Source: Candidatus Helarchaeota ASGARD archaeon Hel_GB_B (GTDB lineage: Archaea; Asgardarchaeota; Lokiarchaeia; Helarchaeales; HEL-GB-B). From it: a DNA stretch of 35,822 nucleotides. Below the pieces are notes generated by a model. The model was not told where the DNA came from, made no database searches, and saw only the letters and a list, made by a program, of their open reading frames with translations. Location: assembly GCA_005191425.1 (NCBI GenBank), contig SUPR01000031.1:1-35822 (forward strand), in the 5' to 3' direction. How positions within the stretch are numbered: position 1 is the first letter of the stretch; each line of letters begins with the position of its first letter. A program made the translations under genes and the position numbers. Shown here piece by piece: positions 1-35,822 of this stretch.

Positions 1-2
1 TG

Positions 3-878
3 GTAACTGATGGTCTTAGTCAGTATATAGGAATAGCTCAGGATTTTGGACGTGATATCATTCATATTCGCCATATACACAAACCGCCATTCGGGCGTAT
101 TATAATATCTACAATTCAACATACCCCTGCAAAAATAATAAGGACAGATATAGCTACCTACACCAATATCTTAGATTGTACAAACATGTTTTATACGCGA
201 GTTTCGGTAATGGAAAAAAGAAAATCAGTTAAAAAAGATAAAGGTATGAATAAGAAGGGACCTGGTAAAACGGGTGTTGCAAAAGAGAGAGAAAGAAGGA
301 ATAAACGGGGCAGACCGAAAGGGTCAAAAAATCGTCCAAAAGAGATAATAGAAGCTGAGAAGAAAGAAAAATTAAAAAGAAAAGGTAAAGTAGGAAGACC
401 AAAAGGCTCGAAAAACAAAAATAAAAAATTGAATGGCGCTAAAAAAGGTAAAAAAAATAAAAAGAAAGTGCCCCGCAGTGTAAAAGATTATTTTAAAATG
501 GGAAAATACATGGTCTACCAATATAACAGGGAAAAGGGTATAGTCATACCTCTATGGAATGCAGACCCATTAGTTGCCAAATCTCTCGAAAAATGTGCAA
601 TATATTTTGGCGGAGGTTGTATTACTACTAATTATGTAGAACAGCAATTTAGTACACTAAAAAAACTTATCGATTTCAGGGGTAAACGGTCTCTAAATAC
701 TTGGAAATCAATTTTACTAGCATATTTTACAATTAGAGAAGACCCAATAATATTAAAAGATGAAATAACCCGGATAACTTCATTTCCACAAATTCAAAAT
801 AGATGGGTTAGAGAAAATATATACCCAAAAAGTATTCGAAAAACTATTTTATCGGAAAGTTTAAAAGTTGTAAATTAA
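3..878 (+). CDS. Transposase, DDE type, 5'-truncated by window edge, with two AT-hooks
   Basis: The reading frame is open from base 3, so the gene starts left of the window; the first ATG inside (186) is not its true start. The opening residues VTDGLSQY fit the region around the second catalytic Asp of DDE transposases. The segment NYVEQQFSTLKKLIDFRG near the C-terminus fits the region carrying the catalytic Glu. Between them lies a very Lys/Arg-rich insert of about 90 residues holding two copies of the AT-hook motif GRPKGSKN (encoded near 312-335 and 396-419), which would bind the minor groove of AT-rich DNA. I did not recognise the IS family, and no terminal inverted repeat could be tested because the left end is missing. 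The transposase call is by motif appearance; the first catalytic Asp is not visible. Confidence 0.7.
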   Translation, partial: VTDGLSQYIGIAQDFGRDIIHIRHIHKPPFGRIIISTIQHTPAKIIRTDIATYTNILDCTNMFYTRVSVMEKRKSVKKDKGMNKKGPGKTGVAKERERRNKRGRPKGSKNRPKEIIEAEKKEKLKRKGKVGRPKGSKNKNKKLNGAKKGKKNKKKVPRSVKDYFKMGKYMVYQYNREKGIVIPLWNADPLVAKSLEKCAIYFGGGCITTNYVEQQFSTLKKLIDFRGKRSLNTWKSILLAYFTIREDPIILKDEITRITSFPQIQNRWVRENIYPKSIRKTILSESLKVVN

Positions 879-1210
879 TAGTTGCTTCAGTAACGGAATT
901 GAAAAAATCTCATTTAAACAAAAAATTTATGTAATAAGTAATAATAGTAATGAATATACATATTTTATTTATGAAAACGCTTCCTAACTGATTTTTATAA
1001 TATTAACAATAAAAAATTTTAAATTTTGTAAATTAATTAATAGATTAAAAGAGTCCAAATATGATCTTAATTATTCATAAAAAATATGTAAAATTACTAC
1101 TTTTTAAAGTTGGATCTCAAATAGCTTTTAATTTTATAAAGGGTAAAATTACTAAACAGTTAATGTTTTTTAGATTACAAATTGTTAATAAAGCAAAAAT
1201 TTCCCTCTTT

Positions 1211-1232
1211 AGAATTTAAAGTCTAAAATTCT
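1211..1232. repeat. Short inverted repeat upstream of glutamate synthase operon
   Basis: Seven-base arms AGAATTT and AAATTCT match perfectly around an 8-base spacer, just upstream of the putative TATA box. It could be an operator for a nitrogen-responsive regulator. In DNA this AT-rich, such a repeat may also arise by chance. Confidence 0.25.
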
Positions 1233-1240
1233 TTTACAAA

Positions 1241-1288
1241 TTTATAAAATATCAATTAAAATTAAGTCATAGATAATATTCTAGGAGG
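1241..1288 (+). promoter_or_regulatory. Putative TATA box and Shine-Dalgarno for glutamate synthase operon
   Basis: TTTATAAAAT at 1241-1250 resembles an archaeal TATA box. AGGAGG at 1283-1288 is a strong ribosome-binding sequence 13 bases before the ATG at 1302, a slightly long spacing. If transcription begins about 25 bases after the TATA box, the leader would be short but would include the Shine-Dalgarno. This is a prediction from sequence only. Confidence 0.45.
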
Positions 1289-1301
1289 CATTATATTACA
1301 A

Positions 1302-1751
1302 ATGAAAAGAATTCAGATTAACGAGGATGTCTGCATTGGATGTCGTCTATGCGAGGTCTGGTGTATAGTGGCGCATTCTAAATCTAAAGATATAATTAAA
1401 GCGTTTAAGCAAGAAAAACCTCGTCCTATTGCAATGATTAGAGTTCAAGAGGATATTCCAATATCTTTTGGAGCTCAGTGTAGGCATTGCCCCGAGCCAA
1501 TTTGTGTCTTTAGTTGTATATCAGGTGCACTATATATAGATGAGAATGGAATAGTATTACATAATTCAAAGAAATGCGTTGGATGTTGGACATGTATACT
1601 TGTATGTCCGTATGGAGCAATTATGAGAAATGAGGATGAAAAAACTGCTTTAAAATGTGATTTTTGTATGGAACAGGGGACGCCTAGTTGCGTTGAGCAT
1701 TGCCCAAATGAGGGGCTAACATTAGTTGAGGTTTCAGAAAATGGATTTTGA
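1302..1751 (+). CDS. Four-cluster ferredoxin (HycB/DMSO-reductase-beta type), glutamate synthase electron carrier
   Basis: This 149-residue protein has 16 cysteines in four groups: C11/14/17/21, C60/63/68/72, C92/95/98/102 and C119/122/130/134. That is the layout of four-[4Fe-4S] electron-transfer subunits of the HycB/DMSO-reductase-beta family. It is the first gene of a five-gene run whose members overlap or nearly touch, ending in the three glutamate synthase domains. The likely role, inferred from context, is to carry electrons between the flavoprotein encoded next and the FMN/iron-sulfur synthase subunit. No signal peptide is present, so it should be cytoplasmic. Its last 11 bases overlap the ATG of the following gene. 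The fold is clear; assignment to glutamate synthase is inference from the operon. Confidence 0.85.
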   Translation: MKRIQINEDVCIGCRLCEVWCIVAHSKSKDIIKAFKQEKPRPIAMIRVQEDIPISFGAQCRHCPEPICVFSCISGALYIDENGIVLHNSKKCVGCWTCILVCPYGAIMRNEDEKTALKCDFCMEQGTPSCVEHCPNEGLTLVEVSENGF

Positions 1752-3030
1752 TTACTTGATAATTGGTAATTCGTCTGGTGGAATTGGTGGCGCTGAAGCT
1801 ATAAGAAAGTATGATAAAAAAGGTACATTAGCGATAATTTCTGATGAACCAGTTCATACATATTCTAGAGCATTAATACCATATTATTTAAAAGGTAATA
1901 TAACCTATGATAAGTTATATTACCGACCATCGAATTTTTATAATAAAAATAATATCCAGACATTTCTCGGAAAAAAAATCATTAAATTAGATGTTAAAAG
2001 TAGGGCAATTATTTTAGAAGACGGTGAATCTTTAAATTTTAAGGAGTTATTAATTGCATCAGGTGGAGTACCATTTGTACCTCCGATAAAGGGTTTAAAT
2101 CAAAATAATTATTTTACATTTACAAGCGTTGATGATGCAAATAAAATAAAAGATAAAATTGAATCAGGACATATTCAAAAAGCAGTTGTTTTAGGTGGCG
2201 GGCTTATAGGTCTATTAGCAGCAGAGGCTTTGAGTTCATTTAATATTGAAGTGTCTGTTGTTGAGTTGGCAGAACGAGTTTTAATTAAAGTATTAGACAA
2301 TATTTCATCAAAGATTTGTGAAGAAATATTAGAAGAAAATGGAATTAGAGTAATTACTGGGCATACGATTTCAGAAGTTATCAATAATCCTGATGATCCT
2401 GATAAAATAGACAAGATAATACTGGATAATAATGAAAAATTGGACTGTGATTTGTTAATTATTGCAATAGGAGTTAGGCCCAGACTCGATTTTTTAAAGG
2501 ACACTGAAATCAATATTAACAGAGGAATTGTAGTTGATAATCATATGCAGACTAATATTCCAGGAATCTATGCATGTGGTGATTGCGCTGAAATTTATGA
2601 TTTTATTCTAGATATCAAAAAACTTACACCTCTTTGGCCAACTGCATATATAGGTGGGATGATTGCTGGGTTTAATATGGCAGGACATAATAAAGAATTT
2701 ACAATGGGAATGAATATGAATTCTATGAAATTTTTTGGAATACCAGTTATGTCTGGAGGATTAATTGAAAAGCCAGATGATGGAAATTACGAAGTATTAA
2801 CGAGATATGAACCAGAAAACATGATTTATAAAAAAATTATTCTAAAGGATAATATCGTTAAGGGAATAATTTCCGTGAATAGCATAGATAGGACAGGAAT
2901 AATTATTGGCCTAATGAGGAATAATATAGATGTATCATCATTTAAGGCACATTTAATGTCTGATGATTTTGACTTAATTTATTTCCCACGGGAAATTAGA
3001 AATGAAATATTTACTGGAAGATTATTATGA
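1741..3030 (+). CDS. FAD/NAD(P)-dependent oxidoreductase of the glutamate synthase operon
   Basis: The protein belongs to the pyridine nucleotide-disulfide oxidoreductase family, in the subgroup without redox-active cysteines (NirB/NorW-like). An N-terminal FAD-binding motif (IIGNSSGGIGGAEA) follows the start. A second Rossmann motif, VVLGGGLIGLLAAE, lies near residue 150 for NAD(P)H. The segment GIYACGDCAE is the conserved C-terminal FAD contact. I chose ATG 1741 (429 residues) over the in-frame TTG at 1726, because the FAD strand begins directly after it. The gene overlaps the ferredoxin gene by 11 bases and the next gene by 4 (ATGA). It probably oxidises NAD(P)H and passes electrons to the ferredoxin, replacing the GltD small subunit of bacterial enzymes. 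That partnership is inferred from gene order. Confidence 0.85.
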   Translation: MDFDYLIIGNSSGGIGGAEAIRKYDKKGTLAIISDEPVHTYSRALIPYYLKGNITYDKLYYRPSNFYNKNNIQTFLGKKIIKLDVKSRAIILEDGESLNFKELLIASGGVPFVPPIKGLNQNNYFTFTSVDDANKIKDKIESGHIQKAVVLGGGLIGLLAAEALSSFNIEVSVVELAERVLIKVLDNISSKICEEILEENGIRVITGHTISEVINNPDDPDKIDKIILDNNEKLDCDLLIIAIGVRPRLDFLKDTEININRGIVVDNHMQTNIPGIYACGDCAEIYDFILDIKKLTPLWPTAYIGGMIAGFNMAGHNKEFTMGMNMNSMKFFGIPVMSGGLIEKPDDGNYEVLTRYEPENMIYKKIILKDNIVKGIISVNSIDRTGIIIGLMRNNIDVSSFKAHLMSDDFDLIYFPREIRNEIFTGRLL

Positions 3031-4175
3031 AGGACTTAAAAAATATTGCAAATCCATTTAATGATGATAAAGTTTCGGCTAATTGTTCCATTTTTGGAAT
3101 GATGAACTTAAGTGGTACAACTTTTTCAGGTAAAGATATATTAACAGCCATTAAAAACATGCGAGTAAGGAGTAATGGTCTTGGTGGTGGGTTTGCTTGC
3201 TATGGACTATACCCAAAATATCCGGACCATTATGCACTTCATTTAATGTATAATACAAGGGAAGCAAAAGAGATTTCTGAAAATTTTATAGACAAACATT
3301 TTTTTATTACTCGAGCTGAAGAGATCCCGACTAAACAAATAAAAGAAATTATAGATCCACCAGAATTTTGGCGATATTTTGTACATCCAAAAACTGAACT
3401 TGATAAAAACCATTATGACGATTATGTTGTTGAAATGGTAATGACAATTAATACTCAAATTCAAGATACTTTTGTTTTTAGTAGCGGAAAAAATATGGCT
3501 GTTTTTAAAGGCGTTGGATTTCCAGGAGATATTGGGAGATTCTTCATGATCGAGGATTACACTGGTTATATATGGTTAGCTCATGGTAGATTTCCTACAA
3601 ACACGCTGGGTTGGTGGGGAGGCGCACATCCATTTAATATTCTCGATTGGTCAGTAGTCCATAATGGAGAAATTTCTTCATATGGAACAAATCAAAGATT
3701 TCTTGAGATGTATGGCTATAAATGTTCTTTATATACAGATACAGAAGTTATCGCATATGCTGCAGATCTTCTAATGAGAAGGCATAATCTTCCAATTGAA
3801 GTCGCATCAAAAATACTTGCACCACCACTATGGAATACAATTGATCGCATGGATAAAAAAGAAAAGGAACTCTATACATCATTAAGACAAGTTTATGGTG
3901 GACTATTAATGAATGGTCCCTTCAGTATAGTAATCGCTAGAAATGGAGAAATGATAGGTCTAACAGATAGAGTTCGCTTAAGGCCACTTACTGCAGCTGT
4001 AAATAGTGATATGTTATATATTTCATCGGAAGAGGCGCCAATCAGGTTAATAGACCCGAATATTGAATATGCTTGGATACCGAAAGGAGGAGAACCAATT
4101 ATTGGAAGATTGTCCGAGAAAAAAGTTATTTATAATGAAAAATTAACCTTACAAGATCTAAATAAGGAGGCATAA
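3027..4175 (+). CDS. Glutamate synthase glutaminase domain (class II amidotransferase, archaeal split type)
   Basis: This is the stand-alone amidotransferase domain of glutamate synthase (GltB domain 1, COG0067 type), which releases ammonia from glutamine. Diagnostic segments are NCSIFGMMNLSG, MRVRSNGLGGGFACYG, AHGRFPTNTLGWW, AHPFN and VVHNGEISSYGTNQ. In this family the nucleophile is an N-terminal Cys; here the matching residue is C20, so removal of 19 residues would be needed to expose it, as with the propeptide of bacterial GltB. The ATG overlaps the preceding stop by 4 bases, supporting translational coupling. A strong Shine-Dalgarno for the next gene lies at this gene's 3' end. At 382 residues it is a complete domain. 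It acts with the next two gene products as one enzyme. Confidence 0.9.
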   Translation: MKDLKNIANPFNDDKVSANCSIFGMMNLSGTTFSGKDILTAIKNMRVRSNGLGGGFACYGLYPKYPDHYALHLMYNTREAKEISENFIDKHFFITRAEEIPTKQIKEIIDPPEFWRYFVHPKTELDKNHYDDYVVEMVMTINTQIQDTFVFSSGKNMAVFKGVGFPGDIGRFFMIEDYTGYIWLAHGRFPTNTLGWWGGAHPFNILDWSVVHNGEISSYGTNQRFLEMYGYKCSLYTDTEVIAYAADLLMRRHNLPIEVASKILAPPLWNTIDRMDKKEKELYTSLRQVYGGLLMNGPFSIVIARNGEMIGLTDRVRLRPLTAAVNSDMLYISSEEAPIRLIDPNIEYAWIPKGGEPIIGRLSEKKVIYNEKLTLQDLNKEA

Positions 4176-4183
4176 ATTTAGTG
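4165..4183 (+). promoter_or_regulatory. Shine-Dalgarno fixing a GTG start
   Basis: AAGGAGG ends at 4170, ten bases before GTG at 4181. No in-frame ATG gives a complete N-terminal ferredoxin domain, so this site supports the GTG as the real start of the FMN subunit. Confidence 0.6.
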
Positions 4184-5680
4184 AAATCATATTTATTACC
4201 TGAATTCAAAATTATTCGGGATGATGACCGATGTATTCGATGCCAAGTTTGTGTTAGGCAATGTGGATTTGGTGTTCATACCTATGACGAAGAAAATGAT
4301 ATAATTATTTCTGATGAATCAAAATGCGTGGGATGTCAACGTTGTGCAGTTTTCTGTCCTACTAATGCTTTAACAATAATGACTAATCCATATGAATATC
4401 GTCCAAATGCAAATTGGAGAAAGGAATTTATTAATGATGTAAAAAAGCAAGCTGAAGGTGGAGGAGTAATACTTACTGGATGTGGAAACGATAAACCATA
4501 TAAAATTTATTGGGATCATATTGTTCTTAATGCATCACAAGTTACTAACCCGTCCATTGACCCATTAAGAGAACCTATGGAGCTAAGGACTTATTTAGGT
4601 AGTAAAACAAACCAATTAGAAATGGTAGATGGAGAGTTAAAGACGGTCTTAACGTCTCAAGTTATGATTGAAACACCAATAATATTTTCGGCACTATCAT
4701 ATGGTGCAATTAGCTTTAATGCACAAACGTCCTTGGCAAGAGCAGCAAGTGAATTTGGAACTTTATTTAATAGTGGAGAAGGTGGATTGCCGAAAGAATT
4801 AAGAAAATATGGAAAAAACGCAATAGTACAATGTGCATCAGGTAGGTTTGGAGTTGATCCAGAATATTTAAACAGTTCAGCAGTTGTAGAAATTAAAATT
4901 GGTCAAGGTGCAAAACCCGGGATTGGAGGACATTTACCAGGTGAAAAAGTTTCAATTCCAGTTTCCAGAACTCGGATGATCCCAGAAGGTACAGATGCAT
5001 TATCTCCAGCGCCACAGCATGATATTTATTCAATAGAAGATCTTTCTACCTTAATCTATGCGTTAAAGGAAACTACAAATTATGAAAAACCTATCTCTGT
5101 AAAAATTGCAGCAGTGCATAATTCTGCGGCAATAGCAAGTGGTATGGTACGAGCTGGTGCAGATATTATTGCTCTTGATGGAATTCGAGGTGGTACAGGA
5201 GCTGCTCCAAAAATAATTCGAGATAATGTAGGTATCCCGATTGAATTGGCATTAGCTGCTGTCGATGAACGGTTGAGAAAAGAGAGAATTAGAAATAAAT
5301 GTTCAATTATTGTTGCAGGTGGGTTTAGGAATGCAGGTGATATTATTAAAGCAATAGCATTAGGTGCAGATGCAGTTTATATAGCGACTGCTGCTTTAGT
5401 AGCAATGGGATGCACTTTGTGTCAAAAATGTTATACCGGAATTTGTAATTGGGGTATTTGTACAACAGATCCTTGGCTTTCAAAACGTATTAATCCAGAT
5501 ATTGCGACTAAAAGACTCACAAATCTGCTCAGAGGCTGGAGTCTTGAAATTAAAGAGATGCTTGGTGGAATGGGTATAAATGCTATAGAATCACTTAGAG
5601 GTAATAGACACCACTTAAGAGGTGTAGGATTAAATAAATGGGAGCTTGATGTTTTAGGAATTAAAGGGGCTGGTGAATAA
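4181..5680 (+). CDS. Glutamate synthase FMN domain with N-terminal 2[4Fe-4S] ferredoxin (archaeal GltB2)
   Basis: The catalytic subunit forms glutamate from 2-oxoglutarate and ammonia on a flavin-containing TIM barrel. An N-terminal bacterial-type ferredoxin holds C18/21/24/28 and C49/52/55/59. The barrel follows (about residues 80-490), with FMN/substrate segments such as NSGEGGLPKEL, KIGQGAKPGIGGHLPG and GIRGGTGAAPK. A cysteine cluster at C411-C427 (GCTLCQKC...) matches the iron-sulfur site of the synthase domain. The GTG start is supported by AAGGAGG ten bases upstream. The gene follows the glutaminase gene after 5 bases and overlaps the GXGXG gene by 8. The N-terminal ferredoxin fused to this domain is the archaeal arrangement, distinct from the long bacterial GltB. 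Confidence 0.92.
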   Translation: MKSYLLPEFKIIRDDDRCIRCQVCVRQCGFGVHTYDEENDIIISDESKCVGCQRCAVFCPTNALTIMTNPYEYRPNANWRKEFINDVKKQAEGGGVILTGCGNDKPYKIYWDHIVLNASQVTNPSIDPLREPMELRTYLGSKTNQLEMVDGELKTVLTSQVMIETPIIFSALSYGAISFNAQTSLARAASEFGTLFNSGEGGLPKELRKYGKNAIVQCASGRFGVDPEYLNSSAVVEIKIGQGAKPGIGGHLPGEKVSIPVSRTRMIPEGTDALSPAPQHDIYSIEDLSTLIYALKETTNYEKPISVKIAAVHNSAAIASGMVRAGADIIALDGIRGGTGAAPKIIRDNVGIPIELALAAVDERLRKERIRNKCSIIVAGGFRNAGDIIKAIALGADAVYIATAALVAMGCTLCQKCYTGICNWGICTTDPWLSKRINPDIATKRLTNLLRGWSLEIKEMLGGMGINAIESLRGNRHHLRGVGLNKWELDVLGIKGAGE

Positions 5681-6440
5681 TTTGCAAAATGGAACTTCTA
5701 TAAAAATTGATGCAAAAGAAATTTTCTATAAGGATTTGAATAATTTTATTTTAGATTCTGCCTTAAAAGGAATTAAAAAAATTATTTTAAACAATGTTTT
5801 TGGACAACGGTATATCGCAAGTCGGCTTTATAATATCCCAAAAATCGAAATTGAAGTATTCGGAACTCCAGGCAATGATTTAGGCGCATTTAATGATGGA
5901 CACCAAATAACAGTTTATGGAAATGCTCAAGATGGAGTTGGTAATACAATGAATGAAGGAGAAATAATAATTCATGGACATGCAGGAGACATTCTGGGTA
6001 TGTCTGCTAGAGGTGGCAAAATTTTCGTCAGAGATTATGTGGGATATAGAGCAGCTCTCCATATGAAACATTACAAAGATAAAAAACCAATTATAGTAAT
6101 TGGGGGAACTGCACAAGATTTTATTGGCGAATATATGGCTGGTGGAATAGTAATTTTACTAGGACTTGGACTTAAAAAAGGAGAAAGTCATAAACCAAAT
6201 TTCGTTGGGACAGGAATGCATGGGGGGACTATTTATATAAGAGGTGTCGTCAACTCATTTCAATTAGGTAAAGAAGTTGGAATTGTTGAACTAACCGAAG
6301 AGGACCATAAAATTATTGAGGAAAATGTTAAAAAATACGCCAATTATTTTAATAAAGATGTAGATGAAATTTTAAACAATGATTTTATCAAATTGATTCC
6401 GATTTCTAAGAGACCTTATGGAAAACTTTATGTGTATTAG
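5673..6440 (+). CDS. Glutamate synthase GXGXG domain (archaeal GltB3)
   Basis: This 255-residue protein is the structural beta-helix domain that ends the large subunit of bacterial glutamate synthase (COG0070). Repeated glycine motifs are plain: GTPGNDLGAF, YGNAQDGVGNTMNEG, HGHAGDILGMSARGG and GGTAQDFIGEYMAGG. In the assembled enzyme it supports the channel that passes ammonia from the glutaminase to the FMN site. It is the last gene of the operon. The start is GTG 5673, overlapping the previous stop. A TTG at 5682 is the alternative, and would sit at a better distance from the AAAGGGG at 5663-5669. The choice changes only three residues. No catalytic residues are expected in this domain. Confidence 0.9.
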   Translation: MNNLQNGTSIKIDAKEIFYKDLNNFILDSALKGIKKIILNNVFGQRYIASRLYNIPKIEIEVFGTPGNDLGAFNDGHQITVYGNAQDGVGNTMNEGEIIIHGHAGDILGMSARGGKIFVRDYVGYRAALHMKHYKDKKPIIVIGGTAQDFIGEYMAGGIVILLGLGLKKGESHKPNFVGTGMHGGTIYIRGVVNSFQLGKEVGIVELTEEDHKIIEENVKKYANYFNKDVDEILNNDFIKLIPISKRPYGKLYVY

Positions 6441-6470
6441 ATAGTGATTTTAATACTCAAATTTCTACAT

Positions 6471-6499
6471 AATTTTTTAAAATTAAAATAAAAAAAATT
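6471..6499. terminator. Bidirectional T-rich terminator between convergent genes
   Basis: A six-T run on the + strand (6473-6478) and an eight-T run on the - strand (complement of 6490-6497) lie in the 65-bp gap between the glutamate synthase operon and the convergent flavoprotein gene. Archaeal transcription commonly ends at such T-tracts. No strong hairpin is needed or seen. Confidence 0.45.
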
Positions 6500-6505
6500 A
6501 ATGAT

Positions 6506-8503
6506 TTAAACTCTTAACCCTGCCTTATAACCATCGTTAATTGCATCTAATGCTTTTCTAGGTTTTTTAGCATCACCAATTATACGAATTTGAAAACCAC
6601 TTTCTTTTAGTTTATCTGCAAATTCGCGATCTTTTTTAACACCTGTAGCAATTATAACATTATCGGCTTTGATTTCTTGTATTTTATCACCTGTTTTTAC
6701 GATTACATTGTCAACGGTAATTTCTAATACTTCTGAACTTGTTAATTGTCTGATCTCTTTATACCGTAAATCTTTCATCATGGTCCATCTTGTAGACCTA
6801 CCAATATTACCACCTAATTTTGGTAATATGTCTATAATAGTCACATTCTTTAGTCCTTTACGATAATAGTGTAATGCTTCGTCAATTGATAGAACTTTAT
6901 GCTGAATCATAAACATTGCAATTTCTGATGAAATAGAACCCATTTCCGAAACATAAAGAGCAGTTTCAACGCCCGTTGCTCCCCCGCCAATAATTACAAT
7001 ATCATCTTTTAGGAGAACATTTCCAAGCAAAACATCCTTAGCTTTCACAACATGAGGGAGGTCAATTCCTTTTATGGGGGGTATTATATCTTTACCTCCA
7101 GCAGCATAAACTATTTCATCTGGGTTTATTTTCTTAACAATATCTAGAGTACATTCTGTATTTAATATTACATTAACCCTTAGTTTGTCTAATTGGTTTT
7201 TTAACCAATCAATAGCCCTCATAAATTCTTGTCGACCTGGAGGAATTGCAGCTAAATAAAATGCACCACCCAAATAACTATCTTTTTCGTATAATATAAC
7301 ATCATGGCCTCGCATTTTTGCGACCATGGCGGCTTCCATGCCACCAACACCACCACCAATGACTAAAATTTTCTTTTTCTCTTTTGCAGGAGTAATTGCA
7401 TATTGATCTTCTCGGCCTGCAGCAGGGTTTTGAAGACATGTAATTGGTTGCGCTTCAAAAACCATATCAAAACAGCCTTGTGCACAACCTATACACCACC
7501 TAATATCATCATACCTACATTCTTTAACTTTTTGAACAATATATGGATCACAAATAAGTGGTCGGCCCCAACCAATTAAGTCGCAATAGTTATTTTTAAG
7601 TAATTTTTCTGCTGTTTGTAAATCATGAATTCTATGGCATTCTACTACTGGTATATTTACTGTTTTTCTAATTTCATAAGTCATAAATGAAAATGCACCA
7701 TGTGGAACATTAGAAGTAAGTTGAGGAGTTTTTGAGGTATGCCAAGCACCAGCAATGTCTAAAACATCAACACCAGCTTTTTCTAATAATGGAGCAACTT
7801 TTTTCCAATCTTTAAAAGATAAACTTCCCGGGACAAGGTCATCATGGGGCATACGCCAAATTAATGGGAAATCACCTACATGATCTCTAATACTTTTTAT
7901 AACTTCATATAAAAATGTCATTCTTTCTTCGAGTGTTTCTCCACCATATCGATCCTTCCTTTTATTTATTAAGGGCGATAAAAATTGGCAAGGTAAATAC
8001 CCAGTATTTCCGCAAACTTGAACCGCATCAAATCCAGCTTCTTTTAACCTAGCCGAAGCAAGGCCATAGTCTTCAACTATTTGTTCGATCTCTTTTATTG
8101 TTAATTCACGTGCAACTTTTCTAGCAAACGGGGCATCACATTCTGAAGGAGCTACTAACTCCCCAATTACGCCAAAACGCCCAGCATGATATAATTGCGC
8201 TGCACATTTAGTCCCATATTGATGAATTGTATCAGCAAACTCTCTCAAACCTGGAATAAATTCATCAGAGCCTAAGTTTGGCATTGTAGGTGCTCCCCCT
8301 GAAAATTCCGAGAAGTTGCACCCACCTATTACAATCATTCCAACTCCACCTTTTGCTCTTTCTTCGTAAAATCTTATAAATTTCTTCGTTATCGCTCCTT
8401 TTGAATCTGCATAAGATAAATGCATTGATGGCATGTAAATTCTGTTTGAAAGAATAAGATTATCTTTAATTTTTAATGGTTCCAATAACATCAATTTTAT
8501 CAT
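6506..8503 (-). CDS. NADH:flavin oxidoreductase, 2,4-dienoyl-CoA reductase / BaiH-like (FMN, 4Fe-4S, FAD)
   Basis: The 665-residue protein has the three-part build of bacterial FadH/BaiH enoate reductases. An old-yellow-enzyme TIM barrel spans about 5-330 (QLYHAGRFG, GYLPCQFLSPLINKRKDRYG). A [4Fe-4S] site is formed by C337, C340, C344 and C356 (WCIGCAQGC). An FAD/NAD(P) part has Rossmann motifs VIGGGVGGMEAA near 381 and IIGGGATGVETALY near 515. It would reduce an activated C=C bond using NAD(P)H through FAD, the cluster and FMN. The substrate cannot be read from sequence; dienoyl-CoA, other enoates or a steroid-like compound are all possible. In the barrel the position often occupied by His before the GYL motif is Cys (VCGNTGYL), so substrate chemistry may differ. 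It stands alone, convergent with the glutamate synthase operon. The start is ATG 8503, with ATG 8491 an alternative. Confidence 0.9.
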   Translation of the reverse strand: MIKLMLLEPLKIKDNLILSNRIYMPSMHLSYADSKGAITKKFIRFYEERAKGGVGMIVIGGCNFSEFSGGAPTMPNLGSDEFIPGLREFADTIHQYGTKCAAQLYHAGRFGVIGELVAPSECDAPFARKVARELTIKEIEQIVEDYGLASARLKEAGFDAVQVCGNTGYLPCQFLSPLINKRKDRYGGETLEERMTFLYEVIKSIRDHVGDFPLIWRMPHDDLVPGSLSFKDWKKVAPLLEKAGVDVLDIAGAWHTSKTPQLTSNVPHGAFSFMTYEIRKTVNIPVVECHRIHDLQTAEKLLKNNYCDLIGWGRPLICDPYIVQKVKECRYDDIRWCIGCAQGCFDMVFEAQPITCLQNPAAGREDQYAITPAKEKKKILVIGGGVGGMEAAMVAKMRGHDVILYEKDSYLGGAFYLAAIPPGRQEFMRAIDWLKNQLDKLRVNVILNTECTLDIVKKINPDEIVYAAGGKDIIPPIKGIDLPHVVKAKDVLLGNVLLKDDIVIIGGGATGVETALYVSEMGSISSEIAMFMIQHKVLSIDEALHYYRKGLKNVTIIDILPKLGGNIGRSTRWTMMKDLRYKEIRQLTSSEVLEITVDNVIVKTGDKIQEIKADNVIIATGVKKDREFADKLKESGFQIRIIGDAKKPRKALDAINDGYKAGLRV

Positions 8504-9019
8504 CTTTTAATTTAAATTCTAGAAAATAATAATTGAAAGTATATTGAATAACCTAAAAATTTTTTCATTAATATATTAACTTGAATTTTGAATTTCCGTA
8601 ATAATTTTTCTTAATGATAACCGAATTACGACTTTTAAATGCTACTGATAATTATACTTACCACTTCTAACCTCTATTTAAGAAGCAAATTCGATATCTA
8701 TTATAATTAATTAAATTACAAATATCTTAGTAATAAGGACGATAAGAATTCTATTATTACATTCATTTACGTATTACTCGATTTTGATATAATGGTGATC
8801 AATACCGCAGAAGAAAGTCGGTTCCGAGGAGAGTTTAGTCGTGAAGAGAGATTTCTAGGTAAAATAGAGGTAATATAGAGTAATATCAATAATATTTAAA
8901 GGTGAGAATCCATAATTATAATCGTGAACTCACAGTTTTTAGCCATTAAATGGTGATACAAACACGACAGGGTGTCTATTGAGTGCACACCAATTCATTT
9001 GGTACCAATAGAATTGTAA
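8504..9019. other. Gene-free region with a less AT-rich core (about 8790-9000)
   Basis: No long frame is open on either strand. The stretch 8790-9000 is noticeably richer in G and C than the surrounding spacers. It shows short pairing segments, for example GTGAG/CTCAC around 8902-8935, and TGGTG/CACCA around 8952-8990. A 28-codon ORF starts at ATG 8792 but has no recognisable product. The region may hold a structured RNA or a further degraded part of the glycosidase relic that follows. I could not match it to RNase P, SRP, tRNA or a known riboswitch. Confidence 0.35.
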
Positions 9020-9492
9020 TTATTTGACAGGTTATTCATTTTTAACTATATTTTATTAAAAATTATAGATGATGTTTATAATAAGACGGGAACTTTTTGG
9101 GAGTTTTATAATTCTGGAGCAGGTTAAGTTAATGATGTATATGGGAAAAGTTGGTGGACACCAGCATCAGATTGTATAGGTTGGGATGGCTTAAGTTCCA
9201 ATTTAATAATTGAAAAATTGATTGGTATTGCTTATAACAATTCAGGAATTTTATTTAACCCATTAATCCCTGCAGAATGGAATTCATTGAAGATTGTTTT
9301 ATCTTTAAATCTAATTGATTTAAATTTAACTCTTAAAAATAACCGAATTAAAGGAGACCTTTTTTTAAAAATCAATATTTCAACAATTTAACAATTGTAG
9401 ATTTAGCTCATTTAAACCAGGACACATATTCAATAAGATCAATTCAGTTTAATTTTACGAATTTTGGACATTACTTGTTCTTAATAAAATAA
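9020..9492 (+). pseudogene. Decayed C-terminal fragment of a trehalase/GH63-like glycoside hydrolase
   Basis: Conceptual translation in the frame of base 9068 gives a protein-like sequence with a TAA at 9125-9127. Before the stop it reads NKTGTFWEFYNSGAG. After it come SDCIGWDGLSSNLIIEKLIG and FNPLIPAEWNSLKIVLSL. The run TGTxWExY, then GWxGL, then IIExxIGI and PLIPxEW is typical of the C-terminal end of (alpha/alpha)6-barrel glycosidases of the trehalase/GH63-like group. That frame ends at TAA 9389. The protein-like reading continues in the next frame (NLTIVDLAHLNQDTYSIRS) to TAA 9490, implying a frameshift near 9385. The gene is truncated at its 5' side, with no start codon or catalytic half. 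It is therefore a relic. The exact family needs a profile search. Confidence 0.7.
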
Positions 9493-9521
9493 AAAAAAGT
9501 AAAATATAGATTATAAAAAAA

Positions 9522-10403
9522 TTAACATATAGTACATTTTTTAAAGTACATAATATACTTGTTTGTACCTAGAATAGCAACAGTAGGGTCAGCAACAATA
9601 CCTGTAAAACCCGAAATTAGATTTTGAGCTATGAAAGTTAGTCCGCTGCTGTTATATTCTGCAACTGATATATTTTTACCATTATGAAGATAAGTATAAT
9701 ATTTCCCGCTAATAACAACAGTAGATGCAAGCCACCCTTGTGAAAATGAGAAGGAAGTATCTTCTGTAAAATTACCCGTTGCAGAATTACTTGTTGCTTT
9801 AATTAATTGGTTCCCAGTATTTACAAAAAGCACCCATCCACCTGTTGAGTTTTGAAATAAATCTGGATCAGTAATCCTATCTTTAGTGAATATAACGGCT
9901 TCTTCATTAAAATTAATACCATTATCAGATACGGCTGTAACAATTTTATGATTAATTCCGGATGGATTGAGATTACCTAAATATGTTAAACGTATTTTAC
10001 TACCATCTACAATAGGTGCTGGATCAACCGGCATTGGACTATTTGTCCCGTTAATTGAAACGGCATATATACTATAAGTTGACCCATTATTATGACTTAT
10101 AGCTACTTTTAATGAGCCACAGATCCCATCTACAAAATATACATAAATACTTCCATTAAAATAAACAGCTCCCGGCACAGAAGCATGATTAAAAAGAAGT
10201 GTATAATTTACAGTCCAATTTATTCCATCAGTAGAAGTTGCACAGTAAATCTGGTGATAATATGGGCCTCCTTCTGGCATTTTAGTGTTCTTTTGCAGAT
10301 TAAAAATAACTATAGGAATAATTATTGCACCAACAATGATTATAACCAATAGAAGGGAAAATAGTACTATATTCTTTTTTGAAACCAATTTTATCATTCT
10401 CAT
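9522..10403 (-). CDS. Membrane-anchored extracellular beta-propeller protein (glycosidase-like fold)
   Basis: The 293-residue protein begins with basic residues, then one long hydrophobic segment (about 11-35) that would act as a signal anchor. The rest is polar and beta-rich. It has repeated segments of the type ATSTDGINW, AISHNNGSTYS, AVSDNGINFNEE and DPDLFQNSTGGW, typical of five-bladed propellers related to GH43/GH32 and Asp-box proteins. Several Asn-X-Ser/Thr sequons (NWT, NYT, NGS, NGT, NST) suit a surface location. Catalytic acids cannot be assigned with confidence, so binding rather than hydrolysis is equally possible. It lies next to the glycoside hydrolase relic at 9020-9492, suggesting a former carbohydrate locus. 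Start is ATG 10403, with ATG 10397 an alternative. Confidence 0.65.
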   Translation of the reverse strand: MRMIKLVSKKNIVLFSLLLVIIIVGAIIIPIVIFNLQKNTKMPEGGPYYHQIYCATSTDGINWTVNYTLLFNHASVPGAVYFNGSIYVYFVDGICGSLKVAISHNNGSTYSIYAVSINGTNSPMPVDPAPIVDGSKIRLTYLGNLNPSGINHKIVTAVSDNGINFNEEAVIFTKDRITDPDLFQNSTGGWVLFVNTGNQLIKATSNSATGNFTEDTSFSFSQGWLASTVVISGKYYTYLHNGKNISVAEYNSSGLTFIAQNLISGFTGIVADPTVAILGTNKYIMYFKKCTIC

Positions 10404-10667
10404 TTATTTGAATTTTAATAATTTTTTAATTTGACAAATTAATTAAAATTATTATTTAAATAATTTTTAATGCTAAATAATAATTTATAAATAATTTTTA
10501 AATTTTGATGAAAAATTATTATTATTTATGTCTTAAACCCGACTGTATTCATATTTGATTATAATATTTGATTTTAAAATATGTATTTTTTATCTACGTC
10601 ATTTATTAAATTTCTTGATGTTTTTAAAATAATTCAAGCGTATTTTAAATTTAATAATGAATAAATA

Positions 10668-10970
10668 TCAGAGATATTCCTTTAACTTTTCAATTGTATT
10701 TTTCCCATAATCTGTAATTTCATAATAAACATATCTATTTATTTTTTCTTTTTTTATTAAGTTTAATTTGACCAGTTCATTTAGGTATAACCTAATACCA
10801 GAGGATGTCCTTTTTACTTTTCGAGCAATCTGAGCTTGGTAGAGTGGAGCATCATTATCAAGCAGTATCTTGATTATTTTGAATTTTATTTTGTTTGCCT
10901 TTAATTTGAACATATTTATGAATTCTTCTTCGCTAAATTTTTTCCAGATAGTTTCTTTTTGTTTAGACAT
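10668..10970 (-). CDS. Winged-helix DNA-binding protein (ArsR-like)
   Basis: The 100-residue protein fits a single winged helix-turn-helix. A helix (NKIKFKIIKILLDN) is followed by the HTH APLYQAQIARKVKRTSSGIRLYLNELVKLNLI, with a beta wing VYYEITDYGKNTIEKL. No metal-binding cysteines or ligand domain are seen, so it is not a typical metal-sensing ArsR. It stands alone, with over 150 bp of spacer on each side, so its target is unknown; autoregulation or control of a neighbour is possible. The fold is well supported and the target is not. Confidence 0.75.
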   Translation of the reverse strand: MSKQKETIWKKFSEEEFINMFKLKANKIKFKIIKILLDNDAPLYQAQIARKVKRTSSGIRLYLNELVKLNLIKKEKINRYVYYEITDYGKNTIEKLKEYL

Positions 10971-11139
10971 TTATCTCAATTCTTGAATGTTAATAAGAAT
11001 AATAAATTTCAGTTTATTTTCAAATTAATATTTAAATAATCAAATGATATGAATTAAAACCAATTAAATTTTATTAATAGAGTTAGAGTCAATTATTATT
11101 CTTTTAGAGATTATTTTTTGAGGATATAAGTGTAAGGTT

Positions 11140-11652
11140 TCATATTTTATTTTTTTCTAATAAAGAGAATGCGAGATTAACTGCGTCTATACCATTTTTT
11201 GCAGAAAATACTCGGTAATTTTTATTATTTACATATTTATTGTAGAATTCTTCAGACACACCACCAGATTTGGGTATTGTTATCAATGTTTTATTTAGTT
11301 TCAAGGAATAATTTGCCTCTATTCTGGTACCTAAAACTCCAGCAATACAAATCAAAATATCAGATGATTGGACTACCAGAAAATTTCTATTTTCGCCCAT
11401 ATTAGTAGGGATCTTAATTGTGACATATTGATTAGCTTCATCTGGGCTTATTGATGGTAAAATACCAACGCTTATACCATTAAAGTCATGACAACCTTTA
11501 CATGCTGATTCCATTACTCCGCCTTTACCCCCACAAATTAAAATACCCTTCTTTCTTGCTATTTCCGCTCCTACATCATAGGCTATCTTTTTAATATCAT
11601 TAGATATACCAATGCCACTCCCGATCACACCAATTTGGAACATTTTAAACAC
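11140..11652 (-). CDS. TIGR00725 / LOG-like Rossmann-fold nucleotide-binding protein
   Basis: The 170-residue protein opens with a Rossmann-type strand and glycine loop (IGVIGSGIGIS). It contains GGKGGVMESACKG and MGENRNFLVVQSSD, the hallmarks of the TIGR00725 branch of the LOG/SLOG superfamily. The segment CIAGVLGTRIEANYSL takes the place of the PGGxGTxxE motif of cytokinin-riboside phosphoribohydrolases, so that activity should not be assumed. Members bind nucleotides or nucleotide-derived ligands. Its start lies one base after the stop of the metallo-beta-lactamase-fold gene, so the two are co-transcribed. ATG 11652 gives MFKMFQIGVIG; an internal ATG nine bases later is the alternative. 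Confidence 0.8.
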   Translation of the reverse strand: MFKMFQIGVIGSGIGISNDIKKIAYDVGAEIARKKGILICGGKGGVMESACKGCHDFNGISVGILPSISPDEANQYVTIKIPTNMGENRNFLVVQSSDILICIAGVLGTRIEANYSLKLNKTLITIPKSGGVSEEFYNKYVNNKNYRVFSAKNGIDAVNLAFSLLEKNKI

Positions 11653-11653
11653 A

Positions 11654-12454
11654 TTATAAAGTGATTTCCATTTCTTTATTTAATTCTAGTACTTGTAATT
11701 TAGTGTCAGGATGTTTTTCTTTTAATATTTTTTCAATTTTATCGATTTGATACATGTAATAATCGCTTAAAGGGGGAAACGAATCATCAAAATGTGTGGG
11801 AATAACCAATTTAGGACTGAAAATTTCAATATATTTTATGGCATTTTTCCATGCATCTCTCCTTCCAGCAACAGGAATAATTAAGACATCCGTTGAATAA
11901 TCTTCTTCTTTAAATAAATCTTTACTAAATCCTAATGACCCAAAAATAGTGACTTTTTTATTATCTTCTTTAAGTAAATTGAAAATCCACCCTAAAACTT
12001 CACCCTTTTTCCAGCTTATCAAATCTTTACCTGAAACTAAAAGCTTGTAAGTACTCCATCTAAATATTTTTCGTATAATGGTCCCAAAATCAAAAGTAAT
12101 ATGTTTACCTTTAATAGCTTTTACTGTAAAATCGTCCATCTCAAATGAATCGCCACTATTAACTTTGACCACTAAATTTTCGTCTAATCCTTTATTTTCA
12201 ATTGCAACTTCTGCTGCAGGTGTAGAAACGTAAACCTTTATTCCCAGTTTTTTTACAAGATAAGGTGTATCTGCAAAATGATCAAAATGACCATGAGTAA
12301 TAAAAATATAATCTGCTTTTTGGATCATATCTTTATTTATCTCAGGTTTAATAGGATATGCATTTTTAAACCTAGAAAGCCATGGATCCATTAAAATAAT
12401 ACTTGACCCGGTCTTAATTTCTAAAGCAGCGGTCCCAAGCCATCTTATTTTCAT
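11654..12454 (-). CDS. UlaG-like metallo-beta-lactamase-fold hydrolase
   Basis: The 266-residue cytoplasmic protein has the metal motif H54-G-H56-F-D58-H59 in FITHGHFDHF. It also has the N-terminal signature IRWLGTAALEIKTG...LMDPWLSR and a late IPTHFDDSF segment. That is the build of the COG2220/UlaG group, two-metal hydrolases that act on phosphodiester or lactone substrates. The substrate is not evident. It is the first gene of a two-gene unit with the TIGR00725 protein, separated by one base. The gene is complete for the family and its residues look intact. The promoter would lie in the 288-bp divergent spacer shared with the KaiC-like gene. Confidence 0.85.
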   Translation of the reverse strand: MKIRWLGTAALEIKTGSSIILMDPWLSRFKNAYPIKPEINKDMIQKADYIFITHGHFDHFADTPYLVKKLGIKVYVSTPAAEVAIENKGLDENLVVKVNSGDSFEMDDFTVKAIKGKHITFDFGTIIRKIFRWSTYKLLVSGKDLISWKKGEVLGWIFNLLKEDNKKVTIFGSLGFSKDLFKEEDYSTDVLIIPVAGRRDAWKNAIKYIEIFSPKLVIPTHFDDSFPPLSDYYMYQIDKIEKILKEKHPDTKLQVLELNKEMEITL

Positions 12455-12497
12455 TTTTCATCACAATTTTAAATTTTTTTTATCATTATTTCTACCT

Positions 12498-12518
12498 TAA
12501 TAATAATAATAATAATAA
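12498..12518. repeat. TAA trinucleotide microsatellite (7 units)
   Basis: Seven perfect TAA units lie in the divergent spacer between the metallo-beta-lactamase-fold gene and the KaiC-like gene. Slipped-strand change in copy number could alter promoter spacing on either side. This is only a possibility. Confidence 0.6.
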
Positions 12519-12742
12519 CAATTTTAAATTTGCTTACATCCTTTAAGATTAAAAAAAAATATGAGTATAATAAAAAGGCCCAAGATTTCTGATTTATTAT
12601 TAGTATTAGGTTAAATACCAAGAATAGTTATTTAGATTTCTCTAAAATATTGCCAAAATTTTCAATATATTTGGTAAAAAACTTGAATTTTATTTCCAAA
12701 AATAAATTTAGTAATAGAGAGTTTTTAATTTATTGATAAGGA

Positions 12743-13522
12743 ATGGAAACGACAACAATATCAAATAAGGATTCTGAAGTGGAAAAAAGAGTTCCAACTC
12801 TAATTAATGGTTTTGATAAATTAATTGAAGGAGGATTTGTAAAAAATAGTTTAAATTTGATTAGTGGGCCAGCAGGATCTGGGAAAACAATTTTTTGCTT
12901 GCAATACGTATATAATGGGGTAAAATATCTAAAAGAGCCCGGCGTTTTTATTACATTAGAAGAAAGCGTCGAAAGTATAAGAAGTTCAATGAAGAGATTT
13001 GGAATTGATTTAAGAAAATACGAGCGTCCTGACAAGTTTAGTCTTGCAGATTTGGGTGCAATAAGAAAAGAACTGTCAATTGAAGAAGAAGTTCAATCAG
13101 GTGGACTTTTAGATTTGGACTCGTTAATTGAATATATAAAAGGGGTAATAAGTCTGACAGATGCAAAAAGGCTTGTATTGGATTCATTGACGGCTATTGG
13201 AATTAAATACCATGAAACAAGTACAATTCGACAGGCTTTATTTAGGTTGGGCAGATTTTTAAGAGATTTGGGAAGTACTGTTCTAGTGACGACAGAGTCG
13301 ATCCCATACCAAAATAAATACACCAGATTTGGTATTGAACAATTTATTGCAGACTCTTTTATTCTTTTAAATTTAACAGAAATAAATGGAATATTAAAAA
13401 GAACAATATTAGTAAGAAAAATGAGGCATACTAATCATGATTTGCACGTTCACCCCTACAAAATAACTTCAAATGGAATAGAAATATTAAAAGGAAGAGA
13501 TTTTTACAATATTAAATTTTAA
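12743..13522 (+). CDS. Single-domain KaiC-like RecA-superfamily ATPase
   Basis: The 259-residue protein is one KaiC/RadA-type ATPase domain (COG0467). It shows Walker A GPAGSGKT at 42-49, a catalytic Glu pair in TLEES (73-74) and Walker B LVLDS at 144-148. The opening RVPTLINGFDKLIEGGF is the classic KaiC entry motif. Clock KaiC has two such domains and phosphorylation sites; this has one, as in the many archaeal homologues tied to signalling, motility or unknown roles. The stop is 12 bases before a longin/Arf-like GTPase gene, so the two are probably co-transcribed and may work together. No strong Shine-Dalgarno precedes ATG 12743. The fold is certain; the function is unknown. Confidence 0.85.
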   Translation: METTTISNKDSEVEKRVPTLINGFDKLIEGGFVKNSLNLISGPAGSGKTIFCLQYVYNGVKYLKEPGVFITLEESVESIRSSMKRFGIDLRKYERPDKFSLADLGAIRKELSIEEEVQSGGLLDLDSLIEYIKGVISLTDAKRLVLDSLTAIGIKYHETSTIRQALFRLGRFLRDLGSTVLVTTESIPYQNKYTRFGIEQFIADSFILLNLTEINGILKRTILVRKMRHTNHDLHVHPYKITSNGIEILKGRDFYNIKF

Positions 13523-13534
13523 AAAGGTGTTAAA

Positions 13535-14407
13535 ATGTTTAAAGGGCTGTTTATAATTGAAAATGATAATATTATATATAGTTTAGCTTTACAACAAAAC
13601 ATTTTTAATGTTGGTTATGATTATTACTATGATTTTTTAAAGACTTCAGCAGATTGGGAAGAAAGACATGATTCAGAGATGATTTTTGATGTAATAGCTG
13701 GAAATGTCTGTTTATATTACAAATATATCCAAAATTATAATTTAATTTTAGTAATAATTGTGGATTTATATAATAAAGGAGAGCAGATTAAGGAGATTTT
13801 TCGGGAGGTCAGTTCAATTTTAGAAGATAAATCTTTAGACCTTTTAAAGGATGACGCCCGTTTTAAGACATTTACGCAACTATTTTTAACATTTCAAGAA
13901 CATATTCCAATTAAAATTTCACTTGTCGGGTTTGGAGGGGTCGGAAAAACGACTATATTGAAATTACTAAAAGAACAAGAACTCCCTACTACCCATAATC
14001 CAACGATATTAGCCGATATTACGCAATATAATTTAAATGGTATTCATTTCAATTTTTGGGATTTTGCAGGACAAGTTGCTTATAAAAATGTCTGGCCGAA
14101 ACTAATTAATAAATCAGATTTGGTCATTGTAGTTACTGATTCTTCGCAGAAAAATGTATCTTTATCAAAATTTTTTCTTGATTTAATTTTAAACATTGTA
14201 CCTTATTCTAAAAAAATTATCATCGCAAATAAACAAGACACGCCAAATGCTATAGATGTACCACGTATTAATCAAATTTTAGGAGAAAATACTATTCCAT
14301 TTGTTGCTATTGACCCAAATTATAGATCAATTCTCTTAGAAAATATTTTTAATGCTTTAAACTTAATAACAGAGGGAGAACAAATTGTGATTCAATCAAA
14401 TTATTAA
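13535..14407 (+). CDS. Arf-like small GTPase with N-terminal longin-like domain
   Basis: The 290-residue protein has two parts. Residues 1-120 start MFKGLFIIENDNIIYSLALQ and include a strand LILVIIVDLY and a long helix, a pattern like longin or related adaptor folds. Residues 127-280 are a small GTPase with G1 GFGGVGKT (132-139), a likely G2 Thr157, G3 WDFAGQ (175-180) and G4 NKQD (232-235). The stretch ANKQDTPNA is close to the Arf signature. There is no C-terminal prenylation motif and no N-terminal Gly for myristoylation. AAGGTG ends five bases before the ATG. The gene follows the KaiC-like ATPase after 12 bases. The GTPase call is firm. The longin call comes from pattern only and needs structure prediction. 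Confidence 0.85.
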   Translation: MFKGLFIIENDNIIYSLALQQNIFNVGYDYYYDFLKTSADWEERHDSEMIFDVIAGNVCLYYKYIQNYNLILVIIVDLYNKGEQIKEIFREVSSILEDKSLDLLKDDARFKTFTQLFLTFQEHIPIKISLVGFGGVGKTTILKLLKEQELPTTHNPTILADITQYNLNGIHFNFWDFAGQVAYKNVWPKLINKSDLVIVVTDSSQKNVSLSKFFLDLILNIVPYSKKIIIANKQDTPNAIDVPRINQILGENTIPFVAIDPNYRSILLENIFNALNLITEGEQIVIQSNY

Positions 14408-14444
14408 ATTTCTACTTTTAATGCCATTTATTTAATCTGAAAAA

Positions 14445-14455
14445 TATTTAAAAAT
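14445..14455 (+). promoter_or_regulatory. TATA-like box of first transglutaminase copy
   Basis: TATTTAAAAAT lies 20-30 bases before ATG 14475. The identical 11-mer stands at a comparable distance before the paralogous gene at 15591. At this spacing transcription would start at or very near the ATG, giving a nearly leaderless mRNA. Confidence 0.55.
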
Positions 14456-14474
14456 GTAAATACAATTAATTACT

Positions 14475-15530
14475 ATGGAATTTTGGAAAAAATTTTTTAT
14501 ATTTGTTGGAATTCCATTCTTGATTTTTTATATTTTTATGATCATAATATATTTTGCGTTTCTTAGCAGTATTTGGTTAGTCGCGTTAATTGTGGGCGTA
14601 TTTTGTCTCCGTAAAAACAGAATATGGTGAAGGCTTAGTAAATTATCAATAGCAATGTTCATTTGTGTTTTTATTTTAATTTCAAATCCGATTTACTGGC
14701 CTTCACAAATTTATAGACACTTAGATACTTCTACAATTATTACTCCTAACGCCCCGGCAGTTCAACATCTTAATGATACATCACAATTTTGGGCATACAT
14801 AAATTCCACTTATGGAATAAATGGACCATGTTACAAATCCTTAACTGATTATCAAAAAGTCCATTTGGTGGAACATTTTATCTTAGACAAAATTCAATAT
14901 TTAAATATCCAATATATTTGGTTTGTAATTGACTATGTTGCAACTCCTACAGAAGTTTTAGAACGAGGAGTAGGCGATTGTCAGCATCGGACAGTTGTAA
15001 TGGTCTCATTTCTTATTTACTTAGGATTTGATGCGTATTGTGCGGAGTGCCCATTGCATTGGTATCCAGTTGTATTTTTAAAAAATGGTTCTATTACTTA
15101 TTTATATCATGTAAATTGGACGCAACCTGAAATCTTGATTAATGACCATAACAAAATTTTTTTAATGGATTTACCAACGAGACTTTATGACGCTCTAACC
15201 CATTTTTCACTCAATGAACCGTTAAATGCTCTATTAAACACGCCGTTTTTCTGGATTATATTGATCCCTCTTTCTTTTGGTATGTCCGGATCTTTAGTAT
15301 TAATTATAAAAACATCAGGAAACCCATCAAAAAAGAAAAACTTATACAATATTTTATTTGGTGGAATATCACTAATAATTGGTTTATTATTTACTACGAT
15401 TTTAGGTAATATCTACATTCCAATAAGTTTAACTATAATACTTATTACAATAATTATAACAGTCCAATTAATTAGCCATAATTTTTTTCTATTTAGAAAA
15501 TTAAGCAGAAACAATAAGAATGTAAGTTAA
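14475..15530 (+). pseudogene. Membrane transglutaminase-like protein, first tandem copy, interrupted by in-frame TGA
   Basis: Reading from ATG 14475 gives MEFWKKFFIFVGIPFLIFYI, closely matching the start of the next gene. Codon 52 (14628-14630) is TGA where the paralogue has Arg51 (RIW-stop-RLSK against KFWRRTTK). The frame is then intact to 15530. It carries the transglutaminase-like core GVGDCQHRTVV, LIYLGFDAYC, LHWYPVVFL and YLYHVN, plus two or three C-terminal membrane helices. One base change (CGA or AGA to TGA) explains the stop. An internal ATG at 14655 could yield a 291-residue protein lacking the first membrane segment, but it has no clear ribosome-binding site. The copy is a fresh pseudogene, a read-through gene, or a shortened product; a sequencing error is also possible. 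Confidence 0.75.
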
Positions 15531-15557
15531 TTTCATTCATTTATTATTCTTTGATAA

Positions 15558-15568
15558 TATTTAAAAAT
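15558..15568 (+). promoter_or_regulatory. TATA-like box of second transglutaminase copy
   Basis: The 11-mer TATTTAAAAAT is identical to the one before the first copy and ends 22 bases before ATG 15591. Conservation between the two paralogues supports it as a real promoter element and suggests each copy has its own promoter. Confidence 0.6.
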
Positions 15569-15590
15569 CTCTTTAATCTAAACGATATTT

Positions 15591-16670
15591 ATGATTTGGC
15601 GTAAGTTATTCATTTTCTTAGGAATTCCTCTTTTGATATTTTATATTTTCATGATGACAATTTATTTTGGATTTATAAGCACGATTTGGTTTATAGCTTT
15701 ATTAGTAGGGCTTAGCTGTTTAAGGAAAAATAAATTTTGGAGGAGGACGACAAAAATGTCCATAGCCCTTTTTATATTTATGTTTATATTAATATCAAAT
15801 CCGTTATATTGGCCACAGCAAATTATGCGACATTTAAATACTTCTTTAATAATAACGCCAAACGCACCGGCTATACAACAATTGAACGGGACATCTCCGG
15901 GTACCTTTTGGTATTACATGAATACTACCCATAATGTTAATTCTTCTTTTTTTTATAACAATTTAAATGAACCCCAACAATTACACTATATAGAAGAATA
16001 TGTCTTATGGAAAATTAAATATACATATATTTATAACGTCTATGGAGTAATTGATTACGTAGCAACTCCTACAGAGGCGCTCCAAGTAGGGACTGGAGAT
16101 TGTCAGTCTAGAACAGTGGTCATGACTTCTTTTTTGATATATTTAGGATATGATGCTTGGGCAGTAGAAACCCCCTTTCATTGGTATACTCGAGTTTATT
16201 TAACTAATGGGTCATATATATATCTTTATCGTCATAATGGGACTGATCCCATTGTTAGAATAAATGACCATTCAGTAATTTTTGAAAAAAACGTATTTGA
16301 AATATCTTTATTAATTTTACAACATAAAAAAATAAACGACCCTATTAATTATTTTATAAGACAGCCGATATTTTGGACGGTTTTAATTCCATTATCGTTT
16401 TTAATAGCATATATATTTGTATTAATAATTAGGACCTCTGGAGTTCCAACACAGAAAAAGAAGATGACGAATATCTTGTTTGGTGGGACATTCTTAAACC
16501 TTGCATTTTTATTTATTTTAGCCATTTCGAGTCTATACCCACCAATCTCCGCAACATTATTATTAATTACAATAATTCTAGAAGTACAATTAATTAGTCA
16601 CAATTTTTTTATGGCACCAGAGGCAGTTGATTTGGAAAATAGTAATAATAAATTGAAAGAAGGAAAATAA
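15591..16670 (+). CDS. Membrane-bound transglutaminase-like protein, second tandem copy
   Basis: The 359-residue protein has two to three N-terminal membrane segments (about 6-45 and 56-74). An outside or inside domain of about 180 residues follows, then about three C-terminal segments (258-280, 297-318, 321-342). The central domain is of the transglutaminase/papain-like type: C171 in GTGDCQSRTVV, then FLIYLGYDAW, H197 in PFHWYTRVYL, and N216 in YLYRHN as a possible third member of the triad. Both tandem copies keep Cys, His and Asn. Such domains cleave or cross-link proteins or peptides; the substrate is unknown. It is intact, unlike its upstream neighbour, and has the same TATA box. The DUF1847 gene follows after one base, so they may share a transcript. 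Confidence 0.8.
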   Translation: MIWRKLFIFLGIPLLIFYIFMMTIYFGFISTIWFIALLVGLSCLRKNKFWRRTTKMSIALFIFMFILISNPLYWPQQIMRHLNTSLIITPNAPAIQQLNGTSPGTFWYYMNTTHNVNSSFFYNNLNEPQQLHYIEEYVLWKIKYTYIYNVYGVIDYVATPTEALQVGTGDCQSRTVVMTSFLIYLGYDAWAVETPFHWYTRVYLTNGSYIYLYRHNGTDPIVRINDHSVIFEKNVFEISLLILQHKKINDPINYFIRQPIFWTVLIPLSFLIAYIFVLIIRTSGVPTQKKKMTNILFGGTFLNLAFLFILAISSLYPPISATLLLITIILEVQLISHNFFMAPEAVDLENSNNKLKEGK

Positions 16671-16671
16671 T

Positions 16672-17322
16672 ATGACAGATTGTTCAGATTGTACCAAAAA
16701 TAAATGTTTATTTGGTCCTAAAAATAAAGATCCAAATTGTATGATGAATCAATATCCAGATGCAATAAAAAATGCTAGAGAAATATATGAAAAAGATGTA
16801 GAAATTAAAGAGTGGGTCAAAGTCGCTAGTATTGTAGAGGCAACTGGTTATTGTGAATGGCCTAGATTAAAAGATACTATAGAATTCGCCAAAGGAATGA
16901 ACTTTAAGAAAATAGGAATTGCGTGCTGTATAGGACTATTGAATGAAGCTAAAGAAATAACTCAAATTTTAACTAACTATGGATTTGATGTCCACGTAGT
17001 AATGTGTAAAGTAGGGGGTTTTAAAAAGTCAGATTTGGGAGTCCCACAAGATTGTATTATGACATCAAAAACTGGATATCTTATTGGCACTATATCATGT
17101 AATCCAGCAGCGCAAGCTCTAATTTTGAATGAAATCGATACAGACCTAAATATAATCGTAGGTTTATGCGTTGGACATGATATGATTTTCACGAAATTAT
17201 CAAAAGCACCAGTAACTACCCTAATAGCAAAAGATAGGCGACTCCAGCATAATCCAGCAGCTATTTTATATACTCATTATGGGAGAAGTTTTATTCAGAA
17301 AGATCTTTCACTCCTAAAATAA
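16672..17322 (+). CDS. DUF1847 cysteine-rich, putative metal-binding protein
   Basis: The 216-residue protein fits the DUF1847 family. A Cys-rich start (C4, C7, C12 and C23 in CSDCTKNKCLF...NC) is followed by IGIACCIGLLNEAKE and MCKVGGFKKSDLG. Later come TISCNPAAQALILNE, GLCVGHDMIF and KDRRLQHNP. Cysteines are spread along the whole chain, consistent with binding iron-sulfur or another metal. The biochemical role of this family is not established to my knowledge. The gene begins one base after the transglutaminase-like gene; its Shine-Dalgarno (AAGAAGGA) lies within that gene's 3' end. An aminotransferase gene follows on the same strand after 34 bases. Confidence 0.8.
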   Translation: MTDCSDCTKNKCLFGPKNKDPNCMMNQYPDAIKNAREIYEKDVEIKEWVKVASIVEATGYCEWPRLKDTIEFAKGMNFKKIGIACCIGLLNEAKEITQILTNYGFDVHVVMCKVGGFKKSDLGVPQDCIMTSKTGYLIGTISCNPAAQALILNEIDTDLNIIVGLCVGHDMIFTKLSKAPVTTLIAKDRRLQHNPAAILYTHYGRSFIQKDLSLLK

Positions 17323-17356
17323 ATTTCTAAAATTGAAAATTTGGGGCATTTACCAA

Positions 17357-18532
17357 ATGAAAAAAATTGCTTCCAATAAATTAGATAATATAAAAACTTC
17401 AATATTTTCAATTATGACTGAGATGGCTAATAAATATAATGCAATTAACTTATCTCAAGGGTTCCCAGATTTTCCTGGTCCTGAATTTCTGAAGGATGCT
17501 GCATGTAAGGCAATTCGAGAAAATAAAAATCAATACGTCCCGTCTATTGGAATTCCTGAGCTCCGAGAAGCAATTTCAAGAAAATATAAGCGCTTCTATA
17601 ACTTAGATTTTGACCCTAATACTGAAATTACTGTTTTTTCAGGGGCTACAGAAGCTTTATACAGTACATTATCGGGTATTTTAAATTCTGGAGATGAAGT
17701 TATATTATTAGAGCCATGTTATGATGCTTATGCACCAGTTTGTGATTTTAATTATTCAAAACCTAAATATATAAGATTAGAATATCCCGACTTTAAAATT
17801 AGTCAAGGACAAATACAAGAAGCATTCAATGAAAATACAAAATGTATAATAATTAACACACCAAATAACCCTACGAGCAGAGTTTTTGATAAAAATGAAT
17901 TAAAATTGATAGGCGATCTTTGTGTTGAAAATGACTGCTATATTATTACTGATGAAGTATATGAACATATTACATTTGAGAAAACACACACACCAATGGC
18001 AAGTATTAAGGGATTAAAAGATCGCGTAATAACTATATCATCTACCGCAAAAACCTTTAGTCTAACTGGCTGGAAAATTGGGTTCGCTCTAGCTGATGAA
18101 GATATTACTAGACCCATAAGAAATTTTCATCAATTTGTTACTTTTTGTACTCCAGGACCATTTCAGTATGCTATGGCTGAAGCAATGGATCTTAAACCCA
18201 ATGACCCTTACTTTAAAAATTTAAAAGAGCAATATCTTGAACGTCGTAATTTATTAAATTCTAAACTTATTGAAGTCGGCCTTAAAACCATCCCTACTGA
18301 AGGTACCTATTATATTGTGGCGGATATAAGTTCATTTAAAATAACTAATGATGTAGAATTTTGCGAATTTTTAACTAAAAAGATTGGAGTTGCAGCAATT
18401 CCAATGAGTGCCTTTTATTATCATGAAAATAAGGTCGATAAATTAATTCGTTTTTGTTTCTCTAAAAAGATCGAGAACTTAGAAATGGCTGCAGAAAGAC
18501 TGGAAAATTTAAAAAGTTATTTAAAAGAATAA
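17357..18532 (+). CDS. PLP-dependent class I/II aminotransferase (methionine/kynurenine-type)
   Basis: This is a fold-type I aminotransferase. Key segments are INLSQGFPDFPGPEF, FSGATEALYSTL, NTPNNPTSR (N171), TDEVYEHITF (D199, Y202) and SSTAKTFSLTGWKIGF. K232 in the last segment should form the Schiff base with pyridoxal phosphate. The sequence most resembles the YbdL/kynurenine-aminotransferase branch, which transfers amino groups from methionine, aromatic or related amino acids to 2-oxo acids. The exact substrate is not readable. I chose ATG 17357 (391 residues), with TTGGGG ten bases upstream. A TTG at 17333 would add eight residues outside the fold. The 3' end is only 4 bp from a convergent gene. 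Confidence 0.88.
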   Translation: MKKIASNKLDNIKTSIFSIMTEMANKYNAINLSQGFPDFPGPEFLKDAACKAIRENKNQYVPSIGIPELREAISRKYKRFYNLDFDPNTEITVFSGATEALYSTLSGILNSGDEVILLEPCYDAYAPVCDFNYSKPKYIRLEYPDFKISQGQIQEAFNENTKCIIINTPNNPTSRVFDKNELKLIGDLCVENDCYIITDEVYEHITFEKTHTPMASIKGLKDRVITISSTAKTFSLTGWKIGFALADEDITRPIRNFHQFVTFCTPGPFQYAMAEAMDLKPNDPYFKNLKEQYLERRNLLNSKLIEVGLKTIPTEGTYYIVADISSFKITNDVEFCEFLTKKIGVAAIPMSAFYYHENKVDKLIRFCFSKKIENLEMAAERLENLKSYLKE

Positions 18533-18536
18533 TAAT

Positions 18537-18962
18537 TTATTTCATTGGAAATACTATTTTAAAATCGCCCGAAGTTACTTTTTTTCCATTATTTTTTTCA
18601 ACTACATATATACCATAAATTATTTTTGAATTATTTTTATTTTCTATTTTTGTTATTGTTCCTTTATGGATAATTTCTTCATTCAAATAGATTGGATTTT
18701 CAAATTTAACAGAAATTTTTTTTATACTAGAAATATCTCCACTCCAATTGATCAACCATTTAGGTATATAGCTAAAAGTGAAATTTCCTGCTACTACAAT
18801 GTCTTTAAATCCTAATTTTTGAGCATAATTCTTATTAAAATGTAAAGGATTAATTTCATTTATTAGCCTATTATATTTCTTATAAATCTCTTTTCTAATT
18901 TTTACTTTATAAGGAGGTATCTTATCACCTACTTTAATTTTATCTATTTCTGATTTGTCCAT
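18537..18962 (-). CDS. MaoC-like hotdog protein, putative (R)-specific hydratase subunit
   Basis: The 141-residue protein has a single hotdog fold. Its helix/loop segment INEINPLHFNKNYAQKLGF, then VVAGNFTFSYIPKWL, corresponds to the hydratase-2 motif of MaoC enzymes (usually GDxNPIHxD...GxxxAHGM). The His is kept (H41 region). The usual Asp appears as Glu in this alignment by eye, so catalysis is uncertain. It probably forms a heterodimer with the product of the upstream gene (18978-19493), as in HadAB-type dehydratases where one subunit carries the active site. The two genes are 15 bases apart on the same strand. The natural reaction would be reversible hydration of trans-2-enoyl-CoA/ACP. 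Confidence 0.75.
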   Translation of the reverse strand: MDKSEIDKIKVGDKIPPYKVKIRKEIYKKYNRLINEINPLHFNKNYAQKLGFKDIVVAGNFTFSYIPKWLINWSGDISSIKKISVKFENPIYLNEEIIHKGTITKIENKNNSKIIYGIYVVEKNNGKKVTSGDFKIVFPMK

Positions 18963-18977
18963 TTTATTTCACCAAAT

Positions 18978-19493
18978 CTAATCTAATTTAAAAAAGAATT
19001 CATGGTTGTCAATTGCACAAATTTTTTCATTCTCATTTAAAATATATAATTTAAATACAACTGAATAATAATTTCCTTTAGAACCTGTTTTCTTTACTGG
19101 ATTGTCTACTTTAATTTTAATTTTATAGCTATGATTAACAACAATAGGTTTAATAAATTCAAGAATTGATCCTACATGAATTACACCTTTAATTATTCCA
19201 GGCAGAAGTTCAGGCCCACCTTTAATAAAAATTTCTTGAGTGACTGGACAGGTTAAATTCATTATATATTCAAGTGGGACTAACTTATCAGAAAAGCCAG
19301 CTTGAATGGCGTAGTCTTTATCATTATATAAAAGATTGTTATCGTCAATATAAGTTAAAAATTTTTTGATCTCTTTTTCATTAGGGACAACATCGACCAT
19401 TCCCATATTTGTAATTATTTCGTTAATTATACTTGTAAATTTAGTTAGTTTTGAATATTCATCTCCATTCATTTTATTCTCGTCCAGATTCAT
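18978..19493 (-). CDS. MaoC N-terminal-type hotdog protein, partner of putative dehydratase
   Basis: The 171-residue protein fits the MaoC_dehydrat_N type of hotdog domain: a segment KKFLTYIDDNNLLYNDKDYA, then IQAGFSDKLVPLEYIMNL, then a long helix and beta strands ending in AIDNHEFFFKLD. Domains of this kind usually lack the hydratase His and serve as the structural partner in a two-subunit dehydratase. It lies directly upstream of the smaller MaoC-like gene, supporting a heterodimer. Its substrate is unknown, but a thiolase and an enoyl-reductase-like flavoprotein elsewhere in the window suit acyl-CoA metabolism. It diverges from the NAD synthetase genes across a 179-bp spacer. Confidence 0.68.
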   Translation of the reverse strand: MNLDENKMNGDEYSKLTKFTSIINEIITNMGMVDVVPNEKEIKKFLTYIDDNNLLYNDKDYAIQAGFSDKLVPLEYIMNLTCPVTQEIFIKGGPELLPGIIKGVIHVGSILEFIKPIVVNHSYKIKIKVDNPVKKTGSKGNYYSVVFKLYILNENEKICAIDNHEFFFKLD

Positions 19494-19672
19494 TCTTTAA
19501 AATTTTTAATTTTATTATTTAATTTATAATTTTGAAATTAATAATTTAAATTAATCCTTTAATCATATATTTATTAAATTTAAATTCACAAATATTTTAA
19601 TTATAATAACATATATCCACAATTAGTAAATTTGATAAAATTTTAATATGTAATTTAGGTTGGAAGAATATA

Positions 19673-20503
19673 ATGACTCGACTAAAAATAGGACTTGCTC
19701 AAATAGCTCCAAAATTGGGTGCAGTAAAGCAAAATTTAGACAAACATTTAGAAATAATTGAAAATGCTAAAAATCAAAAAGTAGACCTTTTAATATTCCC
19801 TGAACTCTCATTATGTGGTTATTATGCAAAAGATATGTATTATGAAATACTTCCAAAAGTTAAAAATGCCATAGATACAATATGTAAAAATTGTGGAAAC
19901 TTGACTATAATATTAGGGATTATTGAAGAAAATAAACGAATTAGAGGAGTTTTACATAACTCTGCAGTAGTAATTGAAAATGGTAAAGTTGTAGGGACTA
20001 CTCAAAAAGTTTATTTACCGGATTATGGAATGTTTGAAGATATGAAATACTTTAAACCGGGAAATAAAATAAAAGTTTTTAAGACTAGAAAATGTATTTT
20101 AGGAATTGCTATTTGTGAAGATTTCTGGCACCCAGAAGTTGTCCATGCAATCGCTCTAAAAGGAGCAGAAATCGCTGTCTTGATCTCTGCTTCACCATTT
20201 ATGTCTCGAGAAATCGGTGAAATGCTGAATAAAATACGGGCAATTGAAAACACAATTTTTATTGCATATGTTAATAACGCAGGAGCTCAAGAAGGAATTG
20301 TTTTTTGGGGGGGGTCTGAGATTGTTTCTCCAAATGGTAATGTATTAGTAAAAGCCAATTATGTTGAAGAAGATTTTAAAGTTTGTGAAATTGATTTGAA
20401 TGATATTCCACGCGTTAGGGCAGGAATGCCTATATTAAGAGATGCCAGAAAAGCTATCTTAGAAGAATTGTTAAAAGCTCATGGTGAATTGAATGAAGAT
20501 TGA
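19673..20503 (+). CDS. Stand-alone glutaminase (nitrilase-fold) subunit of NAD synthetase
   Basis: This 276-residue carbon-nitrogen hydrolase has the triad E44 (IFPELSLCGYY), K112 (TTQKVYLPDYGMFED) and C148 (LGIAICEDFWHP). The motifs match the N-terminal glutaminase domain of glutamine-dependent NAD synthetase, especially LPDYxxFED and ICEDFWHP. It would hydrolyse glutamine and supply ammonia for the last step of NAD synthesis. In bacteria and eukaryotes with this activity the domain is fused to the synthetase. Here it is a separate gene that overlaps the synthetase gene by 11 bases (ATG 20493 inside its end), implying a two-subunit enzyme. A biosynthetic or amidase role for a general nitrilase is the alternative, but the overlap argues against it. 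Confidence 0.82.
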   Translation: MTRLKIGLAQIAPKLGAVKQNLDKHLEIIENAKNQKVDLLIFPELSLCGYYAKDMYYEILPKVKNAIDTICKNCGNLTIILGIIEENKRIRGVLHNSAVVIENGKVVGTTQKVYLPDYGMFEDMKYFKPGNKIKVFKTRKCILGIAICEDFWHPEVVHAIALKGAEIAVLISASPFMSREIGEMLNKIRAIENTIFIAYVNNAGAQEGIVFWGGSEIVSPNGNVLVKANYVEEDFKVCEIDLNDIPRVRAGMPILRDARKAILEELLKAHGELNED

Positions 20504-21323
20504 ACTACCTTTGGATTGTGAATTAACTGCAAAAGCCATTAGAACTTTTATAAAAGATTATATGGATAGAATTGGTATTAAAAAAGCAGTTGTAGGATTA
20601 TCTGGTGGAATTGATTCAACTGTTACGGCATATTTAGCGGTTGAAGTTTTCGGAAAAGAGAATTTGCTTGGTCTTATTATGCCTTCGAATGCAAATACTA
20701 AATTGGATACTGAACATGGCCTATTGGTCGCTAAAAATTTAAACATCAGATATAAAGTCATTCCAATTCAAGATATGGTCGATGCATTCGAAAAAAATGT
20801 TGGAGTTAATGAAATAGATAAAGTATCTCGTGGAAATATTATGGCACGATGTAGAATGATTTTACTTTATTTTTGGGCAAATTTAGAAAGAGCAGTAGTA
20901 TTAGGAACAAGCGATAAAACTGAACTACTTTTAGGATATTTTACTAAATATGGTGATGGTGGATCAGATATTATGGTAAATGCTAGTCTATATAAGACCC
21001 AAGTAAAAAAAATGGGCGCATATTTAGGAGTCCCTCAAGCAATTATTGATAAACCACCTACAGCAGGACTATGGAAAGGTCAAACAGCTGAAGGTGAAAT
21101 TGGTATTACCTATGAAATTATTGATAATATCTTATACCATTTGCTTGAATTACGATATTTACCTGGACAAGTAATTAATGAATGCGGAATGAACCCTTCC
21201 GATGTGGAAAAAGTTTTAAAAATGATACGTAATTCTGAACATAAAAGACAAACACCTAGATACCCAAAAATCGGATATAGAGAAATTAACTGGGATTATA
21301 GGTACCCTGTAGAACGCTCCTAA
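20493..21323 (+). CDS. nadE: NAD synthetase, synthetase subunit
   Basis: The 276-residue protein is an N-type ATP pyrophosphatase with the PP-loop SGGIDST at 37-43. Further conserved segments are LIMPSNANTKLDTEH, LGTSDKTELLLGYFTKYGDGGSDI, LYKTQVKKMGAYLGVP, PPTAGLWKGQTAEGEIG and KRQTPRYPKIG. These identify NadE, which adenylates and amidates nicotinic acid adenine dinucleotide to NAD. The length is that of the short, normally ammonia-dependent form. The overlapping upstream glutaminase gene suggests glutamine-dependent use. The active-site residues look complete, and the gene is followed by a 172-bp AT-rich spacer before a convergent gene. Confidence 0.95.
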   Translation: MKIELPLDCELTAKAIRTFIKDYMDRIGIKKAVVGLSGGIDSTVTAYLAVEVFGKENLLGLIMPSNANTKLDTEHGLLVAKNLNIRYKVIPIQDMVDAFEKNVGVNEIDKVSRGNIMARCRMILLYFWANLERAVVLGTSDKTELLLGYFTKYGDGGSDIMVNASLYKTQVKKMGAYLGVPQAIIDKPPTAGLWKGQTAEGEIGITYEIIDNILYHLLELRYLPGQVINECGMNPSDVEKVLKMIRNSEHKRQTPRYPKIGYREINWDYRYPVERS

Positions 21324-21495
21324 ATGAAAATTATTATTATAATTTAAAATTTTTTATAATGATTAACTCTATTTTTTCCCCTAAATTATAATTTACTATT
21401 TTTTCCAATATTATTATCTTTATTTGATAATTTTAAATATTAAATGACTTGAAAAATATTCAAATAAACATATTTATCAATAAAATAAAATTATT

Positions 21496-22326
21496 TCATT
21501 TGTGATTATTTTTACTTTTTATTTCATCAATAACCTTTTGTACTTTATCAATACCTATTTCTTCTATTACTTTGTCAATACCTATTTCTTCTATTACTTT
21601 GTCAATACCTATTTCTTCTATTACTTTATTAATACCTACTGATTCTATTACATTTTTTAACCCCAAAACTTCGATAGCATATCTGATATTCTTAACAAAA
21701 TCGTCCATTGTTAATTCTTTTTCTGTAAATATTTTGGTCACCTCATTAGGATATAATATAAAAGCTACACTTAAAAAATTTTTTAATTTTTTATTTTCAA
21801 CTATTAATTCAATACTTTTCTTTAATTTTAAACCTGAAGAAAAAATTAAAAGTGAGATATTTTCTTTTTTTATGTCCAATTCATTGATAACAAGAAAATA
21901 AATGGGATAATAAAAATTAAAACAATAAAGACCATTTTCTAACTTTTTTAAATTTAATTGTTTAATGAATTTAGAGCGCCTTGAAACTATATACCAGCTA
22001 GTAATTTCCTTCATTTGGATAATGTTTAGATTTTTTCTTTGACAATAGAGCCCACAATATCCTGTTAATTTTGGAATATCAGACTCTTTTTGTTTGTCTC
22101 TTGCACTTTTAAATTCAAAAATATTATATTTTTTTAATCTTTTTGTAATTATAGTTAATGTTCTGCTCCTTATATCAGGTTTCTCTTTTATTATTACAAG
22201 ATCAATAATAAGAGGCAATTTACCAACTTTAACATCCGGCTCCACTTTTAAATTTGCATTTATCAATTCACTCTTTACTAAATTTTTAAAAAAAGCATCC
22301 CAACTCATTTTAAATTTCATCAACAT
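21496..22326 (-). CDS. PD-(D/E)XK nuclease-like protein with C-terminal tandem repeat
   Basis: In the first 110 residues of this 276-residue protein, LIIDLVIIKEK is followed by YNIFEFKSARDKQKESD. This gives an Asp and an E-x-K on neighbouring strands, the usual signature of PD-(D/E)XK nucleases. A segment DIPKLTGYCGLYC after it resembles Rpn/transposase-associated nuclease families. The C-terminus has about three and a half copies of a nine-residue unit (IEEIGIDKV) after an imperfect first copy, encoded by a 27-bp tandem DNA repeat. Such tails are known in Rpn-like proteins and may mediate assembly or vary in length. The gene stands alone between convergent and spacer regions. The function is unknown; mobile-element or defence association is possible but not shown. 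Confidence 0.6.
   Translation of the reverse strand: MLMKFKMSWDAFFKNLVKSELINANLKVEPDVKVGKLPLIIDLVIIKEKPDIRSRTLTIITKRLKKYNIFEFKSARDKQKESDIPKLTGYCGLYCQRKNLNIIQMKEITSWYIVSRRSKFIKQLNLKKLENGLYCFNFYYPIYFLVINELDIKKENISLLIFSSGLKLKKSIELIVENKKLKNFLSVAFILYPNEVTKIFTEKELTMDDFVKNIRYAIEVLGLKNVIESVGINKVIEEIGIDKVIEEIGIDKVIEEIGIDKVQKVIDEIKSKNNHK
21544..21651. repeat. 27-bp tandem repeat, four units, within coding sequence
   Basis: Units are 21544-21570, 21571-21597, 21598-21624 and 21625-21651. The first three differ at one or two bases and the fourth at a few more. Each unit encodes nine residues, so copy changes keep the frame. The near identity of units implies recent expansion. Confidence 0.9.
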
Positions 22327-22450
22327 ATTATATTTTTTAAATGGTTAGATTAAATAATTAAAAATTCAATATTTTAATGATTTAAAAAAGGACATAAAAA
22401 AATTAGTAAAAAAAATTATGTTAAAAATAAAATCGTCTGTATTAAGGATA

Positions 22451-23842
22451 TTAACCTTCCCTTTCTATTATGACAGCAGTACCCATTCCGAAACCAACAC
22501 ATAACGCTGCAATACCATAGGAGTATTTTTCACGTTCCATTTCATAAAGCATTGTGCATGGTAATCTTGCGCCAGAACATCCAGTTGGATGTCCAAGAGC
22601 TATAGCGCCACCACATCGATTAACTCTATCACCAGGAGCTAACATTCCTTCAGGTGTAAAATCAGTTTGTGATGCGGGATATCCCAATTCATCATGTAAA
22701 ATTTTTCCAGTTGCAAGAATAACAGATGAAAATGCTTCATTTACTTCCATTATTTCAAAGTCTTTTAGAGTCATGTTAGCTTTTTTCATTGCTTTGTCCA
22801 TTGCATATCCAGGACCAGTAAGCATGTGATAAACATCGGAGCCAACTACACCAAAAGTGATGATTCGAGCTCGGGGTTTGAGTCCAAGTTCCTCGGCTTT
22901 CGCTCTACTGGCAAGTAAAAATAATGATGCACCATCATTAGTAGGACAAGAATTACCAGCAGTCATGAATTTACACCCAGGAACTGTCTTTAATTTGCCC
23001 ATTTTTTCTTTTGCAACTTCCCAGCCCCAATCAGCTACATTTGTTCGGATTACTTCATCATAATCATAAATAAATTCACCGCGTTCTTTAGTTTTTGTTT
23101 TGATTGGGACGATTTCATCCTTAAATTTACCTTCGCGCATTGCTTTTGTTGCTTTATATTGTGATAGCCAGCCCACTTTGTCCAATTCTTCCCGCGTTAA
23201 ATGCCAAGTTTGAGCGATTCTATCAGCAGATATTAATTGAGATGCAAATGTTGGATAATTTTGCATGACGCCTTCATAAGGCAATGCCATAATCCGTTCA
23301 TAAAGTTCTCTTGTTTTTTTCTTTTTCTCATAAAGACCGGGATGCTCTTTACTTTCTTTATATTTTGGTACTTCAACTTTTCTATAATCGTTTGCATCTA
23401 TCCCTATTGGATATTTACTCTGTTGTTCAACACCACCAGCAATATATAGGTCGCCCATTCCACTCCAGATTCCCATGCTTGCGACCATCATCGCAGTCTG
23501 TCCACTTGCACAATGCCTGTTCAAATGAAGACCTGGGACAGTCACAGGAAAGAGGGGCTTTTTCTCACCATCTACAATTTTTTGAGCTCCTAAAGAAGTA
23601 ACTCTTCCAATATCTAGAGCCCCGCCGCCAACCGGACTACAACACCCAACAATAATATCTTCAAATTCGGCAGCATGGTCATATAAAACTGGATTTCTTT
23701 CGAATATTGCCTCAGTAAGTTTTACGGTCATTAAAGAGGTTACAATCTCACTTAATGAACCTCCTCGTTTACCCATAGGGGTTCTCACTGCATCGATTAT
23801 AACAACATCATTTGGCTTTTCATTAACCAATTTACTCACCAT
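22451..23842 (-). CDS. Acetyl-CoA C-acyltransferase (thiolase)
   Basis: This full-length thiolase of 463 residues shows nucleophile C111 in LNRHCASGQTAMMV, EVNEAFSSVI, H418 in GGAIALGHPTGCSGAR and C448 in CVGFGMGTAV. All three catalytic residues are in place. It either condenses two acetyl-CoA or acyl-CoA units or cleaves 3-ketoacyl-CoA; direction cannot be told from sequence. It opens with VVIIDAVRTPMGKRGGSL, the usual start of bacterial-type FadA/AtoB enzymes. No HMG-CoA synthase or DUF35 gene is adjacent, unlike many archaeal mevalonate-pathway loci. A fatty-acid or acyl-CoA degradation role, alongside the MaoC pair and the enoate-reductase-like protein, is therefore at least as likely. 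Confidence 0.92.
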   Translation of the reverse strand: MVSKLVNEKPNDVVIIDAVRTPMGKRGGSLSEIVTSLMTVKLTEAIFERNPVLYDHAAEFEDIIVGCCSPVGGGALDIGRVTSLGAQKIVDGEKKPLFPVTVPGLHLNRHCASGQTAMMVASMGIWSGMGDLYIAGGVEQQSKYPIGIDANDYRKVEVPKYKESKEHPGLYEKKKKTRELYERIMALPYEGVMQNYPTFASQLISADRIAQTWHLTREELDKVGWLSQYKATKAMREGKFKDEIVPIKTKTKERGEFIYDYDEVIRTNVADWGWEVAKEKMGKLKTVPGCKFMTAGNSCPTNDGASLFLLASRAKAEELGLKPRARIITFGVVGSDVYHMLTGPGYAMDKAMKKANMTLKDFEIMEVNEAFSSVILATGKILHDELGYPASQTDFTPEGMLAPGDRVNRCGGAIALGHPTGCSGARLPCTMLYEMEREKYSYGIAALCVGFGMGTAVIIEREG

Positions 23843-24375
23843 ATTTCAATTTTGTTTTCAATATAATAAATTGGTTAAATAATTTAAAATTAGGTTTAAG
23901 AATTTTTTCTTAAATTTAATTTTATCGACAATTATTGATTATTTAATTTGTCATTAATTATTTTTTTATTTAAGTCGGAAAAAAAATAATTAAATTAACA
24001 ATGTATATTATGTTTTTAAATTTAAACTTATAATAATGAAGTATTAAGATAATTTTAAACCAAAATAAATGAAAAAATACAAAGAAAATTAAATTGTAAA
24101 CCAAAAAATAGATAATAAATAATCTTAAAATTTAATTTGAAATATAGTATCAATAATTATTGATAAAATAATTCATAAATATATGAAAAATAAATATGAG
24201 AATTAGTATACAAATATAAATTATAAATTGCATGATAAGAAATAAAAAATAAATGAAAATCAATCTTAAAGGTAAAAAAAAGAAATTAAATTAACTTATT
24301 GAACATTAGATATTAATATAAACTGATAATTAATATAATTTTTATCTTGAACAAATATAATTTGAGGTTTATTAT
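23843..24375. other. Very AT-rich divergent spacer without genes
   Basis: The 533-bp stretch between the divergent thiolase and membrane-protein genes has many stops in every frame and no tRNA-like or coding signal. It should hold both promoters. The only clear structure I see is the perfect inverted repeat at 23895-23914, listed separately. Confidence 0.5.
23895..23914. repeat. Perfect 8-bp inverted repeat upstream of thiolase
   Basis: Arms TTTAAGAA and TTCTTAAA flank four T residues, about 50 bp before the thiolase start. It could be an operator in the thiolase promoter. AT-rich composition makes chance palindromes common. Confidence 0.3.
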
Positions 24376-24378
24376 TTG
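24364..24378 (+). promoter_or_regulatory. Shine-Dalgarno supporting a TTG start
   Basis: GAGGT at 24364-24368 lies seven bases before TTG at 24376, and the hydrophobic first helix follows soon after. This favours TTG over later in-frame ATGs for the membrane protein. Confidence 0.5.
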
Positions 24379-25500
24379 AAATCAAAAAGTGAGTCATTTA
24401 AAGACATTTTTTTTCAAATCAGTCTGTTTTTTTTTAATTTGATAATAAGTTGGGTATTATTTGATAGTATTAAGTTAATTAAAGATAATTATCAGGTTTT
24501 AGTTGTAAATATAATTACATTAATAGTTTGTGTATTTTTAATAATCTATTTATCCAATCATTTAGATAATAAAACAACTATAATTATTGGGACATTTGTA
24601 TTAACATTAGGTTTAGTTTCTACTTTTACAATTTCAAATTTATTTTGTACAATATTAATAATTTTTGGATATACATTTTTAATTAGTCCATTATGGACTG
24701 AATCGCAAAAAAATCATAGGATGTCTAATTTTATATTAATAAATCTTTTATTTTCATTTATTTTTGGTTATTTTATGGAAATATTAGGAGATATCAATAA
24801 AATCTCATTGTTAACAATGAATACAGTTTGGACATCAATTTTTCTATTAATAATAGGAATAATCTTAGTAAATTGGTTAATTCCTACATCAGAAAAAAGA
24901 GATATGAACAATAAAAAATTAAAAATTAACAATAACTATAGAATTTCTTATAATATAATTCAATCAATTTCAATAGGTCTATTGTTATTTTTAATAATGA
25001 CATTGATGAATTTTGAAGTATTTCCTCTTAATTGTTTTACAGTAAATTATTCGTTTTTTGTAATGATTAATGTCATTACAATGGGAATAATCGTTATTAT
25101 TTCAATGATTTTTACTAATATTGAAATTGTGAATAGCCTGAAATTTTTAAAAATAATATATTATTCCACATTAGTATTTAAATGTGTAATTGCAATTTTA
25201 TTGGCAATATCATTAATCTTTTCATTTTTGAGTATAATATTATTAATTATTGGGGGTATACTTTCATTTATTTGTATTTTTTTGGATCAAATTATTTTAA
25301 ATAAATATAACATCGTTTGGTGGATGCCATTATCGTTAATTATTACTTTAGGAATTTATATTTTTATTATTGTGATCCCAAACCAATTGATTTTATTTTT
25401 AATAGTAGCGTTAATTCTATTTGGTGTATCATTTATTTCTAGAAATTTTATTTTAAGAACAGTTCCAGCTTTGAAAGAACTTGAAAAAGAAGACGATTAA
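24376..25500 (+). CDS. Polytopic membrane protein, MFS-transporter-like
   Basis: The 374-residue protein is almost wholly hydrophobic, with about twelve predicted membrane helices. Six come before and six after a polar loop near residues 175-195 (PTSEKRDMNNKKLKINNN). The 6+6 layout is that of the major facilitator superfamily. The polar segment WTESQKNHRMSN after helix four could be a cytoplasmic contact. No substrate motif is recognised. It stands alone, divergent from the thiolase and convergent with the Rag-like GTPase 17 bp away. Codon use is as AT-rich as its neighbours. A transporter is likely from topology; the family assignment is tentative. Confidence 0.6.
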   Translation: MKSKSESFKDIFFQISLFFFNLIISWVLFDSIKLIKDNYQVLVVNIITLIVCVFLIIYLSNHLDNKTTIIIGTFVLTLGLVSTFTISNLFCTILIIFGYTFLISPLWTESQKNHRMSNFILINLLFSFIFGYFMEILGDINKISLLTMNTVWTSIFLLIIGIILVNWLIPTSEKRDMNNKKLKINNNYRISYNIIQSISIGLLLFLIMTLMNFEVFPLNCFTVNYSFFVMINVITMGIIVIISMIFTNIEIVNSLKFLKIIYYSTLVFKCVIAILLAISLIFSFLSIILLIIGGILSFICIFLDQIILNKYNIVWWMPLSLIITLGIYIFIIVIPNQLILFLIVALILFGVSFISRNFILRTVPALKELEKEDD

Positions 25501-25517
25501 TTCGTTTGAGAGTTAGT

Positions 25518-26459
25518 TTAGTCTATGGTGGAGTTATTATTGCCCTTTTTAGAAATTATAGATTCTAATTTTGGATATAATTCTCTTAAAAAATTACTCC
25601 AAATATCCTGTAAATTGATAAACATTTCTCCAATCAATACAAAAAAGAATATATTTTCATCAATAACTAAATTTTTTAGCAGAAATTGGAACTGTTTATT
25701 AATAACTAAATAGATTTCATTAACTCTTTTCATTTCCTTTATATTTTCAATAGTTGTCAACATGTCCATAATAATTGTTAAAAAAAATGGTTTGTTTTCA
25801 TCAGATTTATAAACTTCAGAGAGGATTAATGAATTTTTCTCGAAAAAGATAACTCCTTCCAATTTTTTATCATCTAAAAAATTTAATAAAAGTAAATCAA
25901 TTTTATTTAGGTCCGAGATTAATTTTGAAATGCCATAAGAAAATGATTCGACTAACGATTTTCTATCATAAATAGATGTTTTAAAAACTTTTACTTTACC
26001 AATGGAATTTTCTAAAAATAATTTTTTTAACTTTTCAAATTTTTCCATGAAATCCTTATTGTCTAAGATTTCAGGGTCAAATTTATGAATACAAATGATT
26101 ATTTCAGGGGTTTCATTATATTCTTTTAAAATATTTAATATTTCTTTGTAGTATTTTAATGATACATCATAAAGAGATTCATCTTTAATATCAACTATAT
26201 AAAATAATAAGTCAGTATCGAGAAAACTTCGTTCATCTCTAATATATTTTTCTCTAAATTTTTCTTGTCCTCCTAAATCCCACAATATTGTTTCTGTACC
26301 CATTAAATCAATCGAACTTCGTTCTATCCCTAATGTTGGACTAATTTTACTTAATTTTGAATATTCTTGCTCTAAAGATAATATAATAGAAGTCTTACCA
26401 GCATTTCCTAATCCAGCGTATAGAATTTTACAATATTTCTGCTCCATGGAAATCATCAA
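25518..26459 (-). CDS. Rag/Gtr1-type small GTPase with C-terminal roadblock-like domain
   Basis: The 313-residue protein matches eukaryotic RagA/Gtr1 along its whole length. G1 is GLGNAGKT (16-23), a probable G2 Thr is T42, G3 is LWDLGGQEKF (DLGGQ at 61-65), and G4 is HKFD (125-128), the HKxD form typical of Rag proteins. The segment FKTSIYDRKSL matches the Rag switch-distal motif. The C-terminal part (about 186-305), with GVIFFEKNSLILSE, fits the roadblock/longin-type dimerisation domain. In eukaryotes Rag heterodimers signal amino-acid status to TORC1 at the lysosome; no such target is known here. The P-loop Lys and Thr are intact. It is a lone gene with a 318-bp spacer towards the helicase. 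The start could be any of three nearby ATGs (26459, 26456, 26447). Confidence 0.9.
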   Translation of the reverse strand: MMISMEQKYCKILYAGLGNAGKTSIILSLEQEYSKLSKISPTLGIERSSIDLMGTETILWDLGGQEKFREKYIRDERSFLDTDLLFYIVDIKDESLYDVSLKYYKEILNILKEYNETPEIIICIHKFDPEILDNKDFMEKFEKLKKLFLENSIGKVKVFKTSIYDRKSLVESFSYGISKLISDLNKIDLLLLNFLDDKKLEGVIFFEKNSLILSEVYKSDENKPFFLTIIMDMLTTIENIKEMKRVNEIYLVINKQFQFLLKNLVIDENIFFFVLIGEMFINLQDIWSNFLRELYPKLESIISKKGNNNSTID

Positions 26460-26777
26460 TTTTATTATTGGGAAAAAACTTCATTTTGTTAAGTAGTATT
26501 CTTAACATTTAACTTTTATCTTTTTTCAATTAAATTTAAAATTCAATTTTCTCATAAACTTTTTAGTTTCAATATAATTAAAGAAGTTCTATATTAAAAA
26601 AGTGATGCAAATAAATTATTTAAAAAATTTATTCATTTAAAAAATGTTTAGACTTACAATTTTAAGAAAACACTTCGAGTAATGTTTTAGATTTTGTTTA
26701 ACTTTTTAAGTTTTGAATATTAATAAAGGATAATGAATATAATTTATCTAAATTTCAATTGATGATAGTGTTATTAT
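26460..26777. other. Divergent spacer between Rag-like GTPase and helicase
   Basis: The 318-bp AT-rich stretch has no open frame or RNA-like fold that I can support. It should contain the promoters of both divergent genes. Confidence 0.45.
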
Positions 26778-29414
26778 ATGGACGATAATAGACTACATAA
26801 AAAGTATCTAAAAGTCCCGGAATGGTTTAAAGAGAATTTAGCGTTTGATTATTTATTGCCGAATCAATCTGCATTTTGCATTGAATGGTTTGATATTAAA
26901 GAATTTAAGGACACGAATTTTGAGTATTATAATGAAAGTGGTTTGCGAAAAAAAGTTAAAGTTAGAAAATTTGGTCCTAATTATTTTATAGTTTCGGGAA
27001 CTGGGACAGGTAAATCATTAATTGCGCATATTGCAATGATTTCGACTCTTACTGAAAAAGGGGGGTTAGTAATTTATTCAGGAAATTACAAAGCGCTTAT
27101 CAATGAACAATATGATGAAATTTCAGAATTAATAAACGGGCAAAAATTTAAAATAAAAAGAAAAACGGGAGATTTTACTTCGACCGGAGTTGAAGATTTA
27201 GGATATTTTGACATTATATTGACTACATATGAGTCTTGTGAACAGATTTTACAGAATAGACCTAAATGGTTGCATAAAGTAAATTTAATTGTGATTGATG
27301 AGGTCCATACGATAGGTGATGAAGGGAGAGGGCCTATTCTTGAAAGTGTTATAGCAATGGCTTTGAGTTTAAAAATTCCATTAATATTCCTCTCAGCCAC
27401 TGTAGGTGACGAAGAAGATATAGAAAGTTTCGCCAAGAATTTAAATGCGACTCTTATTGATGCACATGATTTTAGATTAATACCCCTTGATAAATTTATA
27501 TTAACAGAGAATGAAGCTTATTTTAATAATGGAAAAAAATGCGTTAAAATTGTCAAGTCTACTGGAAGATTTGAAAACACATCGTCATCAATTGGAGCAA
27601 TGAGAAATTTTGCATTATGGGTATTATTTTCTCAAGCCAAGAAGGCAATTGAAGAAAATGCCCGTGAACCACAAATATTGTTATTTGTCAGGTCAAGGAA
27701 AGATGCTGAAGATAATTGTAAAAGATTAGTAAAAAGGATCAAAGAATTATTAGAAATGCCCAGTATTAAAAAAAATTTTAATTTTAAACCATTTAAACTT
27801 GATGATGTAAAGGAATTATCTCCGCCATCTACGAACGTCATGTTATCAGATATTCTTAAGGAAACAATTCCCTATCGTGTTGCATTTCATTCTTCTAATC
27901 TGACATTAGAATGGAGAAATTATGTTGAGAAAATGTTTAAACTTGGATATATTCGGGCGATCTGGAGTACTCCAACTTTATCAGCGGGAGTTAACCTTCC
28001 TGCTCAATATACGCTTATATATCCAAAAATTGGTATTCGAGACTTGAGAATTAATGAATATAACCAGTCTATCGGTAGAGCAGGACGTCCAAAATATGAT
28101 AAAATTGGATATGGCGGAATAGTAATGATAAATAGAAACGAATTAACGACTAAAGAAGAGAATTTAAGATGGTACTTAACTAAATATTTAAATGCACCTA
28201 CTGATGCTATTTATAGTTCTATGATTAGAATTGAAGATAGAGAACTAAATAATCTAAAGCAAGAAAATGTTAAGATTAATGGAAATCTTATGTTAATATA
28301 TTATAATCAGAGATTATTAAGAACGCACCCAAATTTTTTTGCATTCATCCTAAAATTAATATCAGCTAATTATGCAACGAATAAACACAAAATAATCGAT
28401 TTTTGTAAAAAGTACCTATTTATTTTTAAACAATTTCCCGAGTTACCAGTATCGAATCTAATTGATGAAGCGATTCAAGTGTTATTAGACCCTTATCGAG
28501 TAGTTCCAGGGGAATACTTTGGCAAAATTCTTTATAAAAAAGCTTTAGGAAATAGTTTTCCCCTAATAGATGAACTTCCAGAGAATAGCAATTCCTATTC
28601 TGTTCGACCACTTGGTGAATTATCCATTAAGACTTATTTACGGCCACTTAGTGCATCAATTTATGCATCTCTATCTACAAATAGAGAAATTAATCATAGG
28701 CTATTTTATAATAAAAATGAAGATGTTATTGCTTCAAAATTATTATATTTTATAGGTCTAGCACCTGATTTTCAAGCCCAATTTTCAATTCCATCCTCAA
28801 TACTTATAAGTTTAATCAATGAATATAATAACTACATATCTGACGATGGTTTTATATTAAATTCTGATTTTATACAAATTGATTCGGATGAGTGCTATAA
28901 TTATAAATCATATCCATCTCTCTATTCCCTTTCGAAATCTGTTGACCATCTTCAAATAAAATCATTTCTTTCATGGTGGGTTTCCTTAATAACTAATGAA
29001 TGGATTAATGAAACACCACTTAGAAAAATTGAGGAGAAATTTAATATCTCAATAGGATCATACCAGAATTTTTTCGGACAAAATGGAGTATATGCATGGT
29101 TATTACAGGCATCTGCTTTAATTGCAATGCATTATAAAAATAAAATTCTTTATAAAAAATTACTTTTATTAAGTCGAAGAATAGAAAAAGGATGTAAGCT
29201 GGATATATTGCCATTAACTTATTTAAAAAATGTTGGGCGAGACCGGGCAAGGCAATTATGGAATCTAGGATTTAAAACCATAGAGTCTGTCGCAGAAGCA
29301 TCTCCAGAGGCTATTGCAAAAGTTAAAGGGTTAAGTCTAAATCTTGCTACAGATGTTATTGCTCAAGCCAAAAGAATCGTTTCAATTAGAGAAAAAAATA
29401 AAAGAAAAAACTAA
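26778..29414 (+). CDS. Superfamily 2 Ski2-like DNA helicase, Hel308-related
   Basis: The 878-residue protein shows Walker A GTGTGKS (74-80), LTTYESCEQIL (Ia/Ib region), motif II DEVH (174-177) with TIGDEGRGP, and motif III SAT (206-208). RecA-like domain 2 follows with STPTLSAGVNLPA and motif VI QSIGRAGRP. A C-terminal helix-hairpin-helix LKNVGRDRARQLWNLGF then AIAKVKGLS matches the Hel308/Ski2 ratchet end. Hel308 unwinds lagging strands at stalled forks in archaea. The protein is longer than typical Hel308 (about 700-750 residues) and divergent at its N-terminus, so it may be a second, specialised paralogue. The usual Q-motif is not obvious. It convergently meets a membrane-protein gene 8 bp downstream. 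Confidence 0.88.
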   Translation: MDDNRLHKKYLKVPEWFKENLAFDYLLPNQSAFCIEWFDIKEFKDTNFEYYNESGLRKKVKVRKFGPNYFIVSGTGTGKSLIAHIAMISTLTEKGGLVIYSGNYKALINEQYDEISELINGQKFKIKRKTGDFTSTGVEDLGYFDIILTTYESCEQILQNRPKWLHKVNLIVIDEVHTIGDEGRGPILESVIAMALSLKIPLIFLSATVGDEEDIESFAKNLNATLIDAHDFRLIPLDKFILTENEAYFNNGKKCVKIVKSTGRFENTSSSIGAMRNFALWVLFSQAKKAIEENAREPQILLFVRSRKDAEDNCKRLVKRIKELLEMPSIKKNFNFKPFKLDDVKELSPPSTNVMLSDILKETIPYRVAFHSSNLTLEWRNYVEKMFKLGYIRAIWSTPTLSAGVNLPAQYTLIYPKIGIRDLRINEYNQSIGRAGRPKYDKIGYGGIVMINRNELTTKEENLRWYLTKYLNAPTDAIYSSMIRIEDRELNNLKQENVKINGNLMLIYYNQRLLRTHPNFFAFILKLISANYATNKHKIIDFCKKYLFIFKQFPELPVSNLIDEAIQVLLDPYRVVPGEYFGKILYKKALGNSFPLIDELPENSNSYSVRPLGELSIKTYLRPLSASIYASLSTNREINHRLFYNKNEDVIASKLLYFIGLAPDFQAQFSIPSSILISLINEYNNYISDDGFILNSDFIQIDSDECYNYKSYPSLYSLSKSVDHLQIKSFLSWWVSLITNEWINETPLRKIEEKFNISIGSYQNFFGQNGVYAWLLQASALIAMHYKNKILYKKLLLLSRRIEKGCKLDILPLTYLKNVGRDRARQLWNLGFKTIESVAEASPEAIAKVKGLSLNLATDVIAQAKRIVSIREKNKRKN

Positions 29415-29422
29415 TTTAATAT

Positions 29423-30328
29423 TTAATTTGATATTTTTTCCTTAGTTTTAACCATAAGAATTGAAATTATAAGTCCTAAAAAATAAAAAGCCATACAATC
29501 CATAAATAAAATTATTGAACAAGTCATAATTTGTAAATAAAAATAATTATTATCATAATATCTTATATAAATCCCAAGTCCAAGTAGAAAAACTACAAAT
29601 ATAGTTGTAATTATACTCAATATAACTAATTGATTCTTGAAATTACCTGTAATTAATTCGCTCTTTTTTATATGTTCCCATGCTATATATGCAATTCCAA
29701 ATCCCAAAATACAAATGAAGAACGTCATAAATACTTGCATAGTTATATTTAAGATATTTCCATATAATCCAATCAATAAAAGAGGAAAAAAGAATAATGA
29801 TGTTAAAATTCCAATTACTGACCCAATATTTTTTATTATAATAGGGTCTATTTTAAACAAATTTTTAGATTTTTCATTTTTATCCTTTGTATTGTTATTT
29901 TCATTTTTTATTTTGCCAATAACATTCTTATTCATAATTGAAAAATCGTACCCAAACATATAAAATGTGATAAAAAGAAACAAATAGTTTAAACTGTCAA
30001 TCAAATTATTTAAAAGGATTATTGATTGAAAATAGGTAAATATTCCCATTAATAAAGATAAAAATAATGTAATAAAACCAATTATACCGATAACTGTTAT
30101 GATATTTTTTAATTCTGTAATTTTTTCAGATTTAGAAAGATAACTCCATAACCATACTCCTCCAATATATCCAAGAAACCCCAATTCTATTCCTAAATAA
30201 ATAATTATCATTTCAAATATATAATTAAAAATTATACCCAGAACTGGAAAAATTAAAAGAATTAAAGACAAAATCAAAAAAATATTTCTCATTTTTCTAT
30301 AGTTAAGAAAAAACTCTTTTATTTTCAT
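29423..30328 (-). CDS. Membrane protein of unknown function with internal duplication
   Basis: The 301-residue protein has about eight hydrophobic segments. Two halves look related: WLWSYLSKSEKITELKN in the first half matches AWEHIKKSELITGNFKN in the second. Each is preceded by a glycine-containing helix (GFLGYIGG and CILGFGIA) and followed by a similar helix. A Lys/Asn-rich loop (about 145-158) joins the halves. This suggests a four-plus-four helix protein that arose by gene duplication. No family is recognised and no catalytic residues stand out. It is a single gene, convergent with the helicase, with 159 bp to the DUF1667 gene. Confidence 0.7.
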   Translation of the reverse strand: MKIKEFFLNYRKMRNIFLILSLILLIFPVLGIIFNYIFEMIIIYLGIELGFLGYIGGVWLWSYLSKSEKITELKNIITVIGIIGFITLFLSLLMGIFTYFQSIILLNNLIDSLNYLFLFITFYMFGYDFSIMNKNVIGKIKNENNNTKDKNEKSKNLFKIDPIIIKNIGSVIGILTSLFFFPLLLIGLYGNILNITMQVFMTFFICILGFGIAYIAWEHIKKSELITGNFKNQLVILSIITTIFVVFLLGLGIYIRYYDNNYFYLQIMTCSIILFMDCMAFYFLGLIISILMVKTKEKISN

Positions 30329-30487
30329 TTTAATATTTCCTGATAACTTTAATTTTAATTAATATATTTTACATTACCATTATTTAATTGATATAAAAAA
30401 TTGTTTATTAGAAAAAATAATCATTAAAAAGATTTAATCTTACGGTTTAAATGAAGGAATTTATTAAATTTTTAAATTAAAATTATT

Positions 30488-30871
30488 TTAATTTATTTTA
30501 GATTCTAAATCTCTTGATGCAATGATATCGACATTCAGACCGAGAATATTTTTGATTAAAACATCGCCCATTTTGATTGGAGCTGGAACTTTAATATTTG
30601 CAATTTCTTTCATACATTCAAATAATTTATTTTTAGGTAAAGGTTGATTCGACCTAACTGGAATAAGAGGTAAAATGCCGTTTTTTACAATGATAGTAGT
30701 AGTTAATATCCTTCTTGGGTCGATATACTCTTGAATAGCATATTCTTTTCCGTGTTTACAGGAATAGCCTTCAGCTTCAATATTTCCATTTTTAAATTTA
30801 GAAACTTTGACTTGACAACCTTTAGGGCAGCCAATACAGGTAATGATTTTTGAGTCAACGATTTCAGACAT
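30488..30871 (-). CDS. DUF1667 iron-sulfur-type protein
   Basis: The 127-residue protein has C12-x2-C15-x3-C19 in TCIGCPKGC and C38 in YSCKHGKEYA. It then has RILTTTIIVKNG and LPLIPVRSNQPLPKNKL, the signature of DUF1667. These small proteins regularly accompany GlpA-like and FAD-dependent oxidoreductase genes in anaerobes, and the four Cys could hold an iron-sulfur cluster for electron transfer. It is the last gene of a three-gene unit, two bases after the stop of the preceding oxidoreductase gene. The role as an electron-transfer subunit of the complex is inferred from gene order. Confidence 0.85.
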   Translation of the reverse strand: MSEIVDSKIITCIGCPKGCQVKVSKFKNGNIEAEGYSCKHGKEYAIQEYIDPRRILTTTIIVKNGILPLIPVRSNQPLPKNKLFECMKEIANIKVPAPIKMGDVLIKNILGLNVDIIASRDLESKIN

Positions 30872-30873
30872 TT

Positions 30874-32148
30874 TTAATTTTCACTTTTTTTTTCTTTTGG
30901 AATAACTTCAATTAAAATATTATTATCGATTAAAATATCTTGTTTGGGTAAATCAATAATAAGCATTTCACTAGGTCGTGCAAATCGTTCGAATTTTTTA
31001 TAGATTAATTTATCATTTACCTTAAAATTTATGTATACATTATTTTCAGGTTTTTTAACGCGCATATAGAACCGAACAGAATTTTTAAATGCTGTCTTAT
31101 TAACTTTTTGAGGTAGAACATACCCAATATTTCTTCCACACAATAGCTGGACAAAATTCTTATCAATTTTAATAATCTTTTTGATAAATTTAGCGGCGAT
31201 TTCACCAGTTAAAGTACCTTCTGATGCAACATTATCAACAAGGTCATTTACATGCAATACATTTCCACAAGCAAAAATTCCTTCGACATTGGTCTGAAAA
31301 TAATTATTAATTATAGGACCGCGGGTTTTGGGGTCAAGTTCAACACCAGCAGTTTTTGACAATTCATTTTCAGGGATTAATCCTACGGATAAGAGAAGAG
31401 TATCACATTCAAACGATTTTTCAGACCCTTTTATAGGTTCCCAATTTTCATCGACTTTTGAAACGACTACGCTTTCAACACGATCTTTCCCTTTAATTTC
31501 AATTATAGTATGTTGGAGTAATAAAGGAATACCAAAATCGTCTAAACATTGAACTTTATTTCTGATCAGTCCACTTGTATAAGGAAGAATTTCGATGACT
31601 GCTTTAACTTCTGCGCCTTCTAATGTCAATCTACGTGCCATTATCATTCCAATATCACCAGACCCTAATATTACAAATTTTTTACCGGGCATCAGACCTT
31701 CTATATTTACTAATCGTTGAGCAAGTCCTGCTGTATAAATACCGGCAGGCCTAGTACCCGGGATTCGAATATTTCCCCGTGTGCGCTCTCGACAACCCAT
31801 TGCAAGAATAATTGCTTTTGGTTTTACTAATATAGCACCTTCATTTTTATTTACAGCAAGGATATTTTTATTTGGTCTAATCTCAAGTACCATGGTATTT
31901 AGCATTATAGGAATTTTGTATTCCATTACCTTATTGATATATCGTTGAGCAAATTCAGGACCTGTTAATTCTTCATCAAATATACCTAGTCCAAACCCAT
32001 TATGAATACATTGGGGTAAAATACCGCCCAACTCAAAATCACGTTCAATTAATAAGACATTAACTCCATTTTCATAAGCAGATATTGCTGCTGCTAGACC
32101 TGCAGGCCCACCTCCAATAATTGCAATATCAGTTATATATGTCTTCAT
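30874..32148 (-). CDS. NAD(P)/FAD-dependent oxidoreductase, partner of GlpA-like dehydrogenase
   Basis: The 424-residue protein has an N-terminal FAD motif IAIIGGGPAGLAAAIS, the family segment GGILPQCIHNGFGLG and GCRERTRGNIRIPG. A second Rossmann fold, VILGSGDIGMIMARRL, should bind NAD(P)H, followed by GIFACGNVLHV for FAD. It resembles the second subunit of the three-component GlpA-like complexes of Thermotoga and clostridia. Such complexes pass electrons from glycerol-3-phosphate (or a similar 2-hydroxy compound) to NAD. Its ATG overlaps the stop of the preceding gene by 4 bases, and the DUF1667 gene follows after two. The complex is inferred from conserved gene order, not from a known structure. 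Confidence 0.85.
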   Translation of the reverse strand: MKTYITDIAIIGGGPAGLAAAISAYENGVNVLLIERDFELGGILPQCIHNGFGLGIFDEELTGPEFAQRYINKVMEYKIPIMLNTMVLEIRPNKNILAVNKNEGAILVKPKAIILAMGCRERTRGNIRIPGTRPAGIYTAGLAQRLVNIEGLMPGKKFVILGSGDIGMIMARRLTLEGAEVKAVIEILPYTSGLIRNKVQCLDDFGIPLLLQHTIIEIKGKDRVESVVVSKVDENWEPIKGSEKSFECDTLLLSVGLIPENELSKTAGVELDPKTRGPIINNYFQTNVEGIFACGNVLHVNDLVDNVASEGTLTGEIAAKFIKKIIKIDKNFVQLLCGRNIGYVLPQKVNKTAFKNSVRFYMRVKKPENNVYINFKVNDKLIYKKFERFARPSEMLIIDLPKQDILIDNNILIEVIPKEKKSEN

Positions 32149-33596
32149 TTTGTATCCCTCCGCAAATGTTTTGTAGTACCAATTACTAATTCACTACCTT
32201 TACCATGTTTAGTTATTTCAGTGGGATTTTTTCCTAATTCATCGCATAGTATACTTATAATTCTAGAAGTACAAAATCCACCTTGACATCGCCCCATACC
32301 AGCTCGAGTCCTAAATTTAATGTCGTCTAGTGTGCGAGCAGGTAATGGACTATTAATTGCAGCTCTAATTTCTGCTTCAGTAATTGTTTCACACCGACAT
32401 ATTACTCTACCATAATTTTCATCTTTTTTAATTAATTCATCTTTATCTTTAGGTGAAAGGTATGCAAAATGAGGAGGTTTATCAAGTGTAGGTATAAAAT
32501 CTGTTTTTAATCTAAGGTTTATTCCAATATTTTTAAGAATATCTACAACATAAACTGCAATTCCCAGACATGAACTTAGTCCAGGAGATTGAATACCCGC
32601 TACATTAATAAATCCATCTATTTCAGTTTGCTCTATAATAAAATCATTATTATTTGAGACTGCACGTAAGCCAGCAAAAACGGTAATTGCATCACGTAAT
32701 GGGAGGTTGGGGATAAGTTTTTTCCCACCTTCAATGACCTCCTTTAATCCATCTAATGTACAAGAAATATCTTCTTTATCATCAATATTTTTTGCATTTG
32801 GTCCAACAAAAAAATTATTTGAAACAGTTGGGGAAACTACAATTCCTTTGCTTATTTTAGTAGGAACTGGAAATAATATATGGTTAATTTTCATGACATT
32901 TTTATCAAATAAAACATATTCACCTTTTCTTGGAGTAATTTTAAAATAGTCCAGTCCTACGAGGGAAGAAATTTTATCAGCATAAAGACCTGCAGCATTA
33001 ATAACGATATTAGATTTAATTTCAATACCAGATCTTATGATTATTTTAAATTTATCCTCTTTTTTTATTTCAATAACTTCAGAATCAGGAAGGAAACGTA
33101 GTCCATTAATAATAGCATTCTCAACAAAGTTGATACATAGTTCATAGGGTGAAATAATAGCAGCTCCGGGGCAGTATAGGACACCACAGACATTTGGATT
33201 TAGATTGGGTTCCATTTTTAAAATTTTTTTAGGATCTTCAATGATTTTAAAATCTTTAATGCCGTTTTTTAACCCATTTTCTTTAAGTTCGTATAATTTT
33301 TCTATTTGATCTTTTTCTAATGCTACGACAAAAGACCCAATTTTTGAATAACTTACATTTAAATCATTACATACTTTTTCAAATAATGGCAAGCTTGCAA
33401 CATTAAATCTAGCTTTATTAGTGCCATTTTTTGCTGCATAACCTCCATGAATGATGCCAGAGTTTGCTTTTGTAGTACCCATGGATACACTGGGATTTTT
33501 TTCTATTAAAATTGTCTTAACAGAATATTTTGACAGTTCTCTTGCAATAGCAGCGCCAGAAATTCCTGCACCAATAATAGCAATATCATATTCCAA
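32145..33596 (-). CDS. FAD-dependent GlpA/LhgO-like dehydrogenase with C-terminal BFD-like [2Fe-2S] domain
   Basis: The 483-residue protein begins with an FAD motif IAIIGAGISGAAIARELS. It contains GTTKANSGIIHGGYAAK, typical of the glycerol-3-phosphate dehydrogenase/L-2-hydroxyglutarate oxidase family. Residues about 398-450 form a BFD-like domain with C400, C402, C437 and C442 (ICRCE...GRCQGGFC), expected to bind a [2Fe-2S] cluster. It is the first gene of the three-gene unit with the FAD oxidoreductase and DUF1667. The complex likely oxidises glycerol-3-phosphate or another 2-hydroxy acid. The substrate cannot be fixed from sequence. It bears on lipid and glycerol metabolism in Asgard archaea, where the source of glycerol phosphate is debated. 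Confidence 0.87.
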   Translation of the reverse strand: MEYDIAIIGAGISGAAIARELSKYSVKTILIEKNPSVSMGTTKANSGIIHGGYAAKNGTNKARFNVASLPLFEKVCNDLNVSYSKIGSFVVALEKDQIEKLYELKENGLKNGIKDFKIIEDPKKILKMEPNLNPNVCGVLYCPGAAIISPYELCINFVENAIINGLRFLPDSEVIEIKKEDKFKIIIRSGIEIKSNIVINAAGLYADKISSLVGLDYFKITPRKGEYVLFDKNVMKINHILFPVPTKISKGIVVSPTVSNNFFVGPNAKNIDDKEDISCTLDGLKEVIEGGKKLIPNLPLRDAITVFAGLRAVSNNNDFIIEQTEIDGFINVAGIQSPGLSSCLGIAVYVVDILKNIGINLRLKTDFIPTLDKPPHFAYLSPKDKDELIKKDENYGRVICRCETITEAEIRAAINSPLPARTLDDIKFRTRAGMGRCQGGFCTSRIISILCDELGKNPTEITKHGKGSELVIGTTKHLRRDTK

Positions 33597-33687
33597 AAAA
33601 AGTCACCAATTTTTAATTAAATGAAATATAAAAAAAGATTTTGGTATTTTTTTGCAAATTTGCTATTTTGACCTGAATACAGTCCAA

Positions 33688-34455
33688 TTATTTATTGGTG
33701 CTATTTTCCCATTTTTTATGAGCATCATCGATTGATTTCTCGTAAAGAATCAATTCTACATACCGTATATGGTCTTTAATACACTTTTTAATACATTCAT
33801 CAGAAATATTTTCGGACCCGTTTTTCCCAATTTCATATATAAACATTTCTAATGGTGAACGATAGTATTCTTTTAAAAAATTTATTCTTGGAAAGTATCC
33901 CATAGCCCGCATCTTTTGTAATAAACTTTTTACATAGCCTTCATACAAAATTAAATAGTTTTTATCTTTATCTATATTATTTAAAATAGTTTCTTCATTT
34001 TTTTCTCTGAATGTTGCATTCCATTCATAGTCGTCGCTTAATAACTCTTTCCACTCTTCAACTTTAATTTTTCCAGTTAATCTAGCGCGAAATGTTTCTA
34101 AAAGAATCTCTTCTTCTAATTCGCTAACTTTTTCTATATAGCTCAAATTTTGATATGGCATAATTTGTAAATCAGGCAGTTTCTCATAAAGATCGGGTAA
34201 ACTTTCCAAAATTGGGTTATATTTGTATTTTAACGCATTTAAAAATGGTTCATTAACATTACATTTCTCTTTATATATTTCCCAAAACTCATCAGTCGTT
34301 AAATTGCCGAATCCAAATTCTTCTAACTCACAAGATAAATGACTTGGAAAATTAATTAAAAATCGCTCTGGAATATTTTTTAATTTACGAATTTTCTCTT
34401 TAAAAAGTATTGAACTCCTTTTTAATTTATTTAAAACATAAACAACAATCTCCAC
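33688..34455 (-). CDS. Hypothetical protein, helix-rich, unrecognised
   Basis: I do not recognise this 255-residue protein. It is rich in Glu, Lys, Tyr and Trp, with no signal peptide, membrane helix or clear metal motif. Most of it looks helical, for example SYIEKVSELEEEILLETFRA and the C-terminal third with KKCIKDHIRYVELILYEK. The codon use and AT content match neighbouring genes, and the frame is long and unbroken, so it is very likely expressed. It stands between the GlpA-like operon and the RuBisCO-like gene on the same strand, with spacers of 91 and 154 bp, so it is probably a separate unit. ATG 34455 is the only plausible start. Confidence 0.6.
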   Translation of the reverse strand: MEIVVYVLNKLKRSSILFKEKIRKLKNIPERFLINFPSHLSCELEEFGFGNLTTDEFWEIYKEKCNVNEPFLNALKYKYNPILESLPDLYEKLPDLQIMPYQNLSYIEKVSELEEEILLETFRARLTGKIKVEEWKELLSDDYEWNATFREKNEETILNNIDKDKNYLILYEGYVKSLLQKMRAMGYFPRINFLKEYYRSPLEMFIYEIGKNGSENISDECIKKCIKDHIRYVELILYEKSIDDAHKKWENSTNK

Positions 34456-34609
34456 GGCTTATCTCCTATGTGGATACTTTTTTGTTTTTATTTATAATAA
34501 CTAGGAGTGATTTCATTTTACCTATATTATAAAAGAATACTTAAATATATAAAAAAGTTGCACAAAATGAGCTATAATTTAAAAAAAATAGAGTTTTAAA
34601 AATCAATGA

Positions 34610-35822
34610 TTAGAGTTTAAATTCTGTTTTCTTACCAGCAGTCCAAACACCTAAGGCTCTACCTAGTTCTTTATGGGTTTTTCCATATTTAGTCAATTTA
34701 ATACCTTGCAATGTAGCATCAATTGCTTGTCTAAATGCAGTAGCGCCTGCCTTTGGGCCATCAGGATGAGCATGAATACCGCCACCAGAACCTATGATAA
34801 TATCAGTCCCTAAATCATTTACACATCTATCTACTAATCCTGCAGTAATTCCCCCTGATGGCATAGGCATAGTTGGTCGCAAATGATAAAATGGCCATCT
34901 TAAAGTATTGGCTACTCTAATATACTTTTCTTGAATAACAGATGCTTTTCCATATGGAGCGGGATGTACTACAATATCTGCACCACATAATCTTGCTAAT
35001 TTTCCAAGAATTAAATGACTTGAAACACCAAACCATGGCGCCATATACATTGCTCCGGCAAAATCCATATGCCCAAGAATGGGAACTTTTACTGATGGAT
35101 CTTCTGCTAGAGCTCTTAATACTTCAAATCCTAAAACTGGAAAATTTATCATAATGCCATTTGCACCTAATTCTTGGACTTTATCAGCATTTTCTAAAAT
35201 ATTAGGTAATTTATCAGTGATATTTGCGGTATAAATTGTCTTTTCACCTTTTTCTGAATCAGCTTTATCAGCCATTTCCATAAAAGCTGGGACTCTATCT
35301 TCAAGTTTATTGTAATCTTGGTTGGACACTAATTCATCATCTTTAATTATATCACAACCACCAACTGCTGCATCATAAAATAATTGCGAGAATTCTGGTG
35401 CCCAAGTATATGTACATGGTTTTATCATGTTATTTAGGAGAGGCCTTTTTGGTACTTTTAGTATTTTTCTAATACCTTCTATACCAAATTTTGGGCCTTT
35501 AAAATCATCGACATATACTTTTGGAAATCTGACATCTACCATCTTCAATTCGCCCCCCATACTAATATTCCCGAAGATAGCTGTCAAAAGCATCGAGACC
35601 ATATTTTTTACATTGATATAGGGAAATGCTAACTGTATTACATAGGTCCGCTTAGGCTCTTCTTTTCGTCCAGGTCTCTCAAATTCATAGTCCGGTATTT
35701 GTGTAAAACTGACAACTTTAGCCACATGTCTTCGTCTTACTTCTGGAGTTTCCATTGGAACTGGTACGAAGGTTCCTGTGCTTTGTTCTATTGCTAATGC
35801 TGGCCCAATTATATTTACATTA
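34610..35822 (-). CDS. RuBisCO-like protein (form IV-like), 5' end beyond window
   Basis: The frame stays open from the ATG at 35755 to the right edge, and the extra residues (GPALAIEQSTGTFVPVP) fit the RuBisCO N-terminal domain, so the gene starts outside the window. The barrel holds MIKPC, GGCDIIKDDE, GHMDFAGAMYMAP, PAPYGKAS, PSGGI and GSGGGIHAHPDGP. By eye-alignment to the plant enzyme the Mg-binding Lys201, Asp203 and Glu204 are kept, as are Lys175 and the loop-6 Lys. Thr173 is Met, Lys177 is Cys, Arg295 is Met and Trp66 is Phe. Those changes argue against carboxylation and for an enolase- or isomerase-type RuBisCO-like protein, perhaps in a methylthio-sugar or related salvage route. Form III cannot be excluded without a tree. 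Confidence 0.88.
   Translation of the reverse strand, partial: NVNIIGPALAIEQSTGTFVPVPMETPEVRRRHVAKVVSFTQIPDYEFERPGRKEEPKRTYVIQLAFPYINVKNMVSMLLTAIFGNISMGGELKMVDVRFPKVYVDDFKGPKFGIEGIRKILKVPKRPLLNNMIKPCTYTWAPEFSQLFYDAAVGGCDIIKDDELVSNQDYNKLEDRVPAFMEMADKADSEKGEKTIYTANITDKLPNILENADKVQELGANGIMINFPVLGFEVLRALAEDPSVKVPILGHMDFAGAMYMAPWFGVSSHLILGKLARLCGADIVVHPAPYGKASVIQEKYIRVANTLRWPFYHLRPTMPMPSGGITAGLVDRCVNDLGTDIIIGSGGGIHAHPDGPKAGATAFRQAIDATLQGIKLTKYGKTHKELGRALGVWTAGKKTEFKL

Follow-up and report, generated by a model that had tools for sequence, protein, structure and literature searches.

Why should a gene for a KaiC-like ATPase be followed, only 12 nt further on, by one for a small GTPase that seems to carry a longin domain at its N-terminus? 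The two genes lie in Hel_GB_B, a member of the order Helarchaeales that forms its own family within the genome set, on a stretch of 35,822 nucleotides (contig C109, hereafter the window) of a fragmented 3.54 Mb MAG in 182 contigs. Three other genomes of the same order were available for comparison (Hel_GB_A, Meg19_1012_Bin_504 and LW55_61, G001 to G003; names inferred). An earlier note on this DNA had seen in the pair what would be a novel signalling module, made of a KaiC partner and a GTPase with an intramolecular regulator.

The two genes and their products

The first gene (P0002; positions 12743 to 13522, plus strand) encodes a single-domain KaiC-like ATPase of 259 residues, which matches the KaiC family PF06745 over residues 17-250 with 219 bits (cut-off 26.6). 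Alignment places the Walker A motif GPAGSGKT at residues 42-49, the catalytic glutamate pair at E73-E74, the Walker B aspartate at D147 and the arginine-finger-type motif KMRxTxH at residues 226-232. All four KaiC motifs are intact, and presumably have the roles assigned to them in KaiC proteins generally. A circadian clock KaiC was considered and rejected: the protein has one domain, not two in tandem, and scores 144.7 against a cut-off of 546 for TIGR02655 and 189 against 408 for NF006799.

The second gene (P0001; positions 13535 to 14407, plus strand) encodes a longin–Arf-like GTPase of 290 residues. Its G domain (residues 123-290, positions 13901 to 14407) matches the Arf family PF00025 over residues 123-254 with 75.6 bits (cut-off 22.3) and holds the G1 motif GFGGVGKT, the switch threonine T157, WDFAGQ with Q180, W187 seven residues beyond this glutamine, and NKQD. 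The motifs of the nucleotide-binding site are thus intact, the Arf-type Q180 included. The aspartate of WDxxGQ stands 19 residues beyond the switch-I threonine, an Arf-type spacing and the same as in Arf1. A eukaryotic-type Arf N-terminus, i.e., an amphipathic, myristoylated helix, was rejected for this protein, which starts MFKGLF without the MG and has a globular domain of about 120 residues in that place. No prenylation-type cysteine is present at the C-terminus, and with both of these features missing, the protein is not expected to attach to membranes as Arf proteins do.

What, then, is the N-terminal domain (residues 1-120, positions 13535 to 13894)? No Pfam family matches it above the curated cut-off. 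The AlphaFold2 model of P0001, built from an alignment of 26 homologues (mean pLDDT 81.5), contains strands at residues 2-9, 12-18, 49-53, 58-65 and 70-77 and helices at 21-37, 83-98 and 107-121. Residues 1-121 therefore follow the longin order ββ-α-βββ-αα at moderate confidence (block pLDDT 62-85), the first helix and the loops being only moderately confident (blocks 62-74). A roadblock/LC7 domain, which needs α-ββ-α-βββ-α, was rejected since the model begins with two strands and finishes with two helices. Sub-threshold matches to the longin clan were obtained for a minority of the P0001 family members (Clat_adaptor_s 0.0083, Longin 0.036, Fuz_longin_1 0.04), and the weak matches of the family profile to PDB sequences include AP-2 sigma (E 0.15). 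A Foldseek search with the whole model was dominated in its top 50 by G-domain matches. The predicted order of elements and the sub-threshold family matches support a longin-like domain.

The spacer between the genes (positions 13523 to 13534, 12 nt, plus strand) contains the Shine-Dalgarno-like sequence AAGGTG at 13524-13529, which leaves 5 nt to the ATG of P0001, and both genes are in the same frame; on this spacing and ribosome-binding sequence, co-translation is plausible. Upstream, on the opposite strand, the pair is adjoined by a gene for a metallo-beta-lactamase-fold protein; about 250 nt downstream lies one for a protein that matches no Pfam family and probably begins with a transmembrane segment. 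With these neighbours, the pair looks like a self-contained two-gene unit. Promoter and terminator scans gave no more matches than expected from shuffled sequence. On the two genes the earlier note was right: their coordinates and spacing agree with it, as do the single-domain KaiC ATPase, the Arf-type G domain with its ANKQDTPNA segment and, at the moderate confidence of the model, a longin-like N-terminus.

Other features of the window may be recorded here. The metallo-beta-lactamase-fold gene and one for a SLOG cluster4 protein lie side by side (together 11140 to 12454, minus strand), divergent from the KaiC pair, and the Pfam-less membrane-type protein downstream (14655 to 15530, plus strand) has a GVGDCQHR segment that resembles a transglutaminase-like active site. 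Further along, positions 25518 to 26459 (minus strand) encode a Rag-like GTPase (PF04670, 95.6 bits), whose C-terminal part, of about 120 residues, looks roadblock-like.

Conservation of the pair and a second pair in the same genome

A search of other genomes, the three of the same order among them, did not find the exact P0002–P0001 pair again. Homologues of P0001 occur in 60 of the 60 relatives searched, many of them full-length at about 350 residues, with a C-terminal extension of about 65 residues that P0001 lacks. P0002-like KaiC proteins (E<=1e-10) occur in 10 of the same 60, the best outside match having 39% identity, and by these counts the GTPase family can do without KaiC. The flanks of P0001 homologues sampled across the class contain no KaiC gene. 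Longin–Arf units of the P0005 type form the N-terminus of proteins of about 830 to 1140 residues in other Lokiarchaeia (L271, L272, L273, L275 and L276).

The host genome itself contains a second pair. On contig C150 a KaiC gene is followed after 11 nt by a gene for a longin–Arf protein of 324 residues, in the same order and with the same architecture as in the window. The N-terminal domain of this GTPase is modelled in the longin order at higher confidence than that of P0001 (block pLDDT mostly >83). The two pairs differ in both members: the C150 KaiC is not sister to P0002 (AU p 0.017, to be read with caution in view of long branches), and the G domains belong to different subfamilies with 23% identity over 186 residues. 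The C150 KaiC has neither the catalytic glutamate pair nor the KMR arginine in the alignment, from which ATP hydrolysis would not be essential to every version of the arrangement. Of the strong single-domain KaiC genes in this genome, four in number, two thus have a GTPase gene next downstream, for which the chance probability is about 0.001-0.003, or 0.01-0.03 when counted over all 11 KaiC-family genes; these figures take 49 small GTPases (the PF00025 matches, at least that number) in an estimated 3000-3500 genes.

The C150 pair is part of a larger cluster (L358, positions 7529 to 10916), which also encodes a Ras-like GTPase and a zinc protein in which an MPIG-type N-terminus is combined with a TackOD1 domain (PF18551, 122.7 bits, cut-off 32). 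TackOD1 is an archaeal signal-transduction output domain (PMC5847659). Relatives of all four components are found together, although rearranged, in a cluster on contig C50 of Hel_GB_A (L124), with identities of 40% for KaiC, 39% for the longin–Arf protein and 36% for the Ras-like GTPase; the longin-type/TackOD1 protein is split there into two pieces.

Could the longin domain instead serve mainly to pair with other longin proteins, in heterodimers of the Rag or TRAPP kind, with KaiC an occasional extra? Genes for stand-alone MPKG..W proteins of 129 and 126 residues directly flank P0001 homologues in the Helarchaea G003 and G001 (L360, positions 4730 to 5119, minus strand; L362, 7691 to 8071, plus strand), and these are possibly separate longin-type partners. 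The MPIG-type N-terminus fused to TackOD1 at the C150 locus points the same way. Against this, the stand-alone proteins match no Pfam family, longin included, so that their fold is putative, and no MPKG-type gene flanks the window pair. We therefore regard pairing among longin proteins as a quite improbable account of the locus.

KaiC–GTPase linkage across Asgard archaea

Is the linkage of KaiC to small GTPases confined to Helarchaeales? The neighbourhoods of about 100 KaiC genes, picked by KaiC similarity alone, were read. Beside the main and commonest conserved Asgard KaiC lineage no GTPase gene was found; its neighbourhood is conserved and GTPase-free, which rules out a general KaiC–GTPase synteny. 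As a background, GTPases make up 9 of 290 genes lying four to six positions from a KaiC gene (about 3%).

Linkage recurs in other lineages. Among the families of the genome set, f18 probably stands for Hermodarchaea, f20 for Jordarchaea together with part of f19 (one f20 genome being labelled Freyarchaeota), f26 for Borrarchaeum and f28 for Thorarchaeota. In the hermodarchaeal genus g38, all four genomes sampled (L264, L280, L283 and L284) have three genes in succession, for a KaiC, a Ras-like GTPase and a double KaiC of GvpD-like type, and a sister genus keeps both KaiC genes without the GTPase. Borrarchaeum has KaiC genes with a GTPase gene on one side, either before or after. There is also a fusion protein of about 385 residues, in which a degenerate KaiC domain is joined to a small GTPase domain. 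It is full-length in 7 of 228 genomes, all of f19 or f20 (L293, positions 5719 to 6882; L294, 1408 to 2580; L289, 3747 to 4886; L292, 512 to 1651; L194; L197; and also L343), and the three fusion proteins tested match both KaiC and GTPase Pfam models above cut-off. In all six neighbourhoods read, the gene just before that of the fusion encodes an intact KaiC, at a distance of 8-14 nt in four and 114-144 nt in two. On a KaiC tree of 42 rows GTPase linkage needs five changes, each forced by starred branches, and on a quick tree of 102 rows it needs six, three of them forced; gains and losses are not separable on either, and the KaiC tree has long branches. The conservation test proposed in the earlier note thus has a divided outcome, the exact pair being found in a single one of the genomes searched while linkage of KaiC to GTPases of other subfamilies, together with a gene fusion, exceeds the background of about 3%.

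Might these genes simply be neighbours, by chance or for transcriptional reasons, without functional coupling? With its 49 or more small GTPase genes the genome offers many opportunities for this, and both the restriction of the exact pair to one of the genomes searched and the GTPase-free setting of the main KaiC lineage would be in keeping with it. It is less easily reconciled with a second, independent pair in the same genome and order at near-identical spacing (11 vs 12 nt), or with the Hel_GB_A cluster, the hermodarchaeal operons and the Jordarchaea-family fusions when set against 9 in 290, and we consider it unlikely. Because of the second independent pair, the conserved C150/C50 cluster, the recurrent KaiC–GTPase operons and the fusion, gene order and sequence support the idea that KaiC and small GTPases are functionally coupled, which fits the view of KaiC as a hub.

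A proposed KaiC hub with small GTPase switches

How might such a coupling work? In the reading we prefer, the probability of which we put midway between doubt and acceptance, the window pair is a two-gene signalling unit of the KaiC-hub type with the longin–Arf protein as its switch. KaiC, a predicted ATP-hydrolysing RecA-fold oligomer, would be an ATP-dependent hub, and the co-transcribed GTPase would act as its GTP/GDP switch, the nucleotide state of KaiC being coupled to the GTPase cycle. The longin domain in cis may provide the G domain with a platform for dimerisation and regulation, and would be the likeliest docking face for KaiC. The fusion suggests how contact could be made elsewhere, with a degenerate KaiC subunit tethering the GTPase to a KaiC ring. 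In this proposal we infer the physical contact of the two proteins, the direction of control, the oligomeric state and the signal that is sensed.

The direction could be the reverse, with the GTP-bound longin–Arf protein gating KaiC ring assembly or output and KaiC as its effector. Eukaryotic Arf proteins act upstream of effectors. The evidence of linkage is the same for either direction, and the fusion sets the GTPase on a degenerate KaiC that could co-assemble with an active one. The sequences give no evidence of direction, however, and KaiC is usually taken as the archaeal hub (PMC5847659), although a hub may sit on either side; control by the GTPase from upstream accordingly seems to us rather improbable.

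Beyond the window, and more tentatively, since we judge it somewhat short of an even chance, the KaiC-hub reading may extend to an undescribed class of Asgard signalling systems, in which small GTPases of a eukaryote-like kind (longin fusions of Arf-like type, Ras-like proteins and others) are coupled to KaiC assemblies, having been recruited several times independently and once by fusion. If this is true, an archaeal KaiC hub was joined to the GTPase switches later used by eukaryotes for membrane traffic. Little is known of what regulates the dozens of small GTPases encoded by Asgard genomes, or of the signals that reach them, and a recurrent link to KaiC would give some of them a concrete regulator or effector. 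The window pair, the C150 locus and the fusion of the Jordarchaea families all offer small, apparently soluble proteins, which are open to direct expression and assay.

How does this compare with known systems? The union of a longin domain with an Arf-type G domain, which the earlier note had implied to be new, is not: one paper mentions five longin–Arf fusions in Lokiarchaeum (PMC4917890), and another describes fusions of longin or roadblock domains with Rag- or Arf-like GTPases in MK-D1 (PMC10933270). With these reports and homologues in every one of the 60 relatives, the fusion is ordinary for these archaea. The longin/roadblock GTPases of Lokiarchaeia likewise carry a longin domain on an Arf- or Rag-like G domain and have undergone large lineage-specific expansions; in the accessible text of the same two papers no KaiC partner is described for them, whereas a KaiC gene adjoins that of P0001. 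A literature search for KaiC with small GTPases in archaea found none, which is no proof of absence, and as far as this search shows the new part is the link between the two. Of the module claimed at the outset the KaiC partnership is retained, in modified form only. The Asgard ArfR GTPase GerdArfR1 (PDB 8oum/8oun) also has an Arf-type G domain, and 8oum ranks high in a fold search with P0001, as one of the best matches, but it was solved as a single-domain Arf, whereas P0001 has a longin-like domain before its G domain.

Bacterial MglA-MglB and the actinobacterial conservon (Cvn) operons encode a small GTPase together with a regulator of the roadblock/longin superfamily. In P0001 the regulator-type domain is instead in cis, and the co-encoded protein is a KaiC ATPase. 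Archaeal KaiC-like ATPases were reportedly proposed as signal-transduction hubs by Makarova et al. in 2017 (mBio). The loci described here resemble those proposed hubs in two respects, namely single-domain KaiC proteins with intact motifs beside putative output components, and fusions of inactivated KaiC copies with signalling domains; in the Asgard loci, the component linked to KaiC is a small GTPase, drawn from three different subfamilies.
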